This document shows positions 1 through 64,000 of a DNA stretch of 64,000 nt, one piece after another. This stretch comes from Agromyces mediolanus. Lineage in GTDB: Bacteria > Actinomycetota > Actinomycetes > Actinomycetales > Microbacteriaceae. The stretch lies in contig NZ_JAMBNX010000001.1 in assembly GCF_023715325.1 (NCBI RefSeq), forward strand, positions 310,001 to 374,000, in the 5' to 3' direction. Numbering within the stretch: position 1 is the first letter of the stretch; every line of letters starts with the position of its first letter. The notes below the pieces were generated by a model. It ran no database searches. It was not told the origin of the DNA and saw only the letters and a list, made by a program, of their open reading frames with translations. The translations under genes were made by a program, and so were the position numbers.

Positions 1-875
1 ACATCGACGAGTTGTCCTCGCTCGCGCCGCTGCACAACCCGGCGAACCTCGCGGGCATCGAGGCTGCGCAGCGCGCCTTCCCCGGCGTGCCCCACGTCGC
101 GGTGTTCGACACCGCGTTCCATCAGACCATGCCGCCTGCGGCATACAGCTATGCCATCGACCGGGAGGTCGCGGCGAAGCACCGGATCCGGCGCTACGGC
201 TTCCACGGCACCTCGCACCGCTACGTCTCGCGGGCGGCGGGCGAGTTCCTCGAGCGCCCGATCGAGGAGCTGCGCATGATCGTGCTGCACCTCGGCAACG
301 GGGCGTCGGCCTGCGCCGTCGCCGGTGGACGCTCGGTGGAGACCAGCATGGGGATGACCCCGCTGGAGGGGCTCGTCATGGGCACCCGCTCGGGCGACCT
401 CGACCCGGCGGTGCTGCTGCACCTGCAGCGCCGCGCCGGGTACTCGGTGGCGGAGGTCGATCAGCTGCTGAACCAGCGCAGCGGGGTGCTCGGGCTCGGC
501 GGCCACTCGGACATGCGCGATCTCGTCGCGGCGGCCGAGGGCGGCGACGAGTCGGCCACGCTCGCGCTCGAGGTGTATGCGCATCGCGTGCGCGCCTACG
601 TCGGGGCGTACGCCGCGCAGCTCGGCCGGGTCGACGCGATCGTGTTCACGGCCGGGGTGGGCGAGAACGCGGCGCTCGTGCGGGAGTGGTGCCTCGCGGG
701 TCTCGAGGGCTTCGGGGTCGTCGTCGATCCCGAGCGGAATCGCACGGCCGCGCGCGGGGCGCGGCGCATCTCGGGCGACGAGTCGCGGGTCGAGGTGCTG
801 GTGGTGCCGACGAACGAAGAGCTCGAGATCGCTCGGCAGACGGCGGCCGTGGTCGAGGGGCCGGCCACCGGCTGA
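1..875 (+). CDS. ackA: acetate kinase, 3' part (5' end outside window)
   Basis: Acetate kinase makes acetyl phosphate from acetate and ATP, reversibly, and normally works with phosphotransacetylase. The reading frame is open from the first bases (in-frame codons from position 3), so about the first quarter of the protein is missing. Visible family motifs are LAPLHNPANL near the start, then FDTAFHQTMP, the catalytic YGFHGTSHRY stretch, the phosphate-binding LHLGNGAS loop, GLVMGTRSGDLDP and the FTAGVGEN adenosine site. The C-terminus is of normal length and ends in TGA at 873-875. The phosphotransacetylase gene would be expected upstream, outside the window. Identification is secure from the motifs. 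Confidence 0.96.
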   Translation, partial: IDELSSLAPLHNPANLAGIEAAQRAFPGVPHVAVFDTAFHQTMPPAAYSYAIDREVAAKHRIRRYGFHGTSHRYVSRAAGEFLERPIEELRMIVLHLGNGASACAVAGGRSVETSMGMTPLEGLVMGTRSGDLDPAVLLHLQRRAGYSVAEVDQLLNQRSGVLGLGGHSDMRDLVAAAEGGDESATLALEVYAHRVRAYVGAYAAQLGRVDAIVFTAGVGENAALVREWCLAGLEGFGVVVDPERNRTAARGARRISGDESRVEVLVVPTNEELEIARQTAAVVEGPATG

Positions 876-924
876 CGCCGCGTCGGCCGGAGGAGGCGGT
901 GGTCCGGCGCTCGCATCGCCAATT

Positions 925-955
925 CAACAAGAGATGTTGCACAATGAGTCTTGTG
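925..955. promoter_or_regulatory. paired palindromes before the ArsR-type gene (possible operator)
   Basis: Two adjacent dyads lie 17-47 bases before the regulator start: CAACA-N5-TGTTG (925-939) and CACAA-N6-TTGTG (940-955). Compact AT-richer palindromes directly before an ArsR-family gene are usual autoregulatory operator positions. The assignment is inferred from position and symmetry only. Confidence 0.4.
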
Positions 956-971
956 TAACTACGCTGGCGAC

Positions 972-1562
972 ATGACCGACCACGACCGGCACGAGCCGAG
1001 CCGCATCGAGCTGCACGATCTCGGCCGCATGCGCGCCCTCGCGAACCCCGCCCGTATGCGCGTGCTCGGCCTGCTCCGCCTCGACGGGCCCGCGACGGTC
1101 GGCAGGCTCTCGGAACGGCTCGACGAGGCGCCGGGGTCGGTCAGCTACCACCTGCAGACCCTCGCCAAGCACGGCTTCGTCGAGGAGGCGCCCGAACTCG
1201 CGCGCGACCGTCGTGAGCGGTGGTGGCGTTCCGCGCACGACTACACCAGCTGGGATCCGCTGGAGTTCCGCGACGATCCGGCGACACGCGCCGGCCTCGA
1301 CGAGTTCCGACGGCAGGTGCTCGAGGGCTACCACCGCGAGCTGCTCGACGCGCTCGCCGCCGAACCCGCCCTCGAGGCCGACTGGGTCGAAGCATCCGAA
1401 TCAGCGGATGCCGCCGCCCACCTCACGGCCGCCGAGCTCCGCGAGCTCTCCGCCGAGCTCGCCGCCGTGCGCGAACGGTGGCGCGGGCGTGGTCGTGAAC
1501 GCCGCGACGGCACGCGCCCCGTGCGGTTCATCACCCACACCTTCGTGCGGAGCGAGCCGTGA
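972..1562 (+). CDS. ArsR-family winged-helix transcriptional regulator
   Basis: A 196-residue regulator with an N-terminal winged-helix domain (about residues 15-90). The stretch LANPARMRVLGLLRLDGPAT and the recognition-helix region APGSVSYHLQTLAKHGFVEE are typical of helix-turn-helix ArsR/HTH_20 proteins. The C-terminal half is an acidic, helical, probably dimerising region, and no CXC-type metal motif is seen. The ATG at 972 is preferred over an upstream in-frame TTG at 951, because the family domain begins soon after it and the upstream bases hold palindromes. The gene overlaps the following exporter by four bases (GTGA). Regulator plus drug-type MFS exporter suggests the regulator controls efflux. 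The inducer is unknown. Confidence 0.85.
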   Translation: MTDHDRHEPSRIELHDLGRMRALANPARMRVLGLLRLDGPATVGRLSERLDEAPGSVSYHLQTLAKHGFVEEAPELARDRRERWWRSAHDYTSWDPLEFRDDPATRAGLDEFRRQVLEGYHRELLDALAAEPALEADWVEASESADAAAHLTAAELRELSAELAAVRERWRGRGRERRDGTRPVRFITHTFVRSEP

Positions 1563-2881
1563 GCGCGGGCGGCGAGACCGAGGCACTCGGCTCCCTCGTG
1601 GCCGCCGCCCCGGCGCCGCCGCGGCGGACCCCGCTCTTCGCGACGTTCGCGGCCGCGCTCTTCTCCCTCGGCGGGAACGCGATCGCCCTCGTCGCGATCC
1701 CGATCATCGCGTTGCAGCAGACCGGTTCGCCGCTCGCGGCGGGCGTGGTCGGGGTGTTCGCGACCGTGCCGCTCGTCATCGGCGGTGCGTTCGGCGGCGT
1801 CCTCGTCGACCGCTTCGGCTACCGGGCGTCGAGCATCGCCGCCGACCTCGCCAGCGCGGTCACGGTGCTCGCGATCCCGATCCTGCACGCCACCGTCGGC
1901 CTGCACTTCGGCGCCCTGCTCGCCCTGGTCTTCCTCGGCGGCCTGCTCGACCCTCCCGGCGACACCGCGAAGACCGCGCTGACCCCAGATCTCGCCGCAC
2001 TCGCGAGGATGCCGATCGCCCGGGCCGCCGGCATCCAGTCCGCCGTGCAGCGAACCGCCTCGATGCTCGGCGCGGCGACCGCCGGCGCGCTCATCGCCTT
2101 CCTCGGGCCCATGCCGGCGCTGCTCGTCGACGCCGCCGGATTCGTTATCTCGGCCGCCCTGGTGCTGCTGTTCGTGCCGCGCGGGTTGCGGCCGGGTGCG
2201 GCCGGCGCGGCGGACGGGCCCGAAGCGGGCGCGGCACCGGACGAGGCCGGCAGCCGAGGCTTCGTCGCCGGCCTCCGCTTCGTCGCGCACTCGCCGCTGC
2301 TCCGCTCGATCGTGCTGCTCGTGACCCTCACGAACGCCATCGATGCGGCAGGCCTCACGGTGCTGAAACCCCTCTACGCCACCGAGGTGCTCGGCGACCC
2401 CGCGCTGCTCGGCTTCATGGTGGGCTGCTTCGCGGGCGGCGCGCTGCTCGGCTCGGCGGTGTTCGCCGCCGTCGGCCATCGCTGGTCGGGGCGGGTGCTG
2501 TTCGCCGCGTGCTTCATGCTGGCCGGCACCGTCCCGTACGCCGCGATGGCGCTCCAGGCCCCGGCTCCAGTGCTGCTGCCCGTGCTCGCGGTGTCCGGCT
2601 TCGCGGCCGGAGCGATCAATCCGATGATCGCCACCGCGATGTACGGGCTGATTCCCGACGGCATGCGTGCACGGGTCTTCGGCGTCACCACGGCGGGCGT
2701 CGCCGCGACCATGCCGCTCGGCGCGTTCCTCGGCGGCCTCGCCGCCGAGCAGCTCGGCGTCGTCACCACCGTCGCCGGCTGCGCCGTGCTCTACCTCGTG
2801 TTGGCGTCCAGCCCGCTCTACCTGCGGGCGTTCGGCGGACTGCACGCGGCGAACGCCGCAGCGGCGGCGGGCGACGACTGA
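1559..2881 (+). CDS. MFS transporter (EntS/MFS_3-like efflux type)
   Basis: A 440-residue major facilitator superfamily protein with about twelve hydrophobic segments. It has the loop-2/3 signature GGVLVDRFGYR after the second segment and a cytoplasmic central loop rich in Ala, Gly and acidic residues (about residues 205-240). The overall shape resembles MFS_3 exporters used for drugs or siderophores. The GTG start overlaps the stop of the ArsR-type gene, so the pair is translationally coupled. It likely sits in the cytoplasmic membrane as a proton-driven exporter. The substrate cannot be read from sequence. Confidence 0.88.
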   Translation: MSAGGETEALGSLVAAAPAPPRRTPLFATFAAALFSLGGNAIALVAIPIIALQQTGSPLAAGVVGVFATVPLVIGGAFGGVLVDRFGYRASSIAADLASAVTVLAIPILHATVGLHFGALLALVFLGGLLDPPGDTAKTALTPDLAALARMPIARAAGIQSAVQRTASMLGAATAGALIAFLGPMPALLVDAAGFVISAALVLLFVPRGLRPGAAGAADGPEAGAAPDEAGSRGFVAGLRFVAHSPLLRSIVLLVTLTNAIDAAGLTVLKPLYATEVLGDPALLGFMVGCFAGGALLGSAVFAAVGHRWSGRVLFAACFMLAGTVPYAAMALQAPAPVLLPVLAVSGFAAGAINPMIATAMYGLIPDGMRARVFGVTTAGVAATMPLGAFLGGLAAEQLGVVTTVAGCAVLYLVLASSPLYLRAFGGLHAANAAAAAGDD

Positions 2882-2885
2882 GCGC

Positions 2886-3389
2886 TCACGTGACGGTGCA
2901 CGTGCCCGTTCCGATCAGTGCGGGGAGACTGGCGGTCACGAGACGCTGGGCCGAGGTCCATCCGGCGCGCTGCACCGACACCGAGAGGTAGCCGGTGCCA
3001 CCCAGGGCGGCGTTCAGCAGCCCGCCCGTGTACGTCGTGGTGTACGAGCCGCCGCTCGGCCCCGTGGTGGTGAGCGTGCTGCCGAGCAGGATGACCTCGA
3101 GCAGCAGCGGATTCGTGCCGGCCTTGTAGACCGCCTCGCCGATCGCGTAGCCCGCCGGCAGCTGCCAGGTGATCGAGATCCGTGCTGAGCCGAGCACGTT
3201 CGACGCGGTGCAGGCGGTCGCGAGCGCCGTCGGCGCCGGGAGCGTCGCCGCTGAGATCGTGCCGGTGCCGGCCTCGGTGTCGCTCCAGGCCGCCTCGGTC
3301 GATCGGACAGGAACGGCGAGGAGCGTCAGCGTCGCGGCCGCGACGAGTCCGACGACGAGCCGGGCCGCCGAGCCGGGCCGGCGGTTCAT
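2886..3389 (-). CDS. SipW-type secreted surface protein
   Basis: A 167-residue predicted exported protein, last gene of a four-gene minus-strand operon. The N-terminus MNRRPGSAARLVVG leads into one hydrophobic segment. It ends in the EAAWSDTEAGTGTISAATL stretch, the A-W-x-D plus G-T/S pattern seen at the cleavage region of SipW-dependent substrates. The rest is rich in Thr, Gly and Ser and looks like a beta-sheet extracellular domain, with single Cys residues in TACTAS and TGTCTV that could form a disulphide. The ATG at 3389 overlaps the stop of the signal peptidase gene (ATGA). The role is probably as an extracellular matrix or fibre component; no enzyme motif is visible. Confidence 0.72.
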   Translation of the reverse strand: MNRRPGSAARLVVGLVAAATLTLLAVPVRSTEAAWSDTEAGTGTISAATLPAPTALATACTASNVLGSARISITWQLPAGYAIGEAVYKAGTNPLLLEVILLGSTLTTTGPSGGSYTTTYTGGLLNAALGGTGYLSVSVQRAGWTSAQRLVTASLPALIGTGTCTVT

Positions 3390-4684
3390 GTGCGCCGCCT
3401 TCGGGGTCGACGACCGATCGCTGCGAGCGCGGTGAGCGCCGTCCCGAGGGCGAGGGCGCCCGCGGCCAAGAGCATCCGAGTCTCGGGCGCGGCGCCGGTC
3501 GCGGCCAGCCCGCCGCCCGTGCTCGCGGTGCCGGGCCCGGCGTCCGTCCCGGTGTCGAGCAGCTCGCCGAAGCCGTCGGCCTGCACTCGCCACTCGGCGC
3601 GCGCCCCCGCCTCGGCATCCTGCTCCGGTATCCGCACGTCGAAGCGCAGCCAGCCGCCCGGACGCCCGGAGACCTCGCCCAGGGCGAGATCGCTGATCGA
3701 CGCGTCGAGCCGGCGCTCGGGCAGGATCTCGCGACCGGTCGCGCAGCGGCCGGCGGCGGGCGCGCCGTCGCAGGCCACGACGCGCAAGAGGATCGGGGTC
3801 GGCTCCGTCACCGAGACGTCGAGCCGGAGTGCGATCATGCCCGGCGCCCTGGCGAGCGTGGAGGCGCCGAGCAGGAGCGTCGTCGGCTGCCCGGGGGCGA
3901 GCCGCGAGAGGACGAGTGGATCGCCGACGATCGCCAGCCTCAGGAACTTGCCCTGCACCACCCGTTCCGTCGGCGCCGCATGCGCGGGGGCGGCGCCGAG
4001 CACGGCGGCGACCGCGACCACGAGCGCGGCGACGATGCCGATCGGGCCGATCTGCGCACCTCCGGAGGACGCGCCGAGCTCGACTCCGGCGTCGGGCCGC
4101 CGTTCGTGTCGGCGAGGCGGTCGCGGCGGTCGCGGACTTCGCGGGCCGCGCGGCCAGAACGCCCAGAGCACGAGCGCCGTGAGCCCGAGCGTGAGCCCGC
4201 CGAGCACGATCGGCTGCTGGAGTGCCGAGATCACGCCCGCGACGCCCGGCACCGACCAGAGCACGATCCGAGCGGTGGCGACGTCGTACGGCGACGGATC
4301 GTCGACGGGATTCGCATCGCCCCGGAGGGTGAGCGAGCGCCGCTCCCCGTCGCCGCTCGGTGCCGCGTCGATGCCGACCACGCGGTGGGTGACGGGCAGC
4401 CGGCCGTCGCGCTCGACGGTGACGACATCGCCGAGCCGCACCTCCGCCGCCGGGATCTCCCGGACGACTGCCGCTGAACCGGCCGGGATCGCCGGGCTCA
4501 TCGAGCCGGTCGCGAACAGCATGATCGTCACGTTGAACGCGAGCGCGGCGACGACGAGGGCGATGCAGACCGCGCCCCCCGCGGCGAGCAGGAACAGCCC
4601 CGCTTCGCCCGCCGCACGCCCCACCCGCGCGGCGCTCACGTCGTCTCCGTCATCTCTGCCCCGTCCCCGTCGAGGTCGTCGCAT
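3386..4684 (-). CDS. SipW-like signal peptidase I fused to a secreted, LAxTG-anchored domain
   Basis: A 432-residue protein. Residues about 28-60 form a membrane anchor followed by the S26 catalytic motif GSMSPAIPAGS (nucleophile Ser61). PVTHRVV then carries His100 where bacterial SPase I would have Lys, which is the ER/SipW type with a Ser-His pair. A second membrane segment (about 155-180) follows. After a Pro/Arg-rich linker comes a second signal-like segment ending APAHA, a 170-residue beta-rich ectodomain with one Cys pair, and a C-terminal LAATG motif, hydrophobic helix and RRPRRRRT tail. Stop and start codons overlap the neighbours at both ends. It probably processes the SipW-type proteins of the same operon. 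The fusion is unusual: SipW proteins are normally about 190 residues. Confidence 0.85.
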   Translation of the reverse strand: MRRPRRGRGRDDGDDVSAARVGRAAGEAGLFLLAAGGAVCIALVVAALAFNVTIMLFATGSMSPAIPAGSAAVVREIPAAEVRLGDVVTVERDGRLPVTHRVVGIDAAPSGDGERRSLTLRGDANPVDDPSPYDVATARIVLWSVPGVAGVISALQQPIVLGGLTLGLTALVLWAFWPRGPRSPRPPRPPRRHERRPDAGVELGASSGGAQIGPIGIVAALVVAVAAVLGAAPAHAAPTERVVQGKFLRLAIVGDPLVLSRLAPGQPTTLLLGASTLARAPGMIALRLDVSVTEPTPILLRVVACDGAPAAGRCATGREILPERRLDASISDLALGEVSGRPGGWLRFDVRIPEQDAEAGARAEWRVQADGFGELLDTGTDAGPGTASTGGGLAATGAAPETRMLLAAGALALGTALTALAAIGRRPRRRRT

Positions 4685-5304
4685 CACTGGTTCGAACTGG
4701 TCGTGACCGTCCACTTCAGCGTGCCGCTCTGCCCCTGGATCGTGCTCGGCGCAGTCGGCTTCATCCGCACCTGGAAGCAGTACCGCACGACGTTGCCCGC
4801 GGCCTTCGTGATCGCGGCGCTCTTGCCGGCGGGCACGTTCGCGGTGGTGTCGGTGAACGTCCCGTCGGTGTAGATCGAGCTGTCGCTGCACGCCGTTCCG
4901 GTGCCGGCGAGCACGGCGACCTTGTAGTCGAGCTGCGCCGTGAGGGTGCTCGCGCCGCCGGCCGCGATCGCCGAGAGCACGGACTGGCCGTCCACGGTGG
5001 TCGCCGCGGTCGTGCGCACGTCGAGACCGGCGGTCGCGGTCGCGGACGGCGAGAGGCCGGCCACGGCGAAGGTCAGGGTCGCCGGTGCGGCGTCGCTCGT
5101 CTGGGCGTACGTCGCCGACGCGGTGTCCTTCGCCTCGGAGACGAAGACGCTCGCGCTGAAGCTGCCGGTGCCCACCTCGGCGTCGTTCCACGCGGCCAGG
5201 GTCGCGGTGGCGCCGACGCCGAGCACGAGCCCGGAGGCGAGGACGGCGAGGAGCCGACGGCGGGTGACGCCGTGCGGCCCGCGCCAACTGCGGTGCCGCG
5301 GCAT
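4684..5304 (-). CDS. SipW-dependent-type secreted protein
   Basis: A 206-residue exported protein. The signal region RRRLLAVLASGLVLGVGA followed by TLAAWNDAEVGTGSFSAS matches the SipW-cognate signal pattern (basic start, hydrophobic core, A-A-W-x-D, then G-T/S-G-S-F). The mature part is Thr/Ala/Ser-rich with a Cys pair (TACSDS and RYCFQV) and probably folds as a beta-sandwich, as in TasA/CalY-like matrix proteins. It starts at ATG 5304, eight bases after the stop of the first operon gene, and shares four bases with the signal peptidase start. Paralogous to the gene at 5312-5979. Confidence 0.8.
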   Translation of the reverse strand: MPRHRSWRGPHGVTRRRLLAVLASGLVLGVGATATLAAWNDAEVGTGSFSASVFVSEAKDTASATYAQTSDAAPATLTFAVAGLSPSATATAGLDVRTTAATTVDGQSVLSAIAAGGASTLTAQLDYKVAVLAGTGTACSDSSIYTDGTFTDTTANVPAGKSAAITKAAGNVVRYCFQVRMKPTAPSTIQGQSGTLKWTVTTSSNQ

Positions 5305-5311
5305 GATCGAC

Positions 5312-5979
5312 CTACGAGATCGGAGCCGCTGAGGTGCCGAGGAACTCCCACGTGACCGAGCCCGTCTGCGACTGGCTGAGCGCGCTGCTCGCGGTGACCG
5401 CGATGCAGTAGTTGCGCTGCTCGGCGAGCGAGGCGAGCGTGCCGATCCCGTCGGGCGTCGTCAGCGTGGCCGGGGTCGCGCTCGGGACGACCGGGGTGCC
5501 GGCCGCGAACGCCGTGGCGTCGCAGCTCGTCCCTGTCCCGACATCGACGACGCCGTAGCTGACGTTCGGTGCGATGGTCCCGGTCCCGCTCGAGGTGAGC
5601 GTGAGGTCGGCGCCGTAGTTCGAACCGGCGCCGAGTTTCAGCGAGAACAGGTGGTACACCGTCGCGTCCGGCGTCAGCCGATCGGCACCGACCGCGAAGA
5701 TGAGCGCCGCGCCCGGTGCGCTCGGATGCTCGCTGAACGCGGTGCCGTCCGGACTGCCGACGAGCGAGAACGCTCCCGAGCCGAACGTACCGCTCGCGAA
5801 CTCCCGGTCCGTCCATGCGGCGAGTGTGATCGCCGCGCCGACGCCGAGGACGAGTCCTCCGGCCAGCACCGCCATGATCTTCCGGCGCCCCCGCGCCCCG
5901 TCTGCGCCGTCCGGGGGGGGGGGGGGGCCCCCCCCCCCCGCGCCGCCGCCGGAGCGGTCGCAACAGTGTCCTGATGCAT
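5312..5979 (-). CDS. SipW-dependent-type secreted protein with an apparent frameshift in a G/C tract
   Basis: First gene of the operon. The body encodes GRRKIMAVLAGGLVLGVGA, then ITLAAWTDREFASGTFGSGA and a Thr/Ala-rich extracellular domain with a Cys pair (TSCDAT, RNYCIAV). The only start with a good ribosome-binding site (GGGGGAAAC before ATG 5979, reading MHQDTVATAPAAARGGG) is in another frame from this body. The two frames meet in a run of 15 G and 12 C. ATG 5979 to the stop at 5312 is 668 bases, so two bases too many or one too few would restore one frame. A shorter product could start at the in-frame ATG 5875, but that would lose the basic signal start. I favour a sequencing/assembly error or a slippage-prone tract over a dead gene. 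Confidence 0.72.
5913..5939. repeat. homopolymer tract of 15 G followed by 12 C
   Basis: A run of 15 G (5913-5927) directly abuts 12 C (5928-5939), forming a self-complementary stretch at the N-terminal coding region of the first SipW-type gene. It would encode poly-Gly/poly-Pro on the minus strand and separates the two frames of that gene. Such a palindromic homopolymer is prone both to assembly error and to replication slippage. Confidence 0.95.
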
Positions 5980-6354
5980 GTTTCCCCCGATGTGCCGCTT
6001 TCGCGACGGTTTCCCTTGCGACGGAGCGTATTCCTTCGCCAGTCGGACTGGTGTCCCCCTTTCGGAGGTCACCGCGGACGCGGGCGGGGTGTGTCGGGAT
6101 GCCTCGCGCGGGGGTGCGCGCGGGGGTGCGCGCGGGGGTGCGCGGGGGTGCGCGGGGGTGCGCCGGCAGACGCGCGCGCGTGGAGATGAGCAAGCCTCAC
6201 CCCAGTTCGGGGGAGTATCGAGCATTTTTCACCGAAGCCTTGAATCCGGCTCCGATCCTGTGGCAGCGTGTGCGCCATCGACGGATGCGATCGGGTCGCA
6301 CCGTCGGATGGCGACGAAGCCGAGGGGAACGGCTTCGCCCACGGGGGAGGGAAA
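5980..6354. other. intergenic region between divergent surface-protein genes
   Basis: This 375-base gap carries the 5' regions of the SipW-type operon (minus) and the TIG protein (plus). It contains a small perfect hairpin, CCAGT-CGG-ACTGG at 6039-6051, in the minus-strand leader, and a GC-rich tandem repeat at 6105-6160. A strong GGGGGAGGG ribosome-binding site at 6342-6350 precedes the TIG protein start. No gene is seen. Confidence 0.7.
6105..6160. repeat. short tandem repeat, CGCGCGGGGGTG units
   Basis: Three copies of the 12-base unit CGCGCGGGGGTG (6105-6116, 6117-6128, 6129-6140) are followed by two 10-base copies, CGCGGGGGTG (6141-6150, 6151-6160). The array sits between the divergent SipW operon and the TIG protein gene. 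The mixed 12/10-base units suggest copy number changes by slippage. Confidence 0.93.
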
Positions 6355-9300
6355 ATGTCGCGCCTGCGCACACGCATGTCCGAATTCGGGAAGGGTCGGC
6401 GAGAGGATGCCTCGCCGGGTTCACGGCGAACGGGGGTGGTTCGCGGGCTCGCCGCGGGCACCGTGGCCCTGCTCGTCGCCGGGGGTGGTGGTGCGCTGAG
6501 TGCGCAGGCCGCGCCAGGGGACCCGTCACAGGCCCTCGGGCAGTTCCTGGGGGCCGATCTGCTGCAGTTGCAGGCGGCGGACCTGGCCTACGCCTACGCC
6601 TCCGATCCAGGCGGGCCACCGAGCGAGGCCGACCCGTTCGACCTGGCGGTCCTGCAGGCGCTCGGACTCCAGCTCGACCTCGTCGGCAACGGGCTCGTGC
6701 AGCTGCCGCTGCTGACCGACGGCACCGGGCCCGGCCTGCTGAACCTCGGCGAGATCGGGGTGATCAACAGCTACGCCGGCACGGCGTCCACCACCGACTC
6801 CGTCGCCGCCAGCGGCGCGGTCGCCGACGACGGCACGATCTCCGTGTCCGAGGATGCCGACCCCGCCGACTTCGGCAACGCGACGGTGAACCTCACCGAC
6901 CTGCTCGACCAGCTCGGCGTCGCCGCGGTGACCGACGAACTCATCGACGAGGCATCCCTGGAAGTCGGGGCCCTCGCCACCCGCGCGGCGAAGGCCGGCG
7001 GCACCGGGGTGACCAGCGACTACCGCGTCACCGATCTGAAACTCGACCTCTCGAGCCCCGCGGTCGCCGGACTCGCGACGCAGCTGCGGACGACGCTCGG
7101 CACCGCGACGACCGAGCTCACGAGCGATCTCGAGGCCCTCGCCGGTCCCGGTGGCGCCGTGCAGGGGGTCGTCGACGCGATCACCGACATCCAGCTCCTC
7201 GGCGTCGCGAACGTCAGCCTCGGGGACGCGACCATCGCCGTCACGCCACCGAACCTGGAGCAGCTCGTGGACGACCTGCTGGGCGGGCCGAACGCGATCC
7301 TCTACAGCGACGACGGGGCCGTCTCGGTGAACCTCACCGACGGCACCGTCTCCGTGGACCTCGCCGAGCTCGTGAACCCCGGCGGCCCGAACCTCAACGG
7401 GCTCCCCGCGAACACCTCCGTGCTCACGCCCGAGGTCATCACGATGATCACCGACGGGGTCAACCAAGCCCTCGGCAAGCTCGTCGGCCACCTCACGGGC
7501 GGCCTGGACACCCTGCTGAACTCCACGCAGATCTCCCTGAACGTGGCCCTCAGCGTCGTCGCCCTGCCCGCACTCGGCGGACTCCAGCTCGTGAACGCGC
7601 CGATCATCATCAACGGCACGCTCGCCCAGTTCCTGAACGGCACGGCCACCACGGATCTCTCGCAGCTCCAGCTCCTGCCGGGGGTGCCGAGCTGTCTCGG
7701 CGTCGAGATCGGCGGGGTCTGCACGGGCGTCGACATCAACACGTTGCTCGCCTCGGTGCTCACCACCGTGACGAACACCATCGTCCCGACCATTCTCGCC
7801 GGCGTCGTCTCGCCGATCCAGACGCTGCTGACGAGCACGAGCGCCGAGATCACCACCGCCCTGAACGGCGTCGTCGACGCGGTGCTGACGCTGCTCGAGC
7901 CCGCCCTCGACGGCCTGCTCGCGAACCTCGTCGTCATCCGCATCAACGAGCAGCCCACCGAGGCGCCGCTGAACGAACCGGGCGGCGACCTCGGGCCCGG
8001 CTCCTTCACGGTCCGCGCGCTCAGCGTCACCCTCCTGCCGAACGTCGTGGACTCCGACCTCGCGAAGCTCGACCTCGCATCGTCGACCGTGCTCGCGGCG
8101 GCGCTCCCGCCGGTGATCACCGCCCTCTCGCCGGACCGGGGCCCGCAGGGCGGCGGCACCCTCGTGACGATCACGGGCACCGATCTCGCGGACGCCAGCC
8201 AAGTCACGGTCGACGGCTCGCCGGTGACGTTCACCCAGGTGAGCGGCACCCAGGTGACCTTCACGACGGCAGCCCACGCGCCCGGCCCGGTCGACGTCAG
8301 GATCACGACGCCGGGCGGCACGAGCAACGCGATGCCGTTCACGTTCATCCCGGCGCCGGCGATCACGGCGCTCGCGCCCGGGTCCGGTCCGACGGCGGGC
8401 GGCACGCTCGTCACCATCACCGGTACGAACCTCGGGGATGCCAGTGCGGTGGCGGTCGACGGGGCACCCGTCGCGTTCACCCAGGTGAGCGCCACCGAGG
8501 TGACCTTCACGACGGCCGCGCACGCGGCCGGCCCGGTCGGCGTGACGATCACGACGCCGGGCGGCACGAGTGCTCCGATGACGTTCACCTTCGTGCCGCC
8601 GCCGACGATCAGCTCGCTCGCGCCGGACTCCGGCCCGACCGCGGGCGGCACGCTCGTGACCATCACGGGGACCGACCTCGGGGATGCCAGTTCGGTGACC
8701 GTGGACGGGGCATCCGTCGCGTTCTCCCAGGTGAGCGGGACGCAGGTGACGTTCACGACGGCCGCGCACGCGGCCGGTCCGGTGGAGGTGAGGATCACGA
8801 CGCCGGGCGGCACGAGCGGCCCGATGACGTTCACCTATGTGCCGGCGCCGGCGATCACGGCGCTGACGCCCGATGAGGGCCCGGCGTCCGGTGGGACGCC
8901 CGTGACGATCGACGGCACCGATCTCGCCGGCGCGACCGCGGTCACGATCGACGGCGCCTCGGTGCCCTTCAGCCAGGTGAGCGGCACCCAGCTGGGCTTC
9001 ACGACGCCGCCGCACGCCGTCGGTCCCGTGGACGTCACCGTCACCACCGCGGGCGGCACGAGCGGACCGCTCACGTTCACCTACCTGCCGGCGCCGCTCC
9101 TCACCGAGCTCGACCCGGACGCGGGGCCGACGGCCGGAGGGACGCCGGTGACGATCACGGGCAGCGACCTCGGCGGGGCGACCGGGGTGACGATCGACGG
9201 CACCCCCGTCACGTTCAGCCAGGTCAGCGGCACCGAGATCACCTTCACGACCCCGGCCCACGCGGCCGGTGCCGTCGACGTGGTCGTCACGACGCCGACG

Positions 9301-11682
9301 GGGACGAGCAACCCACTGCCGTTCACGTACTACGACGTGCCGGTCATCGCCTCACTCACGCCCGACGAGGGCCCGACCGCCGGGCTCACGCTCGTCACGG
9401 TCGACGGCACCGACCTCGGCGGCGCGACGCTGCTCACCGTGGACGGGGCCTCGGTGCCCTTCACCCAGGTGAGCGACACGCAGATCACGTTCCTCACCCC
9501 GTCGCACGCGGCGGGCGAGGTCGACGTGATGGTGACGACGCCGGGCGGCGCGAGCAACGCGATGCCGTACACCTACGTGCCGGCACCCGTGCTCACCTCG
9601 CTCGACCCCGACGAGGGGCCGACGGCGGGCGGCACGCTCGTCACCGTCACGGGGACCGACCTCGCTGGCGCGACCGGAGTGACGGTCGACGGTGCTCCCG
9701 TGACGTTCACCCAGGTCAGCGGCACGGAAATCACCTTCACGACCGATCCGCACGCGGCCGGCGCGGTGAACGTCGTCGTGACCACCGCGGGCGGGCCGAG
9801 CAACGCGCTGCCCTTCACCTTCGTGCCGGCGCCGGTGATCACCTCGCTGGCTCCGGATCAGGGGCCGACCGGGGGCGGCACGCTCGTGACCATCACGGGC
9901 ACGGATCTCGCGGGGGCGAGCGAGGTGTCGGTGGACGGGGTCTCGCTGCCCTTCACCCAGGTGAGCGGCACGCAGGTGACGTTCACGACGGCGGCGCACG
10001 CGGCCGGACCGGTCGACGTGACCGTCACGACCGCGGGCGGTGAGAGCAGCCCGATGACGTTCACCTTCGTGCCGGCGCCGGTGATCACCTCGCTGGCTCC
10101 GGATCAGGGGCCGACCGGGGGCGGCACGCTCGTCACCATCACGGGCACCGATCTCGCGGGGGCGACCGAGGTGTCGGTGGACGGGGCATCCGTCGCCTTC
10201 ACCCAGGTGAGCGGCACGCAGGTGACATTCACGACGGCGGCGCACGCGGCCGGACCGGTCGACGTGACCGTCACGACCGCGGGCGGTGAGAGCGGCCCGA
10301 TGACGTTCACCTTCGTGCCGGCGCCGGCGATCACCTCGCTCGCGCCCGACCACGGGTCGACCGCAGGCGGCACCTCGGTGACCATCACGGGGACGGACCT
10401 CGCGGGGGCGACCGAGGTCGCCGTGGACGGGGCCTCGCTGCCCTTCACCCAGGTGAGCGGTACCCAGGTGACGTTCACGACGGCGGCGCACGCGGCCGGG
10501 CCCGCCGACGTGACGATCACGACCGCCGGGGGCGAGAGCGAGCCGATGACGTTCACCTTCATCCCGCCGCTCGGGCTCGCGGCGCTGAGCCCCGACCACG
10601 GTCCGGAGACGGGCGGCACGACCGTCACGATCTCGGGCGCGGGGCTCGACTCCACGACCGGGATCACAGTGGACGGCGAATCGGTGCCGTTCACGATCGA
10701 GGACGACGGCACGGTGACGTTCGTCACCCCGCCGCACGCCCCCGGGCTGGTCGAGGTCGACGTGACGAACCCGCTCGGCTCGGAAGCGCTGCCGTTCACC
10801 TACAACCCGGTCGCGACGGTCGACGAGGTCGACCCGCCGACCGGGCCGGAGGCGGGCGGCACCGAGGTGACGATCACCGGATCCTGCTTCACCGGAGCGA
10901 CGGACGTGCTGTTCGGCGGGACCTCGGCCACGAGCTTCACCGTGGTGAGCGACACCGAGATCACGGCCGTGGTGCCCGCCGGTACGGGCGTCGTCGACGT
11001 GAGCGTCGTCGGCGTCGGGGACTGCGGCACCGGCACGCTGCCCGGCGGCTACACCTACCTGCCGCCGGTGAATGCGCTCGCGCTCATGCCGGACCGCGGC
11101 CCGGCGAGCGGCGGCACGGCCGTGCAGGTGACGGGCACGGGCCTCGGCGGCGCGACGGAGCTGCTGCTCGACGGCGAGTCGGTGCCGTTCACCCAGGTGA
11201 GCGACGGCCGGGTCGACTTCGTGACCCCGCCGCACGCGGTCGGACCCGTCGAGGTGACGGTCACCGCGGCCGGCGGAACGAGCGCGCCCCTGACGTACAC
11301 CTACACGCCGGCCGGCATCGATACGGTGACGCCGCCGAGCGGCCCGTCGACCGGCGGCACCGAGGTGACGATCACCGGGCAGTGCTTCACCGGCGCCACC
11401 GCCGTGAAGTTCGGTTCGAAGAACGCGAGCTCGTTCCGGGTCGTCGACGATCGCACGATCGTCGCGGTCGCCCCGGCCGGCACCGGCGTCGTGGACGTAA
11501 CGGTGGTCGGCAGCGCCGACTGCGGCACCGCGACGCTCGCGAAGGCCTACACGTACCGATCGGGTGCGATGGCCTCCACCGGGTTCGACGCCGCCCCCGC
11601 GGTGCTCGGCGGGGTGGCGGCACTCATCGCCGGATTCGGTGCGCTCCTGGTGGCGCTCCGAGGCAAGCGGCGCCGCGCCTAG
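6355..11682 (+). CDS. large secreted IPT/TIG-repeat surface protein
   Basis: A 1775-residue surface protein. A basic N-terminus and hydrophobic core (about residues 28-50) end at a likely signal cleavage site, LSAQA/APGD (after residue 52). Residues about 53-585 form a unique Leu/Thr/Asp-rich domain that may belong to the actinobacterial choice-of-anchor families. About 14 IPT/TIG immunoglobulin-like repeats of roughly 82 residues follow, each with a P-D-x-G-P-x-x-G-G-T-x-V-T-I-x-G core. The C-terminus has MASTGFD, a hydrophobic helix and RGKRRRA, a degenerate sortase-type anchor. ATG 6355 follows GGGGGAGGG; an upstream in-frame GTG/ATG region lacks such a site. It is divergent from the SipW operon and probably acts in adhesion or matrix structure. 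Confidence 0.86.
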   Translation: MSRLRTRMSEFGKGRREDASPGSRRTGVVRGLAAGTVALLVAGGGGALSAQAAPGDPSQALGQFLGADLLQLQAADLAYAYASDPGGPPSEADPFDLAVLQALGLQLDLVGNGLVQLPLLTDGTGPGLLNLGEIGVINSYAGTASTTDSVAASGAVADDGTISVSEDADPADFGNATVNLTDLLDQLGVAAVTDELIDEASLEVGALATRAAKAGGTGVTSDYRVTDLKLDLSSPAVAGLATQLRTTLGTATTELTSDLEALAGPGGAVQGVVDAITDIQLLGVANVSLGDATIAVTPPNLEQLVDDLLGGPNAILYSDDGAVSVNLTDGTVSVDLAELVNPGGPNLNGLPANTSVLTPEVITMITDGVNQALGKLVGHLTGGLDTLLNSTQISLNVALSVVALPALGGLQLVNAPIIINGTLAQFLNGTATTDLSQLQLLPGVPSCLGVEIGGVCTGVDINTLLASVLTTVTNTIVPTILAGVVSPIQTLLTSTSAEITTALNGVVDAVLTLLEPALDGLLANLVVIRINEQPTEAPLNEPGGDLGPGSFTVRALSVTLLPNVVDSDLAKLDLASSTVLAAALPPVITALSPDRGPQGGGTLVTITGTDLADASQVTVDGSPVTFTQVSGTQVTFTTAAHAPGPVDVRITTPGGTSNAMPFTFIPAPAITALAPGSGPTAGGTLVTITGTNLGDASAVAVDGAPVAFTQVSATEVTFTTAAHAAGPVGVTITTPGGTSAPMTFTFVPPPTISSLAPDSGPTAGGTLVTITGTDLGDASSVTVDGASVAFSQVSGTQVTFTTAAHAAGPVEVRITTPGGTSGPMTFTYVPAPAITALTPDEGPASGGTPVTIDGTDLAGATAVTIDGASVPFSQVSGTQLGFTTPPHAVGPVDVTVTTAGGTSGPLTFTYLPAPLLTELDPDAGPTAGGTPVTITGSDLGGATGVTIDGTPVTFSQVSGTEITFTTPAHAAGAVDVVVTTPTGTSNPLPFTYYDVPVIASLTPDEGPTAGLTLVTVDGTDLGGATLLTVDGASVPFTQVSDTQITFLTPSHAAGEVDVMVTTPGGASNAMPYTYVPAPVLTSLDPDEGPTAGGTLVTVTGTDLAGATGVTVDGAPVTFTQVSGTEITFTTDPHAAGAVNVVVTTAGGPSNALPFTFVPAPVITSLAPDQGPTGGGTLVTITGTDLAGASEVSVDGVSLPFTQVSGTQVTFTTAAHAAGPVDVTVTTAGGESSPMTFTFVPAPVITSLAPDQGPTGGGTLVTITGTDLAGATEVSVDGASVAFTQVSGTQVTFTTAAHAAGPVDVTVTTAGGESGPMTFTFVPAPAITSLAPDHGSTAGGTSVTITGTDLAGATEVAVDGASLPFTQVSGTQVTFTTAAHAAGPADVTITTAGGESEPMTFTFIPPLGLAALSPDHGPETGGTTVTISGAGLDSTTGITVDGESVPFTIEDDGTVTFVTPPHAPGLVEVDVTNPLGSEALPFTYNPVATVDEVDPPTGPEAGGTEVTITGSCFTGATDVLFGGTSATSFTVVSDTEITAVVPAGTGVVDVSVVGVGDCGTGTLPGGYTYLPPVNALALMPDRGPASGGTAVQVTGTGLGGATELLLDGESVPFTQVSDGRVDFVTPPHAVGPVEVTVTAAGGTSAPLTYTYTPAGIDTVTPPSGPSTGGTEVTITGQCFTGATAVKFGSKNASSFRVVDDRTIVAVAPAGTGVVDVTVVGSADCGTATLAKAYTYRSGAMASTGFDAAPAVLGGVAALIAGFGALLVALRGKRRRA
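8107..11560 (+). repeat. 14 coding repeats of about 246 bp (IPT/TIG units)
   Basis: The 3' two thirds of the surface-protein gene is built of about 14 consecutive units with a mean period near 246 bp. Units 8 and 9 (about 9837-10082 and 10083-10328) are nearly identical in DNA, differing at only scattered bases, while the last four units are more divergent. This indicates recent local duplication inside an older array. Confidence 0.9.
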
Positions 11683-11695
11683 CGGGAGCGGGATC

Positions 11696-11723
11696 GGGGG
11701 TCGGCGCCGCGGCGCCGGCCCCC
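11696..11723 (+). terminator. GC-rich hairpin after the TIG protein gene
   Basis: Arms of 13 bases with one G-T mismatch (GGGGGTCGGCGCC and GGCGCCGGCCCCC) flank a 2-base loop, 13 bases after the stop. There is no clear T tract, as is common in actinobacterial terminators. Confidence 0.55.
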
Positions 11724-11782
11724 GCTCTCGTGCGGGGTGGGAGCGGGATGCCGGGGCCTCCGTCGACCCGCTGGACTCGCGC

Positions 11783-11853
11783 GGGGAGGAGATCGGCGGG
11801 CGGGGAGGCCTCTGCCGGGGAATCGGGCCTCCCGCGGCGCGAATCTCCTCCGC
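11783..11853 (-). terminator. large imperfect hairpin after the dksA-like gene
   Basis: Outer arms GGAGGAGAT and ATCTCCTCC and inner arms GGGAGGCC and GGCCTCCC form a nested stem 45 bases beyond the stop of the minus-strand DksA-like gene. It lies between convergent genes and may serve both. Confidence 0.5.
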
Positions 11854-11897
11854 CGTGGTGGCCCGGGCATGAGGGGTTCGGGCGGGCCGGGTGGTCG

Positions 11898-12269
11898 TCA
11901 GCCGGCGAGGCGGGCGCAGTCGATGCAGAGGGTGGCCGTGGGGCGGGCTTCGAGACGGGCGACGGAGATCGGCTTGCCGCAGTTGGCGCAGACGCCGTAA
12001 CTGCCGTCGGCGAGCCGGGCGAGGGCGCGGTCGACCTCGGCGAGCTCGAACTCCGCGTCGGCGAGCACGGCCGTGCGCTGCGACCACTCCTGCGTCATCG
12101 TCGGGCCCTCGGGGTCGTGCTCGTCGTCGGCCGAGGCATCCGATCGTGCGCTGCGCACCTCGGCCATGCCTTCTCGATGCTCCGCGAGGCGGGCTTCCGC
12201 CTCCGCGCGCTCGGCCTGGAGCGCCTCCTCGAACTTCGCCATGCGGGAGTCGCTGAAGTGCCTGGTCAT
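11898..12269 (-). CDS. TraR/DksA-family zinc-finger protein
   Basis: A 123-residue DksA/TraR-type protein. An N-terminal helical coiled-coil (about residues 8-75) is followed by the zinc finger CANC-x17-CIDC near the C-terminus, embedded in the family segment GSYGVCANCGKPI. Such proteins bind the RNA polymerase secondary channel or act as zinc-ribbon adaptors. The acidic DxxDxA tip of E. coli DksA is not obvious, so effects on the stringent response cannot be assumed. ATG 12269 follows a GGAGAGGGG site; in-frame upstream codons lack one. Transcribed divergently from dnaX. Confidence 0.86.
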   Translation of the reverse strand: MTRHFSDSRMAKFEEALQAERAEAEARLAEHREGMAEVRSARSDASADDEHDPEGPTMTQEWSQRTAVLADAEFELAEVDRALARLADGSYGVCANCGKPISVARLEARPTATLCIDCARLAG

Positions 12270-12379
12270 CGTCGCCCCTCTCCGCCGGTCCGGCGATGGC
12301 ATCCGGCGTCCTGGCATGCTACGCCCGCCGGATGCCTCGATGCGGGAGGCGTGTCGGCGGGGGTGGCTACGATTGGGTG

Positions 12380-14818
12380 GTGGTCACCGCCCTCTATCGC
12401 CGCTACCGGCCCGAGACCTTCGCCGAGATGATCGGCCAATCACAGGTCACCGAGCCGTTGATGACGGCGCTGCGCACCGACCGGGTGAATCACGCCTATC
12501 TCTTCAGCGGGCCACGCGGCTGCGGCAAGACGACCTCGGCCCGCATCCTCGCCCGTTGCCTGAACTGCGCAGAGGGGCCCACCGACTCCCCGTGCGGCGT
12601 CTGCCCGAGCTGCGTCGAGCTCGCCCGCGGCGGCGGCGGTTCGCTCGATGTCGTCGAGATCGACGCGGCCAGCCACGGCGGCGTCGACGACGCCCGCGAC
12701 CTGCGCGAGCGTGCCATCTTCGCCCCGGCGCGCGACCGCTTCAAGATCTTCATCATCGATGAGGCGCACATGGTGACCTCCGGCGGCTTCAACGCACTGC
12801 TGAAGATCGTCGAAGAGCCGCCCGAGCACGTGAAGTTCGTCTTCGCGACGACCGAGCCCGAGAAGGTGCTGGGCACCATCCGTTCGCGCACCCACCACTA
12901 CCCGTTCCGGCTGGTGCCGCCGGCGCCCATGCTCGAATACGTGCAGCAGCTCTGCGCCGAAGAGGGCATCCAGGTCGAGCCGGGCGTGCTCGCCCTCGTC
13001 GTGCGGGCCGGTGGCGGGTCGCCGCGAGACACCCTGTCCCTCCTCGACCAGCTCATCGCCGGCTCCGAGGGCTCGACCATCGACTACGAGCGGGCCGTCG
13101 CGCTGCTCGGCTACACCCACGGCGCGCTGCTCGACGAGGTCATCGATGCGATCGGCGCGCGTGACTCCGCCGGTGCGTTCGCCGCCGCCGACCGTGTCGT
13201 GCAGACCGGGCAGGACCCGCGACGATTCGTCGAAGACCTGCTCGAGCGCCTGCGCGACCTCATCGTCGTCGCGGCCTCGTCTCCGGAAGCCGCCGCCGCC
13301 GTGCTCCGCGGTGTTCCAGACGACGAGCTCGCCCGCATGGCCGTGCAGGCCCGGGCCTTCGGCGCCGCCGAGCTCTCGCGGGTCGCCGACCTCGTCAACC
13401 AGACACTCACCGAGATGACCGGCGCCACCTCGCCGAGGCTGCACCTCGAGCTGATGCTCGCGCGCGTGCTCGTGCCGCCGGCCGCCGTCGGCGGTGCCGT
13501 ACCGGCGTCGGCGGGCGCCGCCCAGGCGGCTCCGGCCGCAGCCGCTGCTCCGGCCGCTGCTGCTCCGGCTCCGATCGCGGCGCCGTCGCAACGCACTGCG
13601 CAGGCAACGGCACCCACCGCGGGTCCGGCGCGTGGGACGGTTCGCCCCGATCCCGAGACGTCGTCGCCCGCGGCCGCTGCGGCCGGCCCGGCGGTCCCCG
13701 CCGCCGAGTCGCCGTCCGCCCCGGCAGCTTCCGTGCCTGCGGCTCCGACCCCTGCTCCGGCTGCTGCCGAGGCGAAGGCGCCGGCTCCGAAGCCGAGCGG
13801 CCCGATCTCGCTGCCGCAGTTCCGCGACGCCTGGCCCGAAGTGCTCTCGGTGCTGCAGAGTCGCAAGCGCACGGCCTGGATGGTGGCCTTCACCGCGAAG
13901 GTCCGCGACTACCGCGAGGGCGATGTGCTGGTCCTGTCGTTCCCGAGCGTGCAGGACGTCGAGGGATTCCGCGGCGGGGCGCCCGGTCAGAGCGTCGCCG
14001 AGCTCCTGCGCGAAGCCATCGAGCACGTGCTCGGCGTCCGTGTGAAGTACATCGCGAAGCCCGAGGCCGCGTTCGCGGGCGAGCCCGCCCCGGTCGACTC
14101 GGTGCCCGCCGCGTCAGCGGGAGCTTCGCCGGGCGAACAGATCGAGCCGATCGACGGCGCGCGGCAGAGCGCGTCGTCCTCACTGTCGGCCACATCGACG
14201 ACAGTCGCCGCACCGGCGCCGAAATCGGCCCCCCGCCAGGCCCCGGCCGAGTCTGCCTCGTCGAACCCCGCGCCGGCCGGCTCGGGACCGGTCGACTCGG
14301 GACCGGTCGACTCCTGGGCGACGGTGGCGATCCCGCGCGAGGCGCCCGCAGCGGCAGAGCCCGCCCCGATCGGTGTCGTGGCGGCGTCGCTCGCCCCCGC
14401 TGACCGTCCGGCCGCAGCCACGGCCCCGGCGCTCGACGAACAGCCGCCGGCTCCTGACGATGCCGACGCGCCGCCTGAAGACCTCGAACCACCCTTCGAC
14501 CCGGGGCCCGAGCCCGAGCTCGACGCGGCTCCGGTGCGAGAGGCGCCTGCGCCCGGCCGAGCGTCCGAACCGGGCGCGGCCATGCCCGCCGCGCCCCAGG
14601 CTTCCCGCGCGACCGAGGCCAAGAGCGCCGGCGAGCCCCGCCCCGCGGCCCGCACCACGGCCGCGCCATCTCAGCGCGGCGGGCGCCCGGGAGGATCGGC
14701 CGGCGGCTTCCAGCGCTACGGCGAGGCCGTCGTCCGCGAGGTGCTCGGCGCGACCTTCCTCGAAGAGGTCGACGCGCCGCCGCCCCCCGGCCGCGGCGGA
14801 TACGGGGAGCGTGGCTGA
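12380..14818 (+). CDS. dnaX: DNA polymerase III subunit gamma/tau
   Basis: A clamp-loader ATPase of 812 residues. The N-terminal AAA+ module has Walker A GPRGCGKTT (residues 44-52), a four-Cys zinc module (CLNC to CGVCPSC), Walker B with the DEAH-like FIIDEAHMVT, and sensor/arginine-finger sequence in FATTEPEKVLGTIRSRTHHY. The collar domain ends near residue 390. A long Ala/Pro-rich tau region (about 390-770) follows, with a conserved island near LPQFRDAWPEVLSVLQSRK. The GTG at 12380 (MVTALYRRYRPETF) is chosen because a TACGAT -10 box at 12368-12373 would start transcription there, giving a leaderless mRNA. recR follows four bases after the stop. Confidence 0.96.
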   Translation: MVTALYRRYRPETFAEMIGQSQVTEPLMTALRTDRVNHAYLFSGPRGCGKTTSARILARCLNCAEGPTDSPCGVCPSCVELARGGGGSLDVVEIDAASHGGVDDARDLRERAIFAPARDRFKIFIIDEAHMVTSGGFNALLKIVEEPPEHVKFVFATTEPEKVLGTIRSRTHHYPFRLVPPAPMLEYVQQLCAEEGIQVEPGVLALVVRAGGGSPRDTLSLLDQLIAGSEGSTIDYERAVALLGYTHGALLDEVIDAIGARDSAGAFAAADRVVQTGQDPRRFVEDLLERLRDLIVVAASSPEAAAAVLRGVPDDELARMAVQARAFGAAELSRVADLVNQTLTEMTGATSPRLHLELMLARVLVPPAAVGGAVPASAGAAQAAPAAAAAPAAAAPAPIAAPSQRTAQATAPTAGPARGTVRPDPETSSPAAAAAGPAVPAAESPSAPAASVPAAPTPAPAAAEAKAPAPKPSGPISLPQFRDAWPEVLSVLQSRKRTAWMVAFTAKVRDYREGDVLVLSFPSVQDVEGFRGGAPGQSVAELLREAIEHVLGVRVKYIAKPEAAFAGEPAPVDSVPAASAGASPGEQIEPIDGARQSASSSLSATSTTVAAPAPKSAPRQAPAESASSNPAPAGSGPVDSGPVDSWATVAIPREAPAAAEPAPIGVVAASLAPADRPAAATAPALDEQPPAPDDADAPPEDLEPPFDPGPEPELDAAPVREAPAPGRASEPGAAMPAAPQASRATEAKSAGEPRPAARTTAAPSQRGGRPGGSAGGFQRYGEAVVREVLGATFLEEVDAPPPPGRGGYGERG

Positions 14819-14821
14819 GCC

Positions 14822-15418
14822 GTGTACGAAGGCATCGTCCAGGAGCTGATCGACGAGCTCGGCCGCCTGCCCGGCATCGGGCCGAAGTCGGCGCAGCGCA
14901 TCGCGTTCCACATCGTGCAGACCGAGCACTTCGACGTCACCCGGCTCGCCGAGGTGCTGCTCGAGGTGCGCGACAAGGTGCGGTTCTGCGACATCTGCGG
15001 CAACGTGTCCGAGCAGGCGACCTGTTCGATCTGCCGCGACCCGCGTCGCGACCCCGCCCTCATCTGCGTCGTCGAGGAAGCGAAAGACGTCGTCGCGATC
15101 GAGCGCACCCGGGAGTTCCGCGGGCTCTACCACGTGCTCGGCGGCGCCATCAGCCCGATCGACGGCATCGGCCCCGACGAGCTGCGCATTCGCCAGCTCA
15201 TGCAGCGGCTTGCCGACGGCACCGTGCGCGAGGTCATCATCGCCACCGACCCGAACCTCGAGGGCGAAGCCACGGCGACGTATCTCAGCCGCCTGCTCAC
15301 GACCCTCGAGATCAGGGTCACACGTCTCGCTTCCGGGCTGCCCGTCGGCGGCGACCTCGAGTACGCCGACGAGGTCACGCTCGGCCGAGCGTTCGAGGGC
15401 CGCCGCGTCGTCGGCTGA
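14822..15418 (+). CDS. recR: recombination protein RecR
   Basis: A 198-residue RecR of normal length, part of the RecFOR system that loads RecA on gapped DNA. It shows the helix-hairpin-helix segment [19 protein letters not shown], the zinc-finger cysteines CDIC and CSIC, and the Toprim core [16 protein letters not shown] with [15 protein letters not shown]. The GTG start is three bases after the dnaX stop. The dnaX-recR order is widely conserved and implies co-transcription. Confidence 0.97.
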
Positions 15419-15452
15419 CCCGCGGGGCCGATCGCAGCGCAGCGCCGAGCGC

Positions 15453-15959
15453 TCAGCGCAGCACTTCGACGAGCACGACCCACGCGTGCACGATCGACGC
15501 GGCGATGGCGAGCAGCGTCCCCGCCGCGAGCAGCCACAGCCCGGTGCCGGCGGCGGCCTCGCCCGCGATCACGATGACCGACGCGCCGGCGAGAGAGGCG
15601 GCCAGCGGCAGCACCCCCGGGATCGACTTGCCGAACCGCACACCGAACGTCGGGCTCTGCGCGCGATCGGCGAAGACGCTGCGCACGGCATGCACCTGGA
15701 ACGCGGTCGCCGCGAGCGCGGCCAGCAGCACTTCGAGCCCGTAGAGCCGGGCGGGCTGCGGCGGGGCGATCGCGAGTCCCGTGGTGACGATCCCGAGCAC
15801 GAGCGTCGCGAGACTGCCGGCGATGCGCGCCGTGAGCGAGGACTCGCCGGTGATCCGGGCGATGTTCACGGACATCGCCACGATGAGCAGACCCGCGAGC
15901 GCGGCCGTGGCGCCGACCATGGCGACGTTGAACTCGGCCCACTCCCGCAGCTCCGGCAT
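15453..15959 (-). CDS. four-helix membrane protein of unknown function
   Basis: A 168-residue protein starting MPELREWAEFNVAMVGATAA, with four predicted membrane segments (about residues 13-35, 47-65, 72-92, 118-160 as two helices) and short polar loops. Similar small actinobacterial proteins are sometimes annotated as FtsH-modulator-like or simply hypothetical. I see no catalytic motif. It is transcribed toward recR, so it is a separate unit. Confidence 0.7.
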   Translation of the reverse strand: MPELREWAEFNVAMVGATAALAGLLIVAMSVNIARITGESSLTARIAGSLATLVLGIVTTGLAIAPPQPARLYGLEVLLAALAATAFQVHAVRSVFADRAQSPTFGVRFGKSIPGVLPLAASLAGASVIVIAGEAAAGTGLWLLAAGTLLAIAASIVHAWVVLVEVLR

Positions 15960-16009
15960 GGGGCGATGCTAGCGCCGCGCCGGACGCGCGCGACAGGGGC
16001 GGCGGGCGG

Positions 16010-16038
16010 TTGACGCCGCCCCGCCCCGGGCGTAGGAA
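16010..16038 (+). promoter_or_regulatory. promoter for the NTF2-like gene
   Basis: TTGACG (16010-16015) and TAGGAA (16033-16038) are 17 bases apart, close to the vegetative sigma consensus spacing. The predicted transcript starts about 40 bases before the ATG, leaving room for the GAGAGGGG ribosome-binding site. Confidence 0.6.
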
Positions 16039-16083
16039 GGGCGCGGAGGCGGGCGCGGCGCCCGCCGTCGAGAGGGGACCGGG

Positions 16084-16476
16084 ATGAGCGGCCAGGGAAC
16101 TGGGGACCGACCGGCGCCGAGCCGACGACTCGCCGAGTGGATGGCGGGCTACTTGCGCGCCTGGCGCGGCAACGACGCGGCCGACATCGGCGCGCTGTTC
16201 ACCGACGACGCGGTCTATCTGACCGCGCCCGACGCGGAGCCCAGGCGCGGTCGCGAGGCGATCGTCGCGGGCTGGCTCGACGACGCCGACGCGCCGGGGG
16301 AGTGGACGTTCGACTGGTGGGTGCTGCACGAAGGCCCCGACGTCGCGTTCGTGGAGGGGCGCACGGAGTATCCGGCCGAGCGGGACTACCTGAACCTCTG
16401 GGTCGTCCGCTTCGCCGACGACGGTCGTGCCACCGAGTTCACCGAGTGGTATTTGGCGCGACCGCACGGCGGGTGA
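16084..16476 (+). CDS. NTF2-like (SnoaL-type) protein
   Basis: A 130-residue protein with the cone-shaped NTF2-like fold signature: N-terminal helices with WMAGYLRAWRGNDAADIGAL, then FTDDAVYLTAPDAEPRRGRE (dose-and-cavity strand), and a C-terminal sheet ending LWVVRFADDGRATEFTEWYL. Families of this type include isomerases, hydratases and binding proteins, so no reaction can be assigned. Good ribosome-binding site GAGAGGGG before the ATG. Confidence 0.82.
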   Translation: MSGQGTGDRPAPSRRLAEWMAGYLRAWRGNDAADIGALFTDDAVYLTAPDAEPRRGREAIVAGWLDDADAPGEWTFDWWVLHEGPDVAFVEGRTEYPAERDYLNLWVVRFADDGRATEFTEWYLARPHGG

Positions 16477-16614
16477 CGCGCCGCGGGCGCGACCGCTCGC
16501 GCGTCGTTCCGGACCGGGCGTCACATGGCGATCCGGGAATGCCCCCAGCCGTATGATGAAGACTCCGACGACGGGCCCGTCGGCCCGCGCGCGCCCAGAA
16601 CCCCGGGAGGCCAC

Positions 16615-17889
16615 GTGAGCTTGATCGTGCAGAAGTTCGGCGGATCGTCCGTCGCCGACGCCGAGAGCATCAAGCGGGTCGCGAAGCGCATCGTCGAGAC
16701 GCGCAAGGCGGGCAACGACGTCGTCGTGGCGGTCTCGGCCATGGGCGACAGCACCGACGAGCTGCTCGACCTCGCGAACGAGGTCGCGCCGATCCAAGCG
16801 CCCCGCGAGCTCGACATGCTGCTGTCGGCGGGTGAGCGCATCTCGATGGCGCTGCTCGCGATGGCGATCAAGAGCATGGGGCACGACGCGCGCAGCTTCA
16901 CCGGCAGCCAGGCCGGCATGATCACGGATGCCACGCACGGCGCGGCCCGCATCGTCGACGTCACCCCGGTACGCCTCCGCGAGGCGCTCGACGACGGCGC
17001 GATCGTCATCGTCGCCGGCTTCCAAGGCTTCAGCCGCGAGTCGCGCGACATCACGACGCTCGGCCGGGGTGGCAGCGACACCACCGCCGTCGCGCTCGCC
17101 GCCGCACTCGAGGCCGATGTCTGCGAGATCTACACCGACGTCGACGGCGTCTTCACCGCCGACCCACGCGTCGTGAAGCGGGCGCACAAGCTCGCCCGGG
17201 TGACGAGCGAGGAGATGCTCGAACTCGCCGCCTCGGGCGCCAAGGTGCTGCACATCCGCGCCGTCGAATACGCGCGCCGCCACGGCGTGACCCTGCACGT
17301 GCGCTCGTCGTTCAACAACACCGAGGGGACCGTCGTCTACGACCCCTCGCGCGCCCCCGAAGGAGCCGAAGTGGAAGAATCCGTCATCGCCGGTGTCGCC
17401 GTCGACCTCTCCGAGGCCAAGATCACGGTCGTCGGCGTCCCCGACAAGCCGGGCGTCGCGGCGAAGATCTTCAAGATCGTCGCCGCCACGAACGCGAACG
17501 TCGACGTCATCGTGCAGAACGTCTCGGCCGCCGCCACGGGCAAGACCGACATCTCCTTCACCCTGCCGAAGGCCGACGGTGAGAAGGCGCTCACGGCGCT
17601 CGCCGGCGCGCAGGAGGCCATCGGATTCGGCTCGCTGCAGTACGACGACCAGATCGGCAAGCTGTCGATCGTCGGGAACGCGATGCGCAACGCCTCCGGC
17701 GTCTCGGCGAAGCTCTTCGAGGCGCTCTACGAGGCCGGCATCAACATCGAGATGATCTCGACCTCCGAGATCCGGATCTCGGTCGTCACCCGCGCCGACA
17801 GCGTCAACCAGGCCGCGGTCGCCGTGCACACCGCGTTCGGCCTCGACGCCGCCGAGGACGCGATCGTGCACGCCGGCACCGGTCGCTGA
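16615..17889 (+). CDS. lysC: aspartate kinase
   Basis: A 424-residue monofunctional aspartokinase, the first step of the aspartate family (Lys, Met, Thr, diaminopimelate). The kinase domain (about 1-250) shows [11 protein letters not shown], the [17 protein letters not shown] segment, GFQG and [16 protein letters not shown]. Two ACT domains (about 265-420) include [17 protein letters not shown] and LSIVGNAM, usual for feedback control by Lys/Thr. The start is GTG 16615 behind GGGAGG, with TATGAT (16552-16557) as a possible -10 box; an upstream in-frame ATG reads through non-family sequence. asd follows after 191 bases. Confidence 0.97.
17361..17373 (+). promoter_or_regulatory. internal ribosome-binding site and GTG start for a LysC beta chain
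   Basis: AGGAG (17361-17365) lies five bases before an in-frame GTG (17371) at codon 253, directly before the ACT domains ([17 protein letters not shown] if used). In Corynebacterium and Bacillus, aspartokinase beta subunits arise from just such an internal start. Use here is inferred. Confidence 0.5.
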
Positions 17890-18011
17890 GACCGGCACCG
17901 ACCCGGATGCCTCGGCGCGACGCCGCGGCGGCCAGGCAGGTCGAACGGTGCCCGCATCCGGCCGAAGCATCCGGCCGGAATGCGTGACGTTCCTGCCAAT
18001 CCGGCCGGTGA

Positions 18012-19136
<1,125 letters not shown>

Positions 19137-19146
19137 GTCTCGCTCC

Positions 19147-19180
19147 CGAACGCCCCGAGGCCCCGGCCCCGGGGCGTTCG
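19147..19180 (+). terminator. Rho-independent-type terminator of asd
   Basis: A perfect 11-bp stem (CGAACGCCCCG and CGGGGCGTTCG) with a 12-base loop begins 10 bases after the asd stop. No long T tract. Confidence 0.75.
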
Positions 19181-19228
19181 TGCGTCCGTCCGCGTCGCCG
19201 TGCCGGCATCCGCGCCGCAGCTCCCGAC

Positions 19229-19318
19229 GCGACAACTCAGGAACAGTCCGATCGGCGTCCCCGGAAACCCGGTGATCTGCGGATGCCTCGCCGCTCATAA
19301 TCGCCACATGTTCCTGAG
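19229..19318. repeat. intergenic inverted-repeat element, copy 1 (reverse orientation)
   Basis: A 90-base element bounded by inverted ends, CTCAGGAACA on one side and TGTTCCTGAG on the other. The 13-base arms at 19233-19245 and 19309-19321 are perfect complements. Read in reverse it matches a second copy at 26671-26759, including the 16-base end GTTCCTGAGTTGTCGC and the start CTCAGGAACAT. It lies between asd and the histidine kinase gene. Confidence 0.8.
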
Positions 19319-19365
19319 TTGCGGGGTGGCGGGCAGCGCGGGCCGGGGGTGATCGCCGGCCGGGC

Positions 19366-19402
19366 GGATGCGCACTCGTGCGCGCATCCGGGACGCTAGG
19401 CT
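19366..19402 (+). promoter_or_regulatory. palindrome and -10 box of the histidine kinase gene
   Basis: A near-perfect dyad (GGATGCGCAC and GCGCGCATCC, 19366-19389) is followed by TAGGCT (19397-19402), six bases before ATG 19409. The mRNA would be leaderless, and the dyad covers the -35 region, a position suited to a repressor or activator. Confidence 0.5.
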
Positions 19403-19408
19403 CTGAGC

Positions 19409-21045
<1,637 letters not shown>

Positions 21046-21049
<4 letters not shown>

Positions 21050-22191
21050 CGATCGACCTGTACACCGTCCAGCTCGCGACCAGCACGGTGACGATCATCG
21101 CGGGGCTGATGTTCATCCTCGACACCGTGCTGCGCCGCCCCGACACGGCCGGCCGGCTGTGGGCCGTGTCGTTCATGGGCGGGATGCTGACCTCGATCTC
21201 GTACGCCGTATGGATCCTCGTGCCGGGCGCCTGGTGGGCGGTCGCCGTCGGCAACGGGGCGATGGTGCTCACCGCCGGGCTGCTCTGGTGCGGCGCCCGG
21301 GCCTTCAACGCACGCAGCGACCTGCTCTGGGTGCCGCTCGTCGTGGCGACCGGCGCCGGCGTCGCGGTGCTCGCCGAGGGGCCGGACGGCGGCGACTGGG
21401 CGGGGGCGCCGTTGCTGTTCCTCGCCCTCGCGGTGTTCTCCGGGCTGGGTGCGGCCGAGTCGCTCCGCCGGCCGATGCGGAGCCACTGGGCGGCGCGCGG
21501 CCTCACCGTCTCCTTCATCGTCGTCGCACTCTTCTACGCGTTCCGCACGGCCGCCTATTTCGCGCTCGGCACGGAGGCGCCGCTGTTCCGCACCTTCTTC
21601 GGCAGCGAGGCCGCGGCGTTCGTCATGATGACGCTCATCATCGTGATGACGGTGAGCCTCGTCATCATCCGTTCCGATCGCGTGGGCGACACGGGCGGCA
21701 CGGGCGGTTCGCACTGGTCCGAGGGCGAGGTGCTGGCCCCGACGGCGCTCCGGCGCGTGGTCGAGGACCAGCTCGAGCGGGCGAACTTCCACGACGAGCA
21801 GCTCGTCTTCCTCCGGGTCGGCCTCGACGAGGTCGAGTCGATCTACACCGCCTTCGGCCGATCCGCGGGGGCCGCCCTCGCCGGACGCTTCACCGCGGCG
21901 GTCCGCCGGTACGCCCCGCCGACCGCCGCCATCGGCACCTTCGACGGCAGCGGCGAGCTGCTCGTGGTCGCGCCGTTCCCGCGGATGGCCGACGCCCGTC
22001 GCGCGGCGATCGCGCTGCAGGCGGGCATCGGCGAGCAGACCATGGTCGAGGCGGACGGCCTGCGGCTCTCCGCGAGCATCGGGATGGCCGGCAGCGACGC
22101 CGTGGGCTACGACTTCGACCGGCTGCTCGCGGCCTCGGGGGAAGCCGCGGAGCGAGCCCGCCAGTCGGGCGGCGACGCGATCGCCGACTAG
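21046..22191 (+). CDS. membrane protein with degenerate GGDEF domain
   Basis: A 381-residue protein with six predicted membrane helices (about residues 8-215) and a C-terminal domain shaped like a diguanylate cyclase. Recognisable are RANFHDEQLVFLRVGLDEVE, FGRSAGAALAGRF and LRLSASIGMAG. The active-site loop, GGDEF in working enzymes, reads GSGEL here, so cyclase activity is unlikely; it may bind nucleotide or act as a signalling scaffold. The start codon overlaps the histidine kinase stop, showing coupled translation. Its stop overlaps the convergent lipoprotein stop. Confidence 0.82.
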
Positions 22192-22850
22192 GGCGTCGGC
22201 GCGGGGGACGGGTCGGCGGCCGCCGCGTCGTCCCCGGCGATCGCGATCACGAGCGTGTCCACCGCGGTCTGCTTCGCATAGTCGCTCGCGGTCGGCGTCG
22301 ACTGCAGCAGCAGCTCGTAGCGCATCGAGAGCTCGACGCTCGCGGCCTGCGGGTCGAGCGGTGGCAGGGTGAAGGTCTGGCTGTACGTGTAGGGGTCGAG
22401 CACCAGGTAGCCCGGCGCGACGGTCGCCTGGTCGACGATCGGGTCGAAGCCCGGCAGCTCGCTGCCGTCGGCCGCGCGCACCACCGGCGTCGCCGTCACG
22501 CGCGACAGGTACACCTTCTGCCCGTCGGACGGCGTCACGGTGGAGCGCAGCGAGAAGGTGAGCGGCTTCTGCGCGGCGACGGTCCAGCGGTCCATCGACA
22601 GCGTCGACCAGTAGTCGGCGGTCAGCGTGATCGCGCCGACCTCCATCGTGCGCGTGGCCGACCCCGAGGCGAGGTCGTTCTGGATCGCAGCCGGCGGGGT
22701 GCTCGTCGCGGGCGGGGTCGAGGCCGGGGCATCCGTCGGGTCGAGCCAGGGCGGGGCCTGACACCCTGCCGTGACCAGGGCCGCGGCGGTGATCGCGACG
22801 ACGGCGGCCGCCCGCCGTGCTCGGCCGAATTCGCGCGCGGTCGATCGCAT
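22188..22850 (-). CDS. lipoprotein of unknown function
   Basis: A 220-residue predicted lipoprotein. The signal ends at the lipobox VTAGC (Cys30), followed by a Pro/Thr-rich linker (residues 32-55). A beta-rich extracellular domain has the segments TLTADYWSTLSMDRW and LSMRYELLLQ, and the tail is Ala/Asp/Pro-rich. No enzyme motif. It starts at ATG 22850 and is divergent from the glycosyltransferase with a shared 153-base control region, so it is probably an envelope partner of polysaccharide production. Confidence 0.75.
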   Translation of the reverse strand: MRSTAREFGRARRAAAVVAITAAALVTAGCQAPPWLDPTDAPASTPPATSTPPAAIQNDLASGSATRTMEVGAITLTADYWSTLSMDRWTVAAQKPLTFSLRSTVTPSDGQKVYLSRVTATPVVRAADGSELPGFDPIVDQATVAPGYLVLDPYTYSQTFTLPPLDPQAASVELSMRYELLLQSTPTASDYAKQTAVDTLVIAIAGDDAAAADPSPAPTP

Positions 22851-22869
22851 CCGTCCCCCAGAGTCCCGA

Positions 22870-22888
22870 ATCTTGAGCAGATCTTGAG
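22870..22888. promoter_or_regulatory. 11-bp-spaced direct repeat, likely response-regulator box
   Basis: ATCTTGAG occurs twice (22870-22877 and 22881-22888), spaced 11 bases start to start, one helical turn as preferred by OmpR/PhoB-type dimers. It sits between the divergent lipoprotein and glycosyltransferase genes, near an OmpR-type regulator gene. A TATCGC -10-like box follows on the glycosyltransferase side at about 22896. Confidence 0.5.
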
Positions 22889-23003
22889 GCGACGCTATCG
22901 CATCGCGAGGGTGCTCCTGCGGTCGGCCCGCCAGACTCAGTGGTGTTGGAGCGGGGACGCTGCATCCGATGAATACCCACGAAGTCGAACGAAAGGCCAC
23001 GTC

Positions 23004-24491
23004 ATGACCGACACCGCACTCCACCGGCCCACCCCCGGGGCCGATGCCGCGGTCTCGGCGACCCGAGCGCGGCCGCTGCACACCGACATACCCGAAGTCG
23101 CTCCGCAGTTCGATGACTTCGCCGCCGTCGTCGACACCATCACGGTGTCACGGGCGAGCATCGGCTGCATCGTCCCCGCCTACAACGAGGAGGAGTCGAT
23201 CGGGCAGGTGCTCGAGTCGCTCCTCGGGCAGACCCGACTGCCCGACGTCATCCACGTCGTGGTGAACAACTCGACCGACCGCACGGTCGAGCACGCGGCC
23301 GCCTACGCCGGCCTGCACCTCCGGGAGGACGACGGCGTGGAGCAGTTCACCGAGGTGTTCGTCCACGACATCGGCGAGAACCCCGACAAGAAGGTCGGCG
23401 CGCTGAACTACGGCTACTCGCTCGTCGAGGGCATGGACTTCATGCTCGGCGTCGACGGCGACACGGTCGCCGACGCGCAGGCCGTCGAGTTCCTCGAGGC
23501 CGAGATCGCCTCGGACAGCCGCATCGGCGGCATCTCGGCGATCTACTCGATCGACGACCGCCCATTCACGGGGGTCGTCGCCCCGTTCCTCATCGCCGGC
23601 CAGCGCGCCCAGTTCGCCGCCTTCAACATGCAGAACATGCTGCGCGGCCGCAACATGGCGGTGCTCGGCGGCCAGTACTCGATCTTCTCCACCAAGGCCC
23701 TCCGCGACGCGATGACCGCGAACCGCCAGGTCACCCCCTGGGTGAAGGACAGCGAGGTCGAGGACTCGCTGCTCTCGCTGCAGATCAAGAGCGCCGGCTA
23801 CCTCACGAAGATCTCGGCCCGCGCCCGCGCCGACGTCGGCGGCATGACGACGCTCCGCTCGCTCGACGCGCAGCAGGTGAAGTGGAACTACGGCGCCATC
23901 GAGCTGATGTGGCCCGGCCAGCGCGGCGACACGAAGGGGCAGCCGTTCCACCCGAATCTGCGCCTGCGCTGGCTCGAGAACCTCTCGATGGCGACGAACG
24001 CGGTCACGCGCATCCTGTTCCTGGTGCTGCTCGCCGGCTCGCTGTCGATCAACGCCTTCGTGTTCAGCCCGATCTGGCTGATCCCGCCGGTCGTCGCGAT
24101 CCTGCTGAACGTGCGCATCGCGCTCTCGATGAAGCACCGCACCGCGAAGGACATCCTGTTCGCGGCGCTCCTCGTGCCCGCCGAGGTCTACATGTGGATC
24201 CGGCTCGGCCACTTCGCCCGCGCCTGGGTGAAGTTCGCCTCGCGCAAGCAGGTCGACAACTGGGCCGAGCAGGCGAAGGCCGAGCGCGGCGGCGGCCACG
24301 CCTACCTGACCCCGCTCCTCGTCGGGCTCGCGATCGTGGTCGCGATGGTCGCGATCTGGACGCAGCTCAGCCCCGTCGTGCAGTCCTCGATCCTCTGGAT
24401 CGGCTGGCCCGTGCTCGGCACGATCACCGTGCTGCAGACGCTCGGCATGTTCGGCAAGCTCGTGCGCCGCCAGCACCGCTACCGCGTCTGA
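23004..24491 (+). CDS. processive family 2 glycosyltransferase (cellulose/hyaluronan-synthase-like)
   Basis: A 495-residue membrane glycosyltransferase. The GT2 catalytic domain (about residues 50-300) has CIVPAYNEEESIGQVLESL, the NNSTDRT region, the DxD-type GVDGDTVAD, the acid-base SEVEDSLLS and QQVKWNYG, a variant of the processive QxxRW motif. Four to five membrane helices follow (about 325-485). There is no PilZ domain. Starts at ATG 23004 behind GAAAGG. The neighbouring GH6 glucanase and signalling genes recall the Streptomyces cslA/cslZ arrangement and suggest a beta-linked exopolysaccharide. The sugar is not identifiable from sequence. Confidence 0.88.
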   Translation: MTDTALHRPTPGADAAVSATRARPLHTDIPEVAPQFDDFAAVVDTITVSRASIGCIVPAYNEEESIGQVLESLLGQTRLPDVIHVVVNNSTDRTVEHAAAYAGLHLREDDGVEQFTEVFVHDIGENPDKKVGALNYGYSLVEGMDFMLGVDGDTVADAQAVEFLEAEIASDSRIGGISAIYSIDDRPFTGVVAPFLIAGQRAQFAAFNMQNMLRGRNMAVLGGQYSIFSTKALRDAMTANRQVTPWVKDSEVEDSLLSLQIKSAGYLTKISARARADVGGMTTLRSLDAQQVKWNYGAIELMWPGQRGDTKGQPFHPNLRLRWLENLSMATNAVTRILFLVLLAGSLSINAFVFSPIWLIPPVVAILLNVRIALSMKHRTAKDILFAALLVPAEVYMWIRLGHFARAWVKFASRKQVDNWAEQAKAERGGGHAYLTPLLVGLAIVVAMVAIWTQLSPVVQSSILWIGWPVLGTITVLQTLGMFGKLVRRQHRYRV

Positions 24492-24502
24492 GACCCGGAC
24501 GA

Positions 24503-24540
24503 CGAACGGCCCGCCAGGCTTCCGCCCGACGGGCCGTTCG
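24503..24540. terminator. bidirectional terminator between convergent genes
   Basis: A perfect 11-bp stem (CGAACGGCCCG and CGGGCCGTTCG) with a 16-base loop, 12 bases after the glycosyltransferase stop and 21 bases beyond the response regulator stop. Confidence 0.75.
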
Positions 24541-24560
24541 GCATTCCGGCGTCGGGCGCG

Positions 24561-25574
24561 TCAGTCCTCGGCGGTCATCCGGTAGCCGACCCCGCGGACC
24601 GTCTCGATCCAGTTCGGCTGCGTGGCGCTCTCGCCGAGTTTGCGCCGGAGGTTCGCGAGGTGCACCTCGATCGCGCGCTTGTCGGCGTCGCTCACGTAGT
24701 ACGAGGTGACGTAGCTCTCACCGCGGAGGGAGAGGGCGAGGTCGGCCTTGCTGCGCACTCGCCGTCCGGAGTCCATCAGCAGACGCAGCAGCTCGAACTC
24801 GCTGCGGGTGAGCTCGAGCTGGTCGCCGTGGAGGGAGGCGAGGTGCATCTCGGGCTGCAGCCGGAGACCGCGGTGCTCGTACCAGCCGTCCTGGCCGCCG
24901 CCGTCGCCGTCGCCGTCGCCGGCGCCGGCGAGCGGGGCCGGCGCGGTCGCAGGTTCCGGCACCGCAGCGGCCTCGGTCGCGGCGGGGCTCGGTGCGGACG
25001 CGGCGGATGCCTCCGCGGGGCTCGCTGCGGCATCCGCGCCCGGGGTCCGTGCCCGAACGCCCGTCGGCCCGCCGACGAGGGCGGGTGACAGCGCGGCCGT
25101 GCCGTTCGAGGCATCCGCGGTTCCGGTCCCGGTCGTCGCGGTCCCGGGGGGCCGGCCGGACTCCGTCGCCGCATCGGTGCCGCGCTCCCGCTCGCGGCGC
25201 CGCAGCATCGCATCGATGCGCGCCCGCAGCTCGCGGGGCCGGAACGGCTTCACGAGGTAGTCGTCGGCACCGGACTGCAGGCCGATGAGCGTGTCGGCCT
25301 CCTCGCCGAGCGCCGTCAGCATGATCAGGTACGTGCCGCTGAACTCGCGGATGCGGCGGGCCGCCTCGAAGCCGTCGATACCGGGCATGCTCACGTCGAG
25401 CGTCGTCACGATCGGTTCGTAGCGGCGGACGAGCTCGATGCCGTCGAGCCCGTTGCCCGCGCTGTGCGTCTCGAATCCGCCCTGTTCGAGCACTTCCACG
25501 AGCAGCTGCCGGATGTCGAGGTCGTCCTCGATGATCACCGCGATGCGCTCGCCGTTCGTCTGATTCGCCGTCAT
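24561..25574 (-). CDS. OmpR/PhoB-type response regulator with unusually long linker
   Basis: A 337-residue regulator. The receiver domain (about 8-125) has IIEDDLDIRQLL, phospho-acceptor Asp60 in TLDVSMPGIDG, the switch Thr in LTALGEE and the Lys of DDYLVKPFRP. The winged-helix output domain (about 240-335) shows LTRSEFELLRLLMDSGRRV and RAIEVHLANLRRKLGE. They are joined by a linker of about 105 residues rich in Ala, Pro, Gly and Thr, far longer than the usual 10-20. It probably partners the histidine kinase at 19409-21049 and binds the direct repeat at 22870-22888. Confidence 0.93.
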   Translation of the reverse strand: MTANQTNGERIAVIIEDDLDIRQLLVEVLEQGGFETHSAGNGLDGIELVRRYEPIVTTLDVSMPGIDGFEAARRIREFSGTYLIMLTALGEEADTLIGLQSGADDYLVKPFRPRELRARIDAMLRRRERERGTDAATESGRPPGTATTGTGTADASNGTAALSPALVGGPTGVRARTPGADAAASPAEASAASAPSPAATEAAAVPEPATAPAPLAGAGDGDGDGGGQDGWYEHRGLRLQPEMHLASLHGDQLELTRSEFELLRLLMDSGRRVRSKADLALSLRGESYVTSYYVSDADKRAIEVHLANLRRKLGESATQPNWIETVRGVGYRMTAED

Positions 25575-25628
25575 TTCCCCGATCTTCCTTCGTCGCGGGC
25601 GTCCCGTCGCCCGCGGTCGTGCGTCTCG

Positions 25629-26603
25629 TCAACCGCCCCCGGTGAGGGCGATCGCCGCTTCCGGCCACCACTGTCCGGCGGGCGGGCCGCCGTTGCACGT
25701 GCCGTCGCTCTCGCCGGGCGGCTTGATCCAGAGCACCGCGTCGACGACCTCGTCGTCGATCGGCCCCGGATCCTCGCCGACGGTGCGCCCGGGCACGTTG
25801 CACCACGAGGCATCCGCGGGCGGGCCCGATCCGTTGCGGGAGACGTCGATCACCGCGTGGCCGCCGCCGAGCGCCGCGGCGACGCGGCGCGCGTAGTCGC
25901 GCTCCTCGCTCGTGGTGCGCGTGTTCGAGACGTTCGTCGCGAAGCCGCGCACCCGCTCGACGCCGGCGGCGCGCAGCAGCTCGGCCATGCGCTCGGCCGG
26001 GAGCCAGGCGGAGTGACCGCCGTCGAGGTAGATGGTGGCCGTGCCGGGCAGCCGCGCGGCGGCATCGCGCACGAGCGTGGGCCGGGCCGCGGCATCGGGG
26101 CACGCCTCGGCGAGCGCGAGGGCGTCCGGCTCGAGGATGACGACGGCCGGACGCTCGCCGATGGCGGCCGCGATCTCATCGACCCAGGCGAGGTAGGGCG
26201 CGCGGGGGAGGCCGCCGGAGCTCTGTCCGCCGCAGTCGCGGTCGGGGATGCCGTACACGACGAGGACGGGCAGTGCGGCGTCGGCCGCGGCATCGTCGAG
26301 CACGGCGTCGACCGCGGGGCCGACCTCGCCGGCGGGCAGGCGCTCGGGGACGAGCCAGACGGCGGTGGGTCGCGCGGCGAGCTGGGCCGCGGCGTCACGT
26401 TCGGCGGGGTCGGCCGCGGTGCCGGCGGCGGTGGCCGCCGAGGAGTCGGGTGAGCGGTAGAGCGACCGGCCCGCGAAGGGGGTGGTGGCGGGCGCGGCGG
26501 GAGCGCACGCGGCGAGCAGGGCGAGCAGGGCGATCGTGCCGCTCGCGACCACGACGCGGCGGGTGGCGGCGCGCGAACGCTCACCAGCTCCCGATGCCGT
26601 CAT
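25629..26603 (-). CDS. glycoside hydrolase family 6 glucanase, lipoprotein
   Basis: A 324-residue secreted GH6 (endoglucanase/cellobiohydrolase) that would cut beta-1,4-glucan by inversion. It has a lipobox LLAAC (Cys33), then the family motifs VYGIPDRDCGG, VILEPDALA (acid Asp), YLDGGHSAW, FATNVSNT, SRNGSGP and WIKPPGESDGTC. ATG 26603 is favoured over ATG 26612, because GGAAGG is nine bases before it but touches the first. No cellulose-binding module is present, so a role in trimming the cell's own polysaccharide is more likely than digestion of plant cellulose. Confidence 0.92.
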   Translation of the reverse strand: MTASGAGERSRAATRRVVVASGTIALLALLAACAPAAPATTPFAGRSLYRSPDSSAATAAGTAADPAERDAAAQLAARPTAVWLVPERLPAGEVGPAVDAVLDDAAADAALPVLVVYGIPDRDCGGQSSGGLPRAPYLAWVDEIAAAIGERPAVVILEPDALALAEACPDAAARPTLVRDAAARLPGTATIYLDGGHSAWLPAERMAELLRAAGVERVRGFATNVSNTRTTSEERDYARRVAAALGGGHAVIDVSRNGSGPPADASWCNVPGRTVGEDPGPIDDEVVDAVLWIKPPGESDGTCNGGPPAGQWWPEAAIALTGGG

Positions 26604-26670
26604 CGCTCGCATCCTTCCCCCGTTCCGGTCAGTCTATGGCCCTCCGTTTCCCGCGCCGCCGCCGCGGCTT

Positions 26671-26759
26671 CTCAGGAACATCCGGCGGGTATGGCGGCCG
26701 ACCCCGATCGCGGGGCGCGGATCGGCGGGGATGTCGGCGGAGCGTTCCTGAGTTGTCGC
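26671..26759. repeat. intergenic inverted-repeat element, copy 2
   Basis: An 89-base element from CTCAGGAACAT to GTTCCTGAGTTGTCGC with complementary ends. In this orientation it shares GGCG, TATG and GCGGC blocks at equal offsets with the reverse complement of the 19229-19318 element. It lies upstream of both the GH6 gene and the ABC transporter operon. Confidence 0.8.
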
Positions 26760-26782
26760 CGCGAGCGCGAAGTAACTGGATT

Positions 26783-26802
26783 GGTTCTTTCTGGATAGAA
26801 CC
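26783..26802. promoter_or_regulatory. palindrome in the ABC-operon promoter (operator candidate)
   Basis: GGTTCT-N8-AGAACC lies about 100 bases before the binding-protein gene, in a locally AT-rich promoter stretch. The half TTCTGGATAG is echoed 17 bases on as TTCTGATAG, overlapping a -10-like TAGTTT. The ROK regulator of the same operon is the natural candidate to bind it. Confidence 0.5.
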
Positions 26803-26899
26803 TTTTCTGATAGTTTCATTTCCGGTAACGCTCGCACCGAGATCCTGCGCGACGTCGCTGTTCTTCCCACGCAATGAAGCCAGAGAGGAAACACGAACG

Positions 26900-28561
26900 A
26901 TGATTCGAACCACGCGCCGCCTGGCGCTCGCGCTCGCCGCGGGTGCCTCCGTCCTCGCCCTCGGGCTGTCCGGATGCTCACCGTCGGGCGGCACTTCCGG
27001 CGACGACCCGATCCTGCGGGTCTGGGCCGGAAGCGCCACCCCGATCAACAACAACTTCAACCCGTTCGCCGTCGACACCGCCGTGCACGCGACCTTCGGC
27101 GCCATCTACGAGCCGCTGTTCTTCTTCAACCAGCTCTCCGCCGACCCGCCCACGGGCATGATCGGCGACAGCTACGAGTTCAGCGACGACGGCAAGACCC
27201 TCACCGTGAAGATCAAGCCCGACCTCAAGTGGAACGACGGCGAAGCCCTCACCGCCGAGGACGTCGCCTTCACCTTCGGCTACGGCTCGAACGTCAGCGA
27301 GCAGTTCGTCTCCGCCGAGGCGACCGACGACACCACCGTCGTGCTCACGTACACCGAGCCGCAGTTCACGAGCGCCTCGCTCACCCTCGGCTCGACGTGG
27401 ATCATCCCGAAGCACGTCTGGGAGAAGATCGACGACTTCATGGCGGAGACGAACCCCGAGCCCGTCGGCTCCGGCCCCTACAAGCTGAAGAACTTCACCG
27501 AGGCCGCCTACACCGTCGAGGCGAACGAGCTGTTCCGCGACGGCGCACCCGCCGTGTCGCAGGTGCAGTACCTCGGTCTCGACTCGAACCAGTCCGCGCA
27601 GGACCTGCTCACGACGGGCAAGATCGACTGGGTCGGCCAGTTCATCGCGAACCCGGACGCGGTCACCGGCTCCGGCAAGATCGCCACGCTGAACCTGCAG
27701 CAGGACCCGACGACCATCACGACGTGCGCGAACGCCGAGCTCGGCTGCACGGGACCCCAGACCGACCCCGCCGTGCGCCAGGCGATCGACGTCGCGATCA
27801 ACCGCTCGACGATCCGCGAGAAGGCCTTCGCCGGCCTCGCCGCCGAGTCCTCGCCGTCGTTCATGCTGCTGCCGCGCGACGAGCAGTGGCTGAGCGATCC
27901 CGCCCTCACGACGAGCCCGCAGGACCCGGACGTCGCCAAGGCGCAGCAGATCCTCGAAGCGGCCGGCTACTCGAAGCAGTCCGACGGCTTCTACGGCAAG
28001 GACGGCGCGTCGTTCGAGATCGACCTGTTCTCGCCCGACGGCTGGACGGACTACAACGACGCGGCGAAGCTCATCTCCGAGCAGGCCGCCGAGGCCGGCA
28101 TCCGCATCAACGCGCGGACCGTGTCGGATGCCGAGTACTGGACGCCGATCCAGTCGGGCGACTTCCAGATGACCCTCTACGGGCTCACCCAGAGCCTCGT
28201 CGCCGACCCGTACTCGAACTACCACGAGTACTTCGCCGGCACCTCGACCGTGAAGGTCGGCGAGACCCCGCTCGTCGGGCAGAACTACTCGCGCTACTCG
28301 AACCCGACGGTCGACGCCGCCGTGCTCGCGGCCGGGGCCACGGAGGACGTGCCCACGAAGCAGGCCGCCTACGCGACCATCCAGGCGGAGATCGCCCGCG
28401 ACCTGCCGTACATCCCGGTCGTGCTGAACGCCTCGCAGTCGTTCTTCAACACCGCGAAGTTCAGCGGATGGCCCTCGGAGAACGACCTCTACGCGGCGCC
28501 GCTGCCCTACCTCTCGGTGGCGAACGCGGTCGTGCTCACGCACCTGAAGCCGGCCGAGTAA
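26900..28561 (+). CDS. ABC transporter substrate-binding lipoprotein (SBP_bac_5 type)
   Basis: A 553-residue extracellular binding protein. Lipobox LSGC (Cys26), then the family 5 fold: FNPFAVDTAVHATFGAIYEP, the DGKTLTVKIKPDLKWNDGEA signature, VGSGPYKLKNF, DPAVRQAIDVAINRSTI and RDLPYIPVVLN near the end. Family 5 proteins bind oligopeptides or, in several bacteria, cello- and chito-oligosaccharides. The GH4, ROK and sugar-kinase genes of this operon favour a sugar ligand. It starts at ATG 26900 behind GAGAGGAAA. Confidence 0.92.
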   Translation: MIRTTRRLALALAAGASVLALGLSGCSPSGGTSGDDPILRVWAGSATPINNNFNPFAVDTAVHATFGAIYEPLFFFNQLSADPPTGMIGDSYEFSDDGKTLTVKIKPDLKWNDGEALTAEDVAFTFGYGSNVSEQFVSAEATDDTTVVLTYTEPQFTSASLTLGSTWIIPKHVWEKIDDFMAETNPEPVGSGPYKLKNFTEAAYTVEANELFRDGAPAVSQVQYLGLDSNQSAQDLLTTGKIDWVGQFIANPDAVTGSGKIATLNLQQDPTTITTCANAELGCTGPQTDPAVRQAIDVAINRSTIREKAFAGLAAESSPSFMLLPRDEQWLSDPALTTSPQDPDVAKAQQILEAAGYSKQSDGFYGKDGASFEIDLFSPDGWTDYNDAAKLISEQAAEAGIRINARTVSDAEYWTPIQSGDFQMTLYGLTQSLVADPYSNYHEYFAGTSTVKVGETPLVGQNYSRYSNPTVDAAVLAAGATEDVPTKQAAYATIQAEIARDLPYIPVVLNASQSFFNTAKFSGWPSENDLYAAPLPYLSVANAVVLTHLKPAE

Positions 28562-28609
28562 GCCCATGGTCCCGATGAGACGACACCCCCTCCGACGGGC
28601 GGTGCGAGG

Positions 28610-29614
28610 ATGAGCTTCTACCTCCGACGGGTCGCCTTCTACCTGGTGACCTTCTGGGCGGCGATCTCGCTCAACTTCCTGCTGCCCCGGCTCCTCCCCG
28701 GCGACCCCGCGGCGATCATGCTCGGCAAGCTGCGCCGCGCGAACGCCGGCCGGCCGCTCTCCGAGGAGACGGTGCAGGCGATCACCGCGATCCTCGGTGC
28801 CGAGAGGGGCACGAGTCTCTGGGACCAGTACCTGGCGTACTGGGGCCGGCTGCTTCAGGGAGACCTCGGCGTCTCCTCGACGAGGTACCCGGCCCCGGTC
28901 GCCGACCTCATCTCCGCGGCACTGCCGTGGACGATCATCCTGGTCGGCACCGCGACCGTCATCTCCTTCGTGCTCGGCATCGTCGTCGGGGCCTGGGTGG
29001 GCTGGCGGCGCGGTACCTGGCTCGACCACCTCGTGCCCGTCACGACGGTGTTCCAGTCGATCCCCTACTTCTGGCTCGCGCTCGTGCTCGTCGCGGTGTT
29101 CTCCGTGCAGCTCGGGATCTTCCCGATCGTCGGCGGTTACGACGTCTTCGAGTTCCCGGGCGGTCCGGAGTGGAGCTGGGCCTTCGTCGGCAGCGCGATC
29201 TGGCATGCGATCCTGCCCGCCACGACGATCGTGCTCTCCTCGATCGGCGGGTGGCTGCTCGGCATGCGCAACATGATGGTGTCGACGATGTCGGAGGACT
29301 TCATCGTCACCGCCGAGGCGAAGGGGCTCACGCCGCGCCGCATCCGCACGAAGTACGCCTCGCGCAACGCCTCGATCCCGAGCCTCGCGGGCTTCGGCAT
29401 CGCCCTCGGCTTCGTGGTGGCCGGCTCGATCGTGATGGAGCAGGTCTTCAGCTATCCCGGCATCGGCAAGCTCATGATCCAGGCCGTGCAGGGGCTCGAC
29501 TACGCGCTCATGCAGGGCGTGTTCCTCGTCATCACGCTGACGGTGCTCGCGGCGAACTTCATCATGGACCTCATCTACGGCTTCATCGACCCGAGAGTGC
29601 GGCACAATGGCTGA
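28610..29614 (+). CDS. ABC transporter permease, DppB type
   Basis: A 334-residue inner-membrane permease with six helices. The N-terminal helix has LPRLLPGDPAA, a hallmark of DppB/OppB proteins. The coupling EAA loop reads TAEAKGLTPRRIRTKYASRNA, and the C-terminus is AANFIMDLIYGFIDPRVR. It overlaps the second permease by eight bases, so the pair is co-translated. It forms the transmembrane channel with the next gene product. Confidence 0.94.
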   Translation: MSFYLRRVAFYLVTFWAAISLNFLLPRLLPGDPAAIMLGKLRRANAGRPLSEETVQAITAILGAERGTSLWDQYLAYWGRLLQGDLGVSSTRYPAPVADLISAALPWTIILVGTATVISFVLGIVVGAWVGWRRGTWLDHLVPVTTVFQSIPYFWLALVLVAVFSVQLGIFPIVGGYDVFEFPGGPEWSWAFVGSAIWHAILPATTIVLSSIGGWLLGMRNMMVSTMSEDFIVTAEAKGLTPRRIRTKYASRNASIPSLAGFGIALGFVVAGSIVMEQVFSYPGIGKLMIQAVQGLDYALMQGVFLVITLTVLAANFIMDLIYGFIDPRVRHNG

Positions 29615-30725
29615 CCGGCAGACCCTCACCGAGCCGGACTCCGGCGGCGAGCTCCCCGGCGCCGGCGCGGAGACCGCGCCCGACCTGCCCTTCGGCGCCC
29701 CGCTCGGGGCGGAGGCCGCCCGGGAGAGCGCGAGGGCGGCGACCGCCACCGCGGCCGTCGCCGCTGCGAGCGCCGCGGCCGTGCGGCGCGGCGGGCGGTT
29801 CCGCGGGCTCCTGCCGCGCCGCTCCGGCAAGCTCGTGACCGGCATCGTGATCGTCGCGGCGATCACCCTGTTCGGCCTGCTCGGCCCGCTCGTCGCGCAG
29901 CCGCCGCGGGACTCCAACAACCCGGCGCTGCTGCCGCCCGGACCCGAGCATTGGCTCGGCACCACGAAGCTCGGCTACGACGTGTTCTCCCAGCTCGCCT
30001 ACGGCACGCAGGGCTCGCTGTTCATCGGCCTCGTCGCCGGTCTCGTGGCGCTCGTGCTCGGGGTGCTGTTCGGCGTCTTCGCCGGCTACTTCGGCGGCAT
30101 CGCCGACGAGGTGCTGACCCTCATCACGAACATCGTCCTCGTCATCCCGGGCCTGCCCGTCGTCATGGTGATCGCGGCCTACGTGCAGAACGCCGACGGG
30201 CTCGGTCCGCTCGCCCGCAGCTCGCTGCTCGTCGCCCTCGTCCTCGGCATCACGAGCTGGGCGGGGTCGGCGGTCGTGCTGCGCGCACAGGCCCGCTCGC
30301 TCCGCACCCGCGAGTACGTGGCGGCCGCCCGGGTCGCGGGCGAGCGGCCGGCGCGGATCATCTTCGTCGAGATCCTGCCGAACCTCGTGCCGCTGCTCGC
30401 CGCGCAGTTCATCTTCGGGGTCATCCTCGCGGTGCTGGGCGAAGCGGGCCTCTCCTACTTGGGTCTCGGCCCGACCGGCTCGATCACGCTCGGCACCATG
30501 TTGAACGACGCCCAGACCGGGCAGGCCGTCGGCACCGGCGCCTGGTGGTGGTTCGTGCCGCCTGGCGCGATCATCGCGGCACTCGGCGCCGGACTCTCGC
30601 TCATCAACTTCGCGATCGACGAGGTCGTGAACCCCAAGCTCAGGCTCGCCCCGGAGAACGCCAAGCGGCAGCGCAAGGCGACGAAGGCGGGCAAGGGCGT
30701 CGCCGATTCGGGAGCATTCGCATGA
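29607..30725 (+). CDS. ABC transporter permease, DppC type
   Basis: A 372-residue permease. A long Ala-rich cytoplasmic N-terminus (about 65 residues) precedes the first helix. It has the DppC signature EHWLGTTKLGYDVFSQLAYG, six helices in all, the EAA loop EYVAAARVAGERPARIIFVE and the segment GEAGLSYLGLGPTGSITLGT. It overlaps the upstream permease and, by ATGA, the downstream ATPase gene. Confidence 0.94.
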   Translation: MADRQTLTEPDSGGELPGAGAETAPDLPFGAPLGAEAARESARAATATAAVAAASAAAVRRGGRFRGLLPRRSGKLVTGIVIVAAITLFGLLGPLVAQPPRDSNNPALLPPGPEHWLGTTKLGYDVFSQLAYGTQGSLFIGLVAGLVALVLGVLFGVFAGYFGGIADEVLTLITNIVLVIPGLPVVMVIAAYVQNADGLGPLARSSLLVALVLGITSWAGSAVVLRAQARSLRTREYVAAARVAGERPARIIFVEILPNLVPLLAAQFIFGVILAVLGEAGLSYLGLGPTGSITLGTMLNDAQTGQAVGTGAWWWFVPPGAIIAALGAGLSLINFAIDEVVNPKLRLAPENAKRQRKATKAGKGVADSGAFA

Positions 30726-31603
30726 CGGTACTCGGACAGGCGGTCCTCACCGCCACGAACGTTTCGATCGACTACGAGGTCGACCCGCCCGTGCAGGCGG
30801 TGCGCGGCGCTTCGCTCACGCTGCACCGGGGCGAGATCCTCGGCCTCGCGGGGGAGTCGGGCTGCGGCAAGACGACGCTCGCCTACGGGCTCAACCGACT
30901 GCTGAAGGCGCCGGCGGTGATGACGGGCGGCGAGGTCGTGTTCCACGACGCGAGCGGCCGGGACATCGACGTCGTGCAGCTCGACGGCGAGGCGCTGCGC
31001 GCCTACCGCTGGGACAAGGTGTCGATGGTGTTCCAAGGCTCGATGAACTCGCTGAACCCCGTGATGAACGTCCGCAAGCAACTGCACGACGTGTTCACGA
31101 CGCACCGGAAGGGGATGCCGAAGGCCGCCCGCGAGGCGCGCAGCGCCGAACTGCTCTCCCTCGTCGGCGTCGACCCCGCACGCCTGTCGAGCTTCCCGCA
31201 CGAGCTCTCGGGCGGCATGCGCCAGCGCGTCATGATCGCGATGGCGCTCGCGCTCGACCCGCAGGTGATGATCATGGACGAGCCGACCACCGCGCTCGAC
31301 GTCGTCGTCCAGCGCGGCATCGTGCGCGAGATCATGCGCCTGCGCGAACGGCTCGGCTTCGCGGTGATCTTCATCACGCACGACCTGCCGCTGCTCATCG
31401 AGATCAGCGACCGCATCGCGATCATGCTCGAGGGCGAGATCGTCGAGCAGGGGGATGCCGCGAGCATCTTCGGCGATCCGAGGCATCCGTACACGAAGCG
31501 GCTGCTGCAGAGCTTCCCGAGCCTCCGCGGCGAGGGCGGCGCGTTCATCCGTACGGGCGTGACGGGGGCGACCGCCGCCGTCGCCGAGGGAGGTGCCGCA
31601 TGA
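30722..31603 (+). CDS. ABC transporter ATP-binding protein, DppD type
   Basis: A 293-residue ATPase powering the importer. Walker A GESGCGKTT, Q-loop VFQGSMNSLNPV, ABC signature LSGGMRQRV, Walker B VMIMDEPTTALD and switch His in FITHDLPLL. The C-terminal oligopeptide/dipeptide extension HPYTKRLLQSFPSLRG is present. ATGA overlaps with both neighbours. Confidence 0.95.
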   Translation: MTVLGQAVLTATNVSIDYEVDPPVQAVRGASLTLHRGEILGLAGESGCGKTTLAYGLNRLLKAPAVMTGGEVVFHDASGRDIDVVQLDGEALRAYRWDKVSMVFQGSMNSLNPVMNVRKQLHDVFTTHRKGMPKAAREARSAELLSLVGVDPARLSSFPHELSGGMRQRVMIAMALALDPQVMIMDEPTTALDVVVQRGIVREIMRLRERLGFAVIFITHDLPLLIEISDRIAIMLEGEIVEQGDAASIFGDPRHPYTKRLLQSFPSLRGEGGAFIRTGVTGATAAVAEGGAA

Positions 31604-32457
31604 CCGCCGAGACGTCGTCGCCGCCCGTCGCAGCGGGGTCGCTGCGGGCGGAGGCGCTGCAGAAGGACTTCCGGCTGCGCAGCGGCGTCACGGTGCGCAC
31701 GCTGCACGCGGTGCGCGGGGTCTCGCTCGAGCTCGAGCCGGGGCGCACCGTCGCCCTCGTAGGCGAGAGCGGTTCGGGCAAGTCCACGATCGCGCGGATG
31801 TTCGCGAAGCTGGAGTCGCCGACGAGCGGCCGGATCCTGCTCGACGGCCGTCCGAGCGCGAACCGCGGCCGGGGGCTCGCCGCCTACCGCCGCGACGTCC
31901 AGATGGTCTTCCAGGATCCGTTCGGCTCGCTGAACCCGTTCCATTCGATCCGGCACCACCTGGAGCGGCCGATCCGGCTGCACCACCCGGGGCTCTCGAC
32001 CGCCGAGGTGCGTGAGCGCACCGAGGAGCTGCTCGAGCGCGTGCGGCTGTCGCCGGCGGCGAAGTTCGCCGAACGCCGGCCGCACGAGCTCTCCGGAGGC
32101 CAGCGGCAGCGGGTGGCGATCGCGCGGGCGCTCGCCCCGGGCGCGCGGTTCATCATCGCGGACGAGCCGGTGTCGATGCTCGACGTCTCGATCCGCCTCG
32201 GCGTGCTGAACCTCCTCGCGGAGCTGCAGCGGCAGGAGCGGCTCGGGGTGCTGTACATCACGCACGATCTCGCGACCGCGCGGCACTTCTCCGACGAGAT
32301 CCTCGTGATGTACCGCGGAGAGATCGTCGAGCGCGGGCCGAGCGAGCGGGTCATCCTCGATCCGCAGCACGTCTACACGAAGACCCTGCTCGACGCGGCG
32401 GCCGATCCCGACCGCCTCGGACAGCTTCGCGACGAGGTACGGCGGGAGGCGGGATGA
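31600..32457 (+). CDS. ABC transporter ATP-binding protein, DppF type
   Basis: A 285-residue partner ATPase. Walker A GESGSGKST, Q-loop VFQDPFGSLNPF, signature ELSGGQRQRVAIARAL, Walker B FIIADEPVSMLD and YITHDLATA. The C-terminal part is short but keeps HVYTKTLLDA. It shares ATGA overlap with the DppD-type gene; its stop lies about 60 bases before the ROK start. With the preceding four genes it completes a full importer. Confidence 0.95.
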   Translation: MTAETSSPPVAAGSLRAEALQKDFRLRSGVTVRTLHAVRGVSLELEPGRTVALVGESGSGKSTIARMFAKLESPTSGRILLDGRPSANRGRGLAAYRRDVQMVFQDPFGSLNPFHSIRHHLERPIRLHHPGLSTAEVRERTEELLERVRLSPAAKFAERRPHELSGGQRQRVAIARALAPGARFIIADEPVSMLDVSIRLGVLNLLAELQRQERLGVLYITHDLATARHFSDEILVMYRGEIVERGPSERVILDPQHVYTKTLLDAAADPDRLGQLRDEVRREAG

Positions 32458-32519
32458 TCGTTCGAGAGCGAATCCGCTCGACTAGAGTGACCAGCGCGAC
32501 ACCAGGGGAGGAGGTGGAG

Positions 32520-33674
32520 ATGAGTGCGATCGATCCGGGCACGCCGGCGTGGCTCGCGGCGCGTAACGACCGCACCGCCTTCCGGTTGCTCCTCGAGCAC
32601 GGGCCGCTCACGCGCTCGCGCCTCGGCGCCCTCTCCGGCCTCTCCAAGCCCACGGCCACGCAGATGCTGCAGCGCCTCGAGCGGGTGGGGCTCATCCACC
32701 CGGTGGGCGAGGTCTCCGGCGGTCGCGGTCCGAACGCGGTGAGCTACGGCGTCCGCATCGACCGCATCACGGGGGTCGCGATCTCCGTGCTCGCCCACTC
32801 CATCCAGGCGGTCGTCGTCGACGCGCTCGGCGGGGAGCACTCGGTGGCCGAGGTCGTGCCGGTGGGAGAGCGCTCCCCGGAGGGCGACGTGCGAGCGGCG
32901 ATCGAGGCGGCCTGCGCGGCGGCGGGCGCCGACCCGGCGTCGGTCAGCCGTGTCGTGATCGGGGTGCAGGCGGCGTTCTTCGGCGAGGAGGACGAACTCT
33001 CGCTCACCGACACCTTGCCCGGGTGGCCCGCCGTCGGCTCCGAGGCGCGGATCGTCCGGGAACTCGGCATCGACGTCACGCTCGGCAACGACGTGAACCT
33101 CGCGGCGATGGCGGAGCGGGCGGCGGGCGTCGCCCAGGATGCCTCGAGCTTCGCGCTGTTCTGGATCGGCGACGGCCTCGGCGTCGGCATCGACCTCGGC
33201 GGCGCGGTGCACCGCGGCGCCTCGGGCGGAGCGGGCGAGATCGGCTACCTCCCGGTGCCGAAGACGGCGGCGGCCTTCGCCCCGGAGGCGAACGACATCA
33301 CCGACCTCCTCGGCGGTCCGGCCGTCGTACGACTCCTCGGCGGCCCACCGGGCGAGCCGCTCGCCACGGCCCTGGAACGGCTCGACGGAGACCCGGCGCT
33401 GCTCGAGGCGCTCGCGGAGCGCATCGCGCTCGCCGCGCAGCCGGTGCTCGCGCTGCTCGACCCGGCGATGCTCGTGCTCGGCGGGCCGACCGGCAGCGCG
33501 GCGGGTGGGGCGCTTGCGGACCTCGTCGCCGAACGGATCGACCGCGCGGCGCACCCGAAACTCGCCGTGCGGGCGAGCGGAACGGGCCCGCAGCCCGTGC
33601 TCCTCGGCGCCCGGCAGCAGCTCGTGCAGCAGATCCGCGACCGGCTCGAGGCCGACATCCTGCCGCTCGTCTGA
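32520..33674 (+). CDS. ROK-family transcriptional regulator
   Basis: A 384-residue ROK protein. The N-terminal winged helix (about 12-75, RSRLGALSGLSKPTATQMLQ) is followed by the ASKHA sugar-binding domain with IGDGLGVGIDLGGAVHRGAS and GGAGEIGYLPV. The canonical zinc-Cys cluster of ROK kinases and repressors (CxCGxxGC) is absent, which suggests a regulator without kinase activity. ATG 32520 is chosen for its strong GGGGAGGAGG site; an earlier ATG at 32454 overlaps the ATPase stop. It likely represses this operon until a sugar or sugar phosphate is bound. Confidence 0.9.
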   Translation: MSAIDPGTPAWLAARNDRTAFRLLLEHGPLTRSRLGALSGLSKPTATQMLQRLERVGLIHPVGEVSGGRGPNAVSYGVRIDRITGVAISVLAHSIQAVVVDALGGEHSVAEVVPVGERSPEGDVRAAIEAACAAAGADPASVSRVVIGVQAAFFGEEDELSLTDTLPGWPAVGSEARIVRELGIDVTLGNDVNLAAMAERAAGVAQDASSFALFWIGDGLGVGIDLGGAVHRGASGGAGEIGYLPVPKTAAAFAPEANDITDLLGGPAVVRLLGGPPGEPLATALERLDGDPALLEALAERIALAAQPVLALLDPAMLVLGGPTGSAAGGALADLVAERIDRAAHPKLAVRASGTGPQPVLLGARQQLVQQIRDRLEADILPLV

Positions 33675-33791
33675 GCGCGCCCCCATCAGTTTCTTCCCGT
33701 GAACGCCGTCCCGAGCGGACGAGGCGTCGCGACCATCACAGACCAGTACTCCCGGCCGGGGCATCCCCGCCGTGCTCGAGAGAAGGACCCC

Positions 33792-35048
33792 ATGAAGCTC
33801 ACCATCGTCGGCGGCGGCTCGACCTACACGCCCGAACTCATCGACGGCTTCGCGCGCCTGCGCGAGCAGCTGCCGCTCACGGAGATCCACCTCGTCGACC
33901 CCGACGCCGACCGCCTCCGCCTCGTCGCGGGGATGGCGGCGAGGATGCTCGCGCGGGCCGGCCACCCGGCTCGGGTGGTCGGCACGAGCGACCTCGTGGC
34001 CGGCGTCGCCGACGCCGACGCGGTGCTCGTGCAGCTGCGGGTCGGCGGGCAGGACGCCCGACAGTCGGACGAGACCTGGCCGCACGAGGCGGGCTGCATC
34101 GGCCAGGAGACGACGGGGCCCGGCGGCCTGGCGAAGGCGCTGCGCACCGTGCCCGTCGTGCTGCGGATCGCGGAGACCGTGCGGCGGCATGCGAAGCCCG
34201 ACGCCTGGATCGTGGACTTCACGAACCCCGTCGGCATCGTGACTCGGGCGCTCCTCGAGCAGGGGCACCGCGCGGTCGGACTCTGCAACGTCGCGATCGG
34301 CTTCCAACGGCGCTTCGCACGGCTCCTCGATGTCGGCCACGACGAGGTGCGCCTCGGCCACGTCGGCCTGAACCATCTCACCTGGGAGCGGAGCGTGAGC
34401 ATCGACGGCCGCGACCGGCTGCCCGAGCTCATCGACGGACGCCTCGGCGAACTGGCCGAGGAGGTGCACCTCGCCCCCGCGCTCGTCTCGCAGCTCGGCG
34501 CGCTGCCCTCGTACTACCTGCGCTACTACTACGCGCACGACGAGGTGCTCGCCGAGCAGCTCGCCGAGCCGACGCGTGCCGAGGCGGTGCGCGCGATCGA
34601 GCACGAGCTGCTCGAGCTGTACGCCGACCCGCAGGTCGACACGAAGCCCGAGGCGCTCGAGGGCCGCGGCGGCGCGTTCTACTCGGAGGCCGCGATCGAG
34701 CTGCTCGCCGCCATGCAGGGCGGCGACCCGGTGCCGCGGGTCGTGAACCTGCGCAACGACGGGGTGCTGCCGTTCCTCCCAGACGACCACGTCGTCGAGG
34801 TGCCGGCACGGTACGTCGACGGCCGCTTCGTCGCGGAGCCGGTGGCGGCGCTGCCGGACGACTTCGCCGGCCTCATCGGCTCGGTCGCCGGCTACGAGCG
34901 GCTCGCGCTCGACGCCGCCGTCCGGGGCGGGCGCGACCGGGTGCTGCGCGCCATGCGGGCTCACCCCCTCGTGCTGCAGCACGACCGGGCGGAGCGGCTC
35001 ACCGATCTCCTGCTCGCCGAGAACGCGCGCTTCCTGGAGTGGGCGTGA
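33792..35048 (+). CDS. family 4 glycosidase (6-phospho-beta-glucosidase type)
   Basis: A 418-residue GH4 enzyme. These use NAD and a divalent metal to cleave 6-phospho-glycosides by an oxidation-elimination route. Seen are the NAD loop VGGGSTYTPELIDGFA, FTNPVGIVTRAL, and the metal ligands Cys165 in GLCNVAIG and His195 in GLNHLTW. Together these are the signature of 6-phospho-beta-glucosidases. ATG 33792 follows GAGAAGG. GH4 substrates usually arrive phosphorylated by a PTS; here no PTS gene is near, and a BadF-type kinase is encoded next door with GTGA overlap. Confidence 0.92.
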   Translation: MKLTIVGGGSTYTPELIDGFARLREQLPLTEIHLVDPDADRLRLVAGMAARMLARAGHPARVVGTSDLVAGVADADAVLVQLRVGGQDARQSDETWPHEAGCIGQETTGPGGLAKALRTVPVVLRIAETVRRHAKPDAWIVDFTNPVGIVTRALLEQGHRAVGLCNVAIGFQRRFARLLDVGHDEVRLGHVGLNHLTWERSVSIDGRDRLPELIDGRLGELAEEVHLAPALVSQLGALPSYYLRYYYAHDEVLAEQLAEPTRAEAVRAIEHELLELYADPQVDTKPEALEGRGGAFYSEAAIELLAAMQGGDPVPRVVNLRNDGVLPFLPDDHVVEVPARYVDGRFVAEPVAALPDDFAGLIGSVAGYERLALDAAVRGGRDRVLRAMRAHPLVLQHDRAERLTDLLLAENARFLEWA

Positions 35049-36064
35049 CGGCCGGGCAGCCGGGGCACACCGCGATCCCGCCGGAACCCGCGACCACCAC
35101 GGCGGCGCCCGCCGTGGTCGTCGCGGTCGACGGGGGCGGCTCGAAGACCGACGCGATCGCCCTCGCGCTCGACGGCCGGGTGGTCGCCCGCCGCCGTGGC
35201 GGCGGATCGAGCCCGCACTTCGACGGACTCGCGCGTTCGGTCGCGACGATCGACGCCCTCGTGGGCGAGGTATCGGGCGGTGCACCGGTCGCGCAGGCGA
35301 ACCTGTACCTCTCGGGGCTCGACCTCGACCGCGAGATCGGCGAGTTCCGCGCCGAGCTCGCCGGCCGATCGTGGGCCGGGCCGTCGACGATCGTCGCGAA
35401 CGACCTCTTCGCACTGCTCCGGGCCGGAACCGACGAGCCCGACGCGGTCGTCATCGTGTGCGGAACCGGGGTGAACGCGGCCGGCGTGCGGGCCGACGGC
35501 CGGGTGGTGCGCTTCCCGTCGCTCGGGGCGATCTCCGGCGATTGGGGCGGCGGCTCCGGGCTCGGCGCCGAGGCGCTGTGGCATGCCGCCCGTCACGCCG
35601 ACGGCCGCGGACCCGCGACTTGGCTCACGGGTGCGATGCTCGAGCAGCTGCAGCTCGACTCGGTGCAGGACCTCATCGAGGAGGTGCACTTCGGCCGACG
35701 GCAGGAGAGCTCGCTCGCCGCCGTCGCGCCGCTCGTCTTCGAGGCGGCTCGACGCGGCGACGCGGTGGGGGCGGCGCTCGTGGCCCGCCAGGCCGAGGAG
35801 ATCGTGGCGTTCGCCCGGGCGTGCCTCACGAGGCTCGACCTCCTCGGCCGGCCCGTGCCGATCGTGCTCGGCGGCGGCATCCTCGCTGCGCGGGACCGGC
35901 TGCTCCTCGACCCGATCGAACGCGGCATCGCCGAGCTCGCCCCGCGCGCCACGCTCACGATCGTCGAGGACCCGCCGATCGTCGGGGCCGCGCTCCTCGC
36001 GCTCGAGAGCGCCGGGGCGGGGGAGAAGGCGCTCGCCCGGGCGCGCGCGGCGCTCGCGGGATGA
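35045..36064 (+). CDS. BadF/BadG-type ATPase, probable sugar kinase
   Basis: A 339-residue ASKHA-fold kinase related to N-acetylglucosamine and glucosamine kinases. PHOSPHATE 1 is VAVDGGGSKTDAIALALDG; next come VANDLFALLRAG, CGTGVNAAG (phosphate 2), GDWGGGSGLGAEALWHA and the adenosine motif IVLGGGILAA. The GTG start overlaps the GH4 stop. It probably phosphorylates the imported oligosaccharide or the released amino/neutral sugar, which would supply the phosphorylated substrate that GH4 needs. Confidence 0.86.
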   Translation: MTAGQPGHTAIPPEPATTTAAPAVVVAVDGGGSKTDAIALALDGRVVARRRGGGSSPHFDGLARSVATIDALVGEVSGGAPVAQANLYLSGLDLDREIGEFRAELAGRSWAGPSTIVANDLFALLRAGTDEPDAVVIVCGTGVNAAGVRADGRVVRFPSLGAISGDWGGGSGLGAEALWHAARHADGRGPATWLTGAMLEQLQLDSVQDLIEEVHFGRRQESSLAAVAPLVFEAARRGDAVGAALVARQAEEIVAFARACLTRLDLLGRPVPIVLGGGILAARDRLLLDPIERGIAELAPRATLTIVEDPPIVGAALLALESAGAGEKALARARAALAG

Positions 36065-36128
36065 CTCGCTTGGACGCCGCGTATAGCCGACGCCTCGGCG
36101 ATGGTCAAGGAGGCCTCGTGAGCGGTCA

Positions 36129-36134
36129 TAGACT
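36129..36134 (+). promoter_or_regulatory. -10 box for a leaderless mqo transcript
   Basis: TAGACT is six bases before GTG 36141, the spacing expected when transcription starts on the start codon. Confidence 0.5.
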
Positions 36135-36140
36135 GTGGGC

Positions 36141-37619
36141 GTGACTTCAGAGGAAACCGTCGACGTCGTGCTGATCGGCGGGGGCATCATGAGCGCGACG
36201 CTCGGCTCCCTCATCTCCCGGCTCCAGCCGGACTGGAGCATCCGCGTGTACGAGCGTCTCGGCGAGGTCGCGCAGGAGTCGTCCAACGCTTGGAACAACG
36301 CGGGCACCGGCCACGCCGCACTCTGCGAGCTGAACTACATGCCCGAGGCGGCCGACGGCACCGTGAGCCCCGAGAAGGCCGTCTCGATCAACGAGCAGTT
36401 CCAGATCAGCCGACAGTATTGGGCGTACCTCGTCGAGCAGGGCGAGCTGCCCGAGCCGCACAACTTCATCAACTCCACCCCGCACATGACGTTCGTGCAC
36501 GGCGCGGCGAACATCGAGTACCTGCGCAAGCGCGTGGCGGCGCTCGCCGACCAGCCGCTCTTCGCCGACCTCGAGTACTCCGAGGATCTCGAGCGCATCG
36601 CCGAGTGGACCCCGCTCCTCGCGAAGAAGCGCAATCCGAAGCAGAAGGTCGCGGCGACGCGCATCGCCGCCGGCACCGACGTCGACTTCGGCGCCCTCAC
36701 CCGATACCTCTTCGACGACCTCGAGCGTCGCGGCGGCGAGGTCAACGTGAACCACCAGGTCACCCGGCTGAAGCGCCGCAAGGACGGCAGCTGGCACCTG
36801 AAGCTCCGCCATCTCGTGGGCGGCACCCCGAAGACCGTGAACGCCCGCTTCGTGTTCGTCGGCGCGGGCGGGGGCGCGCTGGCGCTGCTGCAGCATTCCG
36901 GCATCCCCGAGATCAAGGGGTTCGGCGGGTTCCCGATCTCGGGCCAGTTCCTGCGCACCACCGATCCGAAGATCGTCGCCCAGCACCAGGCGAAGGTCTA
37001 CGGCAAGGCCGCGGTCGGCGCCCCGCCCATGTCGGTGCCGCACCTCGACACGCGCGTCGTCGACGGCGAGACGGCGCTGCTGTTCGGCCCGTACGCGGGC
37101 TTCACGCCGAAGTTCCTGAAGACCTCGACCTGGTTCGACCTGCCCTTCTCGGTGCGGCTGCACAACCTCGGCCCGATGCTGCAGGTCGCCTTCCGCAACT
37201 TCGATCTCGTCAAGTACCTCGTGGGTGAGCTGCTCGCCAACCGGGAGAAGAAGATGCAGGCCCTGCGGGAGTTCATGCCCACTGCGAAGACGGGCGACTG
37301 GGAGCTCATCACCGCCGGTCAGCGGGTCCAGGTCATGAAGAAGGACGGGGCCAAGGGCGGGGTGCTGCAGTTCGGCACCGAGGTGATCACCGGGGCCGAC
37401 GGCACGATCGCCGGCCTGCTCGGCGCCTCGCCGGGCGCGTCGACCGCGGCGCCGATCATGCTCGACGTCCTGGCGCGCTGCTTCCCCGAGCGGATGGCGG
37501 AGTGGGAGCCGAAGATCCGCGAGATGGTGCCGAGCTACGGCACGCGGCTCTCCGACGACCCCGAGGTCGCCGCGGCGAGCCTCGCGGCCACGGCCGAGGC
37601 CCTGCACCTCAGCGCCTGA
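36141..37619 (+). CDS. mqo: malate:quinone oxidoreductase
   Basis: A 492-residue FAD enzyme that oxidises malate and passes electrons to quinone at the membrane surface. It shows the FAD loop VLIGGGIMSATLG, then ESSNAWNNAGTGHAALCELN (a family signature), NSTPHMTFVHG, FPISGQFLRT and the C-terminal LLGASPGASTAAPIM. GTG 36141 is chosen from the -10 position; another GTG is six bases upstream. It stands alone, as is common in actinobacteria. Confidence 0.96.
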   Translation: MTSEETVDVVLIGGGIMSATLGSLISRLQPDWSIRVYERLGEVAQESSNAWNNAGTGHAALCELNYMPEAADGTVSPEKAVSINEQFQISRQYWAYLVEQGELPEPHNFINSTPHMTFVHGAANIEYLRKRVAALADQPLFADLEYSEDLERIAEWTPLLAKKRNPKQKVAATRIAAGTDVDFGALTRYLFDDLERRGGEVNVNHQVTRLKRRKDGSWHLKLRHLVGGTPKTVNARFVFVGAGGGALALLQHSGIPEIKGFGGFPISGQFLRTTDPKIVAQHQAKVYGKAAVGAPPMSVPHLDTRVVDGETALLFGPYAGFTPKFLKTSTWFDLPFSVRLHNLGPMLQVAFRNFDLVKYLVGELLANREKKMQALREFMPTAKTGDWELITAGQRVQVMKKDGAKGGVLQFGTEVITGADGTIAGLLGASPGASTAAPIMLDVLARCFPERMAEWEPKIREMVPSYGTRLSDDPEVAAASLAATAEALHLSA

Positions 37620-37654
37620 TCGGGCGCGCGGTGCGGCGGCGCATGGGGCGCTCC

Positions 37655-37684
37655 TTGCGCGGTTGGGCGTGAGACTGCTATCGT
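37655..37684 (+). promoter_or_regulatory. promoter of the ABC-F leader
   Basis: TTGCGC (37655-37660) and TATCGT (37679-37684) are 18 bases apart. Transcription would start near 37691, only a few bases before a minimal reading frame. Confidence 0.6.
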
Positions 37685-37694
37685 CGACCCCGCA

Positions 37695-37703
37695 ATGATC
37701 TGA
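37695..37703 (+). CDS. two-codon upstream reading frame (Met-Ile-stop)
   Basis: ATG-ATC-TGA sits 3-5 bases from the predicted transcript start and directly touches the 5' arm of the following terminator stem (37702). A ribosome on this start would cover that arm. No product function is implied; it would act as a ribosome-sensing switch. Confidence 0.45.
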   Translation: MI

Positions 37704-37757
37704 GCACATCCCTTCGTCCCGCGCCTGAGGCGCCGTCGACATCGGGTGTGCTCTTTT
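37702..37757 (+). terminator. leader terminator (attenuator) before the ABC-F gene
   Basis: GAGCACATCCC (37702-37712) can pair with GGGTGTGCTC (37744-37753) with one bulged base, and is followed directly by TTTT. The loop holds a small GCGCC-TGA-GGCGC hairpin. This intrinsic terminator lies between promoter and gene, so full-length mRNA requires read-through. Confidence 0.65.
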
Positions 37758-37824
37758 CGTTGATCGCGACAGCGTTTCGCGCACCCCCACTGTCTCGGCA
37801 GATGCCCGGCGGGAGTCATCCCTC

Positions 37825-37863
37825 GTCCCCGGGCCGTCGCCGCGTGCGCTGCGGCCCGGGGAC
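37825..37863 (+). promoter_or_regulatory. second leader hairpin near the ABC-F ribosome-binding site
   Basis: A perfect 11-bp stem (GTCCCCGGGCC and GGCCCGGGGAC) with a 17-base loop ends 22 bases before the TTG start. It may modulate access to the GGGGG ribosome-binding site. Confidence 0.45.
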
Positions 37864-37885
37864 ACCTCGCGAACGGGGGTCCGCC

Positions 37886-39571
37886 TTGACCGTCCACCAC
37901 ACCACCAACTCCTATCTCCGCGCCGAGCGCCTCTCGGCCGGCTACGCGGATCGCGACGTGCTGCGCGATCTCGATTTCACCGTCTCCCCGGGGCAGCGGC
38001 TCGGCCTCATCGGCGAGAACGGGGTCGGCAAATCGACCCTGCTCCGCGTGCTCGCGGGAGAGGCACCCGCCTCGTTGCACGCCGACGGCCGGCTCACCGC
38101 ACCCGCCCGGGTCGGGCTCCTCCTGCAGGAGCTGCCGTTCGGCGACGACGAGCGCATCGACGACGTCATCGAGGCGCGCATCGCCGAGGTGCGCGCGATC
38201 GAGCGCGAGCTGGATGCCGCCGCGGCCGGCCTCGTCGACGCGAGTCCGGCCGCCGAGGCCCGGTACGCGGCCGCGCTCGACGCGGCCGAGCGCGCCGAGG
38301 TCTGGTCGGTCGACGCCCGCCGCGACGAGCTGCTCGACGGGCTCGGAGTGTCCAGGATCGGCCTCGACCGTCGCATCGGCGAGATGTCGGGCGGCCAACG
38401 CAGCCGCTTCGCCCTCGCGGCGCTCCTCCTCGGGGCGCCCGACGCGCTGCTCCTCGACGAACCGACGAACCACCTCGACGACGCCGCGGCCGAGTTCCTG
38501 GAGGCGCGCCTGCGTGCCTGGCGCGGGCCGGTGGTCTTCGCCAGTCATGACCGCGAGTTCCTCGATCGGGTCGCGACCGGCCTGCTCGACCTCGACCCCG
38601 CCCGCTCCGCGGCGGAGGTGCCGCTCGATGCCTCGGGCGGCACGGTCTTCGGCGGCTCGTTCAGCGACTACCTCGACGCCAAGGCCGACGCGCGTGTGCG
38701 CTGGCAGCGGCAGTACGAGGCGGAGCAGCTCGAGTTGCGGGCGCTCCGCGAGGCGGTGCGCGAGACGGCGAGGAACGTCTCGCACCGCCGGGGGCCGACC
38801 GACAACGACAAGTTCATCACCAAGTTCAAGCAGGGGCGCACGGACTCCGCCATCGCACGGCGGGTGCACAACGCCGAGCTCCGGCTCGAGACGCTCGAGC
38901 GGGAGCAGTTGCGGAAGCCGCCGACCGCGCTCGCGTTCACGGGCATCCCGACCGGCGCGCAAGCGCTCGGTGAGGAGGGCGGTCCGCTCGTCCAGGTCTC
39001 CGGGGCCGCGGTCGGCGATCGGCTGAGGCTCGAGACGTTCCGGGTCGAGGCGCTCGACCGGCTCCTCGTCACCGGCGCGAACGGCGCCGGGAAGTCGACG
39101 CTGCTCGGCCTGCTCGCCGGGCGCATCCACCCGGATGCGGGGGTGGTCCGTCGGCGGCGCGGCCTCCGTGTGGGACTGCTCGAGCAGGACGTGCGTTTCG
39201 AGGATCCGGATGCCTCGCCGCGTGCGCTCTACGAGCGGGCGCTGGGCGAGCATCGGGCGGCGCTCGTGCCGCTGCCGAGTCTCGGCCTCGTGCCGCGCCG
39301 CGATCTCGACCGGCCGATCGGCGGGCTCTCGGTGGGGCAGCAGCGTCGACTGGCGCTCGCCCTGGTGATCGCGAAGCCGCCGCACGTGTTCCTCCTCGAC
39401 GAGCCGACGAACCACCTCTCGCTGGCGCTCGCGACGGAGCTCGAGGCGGCGCTCGGCGGCTACCCGGGCGCGGTGCTGATCGCGAGCCACGATCGTTGGC
39501 TGCGCCGCCGATGGACGGGGGAGGAGCTGCGACTCGCGGCGGGCCGGCCGCTCGACCGCACCGCCGCCTGA
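37886..39571 (+). CDS. ABC-F family ATPase (ribosome-protection type)
   Basis: A soluble protein of 561 residues with two ABC domains and no membrane segment. First domain: Walker A GENGVGKST, signature MSGGQRSRF, Walker B LLLDEPTNHLDD. A charged linker of about 80 residues (RWQRQYEAEQLELRALREAV, with HRRGPTDNDKF) joins the second: GANGAGKST, LSVGQQRRLAL, FLLDEPTNHLS. ABC-F proteins of this kind rescue ribosomes from antibiotics, or tune translation. TTG 37886 is chosen because it follows GGGGG and the first domain starts soon after. The preceding 200-base leader has a terminator and mini-reading-frame, consistent with antibiotic-induced read-through. Confidence 0.88.
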   Translation: MTVHHTTNSYLRAERLSAGYADRDVLRDLDFTVSPGQRLGLIGENGVGKSTLLRVLAGEAPASLHADGRLTAPARVGLLLQELPFGDDERIDDVIEARIAEVRAIERELDAAAAGLVDASPAAEARYAAALDAAERAEVWSVDARRDELLDGLGVSRIGLDRRIGEMSGGQRSRFALAALLLGAPDALLLDEPTNHLDDAAAEFLEARLRAWRGPVVFASHDREFLDRVATGLLDLDPARSAAEVPLDASGGTVFGGSFSDYLDAKADARVRWQRQYEAEQLELRALREAVRETARNVSHRRGPTDNDKFITKFKQGRTDSAIARRVHNAELRLETLEREQLRKPPTALAFTGIPTGAQALGEEGGPLVQVSGAAVGDRLRLETFRVEALDRLLVTGANGAGKSTLLGLLAGRIHPDAGVVRRRRGLRVGLLEQDVRFEDPDASPRALYERALGEHRAALVPLPSLGLVPRRDLDRPIGGLSVGQQRRLALALVIAKPPHVFLLDEPTNHLSLALATELEAALGGYPGAVLIASHDRWLRRRWTGEELRLAAGRPLDRTAA

Positions 39572-39582
39572 TCGCGCAGCCT

Positions 39583-39624
39583 CTCAGGGTTGCCCGACTT
39601 CGATGAAAGTCGGGCAACCCTGAG
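39583..39624. terminator. perfect 18-bp hairpin terminator
   Basis: CTCAGGGTTGCCCGACTT, a 6-base loop, and its exact complement, beginning 12 bases after the ABC-F stop. Its perfection and AT-richer arms mark it as a strong terminator or an intergenic palindrome. Confidence 0.8.
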
Positions 39625-39660
39625 CTGGGCCAGCGGGTCGGGTTGCGGATGACTCGAAGA

Positions 39661-39666
39661 TATGTT
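39661..39666 (+). promoter_or_regulatory. -10 box of the radical SAM gene
   Basis: TATGTT lies 11 bases before ATG 39678 and 5 before an alternative GTG at 39672, predicting a nearly leaderless transcript. Confidence 0.5.
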
Positions 39667-39677
39667 CGAATGTGGGC

Positions 39678-40751
39678 ATGCGGTGGAGCGGGCAGGAACT
39701 CGAGGTCGAGCAGGGCGCGACCCTGCCGGGCCTCGCCAAGCTGAGCAGCCTGGTCCGCTCGGTGCAGACGCCGGAGTTCGCCGGGGTGACCTTCCACGAG
39801 GTGCTCGCGAAGTCGGCGCTCAACCGGGTGCCCGGTCCCTCGTCGATGCCGTTCGGGTGGACTATCAACCCCTACCGGGGGTGCTCGCATGCCTGCGTCT
39901 ACTGCTTCGCGCGGCCCACCCACACCTACCTCGACCTCGACGCGGGCGACGACTTCGACCGTCAGATCGTCGTCAAGGTGAACGTCGCCGAAGTCCTGCG
40001 CAAAGAGCTCGCCCGTCCCTCCTGGCGGCACGAGCCGGTCGCGCTCGGCACGAACACCGATCCGTACCAGCGCGCCGAGGGGCGCTACGCGCTCATGCCC
40101 GGCATCATCGAGGCGCTCGCAGACCGCGGCACGCCGATCAGCGTGCTGACCAAAGGCACGCTCCTGCGTCGTGATCTGCCGCTCTTGACCGCGGCGGCGC
40201 AGCGCGTCCCCGTCGATCTCGCGATGTCGATCGCGATCTACGACCACGAACTGCAGCAGGCCGTTGAGCCGGGCACCCCGAGCACGAAGGCCCGCCTGGC
40301 GACGGTGACGGCGGTGCGCGAGGCGGGGTTCGACTGCACGGTCTTCCTCATGCCGATCCTGCCCGACCTCACCGACTCGCGGGCGCACCTCGACGAGGCG
40401 CTCCGCCAGGTCAAGGCCGCCGGCGCCACCTCGGTGCTGCACGGCGCGCTGCACCTGCGCCCCGGGGTCAAGCCGTGGTTCATGCAGTGGCTCGACGTGC
40501 ACCACCCCGAACTCGTGCCGAAGTACCGCTCCATGTACTACGGCACGAACAGCTACGCCCCGAAGGCCTATCGGCAGTGGCTCGCCGCTCGCATCCGCCC
40601 CATGATCCGGGCGCACGGGTTGCGGTACGGCAGCGAAGACCCCGTCACCGGCGGGGTGCGGTCCTCAGCCCTCGCGTCCGCCGTCCGCGCAGCGCGCGGA
40701 GTGGGCGGCTCGGACGGCCTCCCGCGTCCCGTCGGCGACACGCTCTTCTGA
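39678..40751 (+). CDS. Rv2578c-family radical SAM protein
   Basis: A 357-residue radical S-adenosylmethionine protein. The iron-sulphur motif is CSHACVYCFARPTH (CxxxCxxC), preceded by TINPYRGCSHAC, and followed by GTNTDPYQRAEGRYALMPG and SVLTKGTLLRRDLPLL. These match the actinobacterial Rv2578c group, related to spore-photoproduct-lyase-like proteins; no substrate is established. A GTG six bases upstream is the alternative start. Confidence 0.9.
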   Translation: MRWSGQELEVEQGATLPGLAKLSSLVRSVQTPEFAGVTFHEVLAKSALNRVPGPSSMPFGWTINPYRGCSHACVYCFARPTHTYLDLDAGDDFDRQIVVKVNVAEVLRKELARPSWRHEPVALGTNTDPYQRAEGRYALMPGIIEALADRGTPISVLTKGTLLRRDLPLLTAAAQRVPVDLAMSIAIYDHELQQAVEPGTPSTKARLATVTAVREAGFDCTVFLMPILPDLTDSRAHLDEALRQVKAAGATSVLHGALHLRPGVKPWFMQWLDVHHPELVPKYRSMYYGTNSYAPKAYRQWLAARIRPMIRAHGLRYGSEDPVTGGVRSSALASAVRAARGVGGSDGLPRPVGDTLF

Positions 40752-40848
40752 GCCACCGATGCGCAGCGGCGCGCCGGTACGCTGCGGTACTCTCGCTGCA
40801 GCCCGTCGATTTTCCCTGCGCTCGGCGGTGCGTTCGGGAGGTGCGGCG

Positions 40849-42222
40849 ATGACCCATGGGTTGCCCGCACGCTTGACGCGCGCGGCCGAACATCGGGCGC
40901 TCACCAACGCGGGCCACGCCGCCGCCTTCGTCTGCCTCGCCGTCGGGATCGCAATCGGCATCCTCGCCGGCCTCGCCCTCGGCTCCACGAACGGCTGGAT
41001 CGGCGCGGGCCTCGTCGCCGCGCAGGCGGCAGCCCTCGGCGTGCACGCCGTGCGCCCGAACCTGGTCACCGGGCTCGTCGCCCTCGCAGCGGGCACCGCG
41101 AGCGTGTTCCTCCTCGTGCCGATCCTGAGCGGCTCCGGCACCTTCGAGACGACGAACAACAGCATCTCCGCGCTGCCGCGGGTCGCTCTCGTCCTCATCG
41201 GCGGCGCCGGCAGCGGCACGTGGTGGGCGATCGGCTGGGCCGGAGCCGGCTGGCTCTTCGGCGAGCTGGCGACGGTCGTCGCCGCGGCGATGGTCGGCGC
41301 GGTCTGGGTGCCGAACCTGGCCGCCGGCTTCGCACTGGCGATCGTCGTCCTCGTTCGCGGATTCGACGGGCTCAACCGCCGGTACAACGGGCGGGCACGC
41401 CCTGGCCCGGCGGCGGGCGGGGAGCCGACGGCTGCCGCGATGCGACGGGAGTTCGCGCTTCGTGCCTCGGTGCGGCTGAACGAGCTCGCACTGCGGCATC
41501 TCACGATGGTCGCCGCGGCCGGCTCGGGCACGATCGACGACCGGCTCCGTCAGGAGATCGATCGTGATCTGAGCCTCGCCATCGGCCCGGACTGGGCGGC
41601 CTCGATCGCGGAGCGGGGCGGTGCTCGCGCGGCGGCGGGCGGCCTCGCCGCGACCGGCCGGTCGACGGACGCCGGGCCGGAGGCGCTCGCCGGCGAGCCG
41701 GGTGCGGGCACGAGCGCCGCACGCGTCCGTCCGGTGGCCGGCTCGGCGCCCTCCGCCGAGGTCGCCATCGAACCGGGCTCGGGCGCGACGGCGGGATCGG
41801 CGACACCACCGGCGACCGAGGCTCCCGCCCGGTTCGCGCAGGTCCTGCCGACCGCGCATGACGCGGCGAGCAACGGGGGCCTCGCGGTGCGGGTGAGCGG
41901 TGAGCTGGCCCAGCTCGCCCAGCTGGCTGCGCCCCGGCTCGACGCGCTCGACTCCGCGGTCGCGCAGTGCCTCGTGAACATCGTGCGCCACGCGGGCGTG
42001 CGCTCGGCCGAAGTCATGATCGGCGGCGGCACCGACGAGCTGACGGTGGCGGTGATCGACACCGGGGTGGGGTTCGACGAATCGCGCGTGCCCGCCGACC
42101 GCATCGGATTGCGGACTTCGATCCGGGCGCGGGTCGAGCACGAGGGCGGCACCGTGCGGCTGTGGTCGAAGCCGGGGGTGGGCACGACGATCGTGCTGAC
42201 GATGCCGAGGTCGGTGCGATGA
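40849..42222 (+). CDS. membrane protein with C-terminal histidine-kinase-type ATPase domain
   Basis: A 457-residue protein with five or six membrane helices (about residues 18-175) and a cytoplasmic part. A helical region around LRASVRLNELALRHLTMVAA sits where a dimerisation/phospho-acceptor domain would be, but no clear H box is seen. After an Ala/Gly/Thr-rich linker (about 260-345) the HATPase domain shows QCLVNIVRHAGV (N box), VIDTGVGFDESRV (G1) and GLRTSIRARVEHEGG (G2 region), as in NarL-type kinases. ATG 40849 follows GGGAGG. Overlaps the next gene by ATGA; no response regulator is adjacent. Confidence 0.8.
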   Translation: MTHGLPARLTRAAEHRALTNAGHAAAFVCLAVGIAIGILAGLALGSTNGWIGAGLVAAQAAALGVHAVRPNLVTGLVALAAGTASVFLLVPILSGSGTFETTNNSISALPRVALVLIGGAGSGTWWAIGWAGAGWLFGELATVVAAAMVGAVWVPNLAAGFALAIVVLVRGFDGLNRRYNGRARPGPAAGGEPTAAAMRREFALRASVRLNELALRHLTMVAAAGSGTIDDRLRQEIDRDLSLAIGPDWAASIAERGGARAAAGGLAATGRSTDAGPEALAGEPGAGTSAARVRPVAGSAPSAEVAIEPGSGATAGSATPPATEAPARFAQVLPTAHDAASNGGLAVRVSGELAQLAQLAAPRLDALDSAVAQCLVNIVRHAGVRSAEVMIGGGTDELTVAVIDTGVGFDESRVPADRIGLRTSIRARVEHEGGTVRLWSKPGVGTTIVLTMPRSVR

Positions 42223-43379
42223 GCGGCCGATTCAGCCTCACGCAGCAGGAGACCGATCCGATCGGGGGCGGCACGGCGGCCCCGCTCGTCGCGATCGGTG
42301 CCGGTGCCGCGGTCACGATCTCGATGGTCTCGACCTTCGCCCACCGGGCCGAGATCGTCTCGCCCTTCGCCGCGGTGCTCGGCATCCTGCTGCTCATCGC
42401 CGCCGCGGTCGCCCTGGTGACCGGCATCCTGCCGTCGCGCGGGAGCTTCGCGAGCGAGCGCGTCTGGCTCGTGGTGACCATCGCGACGGCGGCCGCGGTC
42501 GCCGAGTACGTCAGCACCATGGGCAACGACGCGGTGCTCTACGACGACTACGGCCCCATCACCATCGGCCTGCTGCTGCTCTGCATGGCTCCGTACGCGA
42601 GCTGGGCGGCGCTCCTCATCGCGGCGGGGCTCTCATCGGGCGTCCTCGCCATCCTCGTCGCCGGCAACGCCGCGGCTGCGAGCAACTCGCAACCCGTCGC
42701 CTCGCTGGTGCTCGTCGGCTCGGTCGCCATCGTCGCCCTGGCCGCGGCGGGCGCCGCCTATTCGTACTCGATCGTCGGATCGATCCTCCGCTGGCAGCGC
42801 GAGGTGAATCGCGAGGCGCTCGAGCAGGAGGTGGCCGACGGCGACGGTCTCCTGCCCGGATCCGCCGCCGGTGGCTCGCCGCGCGTCGCCCTCGTCGCAC
42901 GGGAGGTGCTGCCATTCCTCGCCTCGGTCGTCGCCGCCGAGCGCCTCTCGGTGGCCGACTCCGACCGTGCCCGCGAGCTCGCCGAGGGCGTGCAGGCCGA
43001 GATGAAGGCCGGCATCGAGGCGACCTGGCTCGACGACCTCGCCGATGCGCTCCGCGCCGGTGGCGCGGGCCAGGGCATCGAGGTGCTGGTCGACGACCCG
43101 AGCGGAGCAGCGGCGCTGCTTTCGAGCGATCAGCGGACGGCCCTCACCGCGATCGTCTCCTGGCTCGGTGGCAGCACTCGCTCCTCGGAGGTGCGCATCG
43201 CGGTCGTCGAGGGCGGCGGCGCCGGGCGGATCGAGGTGACCGCGGTGCCCGCGCAGGGACCGCCGCGCCACCGCGACCTCGAGCGCATCGTGGCGATCGC
43301 CCGAGCGGTGGGATTCCGCACCGAATCGATGATCTCGCGGGAGCGTACGATCGTCGAGTTGAACTACCCCGTCGGCTGA
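42219..43379 (+). CDS. membrane protein, degenerate kinase-like partner
   Basis: A 386-residue protein with about six membrane helices (residues 20-195) and a cytoplasmic C-terminus. The layout mirrors the preceding protein. The C-terminal segment LSSDQRTALTAIVSWLGGST followed by SSEVRIAVVEGGGAGRIEVT aligns in position with the partner's ATP-binding N box, but the Asn and Gly-box residues are missing. It is translationally coupled to the upstream gene by ATGA. Possibly a regulatory pseudokinase subunit; function unknown. Confidence 0.68.
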   Translation: MSGRFSLTQQETDPIGGGTAAPLVAIGAGAAVTISMVSTFAHRAEIVSPFAAVLGILLLIAAAVALVTGILPSRGSFASERVWLVVTIATAAAVAEYVSTMGNDAVLYDDYGPITIGLLLLCMAPYASWAALLIAAGLSSGVLAILVAGNAAAASNSQPVASLVLVGSVAIVALAAAGAAYSYSIVGSILRWQREVNREALEQEVADGDGLLPGSAAGGSPRVALVAREVLPFLASVVAAERLSVADSDRARELAEGVQAEMKAGIEATWLDDLADALRAGGAGQGIEVLVDDPSGAAALLSSDQRTALTAIVSWLGGSTRSSEVRIAVVEGGGAGRIEVTAVPAQGPPRHRDLERIVAIARAVGFRTESMISRERTIVELNYPVG

Positions 43380-43433
43380 GCGCCGACCCCGTCCGCCGGC
43401 GCAGCCGGCCCGTTCCCTCCTGGAGGCAGCCCC

Positions 43434-44081
43434 GTGGCCAAGCTCTACTTCCGCTACGGCGCGATGAACTCGGGCAAGTCCACCGCCCTGCTCCAGGCGG
43501 CGTTCAACTACGAGGAGCGCGGCCACCGGGTGCTGCTCGCGAAACCGGCGGTCGACACGAAGGGCGACCGCGAGATCATCTCGCGGCTCGGCGTGACGCG
43601 GGAGGTCGACTTCACCATCTCGCCCGTCGACGCCGTGCGCGAGGTCTTCGAGCAGCACCGGGTCGGCAGCGGCACGGTCGACCGCGCCGGTCGGGACGTC
43701 AGCTGCCTGCTCGTCGATGAAGCGCAGTTCCTCACCTCCGAACAGGTCGACGACCTGCTGCGGGTCGCCCTGCTCGACGGGATCCCGGTGCTGGCCTACG
43801 GCATCCGCACCGACTTCCAGACGGTCGCGTTCCCGGGCAGTCGGCGGCTGCTCGAGGTCGCGCACAGTCTTGAGGAGCTGAAGACGATCTGCCGCTGCGG
43901 GCGCAAGGCCATCTTCAACGGCCGGCGCATCGGCGGGCGCTATGTGTTCGACGGCGACCAAGTCGCGATCGACACCTCGGCGGGCCCCGGAGCGGGCGGC
44001 GATGTCGAGGTCGAGTACGAATCGCTCTGCGGCGTCTGCTACCTCCAAGAATCCGGCGGGGTGCTGAACGGACGGCACTGA
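43434..44081 (+). CDS. tdk: thymidine kinase (type II)
   Basis: A 215-residue enzyme that phosphorylates thymidine for salvage. Walker A GAMNSGKST, Walker B CLLVDEAQFL, the substrate lasso YGIRTDFQTVAFPGS and a four-Cys zinc site (CRCGRK and the C-terminal CGVC) match the short bacterial tetrameric class. GTG 43434 follows TGGAGG. Length is normal. Confidence 0.96.
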   Translation: MAKLYFRYGAMNSGKSTALLQAAFNYEERGHRVLLAKPAVDTKGDREIISRLGVTREVDFTISPVDAVREVFEQHRVGSGTVDRAGRDVSCLLVDEAQFLTSEQVDDLLRVALLDGIPVLAYGIRTDFQTVAFPGSRRLLEVAHSLEELKTICRCGRKAIFNGRRIGGRYVFDGDQVAIDTSAGPGAGGDVEVEYESLCGVCYLQESGGVLNGRH

Positions 44082-44183
44082 CCGGTCACGGACGGACGAC
44101 GTCGCGACCCGGCGGACGAACCGGACCCGTGACGTGGCCGCCGATCCGAGGCAGGATGGAAGCACGCCGAGATCGGAGGCCCC

Positions 44184-45035
44184 ATGAACGACATCATCGT
44201 CGGTGTGAGTGCTGCAGGAGCGGCCACGGACGCGGCGGTCGCCTGGGCGGCGGACCGCGCCCGGGCCACCGGGGCCGTCTTGCGGCTCGTGCACGTCGTC
44301 GACGACGCGATCCCCGCGACGGGCGACGCGCAGCTGCTGCTGGCCGCGCAGACGGCGGCGCAGGGATGCCTCGACAGCGCCGCCGCGATCGTGGAACGGG
44401 TCGCGCCCGGGCTCGCCGCGAGCCAGGTGCTCGAGCAGGGCTCGCCCGTGGAGGTCTTCTCGAAGCTGTCGAAGGGCGCGGCCCTGCTCGTGGTCGGCAG
44501 CGACTGGCACGGCGGCAAGCGCGCGAGCCGACGCGGTGTGCACAGCCTCCGCATCGCGGCCGGCAGCCACAGCCCGGTCGCGGTGATCCCGGACATCGAC
44601 GTCTCCGCCCGCCGCGGCGTCGTGGTCGGCGTCGACGGCTCCGAGGCATCCGCCAGAGCGCTCGCCTTCGCCGCCGAGGAGGCGACACGCACCGGCGAGC
44701 CGCTCACCGCGGTGCACTCCTGGGACGTCGCGGTCATGGTCGGTGGCGAGTACGGCTACGGGGTCGCGATGATCGCGAGCGACGACCTGCAGGCCTCGGC
44801 CGCTGAGCTCCTCGACGACGCCCTCATGCCGGTCGAGGCCGCGCACCCGGAGCTCGAGATCCGCCGCGAGGTCATCGCCGGCGACCCGGTGCAGGCGCTC
44901 GCCGACGCCGCCGACGAGGCACGGGTGCTCGTCGTCGGCAGCCACGGTCGGGGAGCGATCGCCAGGTTCCTGCTCGGCTCGGTGAGCCACGGCGTGCTCG
45001 CCCACCTCGAAGCGCCGACGGTGGTGGTCCGCTGA
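44184..45035 (+). CDS. universal stress protein, two Usp domains
   Basis: A 283-residue tandem UspA protein. Domain 1 (residues 1-140) begins DIIVGVSAAGAATDAAVAWA; domain 2 (150-283) begins GVVVGVDGSEASARALAFA. It ends with the ATP-binding signature VVGSHGRGAIARFLLGSVS, a G-x2-G-x9-G-S/T pattern, so domain 2 probably binds ATP. In domain 1 the corresponding loop (VVGSDWHGGKRASRRGVHS) is degenerate. Usually induced by stress or stasis. Confidence 0.93.
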   Translation: MNDIIVGVSAAGAATDAAVAWAADRARATGAVLRLVHVVDDAIPATGDAQLLLAAQTAAQGCLDSAAAIVERVAPGLAASQVLEQGSPVEVFSKLSKGAALLVVGSDWHGGKRASRRGVHSLRIAAGSHSPVAVIPDIDVSARRGVVVGVDGSEASARALAFAAEEATRTGEPLTAVHSWDVAVMVGGEYGYGVAMIASDDLQASAAELLDDALMPVEAAHPELEIRREVIAGDPVQALADAADEARVLVVGSHGRGAIARFLLGSVSHGVLAHLEAPTVVVR

Positions 45036-45059
45036 GCGCGGTTCGCCACTCCGTGTTCA

Positions 45060-45088
45060 CCCGGGCGGGCGCGGTTCGCCCGTCCGGG
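45060..45088 (+). terminator. hairpin after the universal stress gene
   Basis: Arms CCCGGGCGGGCG and CGCCCGTCCGGG with one mismatch and a 5-base loop, 24 bases past the stop. No T tract. Confidence 0.5.
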
Positions 45089-45117
45089 ACTGCGAGAATG
45101 GTCGCGGGAGGACTCAG

Positions 45118-46440
45118 ATGAACGTCTCCGTGATCGGGTGCGGGTACCTCGGCGCCGTCCATGCCGCTGCGATGGCCGAGCTCGGCCACACGGTCGTCGG
45201 CATCGACATCGACGAACGAAAGATCGCCGAGCTCTCGGCCGGGAGGCCGCCGTTCTTCGAGCCGCGCCTCCGCGAGCTGCTGAGCTCCGCGATCGCGAGC
45301 GGTCGGCTGCGGTTCAGCACCGACGTGGCGGAGGCGGCCGGCTCCGAGGTGCACTTCCTCGCGGTCGGCACACCGCAGCAGGCGCGCTCGGACGCCGCCG
45401 ATCTCAGGTATGTGGACGCCGCGTTCGAGGCGCTGCTGCCGCACCTCGTGCCGGGCGCGATCGTCGTCGGCAAGAGTACCGTGCCGGTCGGCACCGCGGC
45501 CGCACTCGCCGAGCGGCTCGCCCGGCGTGCGCCGCACGCGAGCCTCGCCTGGAATCCGGAGTTCCTCCGGGAGGGCTTCGCGGTGCAGGACACCCTGGAA
45601 CCCGATCGGCTCGTCTACGGGGTGGCCGGAGGCCAGCACGACGAGCTCGGCCGGGCGCAGGCCGCGGTGCTCGACCGGGTCTACCGCGCGGCGGTCGAAG
45701 CGGGCACGCCGCGAATCGTGACCGACTACGCGACCGCCGAACTCGTGAAGGTCTCGGCGAACGCGTTCCTCGCCACGAAGATCAGTTTCATCAACGCGAT
45801 GAGCGAGATCGCCGAGGTGACCGGCGCGGATGTCACGGCGCTCGCCGACGCCCTCGGGCACGATGCCCGCATCGGCCGTCGGTTCCTGAACGCCGGGGTC
45901 GGATTCGGCGGCGGCTGCCTGCCGAAGGACATCCGCGGCTTCGTCGCCCGGGCCGAAGAGCTCGGCCGGGGCGAGGCGCTCGCCTTCCTCCGCGAGGTCG
46001 ACGCGGTGAACCTCAGGCAGCGTCAACGGGTGGTCGACCTGGCCGTCGAAGCCCTCGGCGGCCAGGTGCACGAACGCCGCATCGCCATCCTCGGCGTGAC
46101 GTTCAAGCCAGAGTCCGACGACGTGCGCGACTCGCCCGCTCTCGACGTCGCCGTGGCGCTCAAGGGCCTCGGCGCCGAGGTCGTCGCGACCGACCCGGAG
46201 GGCATCGCGAACGCCCGTGGGCGGCACCCGCAGCTCGACTACACGAGTTCGACCACCGAGGCGCTCCGTGGCGCCGATCTCGTCGTGCTCGTCACCGAGT
46301 GGCGGGAGTTCCGAGCCCTCGACCCGGTGGCGGCGGGGGAGCTCGTCGCCGGTCGCTCGATCATCGACGCCCGAAACGTGCTCGACGCCGCGCGCTGGCG
46401 GGAGGCGGGCTGGACGTATCGCGGGATCGGCCGACCGTAG
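45118..46440 (+). CDS. UDP-glucose 6-dehydrogenase
   Basis: A 440-residue UDP-sugar dehydrogenase that would oxidise UDP-glucose to UDP-glucuronate with two NAD. It has the N-terminal loop VIGCGYLGAVHAAAMAE, GKSTVPVGTA, NPEFLREGFAVQD, KVSANAFLATKISFIN, catalytic Cys267 in GFGGGCLPKD, and GVTFKPESDDVRDSPAL. The last is the C-terminal NAD/UDP domain. Related UDP-mannose or UDP-GlcNAc dehydrogenases cannot be fully excluded. The product could feed a cell-surface polysaccharide. GGGAGG lies before ATG 45118. Confidence 0.92.
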   Translation: MNVSVIGCGYLGAVHAAAMAELGHTVVGIDIDERKIAELSAGRPPFFEPRLRELLSSAIASGRLRFSTDVAEAAGSEVHFLAVGTPQQARSDAADLRYVDAAFEALLPHLVPGAIVVGKSTVPVGTAAALAERLARRAPHASLAWNPEFLREGFAVQDTLEPDRLVYGVAGGQHDELGRAQAAVLDRVYRAAVEAGTPRIVTDYATAELVKVSANAFLATKISFINAMSEIAEVTGADVTALADALGHDARIGRRFLNAGVGFGGGCLPKDIRGFVARAEELGRGEALAFLREVDAVNLRQRQRVVDLAVEALGGQVHERRIAILGVTFKPESDDVRDSPALDVAVALKGLGAEVVATDPEGIANARGRHPQLDYTSSTTEALRGADLVVLVTEWREFRALDPVAAGELVAGRSIIDARNVLDAARWREAGWTYRGIGRP

Positions 46441-46454
46441 CTGCCCGGGAAACG

Positions 46455-46484
46455 AAGAACCCCCTCCTCGCGGAGGGGGTTCTT
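46455..46484. terminator. bidirectional terminator
   Basis: A perfect 13-bp stem (AAGAACCCCCTCC and GGAGGGGGTTCTT) with loop TCGC, 14 bases after the dehydrogenase stop and 7 bases beyond the tRNA 3' end. Confidence 0.85.
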
Positions 46485-46488
46485 GCTG

Positions 46489-46565
<77 letters not shown>

Positions 46566-46596
46566 GTGGCCCGAGCGTTCCCGCTGAGCCTCAACA

Positions 46597-46602
46597 AGGA
46601 TA
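46597..46602 (-). promoter_or_regulatory. -10 box for tRNA-Pro
   Basis: TATCCT on the minus strand, 31 bases before the mature tRNA 5' end. A clear -35 box is not evident. Confidence 0.4.
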
Positions 46603-46642
46603 GCCGATATTTCGGCGCCCGCTGACCACCCGGGACTCGCTG

Positions 46643-46663
46643 GGCCGTCGCGACGCGACGGCC
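46643..46663 (-). terminator. hairpin after the phosphoesterase gene
   Basis: A 9-bp perfect stem (GGCCGTCGC and GCGACGGCC) with a 3-base loop, four bases past the stop on the minus strand. Confidence 0.6.
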
Positions 46664-46667
46664 TTCG

Positions 46668-47645
46668 CTACGCGACCGCCGTGAGCGTCAGCAGCGTCGC
46701 CTCGGGCGGGCAGGCGAAGCGCACCGGGGCATAGATCGAGGTGCCGAGGCCGGCCGAGACGTTGAGGTAGGCCGAGCGCAGCCCGTGACGCCAGACGCTC
46801 AGCCCCTTCACCTGCGCCCGGGGGATGTCGCAGTTCGTGACGAGCGCGCCGAAGCCGGGCACGCAGACCTGACCGCCGTGAGTGTGGCCCGCGAGGATGA
46901 GCTGCGCGCCATGGTTCACGAAGGAGTTCAACACGCGCTGGTACGGCGCGTGAGAGACGCCGACGGTGACCGTCGGACGCTCCGCCTGCTCGAGCTCGGC
47001 GTCGGGCCAGCTCTCGTCACCGAGCGGGTCGTCCGCTCGGAGCTCGTCGATCGCCGCGGTGATGACGTCGAGCCGGTCGTAGCCGCGGTGCGGGTCGTCG
47101 ACGCCGAAGAACTCGAGCCGGGTGCCGTTGATCTCGAGCGCGGCGGCGGCGTTGTCGAGATCAGTCCAGCCGAGCTCCGCGAAGTAGGCGTGCAGCGCTC
47201 CGATGTCGAGCCGCTCAGCCTGCCGACGGTGCCGGCTGGGTCCCGTGAAGTAGGCGAAGGGGTTCTTCGCCTGCGGGCCGAAGTAGTCGTTCGAACCGTT
47301 CACGAAGACGCCCGGGATGCCGGCGAACGGGGCGAACGCCGCCCGGATGCCGGTGAGGCCGTCGCGGTGCCCGAGGTTGTCGCCGGTGTCGACGATGAGA
47401 TCGGGCTCCAGGCGCGCGAGCTCACGGACCCACGCCTGCTTGTCCCGCTGCCACGGAGCCATGTGCAGGTCGCTCAGATGCAGCACCTTGATCGGTGCGG
47501 CGCCCGCGGGGAGCACCGGGACGGACGCGGTCCGCAGGGTGTAGTGGCGTCGCTCGACGAGGGACCCGTACGCGAAGGCGGCCGCGCCCGCCGCGCCGAT
47601 CGCGAGTGCGATCCGCGCGGCGGGCGCGAGGCGGGTGCCGCTCAA
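46668..47645 (-). CDS. membrane-anchored metallophosphoesterase (YaeI-like)
   Basis: A 325-residue calcineurin-type phosphoesterase with one N-terminal membrane segment (about 10-28). The dinuclear metal motifs are LHLSDLHM, DTGDNLGH, GSNDYFG (a variant of GNHD in which Asn-Asp replaces Asn-His), VGVSHAP and AGHTHGGQ. Related proteins act on cell-envelope phospholipids such as lipid A intermediates or on UDP-lipids. The TTG start overlaps the penicillin-binding protein stop, an association common in actinobacteria that suggests envelope work. Confidence 0.9.
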   Translation of the reverse strand: MSGTRLAPAARIALAIGAAGAAAFAYGSLVERRHYTLRTASVPVLPAGAAPIKVLHLSDLHMAPWQRDKQAWVRELARLEPDLIVDTGDNLGHRDGLTGIRAAFAPFAGIPGVFVNGSNDYFGPQAKNPFAYFTGPSRHRRQAERLDIGALHAYFAELGWTDLDNAAAALEINGTRLEFFGVDDPHRGYDRLDVITAAIDELRADDPLGDESWPDAELEQAERPTVTVGVSHAPYQRVLNSFVNHGAQLILAGHTHGGQVCVPGFGALVTNCDIPRAQVKGLSVWRHGLRSAYLNVSAGLGTSIYAPVRFACPPEATLLTLTAVA

Positions 47646-50236
47646 CCGTCGCCTTCGCCGTCGTCGGGCGGCGTCGTCGGCTGGCCGCCGTTCGACAGGG
47701 TCACGCTGACGTTGCCGCCCTTGGCAACAATGGTGCCCGGGGCCGGGTTCTGCCCGGTGACGACGCTCGCGCCGCCGCCGCCCTGCGCTTGGAACTTCAG
47801 TCCGGCGCCCTCGACCGCGGCCTTCGCCTGGTCACGGGTCATGCCGGTGAGGTCCGGCACCTTCACGCCTTGACCGTTGCTCGTCGCGACGTTCACGGTC
47901 GTGCCCTTGCCGGCGAGCCCGCTCGGGTCCTGTGTCGCCACGGTTCCCGCGGGCAGGTCGGAATCGACCTCACCGCTGTGCGCGAAGCCGAAGCCGGCGT
48001 CCTCGAGCGCCTTCTGCGCCGCCTCCAGGGAGAGGCCGACGACGTTCGGCACCTCCGACTGGATCGAGCGCAGTGCGCCGTCGGGCGCGTCGGGGAAGCC
48101 GTCGCCGCCGTACTTGGCGTTGGCGACGGACATCACCCGGGGCCAGATCTGGTGTCGGATCTGCGCGACCTGTCCGGCATCGAAGTATTCGTTGCGGAGG
48201 TTCGTGTGGCCGCTCGCGTTGAACACGCCGGCGACGGTCGCGACCTTCGTCGACGTGCCGCTCATCCAGGTGGCCTCGTTGTTGTCGCTCGTGCCGGTCT
48301 TGCCCGCCATCGGCACCCACGGGTCGGTGCGCCCGTCGGACGCGGTCGCGGTGCCCTGGCTCATCACCCGCTGCATCGCATAGGCCATGCCGGCGGTGAC
48401 GTTCGGGTCGACCCGCTGGCCGCAGTTCGCCGACGGCGGGGCGACCTCTTCGCCCTTGCCGTTGATGATCTTGTCGATCGCGATCGGGTCGCAGACCATG
48501 CCGTTGCCGCCGACGCCGGCGAAGGCCGCGGCCATCGTCACCGGCGCGATCTCGTTCGTGCCGAGGATCGTGGCTGGGCTCTGACCGAGGGGCTGGCCGT
48601 CGGCGCGGTGCACGCCGAAGGCCTCAGCGGTCTTGCGGATGCCACAGAGGTCGAGCTCCTTGGCCATGCCGACGAAGCCGGTGTTCGTCGAGTTGATCGT
48701 GGACTGCAGCGCGGTCATGCTGCCGCCGTTGCCGCCCTCGTCGTTCTTGGGGTTCCAGGTGGGGTCGTTCTGCGGTCCGTTGCAGCTGTCCTTGAACGTG
48801 CCCCAGTTCGACTTGCGGCGGCCGTCGACGCTCTCGTTCAGCGAGTGCCCCTCGGCGAGCCACTCGCCCACGGTGAAGATCTTGTACGTCGAGCCCGGCT
48901 GGAAGCCGGAGGAACCGCCGTACTCGTAGTCCGTGTTGTAGTTCACCGCGGAGGCGGTGCCCCCGCTCGCGGCGATCACGTCCGGATCGGGGGAGTAGTC
49001 CTTGTTCTGCGCCATGGCGAGCACCCGGCCGGTGCCGACCTGGACCGACACGGAGACGGCGCCGACATCGAAGTACGAGGCGAACGGGACGAGCTCGCGG
49101 ATCGCACCGTCGGCCGCGGCCTGCAGATCGAGGTCGAGCGTCGTGAACACCTGGAGGCCACCCTGCTCGAGCATCTGCGCGCCCTCGTTGACGTCCTCGG
49201 TGGCGGGGTCGTCGTACGAGTTGATGATGATGTTCTTCACGTAGTCGCAGAAGAAGCCCGAGCCGCTGGGCGCCGACTGGCAGCCGGTGCTCGACGGCGT
49301 GATCACGGGGGTCACCGGCGTGGCGATCGCCGCGTCGTGATCCTCCTGGGTGATCTTCTTGTACTCGAGCATGCGGTCGAGGATGTAGTCGCGCCGCTCC
49401 TTGTTCGCCGCGTACGGCTCGGGCTCGCCCTGCTCGTTGACCGTGGCGGCGCCGTTGTCCTCGTCGTCCGGCTGGTCGAGGCGGAACTTCTCGGGGTTGT
49501 TCGTCATCGCGATGAGGCTCGCCGCCTCGGGCAGGCTGACGTCGGCGGCCGACTTGCCGAAGTAGTACTTCGCCGCGGACTCGACGCCGTAGACGCGACC
49601 GCCGAACGCGGCGATGTTGAGGTAGCCGCGGAGGATCTCGTCCTTCGTGTACTTCTTCTCGATCGAGATCGCGTAGCGGATCTCCTTGAGCTTGCGATCG
49701 GGCGTCGTCTTGGTGGCATCCTCGATCGCCGCCTCGCGCTCCTTCTCGTTCGGGTGCTCGCGCACGGCGTTGTTCACCAGGACGTTCTTGACGTACTGCT
49801 GCGTGATCGAGGAGCCGCCCTGGGTCGCGCCGCCGATGACGTACTCGTTCAGCGCGGCGCGCAGGGTGCCTTGCACATCGACGCCGCCGTGCTCGTAGAA
49901 GCGCGGGTCCTCACCGGCGACCGCGGCGTCCTTCAGGTACCCGCTCATCGCCTCCCAGGGGACCTCTTCGCGGTCCTGGTCGTAGAAGGAGGCGAGGTGC
50001 ACGGGGGAGCCGTCGGAGGCGGTGGCGTAGATGTCGGACTTCTGGGCCAGATCGCCGATCTCGAGGTAGCCCGGGAGGTTCTCGAACATCGTGATGCTGT
50101 TGTTGGCGGCCATGCCGGTCACGGCGAGCGCCGGGGTCACGGCGGCCGTGACAAGCACACCGGCGAGCGCGCTCATGCCGAGAAGGCCCAGGAGGCCTCC
50201 GGCGGCGCCGCTCGCCGTACGATTTTTGGCAGACAT
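47642..50236 (-). CDS. class A penicillin-binding protein with two PASTA domains
   Basis: An 864-residue bifunctional peptidoglycan synthase. Membrane anchor about residues 12-42. The glycosyltransferase (GT51) domain has catalytic Glu109 in EDPRFYEHGG and GGSSITQQYVKN. The transpeptidase has SxxK at Ser449 (GSTYK), the SxN region STINSTNTGF, and KTGTS at Lys646. Two C-terminal PASTA domains (VPNVVGLSLEAAQKALEDAG and VPDLTGMTRDQAKAAVEGAG) probably sense muropeptides. A TAGGCT -10 box lies seven bases before ATG 50236, so the message is probably leaderless. It is followed by the overlapping phosphoesterase gene. Confidence 0.96.
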   Translation of the reverse strand: MSAKNRTASGAAGGLLGLLGMSALAGVLVTAAVTPALAVTGMAANNSITMFENLPGYLEIGDLAQKSDIYATASDGSPVHLASFYDQDREEVPWEAMSGYLKDAAVAGEDPRFYEHGGVDVQGTLRAALNEYVIGGATQGGSSITQQYVKNVLVNNAVREHPNEKEREAAIEDATKTTPDRKLKEIRYAISIEKKYTKDEILRGYLNIAAFGGRVYGVESAAKYYFGKSAADVSLPEAASLIAMTNNPEKFRLDQPDDEDNGAATVNEQGEPEPYAANKERRDYILDRMLEYKKITQEDHDAAIATPVTPVITPSSTGCQSAPSGSGFFCDYVKNIIINSYDDPATEDVNEGAQMLEQGGLQVFTTLDLDLQAAADGAIRELVPFASYFDVGAVSVSVQVGTGRVLAMAQNKDYSPDPDVIAASGGTASAVNYNTDYEYGGSSGFQPGSTYKIFTVGEWLAEGHSLNESVDGRRKSNWGTFKDSCNGPQNDPTWNPKNDEGGNGGSMTALQSTINSTNTGFVGMAKELDLCGIRKTAEAFGVHRADGQPLGQSPATILGTNEIAPVTMAAAFAGVGGNGMVCDPIAIDKIINGKGEEVAPPSANCGQRVDPNVTAGMAYAMQRVMSQGTATASDGRTDPWVPMAGKTGTSDNNEATWMSGTSTKVATVAGVFNASGHTNLRNEYFDAGQVAQIRHQIWPRVMSVANAKYGGDGFPDAPDGALRSIQSEVPNVVGLSLEAAQKALEDAGFGFAHSGEVDSDLPAGTVATQDPSGLAGKGTTVNVATSNGQGVKVPDLTGMTRDQAKAAVEGAGLKFQAQGGGGASVVTGQNPAPGTIVAKGGNVSVTLSNGGQPTTPPDDGEGDG

Positions 50237-50243
50237 ATAGTGG

Positions 50244-50249
50244 AGCCTA
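50244..50249 (-). promoter_or_regulatory. -10 box of the penicillin-binding protein gene
   Basis: TAGGCT on the minus strand ends seven bases before ATG 50236, predicting transcription to begin on or next to the start codon. The same hexamer and spacing precede the histidine kinase at 19409. Confidence 0.5.
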
Positions 50250-50394
50250 ACGGAGAAGGCTGGCAAAACCCCGCTACGCGGGTGCGCCGGGATTCCGCGG
50301 CTGACACGCCGGATTCGCCACAATCGGATGCCGGAATGCCCGCAGCGGAAGCTCCGACCCACTCATCACCCCGCAGATCGAGCTCTGGAGCGCC

Positions 50395-50622
50395 ATGACG
50401 ACCTGGGAGTACATCACCACCCCGCTGCTGATCCACAACACGGCCGCGATCCTGAACAACTGGGGATCGGAGGGCTGGGAGCTCGTGCAGATCGTGCAGG
50501 GCCCCGAGGGCGGGCTCGTCGCCTACCTGAAGCGCCCGGTCGGCGACGAGGCGTCCGCCGCCGCCAGCGCCGGAGCCGCCGCAGCCGCGCAGGCCGCGAA
50601 GCAGTTCGAGGGGAAGGCGTGA
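50395..50622 (+). CDS. small DUF4177-like protein
   Basis: A 75-residue protein. MTTWEYITTPLLIHNTAAIL and NNWGSEGWELVQIV follow the W-E-Y...G-x-x-G-W-E-L-V pattern of DUF4177 proteins, then an Ala-rich tail. Function unknown. Its stop touches the following RidA gene (possible GTGA overlap), and this pair next to a PASTA PBP and whiB-type loci is a frequent actinobacterial neighbourhood. Confidence 0.82.
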   Translation: MTTWEYITTPLLIHNTAAILNNWGSEGWELVQIVQGPEGGLVAYLKRPVGDEASAAASAGAAAAAQAAKQFEGKA

Positions 50623-50624
50623 TC

Positions 50625-51092
50625 ATGTCGTTCGAAGCACGCCTGAACGAGCTCGGCATCCAGCTCCCCGACGTCGCACCGCCGGTCGCGGCCTACGTCC
50701 CCGCCGTCGTCACCGGCTCCCACGTCTACACGAGCGGCCAGCTGCCGTTCGTGTCCGGGGCCCTCCCCGCGACGGGCAAGGTCGGCGACGGGCACGGCCT
50801 GGTGCCGGCCGACGACGCGAAGTCCTACGCGCGCACCGCCGTCCTGAACGCGCTCGCCGCGGTCCGCGCCGAGCTCGGCTCGCTCGACCGGGTGACCCGC
50901 GTCGTGAAGCTCGTCGGCTTCGTCGCCTCCGACCCGGCGTTCTCCGGGCAGCCGGGCGTCATCAACGGCGCCTCGGAGCTGCTCGGCGAGATCTTCGGCG
51001 ACGCCGGGCGGCACGCTCGCTCCGCGGTCGGCGTCGCGGTGCTGCCGCTCGACGCGCCGGTCGAGCTGGAGCTCGTGGTCGAGTTCGCCTGA
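50625..51092 (+). CDS. RidA-family (YjgF/UK114) protein
   Basis: A 155-residue Rid protein. Members with the conserved Arg hydrolyse reactive enamine/imine intermediates. It shows GSHVYTSGQLPFVSG, the middle segment TAVLNALAAVRAELGSLDRV, VKLVGFVAS and a C-terminal HARSAVGVAVLPLDAPVELE carrying the usual Arg. ATG 50625 has AGGGGAAGG at good spacing; a GTG at 50619 would overlap the previous stop. Confidence 0.9.
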   Translation: MSFEARLNELGIQLPDVAPPVAAYVPAVVTGSHVYTSGQLPFVSGALPATGKVGDGHGLVPADDAKSYARTAVLNALAAVRAELGSLDRVTRVVKLVGFVASDPAFSGQPGVINGASELLGEIFGDAGRHARSAVGVAVLPLDAPVELELVVEFA

Positions 51093-51106
51093 GTCGCGTC
51101 CGATAC

Positions 51107-51146
51107 ACGGATGCCCCGGCGGGAAGCTTCCCGCCGGGGCATCCGT
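51107..51146. terminator. 40-bp perfect palindrome between convergent genes
   Basis: Arms of 20 bases centred on AAGCTT, starting 14 bases after the ridA stop and ending 34 bases before the acs stop. It serves as a bidirectional terminator. It contains the genome-typical GGATGCC/GGCATCC heptamer in both arms. Confidence 0.8.
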
Positions 51147-51180
51147 CGTTCCCGGGCCGGGCGCACGCGCCCGACCGGGC

Positions 51181-53136
51181 CTAGCGCACCTGTTCGGTGA
51201 TCGCCGTCATCACCGAGGTGTCGGCGAGCGTCGTCGTGTCGCCGACCTGGCGGCCCTCGGCGAGGTCACGCAGGAGGCGGCGCATGATCTTGCCCGAGCG
51301 GGTCTTCGGCAGCTCGTTGACGATGAACACCTGGCGCGGGCGCGCGATCGCCCCGATCTGCGTCGCGACATGGCGGCGCAGCTCTTCGGATGCCTCCGCC
51401 ACGTCGGTCACGCGGTCGGCCTGGCTCGCCTTCAGGATGACGAACGCCACGACGGCCTGTCCGGTCGTCTCGTCGGCGGCGCCGACGACCGCGGCCTCGG
51501 CGGTCCAGGGGTGGGCCACGAGCGAGGACTCGATCTCGGCGGTCGACAGGCGGTGACCGGAGACGTTCATGACGTCGTCGACGCGGCCGAGCAGCCAGAC
51601 GTCGCCGTCCTCGTCGCGGCGGGCGCCGTCGCCGGCGAAGTACTTGTCGCCGAACTTCTCCCAGTAGGTCTCCTTGAACCGTTCCGGGTCGCCCCAGATG
51701 CCGCGGAGCATCGACGGCCAGGGCTCGGTGATGACGAGCAGGCCGCCGTCCTCGCCGCCGACGGGCTTGCCGTCGTCGTCGAGGATGTCGACGGAGATGC
51801 CCGGCACCGGCACCTGCGCGCTGCCGGGCTTCAGGTCGGTGACGCCGGGGAGGGCGGAGATCATGATCGCGCCGGTCTCGGTCTGCCACCACGTGTCGAC
51901 CACGGGGATGGAGCCGCCGCCGATGACGTGGCGGTACCAGATCCACGCCTCGGGGTTGATCGGCTCGCCGACGGAGCCGAGCACGCGCAGCGAGCGGAGA
52001 TTGAACTCGTGCGGGATCTGGCGGCCGAGCTTCATGAAGGAACGGATGGCGGTCGGCGCCGTGTAGAGGATCGAGACGCGGTACTTCTCGACGATCTCCC
52101 ACCAGCGGCCCGGGTGCGGGCTGTCCGGCGTGCCCTCGTAGAGCACCTGGGTGGCGCCGTTCGCCAGCGGGCCGTAGACGACGTAGGAGTGACCGGTGAT
52201 CCAGCCGACGTCGGCGGTGCACCAGTAGACGTCGGTCTCGGGGTGCAGGTCGAAGACGTTCTTGTGGGTGAACGCCGCCTGGGTCAGGTAGCCGCCCGAG
52301 GTGTGCAGGATGCCCTTCGGCTTCCCGGTGGTGCCGGAGGTGTAGAGGATGAACAGCGGGTTCTCGGCGTCGAACGCCTCGGCGGCGTGCTCGGCCGACG
52401 CCGTCGCGACCGTGTCGTGCCACCACTGGTCGCGGCCCTCGGTCCAGCCGACCTCGTTGCCGCCGCGCTGCACGACGAGCACGTTCTCGACGCTCCCGCC
52501 GGTCGCGCGGTCGAGCGCGTCGTCGACGACGGGCTTCAGCGGGAACACCTTGCCCTTGCGGTAGCCGCCGTCGGCGGTGATGACGAGCTTCGCCTCGGCG
52601 TCGTCGATGCGGGACGCGAGGCTGTCGGCGCTGAAGCCGCCGAAGACGACGGAGTGGATGGCGCCGAGACGGGCCACGGCGAGCATGGCCACGACCGCCT
52701 CGGGGATCATCGGCAGATAGATGGCGACGCGATCGCCCTGGCCGATGCCGAGGCCGGCGAGCACGTTCGCCGCGCGCTTCACCTCGTCGGTCAGCTGTGC
52801 GTAAGTGATGGTGCGGCTGTCGCCCGGCTCGCCCTCCCAGTGGATGGCGACACGGTCGCCGTAGCCGGCTTCGACGTGGCGGTCGAGGCAGTTGGCGGCG
52901 ACGTTCAGCCTGCCGTCGCCGAACCAGCGGGCGAACGGCGGGTTCGTCCAGTCGAGCACCTCGGTGAACGGGGTCTCCCACTGGATGAGCTCACGGGCCT
53001 GCTCGGCCCAGAAGCCCAGGCGGTCTTCGGCGGCGCGGCGGTACAGGCTCTCGTCGGCGACGGCCTGGGCGGCGAACTCGGGGCTCGGGCGGAAACGCCG
53101 GATCTCCTCGAGCGCGTGATCGATCTGTGCGGTCAT
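51181..53136 (-). CDS. acs: acetyl-CoA synthetase
   Basis: A 651-residue AMP-forming acetate-CoA ligase. It shows the P-loop [37 protein letters not shown], the [20 protein letters not shown] hinge region, [13 protein letters not shown] and the acetylatable Lys in [14 protein letters not shown] 53136 follows AAGGAG. Length is standard. Together with AckA at the left edge it gives two routes for acetate. In mycobacteria acs also lies near the tad/ssd region. Confidence 0.96.
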
Positions 53137-53336
53137 GGTTCTCGGTCGCTCCTTCGCGATGTGCATGGATCGGATGGGTTCGCCTGCCCCACCCAGCACC
53201 CTACCGCCAGCCTGGAAGGCCGTCGTACACTGTGTCCGTCGGCGTCATGCGGCCGGCCGTTCTCGGGTCATCTACAACTGGCTGAGGGTTCGCGGAGAGA
53301 ATTCTGTCTGTCCGCACAAATGAGGACAAAAAGTAC
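53137..53336. other. acs upstream region, no gene seen
   Basis: Between acs and the 6C RNA promoter I see no coding signal. A TACACT box on the plus strand near 53226 and a TGTCC-N10-GGACA dyad at 53309-53328 could be regulatory. The acs promoter must lie here on the minus strand. Confidence 0.5.
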
Positions 53337-53364
53337 TTGCGCATGAATCGAGAAGCCCTACACT
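53337..53364 (+). promoter_or_regulatory. promoter of the 6C RNA
   Basis: TTGCGC (53337-53342) and TACACT (53359-53364), 16 bases apart. The predicted start near 53371 is about 105 bases before a terminator. Confidence 0.7.
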
Positions 53365-53370
53365 GGGTAC

Positions 53371-53475
53371 CGCCCGAACACTCGTTTCGAGGCCTGCAGC
53401 GTGCCGCATTCCCCCCAATCGGTACGCTGCCGAGGCGGCACCTGTTCCCCCCAATGGGTGCCGCCCCCTTCTTTT
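53371..53475 (+). ncRNA. 6C small RNA
   Basis: Two successive hairpins each carry a run of six C in the loop, the defining trait of the actinobacterial 6C RNA family. The first pairs GCAGCGTGCC with GGTACGCTGC around TTCCCCCCAAT. The second pairs GGCGGCACC with GGTGCCGCC around TTCCCCCCAAT and is followed by a T-rich tract (CTTCTTTT), acting as terminator. A promoter sits at the right distance upstream. In Mycobacterium tuberculosis the homologue (B11) also lies by the tad-locus genes, matching the tadA neighbour here. The 5' end is estimated. Confidence 0.93.
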
Positions 53476-53633
53476 AACCGGTGGGGTGCGCTTCACCGGT
53501 GCGGGCGGCGTGCTGCTGCCGATCTGGAATCGCGATCGCGCTCAGGAGCGGCGGTCCTCCTCCACAACGACGTGGGGGAGGAGCGCCATCCCCGGTGTCG
53601 TCGCCACGGCCCCGCCGAGCGAGCGACGCTCCG

Positions 53634-53639
53634 TACGCT
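53634..53639 (+). promoter_or_regulatory. -10 box of tadA
   Basis: TACGCT ends seven bases before ATG 53647, predicting a leaderless tadA message separate from the 6C RNA. Confidence 0.5.
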
Positions 53640-53646
53640 CGCCGGC

Positions 53647-54300
53647 ATGACCGTTCCCTTCGTCGCCTCCCCGTCGTGGCTCCCCGGCGCCGCCACGGGC
53701 TCGGCCGCGCCGTCGAGGCGAGCACCCGACGCCGGCGAGGGCCGGCCGGGGGCGGCGGCGTCCGCCGACGAGCAGCGGGCACCGGGCTCGCCGCTCCCTG
53801 CGCATCCGAGCGCGGCATCCCGCGTCCCGCCGCCGGTCCCGCGAGCGCTCGAGCTCGAACTCCTCGGGGAGCTCGCCCCCTTCGCGAGCTTTCCCGACGT
53901 CACCGACCTCTTCGTGAACAGCGAGCGCGGGCTCTGGGTCGACCGCGGCGCGGGCGCCCTGCACGAACCGGCGTGGGCCGCCGGCGAGGCCGAGGTCCGT
54001 GCGCTCGCGGTGCGACTCGTCGCCCGCGGCGGGCGGCATCTCGACGAAGCGAGTCCAGCGGTCGACGTCCGGCTCGGCTCGGGCATTCGGGTGCACGCGG
54101 TCCTCCCGCCGATCTCGACGGTCGGCACCCTCCTCTCGGTCCGCATCCCGCGGGCCGCCGGGCACTCGCTCGCCGGGCTCGCGCGGCTCGGCATGCTCGA
54201 CGACCCCCAGCTGCGCCGAGTGGAGCGGGCCGTCGTGGAGCGCGAGAACCTGCTCATCACCGGCGCCGGCGGCACCGGCAATACCACATGGCATCTCTGA
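53647..54300 (+). pseudogene. tadA: TadA/CpaF secretion ATPase, truncated by island insertion
   Basis: The first 217 codons of a Tad pilus assembly ATPase. A variable N-terminus (1-65) leads into the N-terminal domain: ELELLGELAPFASFPDVTDL, FVNSERGLWVDRG, ASPAVDVRLGSGIRVHAVLP, and LLSVRIPR. The frame then enters the Walker A sequence LLITGAGGTG, but the Lys codon and everything after it is replaced: the reading continues NTTWHL and stops. The break coincides with the first copy of a repeat shared with 61811 and 63069, so a site-specific insertion split the gene. The ATP-binding part is missing, so the fragment cannot work. The 3' part should lie beyond the window. Confidence 0.9.
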
Positions 54301-54301
54301 C
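54280..54301. repeat. left junction of the island (attL-like), repeat copy 1
   Basis: AATACCACATG-G-CATCTCTGAC directly abuts tadA sequence on its left (GGCACCGGC). The right half recurs at 61811-61832 and 63069-63090. The tadA target would read AAGACCAC, so the shared crossover core is probably AAxACCAC. Confidence 0.8.
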
Positions 54302-54354
54302 CCCAATAGACCCCGCGTCTGCGATACGCGGCAGCTCCGTGTGATCGTTTGGCG

Positions 54355-54381
54355 TTGAAAACTAAAGCGATGTGCTACGTT
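54355..54381 (+). promoter_or_regulatory. promoter of cassette 1
   Basis: TTGAAA (54355-54360) and TACGTT (54376-54381), 15 bases apart, lie just inside the left junction and before the first cassette gene. Spacing is short, so this is provisional. Confidence 0.45.
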
Positions 54382-54409
54382 TGGGGTATCCGGATGAAGG
54401 GAGCCCACT

Positions 54410-55138
54410 GTGGCGATCGACGAGGGGCGCGCGTGGGCGCTGCGAACGCTGGGAGCCGACGGCGTGCTGGTGCGAGAGCAGATCTCGTCCATCATCCGCG
54501 ACTGCCACGAGAAGATGGCGAACGCGCAGGCCGAGGCCGAGATGAAGCACACGGGCGTGTATGGCCAGATCTGGCGGAAGTGTTTGGACGAGTTTGTGAC
54601 GGTGCTAGGGCGCCTGCCCTCGGCTGAGATCGTTCCGCGCCGGGGCTACAAGCTGGTCGCTTTCAACGGGGTGATCTTGTTTCCGTGGCGGTTCGCGCGG
54701 GAGCGATCCACGGACATTGGCTCGCGGCCGTTCGCCGTCTCGGACACTCGGATCTCCCTGTTCGGTGAGGAGCGCGAATCGACGCAGCAGCGTCTGGACA
54801 TCGAGTTCGAGCACCCCGAGTTGACCGAGGAAGAGCGGGAGCTGCTCGACGCCGAGAGCAAAGCGCTCGAGGAGGCGCTGTCGACCCACTCCCGCGTGGT
54901 CGTCGTCCCGTATGCGAGCAACCCGTTCGCGCTCTACAGCGTCGACTGGGGCGAGGCGACGTTGGGAAGCGACGGCTACCTCACCTTCGCGTCGATGGAA
55001 TCGCTGCTCGAAGTAGGCGCAGCCTCCCTGGTGGATCTGGACCTGACGGACGAGTCGTTCTCCGACGGGCCGATCCCGCGCCCGGATCTGGGGGTGAAGG
55101 GCGACGAGGCGGACGGAGAGGCTGATGGACGACCGTGA
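54410..55138 (+). CDS. unknown protein, first gene of cassette 1
   Basis: A 242-residue acidic protein I do not recognise. No signal peptide or membrane segment. Notable stretches are AWALRTLGADGVLVREQISS, PRRGYKLVAFNGVILFPWRF and an acidic helical region (HPELTEEERELLDAESKALE). The last part, VVVVPYASNPFALYSVDWGE, looks like a strand-rich domain. GTG 54410 follows GAAGGGAG. It overlaps the XRE-ImmA gene by 14 bases, so the two are coupled. Such small partners of ImmA/IrrE-type proteases are often their substrate or antitoxin-like partner, which is only an inference here. Confidence 0.7.
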   Translation: MAIDEGRAWALRTLGADGVLVREQISSIIRDCHEKMANAQAEAEMKHTGVYGQIWRKCLDEFVTVLGRLPSAEIVPRRGYKLVAFNGVILFPWRFARERSTDIGSRPFAVSDTRISLFGEERESTQQRLDIEFEHPELTEEERELLDAESKALEEALSTHSRVVVVPYASNPFALYSVDWGEATLGSDGYLTFASMESLLEVGAASLVDLDLTDESFSDGPIPRPDLGVKGDEADGEADGRP

Positions 55139-56288
55139 CACCCTCTTCTCGCTGCTCGGAGCAACCGACCGTCCCGATCTCGACGCCGTCGCTGACGCGT
55201 TCGACCCAGCTCGTCTGACGCAGGCGCGTTTCGCGGCCGGCTTGTCGAAGGCGAAGCTCGCTGAGCTGGTCGGGGTCACGCCTGCGGCGATCGGTCAGTA
55301 CGAGTCGCGAGTGGTAACGCCGCGCCGCGACCTGCTGCCGGTGCTTGCGCGCGAGCTGGATGTCCCGGTGGACTACTTCGCCACGGGTCGACCCATCGGC
55401 CGCGTTGACGGCTCGGAGGCGCATTTCCGGAGCCTGCGCTCGACCACCGCGCGGGATCGGTCCAAGGCGATCGCGTTCATTGAGCAGGTCTGGGAGCTGA
55501 CGTTCGCGTTAGAGAAGAAGGTCCGGTTCCCCGATGTCGACTTGCCGGTGGTGGATCGGCAGCAAGCGGATCCCGTTTCCGCGGCGCAGGCGCTTCGCGA
55601 GCATTGGGGTCTGGGCGTGAAGCCGGTCAAGCATCTGGTCGCGCTGACGGAATCGCACGGGATCGTCGTGAGCCTGCTGACGTTGGCGAACGCCGATGTA
55701 GCCCGAGTCGGCGCGTTCTCGACGTCTCGCTTGGCTCGCCCGGTCATCGTGGTGACGCCCGAGCGCGCGAAGTCGGTGTTCGTCTACCGGTTCACGGTCG
55801 CCCACGAGTTGGGGCACCTGCTCTTGCACGGCGAGGCCGTTCCAGGTGACCAGCAGCAGGAGCGAGAAGCCGATCAATTCGCTGCTGAGTTCCTGACTCC
55901 ACGTTCCCAGATTGTGAACTTGCTGCCGCGGACCGTGAACCTTTCCCGGCTCGATGAGCTCTCGCGGCATTGGGGTGTGTCGGTGGATTCGCTGCTGCTA
56001 CGGATGAAGGAGACCGGTACGGTCTCCGACGCTTCGATCCGTCGGGGCTACCAGAAGCTGAACCAGCTGCGCAGCTCCTCACTGGACGCGCCCGAGCCGG
56101 TGAACGCATATCCGGGTGAGGTGCCGTCGATGTTGGCCGAGGCTGCCCGGCTTGCCGATCAAATCGGCTTCGCGCAGATAGACCTCGCCCGCGAGCTGCG
56201 TTGGCACCCGGCACGTGTGCGCGAAGTCCTGGGTGTCGACGATCCCAGGCCGACATTGAAGCTTGTCACCGATCCCTCACCGGAGTAG
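55125..56288 (+). CDS. XRE-type HTH fused to ImmA/IrrE metallopeptidase
   Basis: A 387-residue two-domain protein. The XRE helix-turn-helix (about 30-85) has RFAAGLSKAKLAELVGVTPA and IGQYESRVVTPRRDLLPVLA. The COG2856-type zinc peptidase domain (about 190-290) has HELGH at His227-His231, within FTVAHELGHLLLHGEA, and the downstream Glu in EREADQFAAEFLTP. ImmA-type proteases cleave repressors in mobile elements and some defence or toxin-antitoxin loci. It probably regulates this cassette in answer to damage or infection. Confidence 0.9.
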   Translation: MDDRDTLFSLLGATDRPDLDAVADAFDPARLTQARFAAGLSKAKLAELVGVTPAAIGQYESRVVTPRRDLLPVLARELDVPVDYFATGRPIGRVDGSEAHFRSLRSTTARDRSKAIAFIEQVWELTFALEKKVRFPDVDLPVVDRQQADPVSAAQALREHWGLGVKPVKHLVALTESHGIVVSLLTLANADVARVGAFSTSRLARPVIVVTPERAKSVFVYRFTVAHELGHLLLHGEAVPGDQQQEREADQFAAEFLTPRSQIVNLLPRTVNLSRLDELSRHWGVSVDSLLLRMKETGTVSDASIRRGYQKLNQLRSSSLDAPEPVNAYPGEVPSMLAEAARLADQIGFAQIDLARELRWHPARVREVLGVDDPRPTLKLVTDPSPE

Positions 56289-56404
56289 GGCTGGAATGGT
56301 GTCGTCGAGGTCGAGGAGTAGCGCGCAGATGACGGCCCTCCGGAACGGTAACGACGTCGCCCAGCGGCGATGGGATTCGGCAGCCGCGAGACGGAGGATT
56401 AGGG

Positions 56405-57469
56405 ATGAGCCGATCAAGTTCGAAGACCCGGCGAGCTGCTCGGGCGGCGGGCGTGACTGCTCGTAGCGCCCAGAGTTCCGGCATCGTAAAGTGCTACGTC
56501 GAGCGGTTCGAGAACGCGGTCGGCGCACCGGACCTCCGCCTTCGCGAGAAGTCAACCAAGCGGCTCGTGCGGGTTCTGACGGACAACCAGATGTTCAGGT
56601 CATTCGCGCCGCTGTCGAACCTTCTGCAGGACTGCTACGCGCATGGAGGCGGCCTCGTTGAGCCGCGGAGTCGCGCGGAGTACGTCGCCATCGCCGCGCC
56701 GATTGTGAAACAAGGCGCTCACGAGATAGCTGTCGCGTTCGAGGGCTTCTCGGTTAAGGTCCACATCGTGACGGCGGACGTCGCATCTCCTCCGACATCC
56801 GTGTGGGCTTACATCGAGGAGTACCCGGTCGATGGCGGGGGCCTTGGTCTGCGTCTTCGCCAGAAGGTCACCGGCCGGAAGGTCGAGATGTACGGCAGGA
56901 ACCAGGATCACTTGCTCACATTCCTCAGCAGCCCGCAATTCACAGGTGCTGACTCGCACATGCCGAACATCTACCAGAAGGACGGCTTCGACGACTACGT
57001 GCTGGTTTCCGGAGGTGCTGCCACGGACTCCTATGACGTGCTGCTCTTCAACGACGGTGCCGAGCTCACTTATCTGCTTGGCCCGACGCCCGACACCGCA
57101 TACAGGGACGCGTTCCGTGAGCTCACGGATGAGTCAGCGCCCAAGGCGCACGCACGTACGGCACAGATGCACTTCGACACGGGCCGGTACCGCGAGGCCG
57201 TGCTCGCCGCGCGACTCGCTGTCGAGACGGCATGCGGCGGACGTGGGCCCGACGTGAAGCGCCGGCTCGCTAACGCTCCTGCTGACGTTGCGGCTGCGGG
57301 TGATGCGCTGTACGGGAAGCGCCACATCGCCGTCCATGAGGGCGACACGCGGGTCGAGCAACCCGCCATCTCGATCGCCAACGACACCCTGTACGGCCTC
57401 GCCACACAGGCGATCCTCGCGATGCACAGCGTCCTCGCCTACCTAGAGTCAGACAGTTTCAGTAGCTGA
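56405..57469 (+). CDS. HEPN-like protein, candidate toxin/effector
   Basis: A 354-residue protein. The N-terminal 225 residues are a mixed alpha/beta region I do not recognise. The C-terminal 110 residues are helical (HFDTGRYREAVLAARLAVET) and contain R306-x4-H311 in GKRHIAVHEGD. This matches the R-x4-6-H pattern of HEPN ribonucleases and transferase partners, typically found in toxins and abortive-infection proteins. ATG 56405 follows GGAGG. It stands between the ImmA-type gene and the Hachiman-like pair, 20 bases before HamA. No confident family name. Confidence 0.65.
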   Translation: MSRSSSKTRRAARAAGVTARSAQSSGIVKCYVERFENAVGAPDLRLREKSTKRLVRVLTDNQMFRSFAPLSNLLQDCYAHGGGLVEPRSRAEYVAIAAPIVKQGAHEIAVAFEGFSVKVHIVTADVASPPTSVWAYIEEYPVDGGGLGLRLRQKVTGRKVEMYGRNQDHLLTFLSSPQFTGADSHMPNIYQKDGFDDYVLVSGGAATDSYDVLLFNDGAELTYLLGPTPDTAYRDAFRELTDESAPKAHARTAQMHFDTGRYREAVLAARLAVETACGGRGPDVKRRLANAPADVAAAGDALYGKRHIAVHEGDTRVEQPAISIANDTLYGLATQAILAMHSVLAYLESDSFSS

Positions 57470-57489
57470 GCCTCTGCCACGATTGAGGG

Positions 57490-58260
57490 ATGGCACCGCT
57501 TTCTTCGTGGACGACTTCCACGCGCGAGCTGCTGAGGCGGCACGCGATGGTGCACATGGTTGCCTCGCCGTCGACCATCGGGTCGGGGGTCGACTGGGCT
57601 GCGTCACAGATCCCGAACCAGTACACGGGTCCGGACCGCGTCGCCGCGATCCTGGCCGATCTGGGGAAGCCTGCTGCGGCCGAATACTTGGAAGGGAAGC
57701 TCCCTATAAGCAAGCGCACCCGCTCGGGCGACCTCGGAGAGATCATCGGAGCGCAGTACGCGGCGCTTGAGCTGGGGTTTCGAGTCGTGGAACGCCTGCG
57801 GTGGAAGGACCACCGTGAGATGTCGATGCGTGGAGATGACCTGGTTGGGGTGCGCGCGGCCACCAACGGATCGCTCGAATTGCTGAAGGGCGAAGCCAAG
57901 AGCCGTGCGACGCTCGGATCGGCGACGGTCACAGACGCGGACCTTGCGCTCAGACGCGATCGGGGACGCCCATCGCCTCACGCTCTCAGCTTCGTCGCTG
58001 ACCGACTCCACGAACTCGGCGAGCATGCATTGGCGAACCTTGTCGACGACGCTCAACTGACTACAGGGATCAGCCAACGGCAGGTGGTGCAACTGCTTTT
58101 CACCTTCACGGGCAACGACCCACGCAACCTCCTTCGGACAAACACGACCGCATATCGAGGCGGCGTAAAGCGCCTCGCCGTCGGCCTGCAGGTCTCAGAG
58201 CATCAAGCGTTCATCGCGAACGTGTACTCGAAAGCGATCGCCAATGCCCGAGACAGTTGA
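57490..58260 (+). CDS. HamA-like (DUF1837) nuclease of a Hachiman system
   Basis: A 256-residue protein resembling Hachiman subunit HamA. Residues 80-140 carry SGDLGEIIGAQYA, then LRWKDHREMSMRGDDLVGV and ELLKGEAKSRA. This gives a Glu84, Asp117 and Glu135-x-Lys137 arrangement of the PD-(D/E)xK nuclease fold as in DUF1837. HamA is held by the helicase HamB and degrades DNA once the complex senses phage-induced DNA states. It overlaps the helicase gene by 17 bases, the gene order expected for hamA-hamB. Assignment rests on motif pattern plus helicase partner. Confidence 0.78.
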   Translation: MAPLSSWTTSTRELLRRHAMVHMVASPSTIGSGVDWAASQIPNQYTGPDRVAAILADLGKPAAAEYLEGKLPISKRTRSGDLGEIIGAQYAALELGFRVVERLRWKDHREMSMRGDDLVGVRAATNGSLELLKGEAKSRATLGSATVTDADLALRRDRGRPSPHALSFVADRLHELGEHALANLVDDAQLTTGISQRQVVQLLFTFTGNDPRNLLRTNTTAYRGGVKRLAVGLQVSEHQAFIANVYSKAIANARDS

Positions 58261-61200
58261 GGACATTGAGGCCGCGATCGAGGAGGCGACCACCCCCGGC
58301 TTTCGCGAACAGCTTCTCGCGCGAGGCGAAGCCCGGTCGATGATCTGGCGTGACGGCGTCCTGCCCGAGGAGGCGCCCGCGTTCGATCAGCTACTCAGCT
58401 ACGACCTTCTCTCCTACGGCTATTCGCTCCTGGGCCTGGGGCTACGTCTCGTGGAGGCGAATGGGTCGCAAAGCCTCGCCCAACGCGCCTTCGAGGGCGC
58501 AGCCACAGCCATCGAATCAGTCATCGCCAGAGGACCTAACTCGCGCGAACGGGGCTTCCACCGTGTCGTCGCCGCAGCCGCGTACCACCTCGGCAGTTAC
58601 TCCGCGCGGGCATACTCGCTGCTTCAGACAGCGCTCGATTCCGGTGAAGTCACGATTGGCGAGCGATCCCTCATCCACATCATCCGCCGAGAACTCGACA
58701 CCCTGGACGCGCTCATCCTGAGCCACCGCGACGAGGACGTGGCAGCAGACGCCAACCTGGTTGAGACGTTGCGCGGGCTCTTCGAGTCCATGAGCGATGA
58801 GGACCAGGACGCTGACAGCGGCGACACCGATGTCATCGACGTTGTCGACCTCGCACTGACGGACGCGTTCGTCGGTGCGATCAGCATGGCGCTGCTTGCG
58901 TTCGAGCGGGGCGAGCAAGCGCTGCTGGATGAGGCCCTCAGCACACTGCAGGTCGGTCTAGGAGCCGCCAGCGAATTGAACATGGTTCCGCAGTGGTGGT
59001 GCCATCGACTTGCGATTCACCTACTCCGCGGCCTCTGGGAGGCTAGTTTCCATCGCCTGCTCCCGGACGGTCCCATCGACGGTGATGGTGGCGACTGGGC
59101 ACGGCTGCGTGCGACGTTCATTGCATCCCTCTTCCGGAGGCGACGCTCGGAGATCGACCTATGGCCGTCGCAGCTCGCCGCCGCAGAGCGGGTGCTGAAC
59201 ACCAGCGAGAACCTGGTGTTGTCTCTCCCGACGAGCGCCGGCAAGACCCGGATTGCCGAACTTTGCATCCTCGCGTGCCTAGCCGAGGGCCGGCGGGTTG
59301 TGTTCGTAACCCCGTTGCGGGCGCTGTCAGCCCAGACCGAAACGGCCCTGCAACGCACCTTCACCCCTCTGGGGAAAACCGTCACATCCCTCTACGGCGC
59401 GATCGGGGCCAGCAGCGCCGACGAGGATTTGCTGCGAGAGAGGGACATCGTCGTCGCCACTCCCGAGAAGCTCGACTTCGCCCTGCGCAACGACCCAACA
59501 CTCCTCGACGACGTAGGGCTTGTCGTCCTCGACGAGGGGCACATGATCGGGGCGGATGAACGTGAGGTCCGATACGAAGTTCAGGTACAACGACTGCTGC
59601 GCCGTGAGGATGCGGCCGCCAGACGTATCATCTGCCTCTCGGCGATCCTGCCAGACGGAGACGAAGTCGAGGACTTCGTCAACTGGCTCACCGATGACCA
59701 ACCCGACGGTCTCATCGCGAGCTCGTGGCGGCCGACGAAACTTCGCTATGGCGAAGTGATCTGGCAAGGCGATCGAGCCCGCCTGAGCATCATCGTGGGA
59801 GACGAGGAGCCCTTCGTGCCCCGGTTCCTCGAACCCTTCGTTCCACCGATCGGTCGCAGGACGACGCCCTTCCCCAAGGATCCGCAGGAGTTGACGCTGG
59901 CTACCGCCTGGCGGCTCGTCGACGACGGGCAGACCGTCCTGATCTTCTGCCCACTCAAGTCATCGGTGAACGCCTTTGCCAAAGTCATCGTCGACCTTGA
60001 TGCGCGCGGAGCACTCGGGAGTGTCTTCGAAGGAGATCCGGGCGACCTCGCCTCGGCCATCGCGATCGGAGAGGAATGGTTTGGCCGAGATCACCCGATC
60101 CTCGCCTGTCTGAGACTCGGCGTAGCGATTCATCACGGATCGCTGCCCGCACCCTACCGACGAGAGGTGGAAAGGCTGCTACAGCGAGGAGCGCTGAAGG
60201 TTACGGTCTCTTCACCGACCCTCGCCCAGGGACTCAACCTCTCAGCCAGCGCGCTCGTAATGCACAGCCTCTGGCGCAACCGGGAACTGATCAAGGCGTC
60301 TGAGTTCCGCAACATCGTCGGCAGAGCTGGCCGAGCGTTCGTGGACTCCGTCGGCCTCGTCGTCCACCCAATCTTCAAGGACGTGTCCCGAGGGAGGCGG
60401 AACTGGAGGCAGCTGGTCGAGGACACGGCTCTGCGCGACATGGAAAGCGGCCTACTGCAACTGGTGGTGAACCTGTTCGCCCGGATGCAGGCCAAGCACG
60501 GTCTCCGGGACCTGGACGCGCTGCTGGAATACGTCGCCGGCACAGCGGCGTGGGATTACCCAGAAGTTGTGGCCGAGAGCGAGGAGGAAGCCGAGCGTTC
60601 CCGAACTGCGTGGCGCTCGCAGCTCGCTAGCCTCGACAACGCCCTCCTCAGTCTGCTCAACGATTCCGCGGTTGCGGAGGAAGGAGTCGAGGGGGCTCTC
60701 GATGACGTGCTCGCCTCGTCCCTTTGGGCCAGGAGCTTGGCTCGACGGCAGGGGCCCGTTCAGACAGCGCTTCGAGCCGGTCTGACCGCGCGCGCACGCT
60801 TCCTCTGGAGCCAGTCAACTGCGGCACAGCGCCGAGGGTACTTCCTTGCGGGGGTCGGTCTCGAGACCGGACGCCAACTCGATGAGCACGCCAGCATCTT
60901 GGAGCAGTCCCTGCGCGACGCAGACGAGGGCATCCGAATCGGCGACCCCGATGCCGCAATCGATGCCCTAACGAGCTTCGCCAGGATCGCATTCGGCATT
61001 CACCCCTTCGCGCCCCGCGCTCTTCCTCCACATTGGGAAGGCGTCCTCGCTGGTTGGCTTCGCGGTGAGGACCCCTCGCAGATAGCGGGGGAGGAGGTCA
61101 CGGACACGCTGGAATTCATTGAGGACTCGCTGGCCTACAGGCTGCCATGGGCGCTGGAAGCGGTCCGGGTCCGAGCGACCGCCCACGAAGAGCCTGTAGG

Positions 61201-61744
61201 CGATCTTTGGGCGCTCGTCACCGACGAGCACGGACTCGCAGTTGCGGCGCTAGAAACAGGGACGCTCAACCGTTCCGCCGCGCTGCTCATGCAGGCCGGA
61301 TTCTCTTCCCGAGCCGGTGCTCTCGCCGCGGTCACGGCCGGAGACGGCACCTTCACGACCGTGTCGGAGCTTCACCAGTGGATGAACTCGGAGGAGGTCC
61401 GGCGACGCGCAGACGACTCGCACTGGCCGACTGTGTCATCTCACGATCTCTGGGTCGGTTTCATCGGCCGTAGCACTGCTGCACCGGAGAGAACCTGGAT
61501 CAACACGGTCGAGGATGCCGCGGTGACGTGGCTCCCCGATCATCAGCCGAGTAGCGGGACGCCGTATCGGGCTGTGTCCATTGCGAACGGGGAGACCATT
61601 CTCCAGGCCGCTGACGGTCGACGGGCCGGTCTGCTTGAGGAACCGCTCAATCCGAATCGGCGCGGCTTGCTCACAGTCACCGGGGCCAGCCCTGCCAACG
61701 TCGTCGAACTTCGCTATCGAGGCCCATCCGACCTTCATGCATAG
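58244..61744 (+). CDS. HamB-like superfamily 2 helicase of a Hachiman system
   Basis: An 1166-residue Ski2-like DExH helicase. A 310-residue N-terminal helical region precedes RecA domain 1: Q-like LWPSQLAAAERVL, Walker A LPTSAGKTRIAEL (about 328-340), FVTPLRALSAQ (Ia), ATPEKLDF, and DEGH at Asp430 in place of DEAH. Motif III reads LSAI. RecA domain 2 has LIFCPLKSSVNAFA, VSSPTLAQGLNLSA (V) and NIVGRAGRAF (VI, near 690). A long C-terminal region (700-1166) has no recognised motif. Together with the overlapping HamA-like gene it fits a Hachiman defence system. Confidence 0.82.
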   Translation: MPETVEDIEAAIEEATTPGFREQLLARGEARSMIWRDGVLPEEAPAFDQLLSYDLLSYGYSLLGLGLRLVEANGSQSLAQRAFEGAATAIESVIARGPNSRERGFHRVVAAAAYHLGSYSARAYSLLQTALDSGEVTIGERSLIHIIRRELDTLDALILSHRDEDVAADANLVETLRGLFESMSDEDQDADSGDTDVIDVVDLALTDAFVGAISMALLAFERGEQALLDEALSTLQVGLGAASELNMVPQWWCHRLAIHLLRGLWEASFHRLLPDGPIDGDGGDWARLRATFIASLFRRRRSEIDLWPSQLAAAERVLNTSENLVLSLPTSAGKTRIAELCILACLAEGRRVVFVTPLRALSAQTETALQRTFTPLGKTVTSLYGAIGASSADEDLLRERDIVVATPEKLDFALRNDPTLLDDVGLVVLDEGHMIGADEREVRYEVQVQRLLRREDAAARRIICLSAILPDGDEVEDFVNWLTDDQPDGLIASSWRPTKLRYGEVIWQGDRARLSIIVGDEEPFVPRFLEPFVPPIGRRTTPFPKDPQELTLATAWRLVDDGQTVLIFCPLKSSVNAFAKVIVDLDARGALGSVFEGDPGDLASAIAIGEEWFGRDHPILACLRLGVAIHHGSLPAPYRREVERLLQRGALKVTVSSPTLAQGLNLSASALVMHSLWRNRELIKASEFRNIVGRAGRAFVDSVGLVVHPIFKDVSRGRRNWRQLVEDTALRDMESGLLQLVVNLFARMQAKHGLRDLDALLEYVAGTAAWDYPEVVAESEEEAERSRTAWRSQLASLDNALLSLLNDSAVAEEGVEGALDDVLASSLWARSLARRQGPVQTALRAGLTARARFLWSQSTAAQRRGYFLAGVGLETGRQLDEHASILEQSLRDADEGIRIGDPDAAIDALTSFARIAFGIHPFAPRALPPHWEGVLAGWLRGEDPSQIAGEEVTDTLEFIEDSLAYRLPWALEAVRVRATAHEEPVGDLWALVTDEHGLAVAALETGTLNRSAALLMQAGFSSRAGALAAVTAGDGTFTTVSELHQWMNSEEVRRRADDSHWPTVSSHDLWVGFIGRSTAAPERTWINTVEDAAVTWLPDHQPSSGTPYRAVSIANGETILQAADGRRAGLLEEPLNPNRRGLLTVTGASPANVVELRYRGPSDLHA

Positions 61745-61781
61745 CGGTGTCGCGTGAATCCCAGATCAGGCGAGCATTCCT

Positions 61782-61832
61782 GCGAGGAAATGTAATGCGG
61801 GATTGCAGCGAATACCACATGCAATCTCTGAC
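61782..61832. repeat. cassette junction 1 (attP-like), repeat copy 2
   Basis: A 51-base unit starting GCGAGGAAATGTAATGCGGG and ending in AATACCACATG then AATCTCTGAC (61811-61832). GATTGCA (61801-61807) and TGCAATC (61819-61825) form an inverted repeat around the GCGAATACCAC core. This resembles paired recombinase core sites. It matches junction 2 over its whole length. Confidence 0.85.
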
Positions 61833-61855
61833 GCCAGTACGAGGGTGGCCCGCCG

Positions 61856-61861
61856 TATGGT
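61856..61861 (+). promoter_or_regulatory. -10 box of the cassette 2 gene
   Basis: TATGGT ends six bases before ATG 61868, predicting a leaderless transcript that starts within the cassette. Confidence 0.45.
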
Positions 61862-61867
61862 CGGAGC

Positions 61868-62959
61868 ATGAGTCAGGAGTGGGCGCGACACCGTGACGTG
61901 GATCTTGAGGGAGCCGCGTCGGCCACCGATGCTTACATCGAGGCTCATTCATCTGCATCGGACTCGATCGAGGTGTCGTGGCGAGTGCTGCACTCGCTCA
62001 TTGACCTGATCCCGATGACGGCGCAGAACGCTTTCTCGGGCAATCTTGCTCCAGCGTTCGAGGCAGAGCGCGAGGCTCGCACATCGTTCACCCTTGCGCG
62101 GATAGGACTCTACAAGCAGGCGCTCGTCTCGCTCCGAAGCGTTCTCGAACTCGGAATGCTCTCGGTGTACTGGGACGCGCACGATGAAGCGCATCTGGAC
62201 ATCCAGAGATGGAGAGCCGGCGCGGAGAGAACTCCGAGCCTTGAGGCAGTCGAGAGGCGCCTGAGAGAAGTGCGCGGCGTCGCGATCTATCTTGAATCCG
62301 ATCCGGCCCTGTTCGACCGTATCCGCCAACTCAGCGACGACCTTGGGGCGTATGTGCACACCCGCGGGCACCGCAGCTCGAGCGCCGGGCTCGTCCCGTT
62401 CACGAACATCGCGAGCTTCCACGCTGAAGCATTCGACCTCTGGGTGCGACGAGTGACTGAGGTCGTGCAGTTCGTGCTTGTGATCCACCTCATGAAGTAT
62501 CCGGTTGGTCTACAGGTGACACCCCTGAGTGAGAAGTTCGGCCTCAACCCGCCGGCCGGCGGCCTTGTCGAGCCTCATGTGCGGGAAATGTACCGAGCGT
62601 TCCTGGAGCCTGAGATGCGCGACCGGCTCCAGTCGATGAGTGATGGCGATACTGAAGCGGTCGGTATCCGTGAGTGGGTGGAGAGCCTTCCCACCTTGTC
62701 CGAAGAAGACTGGCGTCAGGAGCTACTGAAGCATGATCGTCAGTCGATCGAATCAGGCGGCTACGAGATGTGGGCCAAGCTCCGCGATTCAGTGGACGAG
62801 CACCTCGAAGGTCAGGTGACGGATGCAGAGTGGAGCGAGCGCCAGGCATACCGCGAGGACCTGCGTCAGTGGGCCGAGCAGGAGGGGTTAGCCACGCTCG
62901 AAGATGTCATCGCGCGGCAACGGGCTCGCATCGCGGAGCGGAGCGCAGAGGAGCAGTAG
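61868..62959 (+). CDS. unknown helical protein, sole gene of cassette 2
   Basis: A 363-residue soluble, mainly helical protein I cannot assign. The N-terminal half has LYKQALVSLRSVLELGMLSV and LFDRIRQLSDDLGAYVHTRG. This arrangement (long helix with R, then L-S-x-x-x-x-Y-V-H) recalls HEPN-like or abortive-infection proteins but lacks a clean R-x4-6-H with neighbours. The C-terminal part is charged (RQWAEQEGLATLEDVIARQR) and may be a coiled coil. It lies alone between two copies of the island repeat, so it is a single-gene cassette; a defence or counter-defence role is an inference. Confidence 0.65.
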   Translation: MSQEWARHRDVDLEGAASATDAYIEAHSSASDSIEVSWRVLHSLIDLIPMTAQNAFSGNLAPAFEAEREARTSFTLARIGLYKQALVSLRSVLELGMLSVYWDAHDEAHLDIQRWRAGAERTPSLEAVERRLREVRGVAIYLESDPALFDRIRQLSDDLGAYVHTRGHRSSSAGLVPFTNIASFHAEAFDLWVRRVTEVVQFVLVIHLMKYPVGLQVTPLSEKFGLNPPAGGLVEPHVREMYRAFLEPEMRDRLQSMSDGDTEAVGIREWVESLPTLSEEDWRQELLKHDRQSIESGGYEMWAKLRDSVDEHLEGQVTDAEWSERQAYREDLRQWAEQEGLATLEDVIARQRARIAERSAEEQ

Positions 62960-63040
62960 TGCCGACCGTACTCGGCTGAACGCATGAAGTGAGGTGTGCG
63001 CGGCCCCGACCGTTATAGCCCTGGTCAGGCCGCAGTCCAG

Positions 63041-63090
63041 GCGAGCAATTGTAGGTGGGATCGCAGCGAATACCACATGGAATCTCTGAC
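63041..63090. repeat. cassette junction 2 (attP-like), repeat copy 3
   Basis: A 50-base unit aligned with junction 1: GCGAGCAATTGTAGGTGGGA, then TCGCAGCG, AATACCACATGG and AATCTCTGAC. Both units are preceded by the related stretch CAGGCGAGCA. The rest of the gap to 63242 holds no gene that I can support. Confidence 0.85.
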
Positions 63091-63242
63091 CCAGGTAGTT
63101 GCGGGCGCTCCGAGCAACAGTCAGTTCGTTCGCAGAGGCCGGAACTCGGCAGCGGCTGCGCGACGTCGCGTGGGCCGATCCGCGCACCTGCTCTGAGGAC
63201 GGTCGCTTCCCCCCGTCCTTTGCAGAGTCAGGAGGACGGCCC

Positions 63243-64000
63243 ATGTCAATGTCGATCGCATCCCCACCCGAGCCCCGAGGGGTGCATCCGCCCGGCGCGG
63301 TGATCCGTCGTCTCTCTGCCGTCCTCGTCGTGCTGTTCGTGCTGGCGGGCACGGTCGTGCTCGGTGCGGCGCCGGCGCACGCGGGCAGCCTGGGGACCGG
63401 CTACTACGGTGACTCGGGTTTCCTGGGGGCGTACAACACGGACGTCGACGGCAGGCAGGGGTACTGCATCGACCTCGGCGCGAACTCCCCGTTCGATCCC
63501 ACGTTGGGGCCGCAGACGGTGACCTCCCTGGACTCGCTATCCCGCCAGCAGCTTGCCGAGCTGAACTACGTGCTGGACAGGTGGGGCCAGTCGGGCGATC
63601 CCAACCTCACGGCGGCGGTCGCGCTGTATGTGTGGTCGGTCGCCGATGCCGGCGTCTACAACAGCCACGGGATGTCTGGCGACGACTACTACGTCGCCCG
63701 CGCGCCCGTCGGCGTGCGCGGCACGATCCTGGCGAACCTCGCTGTCATGCGGCAGGAGGCCGCCATCAACGCGGTCACCGATCCGTCGCTGTCGGTGAGC
63801 ATCGCCATGTCGGATCAGTACGCCGGCACGGTGACGGTCACCGCTCACCCGGCGTCGCTTCAGGGTGGGGCGGCGCTGACGGGCGCGGTGTTCGCGGACG
63901 GTTCCACGTCGCGCACGCTCGGCGCTGGGCAGTACGGCATTACGGGCATCCCGGCCGACGGGGTGCCGTCCTATCGGATCGAGGCGAGCATGAGCGTCGC
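63243..64000 (+). CDS. secreted surface protein with thioester-domain-like N-terminus (3' end outside window)
   Basis: The first 252 residues of a longer protein, open at the window edge. A signal peptide (RRLSAVLVVLFVLAGTVVL, cleavage near APAHA/GS at about residue 48) leads to a domain with GYCIDLGANSPFD (Cys about 77). It continues with LAELNYVLDRWGQS and AAVALYVWSVADAG. This layout resembles thioester (TQxA) domains of Gram-positive adhesins, but the Gln expected before the A-x-W motif is not evident, so an internal thioester may not form. A second, strand-rich domain begins near residue 170. AGGAGG precedes ATG 63243. GC is host-like again. Confidence 0.75.
   Translation, partial: MSMSIASPPEPRGVHPPGAVIRRLSAVLVVLFVLAGTVVLGAAPAHAGSLGTGYYGDSGFLGAYNTDVDGRQGYCIDLGANSPFDPTLGPQTVTSLDSLSRQQLAELNYVLDRWGQSGDPNLTAAVALYVWSVADAGVYNSHGMSGDDYYVARAPVGVRGTILANLAVMRQEAAINAVTDPSLSVSIAMSDQYAGTVTVTAHPASLQGGAALTGAVFADGSTSRTLGAGQYGITGIPADGVPSYRIEASMSV

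Follow-up and report, generated by a model that had tools for sequence, protein, structure and literature searches.

Layout of the insertion in tadA

The window analysed, that is, the whole stretch of 64,000 nt, comes from Agromyces mediolanus (assembly GCF_023715325.1, contig NZ_JAMBNX010000001.1, positions 310,001 to 374,000) and holds the left end of an insertion of 82.6 kb. The insertion point is the Walker A (P-loop) lysine codon of tadA. From the left, the inserted DNA consists of a 7.5 kb cassette with Hachiman defence genes, a 1.26 kb cassette and a conjugative element (ICE) of 73.8 kb. All the features given here with window coordinates are on the + strand. The 5′ part of tadA (53820..54281), which codes for a T2SSE-type ATPase, is broken at the P-loop ITGAGGTG, where K becomes N and a stop follows six codons later. 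The 3′ half of the gene lies on the opposite side of the insertion, next to the large serine recombinase (LSR) of the ICE. When joined at the core, the two tadA flanks match the uninterrupted tadA of another genome of the genus, G033.

The attL site is formed by a core AA and the left end (LE) of cassette 1, AATACCACATGGCATCTCTGACCCCAATA, at 54280..54308. The right end (RE) of cassette 1 (61768..61812) terminates in GGGATTGCAGCG/AA, the slash marking a border here and below, and shares this core AA with the LE of cassette 2 (61811..61839). In turn, the RE of cassette 2 (63039..63070) terminates in GTAGGTGGGATCGCAGCG/AA and is followed by the LE of the ICE (63069..63097). The body of the ICE starts at 63099..64000, its first long ORF, of 1048 aa, passing the window edge, and the element extends to genome position C11:446851. 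Its relaxase, coupling protein and LSR are located past the right edge of the window. The earlier note, made from the window alone, had suggested that a recombinase would be found beyond position 64000, and this is where the LSR lies. The statement that the visible units carry no recombinase holds for the two short units, but the repeat copy at 63069 starts a third unit, the ICE.

Concerning the genes of cassette 1, the first one (54410..55138) codes for a 242 aa protein of no family, with homologues at the left end of units carrying two LSRs in Compostimonas (95%) and Microbacterium Gd 4-13 (86%), and at the left end of the Hachiman cassette of M. azadirachtae (98%). It is followed by a gene for a protein with HTH and ImmA/IrrE-type domains (55125..56288; Peptidase_M78; PADLOC RmrA), which resembles an spr1629-like repressor/antitoxin with a score under the cut-off of that model, and by a gene for a 354 aa protein (56405..57469). 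The Hachiman genes are hamA (57490..58260; Pfam HamA 28.3 bits, cut-off 25; PADLOC HamA E 6.1e-96) and that of the helicase HamB (58244..61744; PADLOC HamB 1659.7 bits). The sole long gene of cassette 2 (61868..62959) codes for a 363 aa protein with an unusable predicted structure (mean pLDDT 43). Neither this protein nor the 354 aa one belongs to any family of Pfam, PADLOC, NCBIfam or PHROGs. The cargo of the cassettes would presumably defend the host. The idea that each unit has its own promoter was not upheld, as sigma-70-like sites numbered 0 versus 1.0 expected from shuffles, in a scan that actinobacterial promoters may not fit.

The 73.8 kb unit displays the hallmarks of an ICE: an LSR adjoining attR, a TrwC relaxase and a TraG/T4SS (TraG/TraD-type) coupling protein. 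Its body also encodes a tyrosine recombinase (Phage_integrase, C11:433858-434937), and, among the 10 ORFs of the body that were scanned, 3 large ones had no Pfam family at 1e-5.

The recombination site, its target and its neighbours

The three copies of a 22-base repeat, in one orientation, reported at 54280, 61811 and 63069 are all at the correct coordinates, and shuffling the window 100 times never gave three matches (mean 0.00). By exact matching, the genome of 4.04 Mb contains AATACCACATGNNATCTCTGAC three times, at unit ends only, and the same three copies and no others were obtained with up to 3 mismatches allowed. Copies 2 and 3 do resemble each other on their left, although more loosely than the 29 shared bases described: about 12 core-adjacent bases are almost the same (GGGATYGCAGCG), and beyond them, on the left, there is a CAGGCGAGCA block at unequal spacing.

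Across genomes, the consensus of LE is AA-TACCACATG followed by seven variable bases and TGAC.CCA.TA, and that of RE is about GAAAATGTAGGKGGGATTGCAGCG-AA. The LE pattern was found in 24 stretches of public genome contigs (25 matches), every one with an actinobacterial title, for a chance expectation of about 0.5 according to our uniform-base estimate. Considering 42 LE sites in the loci used for the comparisons, 23 were preceded by RE (TTGCAGCG/AA), 20 of these being non-redundant, 12 by a P-loop codon, and 7 by neither. The empty target is the P-loop codon in GGN-AAG-AC[C/G], in several ATPase genes of different genera. Among 60 genomes of the genus, the LE pattern was present in 1 when 2 mismatches were allowed, and a widened pattern in 2. 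A search of 396 genomes of the order for a junction pattern, with 1 mismatch, found it in 2 of them: that of the window and G725, the single match of the latter being, on reading, likely due to chance. Carriage by phages was considered and rejected: a pattern of 15 fixed bases gave 48 IMG/VR stretches, chance matches being expected at that length, none of the 48 was followed by the CC..T[AG] context or had GCAGCG close by, and the junction TTGCAGCGAATACCACATG occurred in 0 IMG/VR stretches. Plasmids gave no near match to the DNA of the array, and the search returned one distant LSR (36.7%) on a Mycobacterium avium plasmid.

Three genomes of the genus with this tadA each represent a different state. 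The gene is empty in G033; in G042 it holds one unit, of 13 kb, in which two LSRs are adjacent and the borders are P-loop/AA/LE and RE/AA/K-T-T; and it carries the multi-unit array in the window genome. Serial site-specific insertion, as proposed in the earlier note, is borne out by these three states.

Homology between loci ends at the core. For instance, L037 and L115 are 99.9% identical over 5.4 kb, starting 5 bases before the T of LE, and their flanking genes differ. From one of its sites to the other, the 7.5 kb cassette of the window matches that of M. azadirachtae at 93.6% and 97.0%; in the window it adjoins tadA, in M. azadirachtae it comes after another cassette. The left end of the ICE matches those of its close relatives in Compostimonas (90.4%) and Microbacterium rhizomatis (92.5%), where a different cassette, of 12.5 kb, occupies the same place before it; in an M. 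ihumii element related to the ICE, no second site was seen. Conservation of the whole block as one unit, named in the earlier note as a finding that would speak against its reading, does occur in MAG 72-143, with the same two cassettes and the ICE at 99.9% identity over 13.6 kb, whereas the neighbours are others in Compostimonas, M. rhizomatis and M. azadirachtae. Given that homology does not pass the core, and that the neighbours of cassettes and ICE vary, the units have moved separately.

Recombinases and proposed movement of the cassettes

The units with two adjacent LSRs (LSR-A and LSR-B) measure about 12–18 kb and have the same two ends as the cassettes. All six with a known right end terminate in TTGCAGCG/AA (five distinct, L115 and L137 being near-identical). 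The right arm of the ICE turned up in 9 of the 15 loci searched, always followed by K-T-T or K-S-T. The right-end type goes with the recombinase type. The LSR-A, LSR-B and ICE LSR sequences formed separate supported clades. Excluded from this tree, as being broken or partial, were the two LSRs of G107, the LSR-B of Janibacter, the fragments from Frigoribacterium, the ICE LSR of M. ihumii, which is split, and the LSR of G179; the M. rhizomatis and Propionibacteriales pairs were excluded as well, being near copies of those of Compostimonas. The G107 LSR-A has an in-frame stop, a Janibacter match also contains a stop, and two further genes, those of the LSR-B in Janibacter and of the ICE LSR in M. 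ihumii, are in two pieces each. Resolvase, Recombinase and zinc-ribbon domains were above Pfam cut-offs in P0001 and LSR-A; in LSR-B the first two were above, and the zinc ribbon was below (22.6 vs 25.3 bits). Concerning arm symmetry, compared with one ICE and one S-type element only, these two showed 16/26 (shuffle p 2.5e-4) and 17/26 (0/20000 shuffles), respectively, versus 4–9/26 for the cassette arms at 20 junctions (p 0.39–0.94).

An LSR was detected at E 1e-60 in 11 of 398 genomes of the family, and LSR-B at E 1e-80 in none of 394 genomes of the class, a set without positive control. In the window genome, a single LSR of the clade was seen at E 1e-60, and LSR-B was not found at 1e-80; therefore, this host may be without the enzyme that moves the cassettes. 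The two cassettes of the window have no recombinase of their own, in agreement with the earlier suggestion that they may be non-autonomous.

It seems likely that recombinase-less cassettes are moved in trans by the two-LSR system and stack to the left of the ICE. The tandem array would be formed through site-specific recombination at the two-base AA core, with a cassette circle (RE/AA/LE) recombining with either a host/AA/LE junction or an empty P-loop codon, so that units would stack head to tail. A point against this is that stacking at host/AA/LE would differ from the attP x attB reaction that is standard for serine integrases. The two cassettes of the window, devoid of recombinase, would have moved in trans, and the best candidate for the cassette enzyme is the LSR-A plus LSR-B pair from two-LSR units, LSR-A probably recognising LE and LSR-B probably RE. 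Here the stack sits left of a conjugative element having a like LE and the same target; this element would use its single LSR with a two-fold symmetric attP and could bring the array into new hosts.

Capture and movement of the cassettes by the single LSR of the ICE, the two-LSR units being a parallel lineage merely with common ends and target, is an explanation we consider unlikely. The left ends of cassettes and ICE are alike, and MAG 72-143 and M. azadirachtae (E 1e-50), like the window genome, show only one LSR of the clade each, all three being cassette-bearing. However, the cassette right ends are of the two-LSR unit type and unlike all 9 ICE right ends found, and the symmetry expected for one LSR is absent from the cassette arms. 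It is somewhat less probable again that the repeats are ends of old insertions among which homologous recombination shuffles or deletes units, with no dedicated cassette recombinase acting. This would agree with the 5 of 15 site-bearing genomes without an LSR of this clade at E 1e-50, and with the few tens of conserved bases at each RE/LE junction, but such segments are short for homologous recombination, which counts against it. Moreover, the core-to-core boundaries, the insertion in different ATPase genes and genera, and the uninterrupted site need site-specific insertion at some stage.

An integron-like array, with folded single strands moved by a tyrosine recombinase such as that of the ICE body, is very improbable. 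The cassettes are short, the array is one-way with a common site, a Phage_integrase gene is available, and one of four junction folds (2 junctions, both strands) gave z -2.03, a fold matched by 7 of 200 shuffles. The other three folds gave z -0.64 to -1.06, and it is the LSRs, not the Phage_integrase gene, that adjoin the ICE ends and sit within units.

Extending the two-LSR reading, we put forward tentatively a serine-recombinase counterpart of integrons, in which two divergent LSRs, one for each arm, shuttle small defence and transport cassettes singly among the P-loop codons and arrays of actinobacteria, while conjugative elements with a single LSR from the same clade serve both as landing platform and as vehicle. 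If so, nearly any genome would offer many sites, since the targets are codons of Walker A motifs.

Comparison with known systems

The best NCBIfam match of the ICE LSR (100.7 bits), LSR-A (92.3 bits) and, narrowly, LSR-B (47.0 bits) was the fdxN element recombinase XisF (NF041201), all three being far under its cut-off of 375 bits. The 73.8 kb unit resembles ICEs with a large serine integrase in its end LSR, TrwC relaxase and TraG/TraD-type coupling protein, but differs in adjoining, on its left, a stack of separate cassettes with its own LE type. Integrons likewise have small cassettes head to tail, with a common site and variable cargo. Folds at 2 junctions of this array gave no clear sign of a hairpin (z -0.64 to -2.03, both strands). 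In contrast to integrons, LSRs adjoin the ends here, and some units are large with recombinases of their own.

The cheese ICE RUSTI was ruled out, as the accessible part of its description gives it a XerD-type tyrosine recombinase and tRNA-Leu (PMC5526665), and the accessible part of PMC6579920 holds nothing closer to this array. Among titles and abstract openings, a scope with preprints and most subscription journals outside it, no published description of this system was recognised.

According to the accessible parts of two reports (PMC6243372, PMC6222049), SCC, pseudo-SCC and the enterococcal cassette chromosome have paired LSRs (CcrA/CcrB) and units alone or in tandem at one repeat-bounded gene site; SCC-type islands include recombinase-less units, with restriction-modification and heavy-metal resistance among their cargo. 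Tandem units, direct repeats and units without recombinase are found in this array too. However, the ICE LSR, LSR-A and LSR-B scored 20–46 bits against the CcrA and CcrB models, with cut-offs of 700 and 900 (900 for NF047343 and 700 for NF047344). Besides, the SCC target is the 3′ end of rlmH (orfX), whereas here several ATPase genes are targeted at their P-loop lysine codon and broken by the insertion; the hosts are actinobacteria, and the same left end and target are also those of a conjugative element. The array would work like composite SCC islands but is not SCC, as recombinases and target differ.

The presence of the same blocks in other combinations in relatives points to a swappable gene-cassette system of actinobacteria. 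The site consensus permits the pattern-based finding of cassettes in a genome, including those with unknown genes. If the interpretation is true, a defined recombination site would be linked with defence genes, namely Hachiman here and, in relatives, type IIG restriction and perhaps Wadjet, and the study and use of serine integrases would gain a case of one reaction by two LSRs, with protein-motif codons targeted in different ATPase genes. Actinobacteria would then have a modular gene exchange comparable to SCC or integrons.

Structure of the insertion and its target site

The three same-site repeat copies that the earlier note placed at 54280, 61811 and 63069 were all found at those positions. 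They are the only copies in the entire 4.04 Mb genome, where a search allowing up to 3 mismatches gave no further one. A recombinase linked to the array past position 64000, as the earlier note envisaged, was also found: the large serine recombinase (LSR) P0001 (509 aa) adjoins the 3′ half of tadA, located at C11:446851 of the genome contig, outside the window, which spans C11:310001-374000. The total insertion in tadA is 82,571 bases and consists of cassette 1 (7,531 bases), cassette 2 (1,258 bases) and a third unit of 73.8 kb, named ICE because it contains, besides this LSR, genes for a TrwC relaxase and a TraG/TraD-type coupling protein. Compared with the right end (RE) of cassette 2, that of cassette 1 (window 61768-61812) has an additional 13-base palindrome, TTCCTGCGAGGAA.

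Uninterrupted tadA, ITGAGGTGKTTLLAALLGAAPPHERIVVIEDVGEAVI, occurs in G033, a genome of the same genus, and the window flanks joined at the AA core reproduce that ITGAGGTGKTTLLAALLGAAPPHERIVVIEDVGEAVI up to that point. This tadA was present in 3/60 genomes of the genus (E 1e-20). In all twelve host-gene left junctions read (L004, L130, L115, L137, L112, L121, L145, L146, L037, L131, M. azadirachtae and Gd 4-13), G-x-x-x-x-G is followed by AA-TAC replacing AAG-AC, so that the P-loop lysine becomes asparagine and a stop follows six codons later. Insertion at the P-loop was seen in two further genes, tadA of G042 and an ABC transporter of G107, the latter with a more diverged left end (LE). The tadA 3′ half was identified by homology at 9 loci, targets other than these being named from translation only. 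A second T2SSE-type ATPase gene (C11:698362-699120, open frame of 422 aa) is present in the genome and may therefore compensate for the interrupted tadA.

Distribution, stacking and separate movement of units

The exact motif was present in 24 genome_contigs stretches, all with actinobacterial titles. At up to 3 mismatches it was matched in 19 of 20 genome handles, selected for having the motif or a related LSR and representing 18 distinct genomes (G119 repeats G451, and G413 repeats G456); G107 gave no match. The reversed-motif control on these handles gave one match, in G179. Excluding the weak site L139, 42 left-end sites were collected. An RE precedes 23 of them and a P-loop 12; the remaining 7 (L117 twice, L111, L039, L119, L122 and L146:8928) have neither on their left. 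A third kind of flank, approximately CTGTGAGTCTTCGCG and then GGC before the AA core, precedes the LEs at L117:9434 and 13177 (reversed coordinates) and L039:97, and is perhaps another right-end class or remnants. The 16 LE-to-LE units terminating in RE, near-identical copies counted, measure 1.18 to 17.7 kb. An RE followed by a K-T codon, with no LE, occurs in G107 and G042, and also at L117:19458 in a putative gene.

Two cassettes lie to the left of the ICE in the window and two in MAG 72-143, while a close relative of the ICE has one to its left in Compostimonas and M. rhizomatis. Both ICE ends are on a single contig in five genomes. All 9 ICE right ends found directly adjoin an ATPase P-loop, and stacking therefore appears one-sided. 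In a related 46.9 kb element of M. ihumii, the LSR is split and no second site was detected. The ICE of the window also contains a Phage_integrase gene about 12 kb from its right end and, within C11:376369-406000, a gene for a pyridine nucleotide-disulphide oxidoreductase. The same stretch shows ORFs that, judged by eye only, are MerR-like, IS21-like and metal-ATPase-like.

Concerning separate movement, one unit is common to Compostimonas, M. rhizomatis and a Propionibacteriales MAG, whose contig terminates within it, with 99.8-99.9% identity; the homology starts 5-7 bases before the LE T, and the flanking genes differ. A homologue of cassette 1 (93.6% and 97.0%) is the third unit of an array in M. 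azadirachtae, where the next unit differs from that of the window. In Frigoribacterium JB110, homologues (87% and 89%) of two neighbouring M. azadirachtae units are separated by a 9.8 kb unit. A 188 bp fragment of cassette 2 (96.8%) lies in Compostimonas L117 behind a different flank.

Recombinases and right-end types

An adjacent LSR pair, intact and broken genes counted alike, occurs in units of Compostimonas, M. rhizomatis, the Propionibacteriales MAG, Janibacter, Microbacterium Gd 4-13, G107 and G042. Identity to the ICE LSR is about 51-53% for LSR-A and about 36-40% for LSR-B. The three form separate supported clades in a tree where the long B branch may have been drawn falsely to the outgroup. 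All six two-LSR units with the right end in hand (L115, L137, L112, Gd 4-13, G107 and G042; five distinct) terminate in TTGCAGCG before the AA core. The ICE arm, CACCAAGTGGAG before AA, was found in 9/15 loci searched, two more matches at 6 mismatches being taken as chance. A third, sister clade of LSRs shares 66-68% identity with the ICE LSR and goes with a right-end arm of its own. Three of its four ends adjoin K-T-T, the exception being L141; these P-loop sites (L133:8079; L146:843 to L147:about 305; L127:7806) would, by reading, belong to an HrpB-like helicase once and to a conjugative relaxase(-helicase) twice.

Mainly because cassette sites are not symmetric about the core (4-9/26 in 20 junctions), whereas single-LSR sites are (16/26 and 17/26), we propose that two proteins may read the two arms of cassette sites.

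Cargo and relation to known systems

Cassette 1 encodes HamA and HamB. Its first gene has homologues at the start of two-LSR units in Compostimonas (95%) and in Gd 4-13 (86%), as well as of the M. azadirachtae Hachiman cassette (98%), and a similar HTH-ImmA gene comes next there; cassette 1 may therefore be related by descent to units of this kind. The Janibacter and G042 units have other opening genes; the former contains a type IIG restriction gene, and G042 a putative ORF similar to it. In Lacisediminihabitans (L118), the Wadjet genes JetB, JetC and JetD, found on the left side of a junction, are candidate cargo of a unit whose LE is outside the stretch. A Frigoribacterium unit contains ABC transporter genes. 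Several cargo proteins gave no family match. Judging from family names, the cargo would defend these hosts.

In the portions of the literature covered, including PMC6579920, PMC5526665, PMC6243372 and PMC6222049, no description was recognised as this system, which we group with SCC-like systems as a variant. It differs from the staphylococcal cassette (SCC) in two defining features of the latter, the CcrA/CcrB recombinases and the rlmH 3′-end target, but it works like composite SCC islands as these appear in the parts covered of PMC6243372 and PMC6222049.
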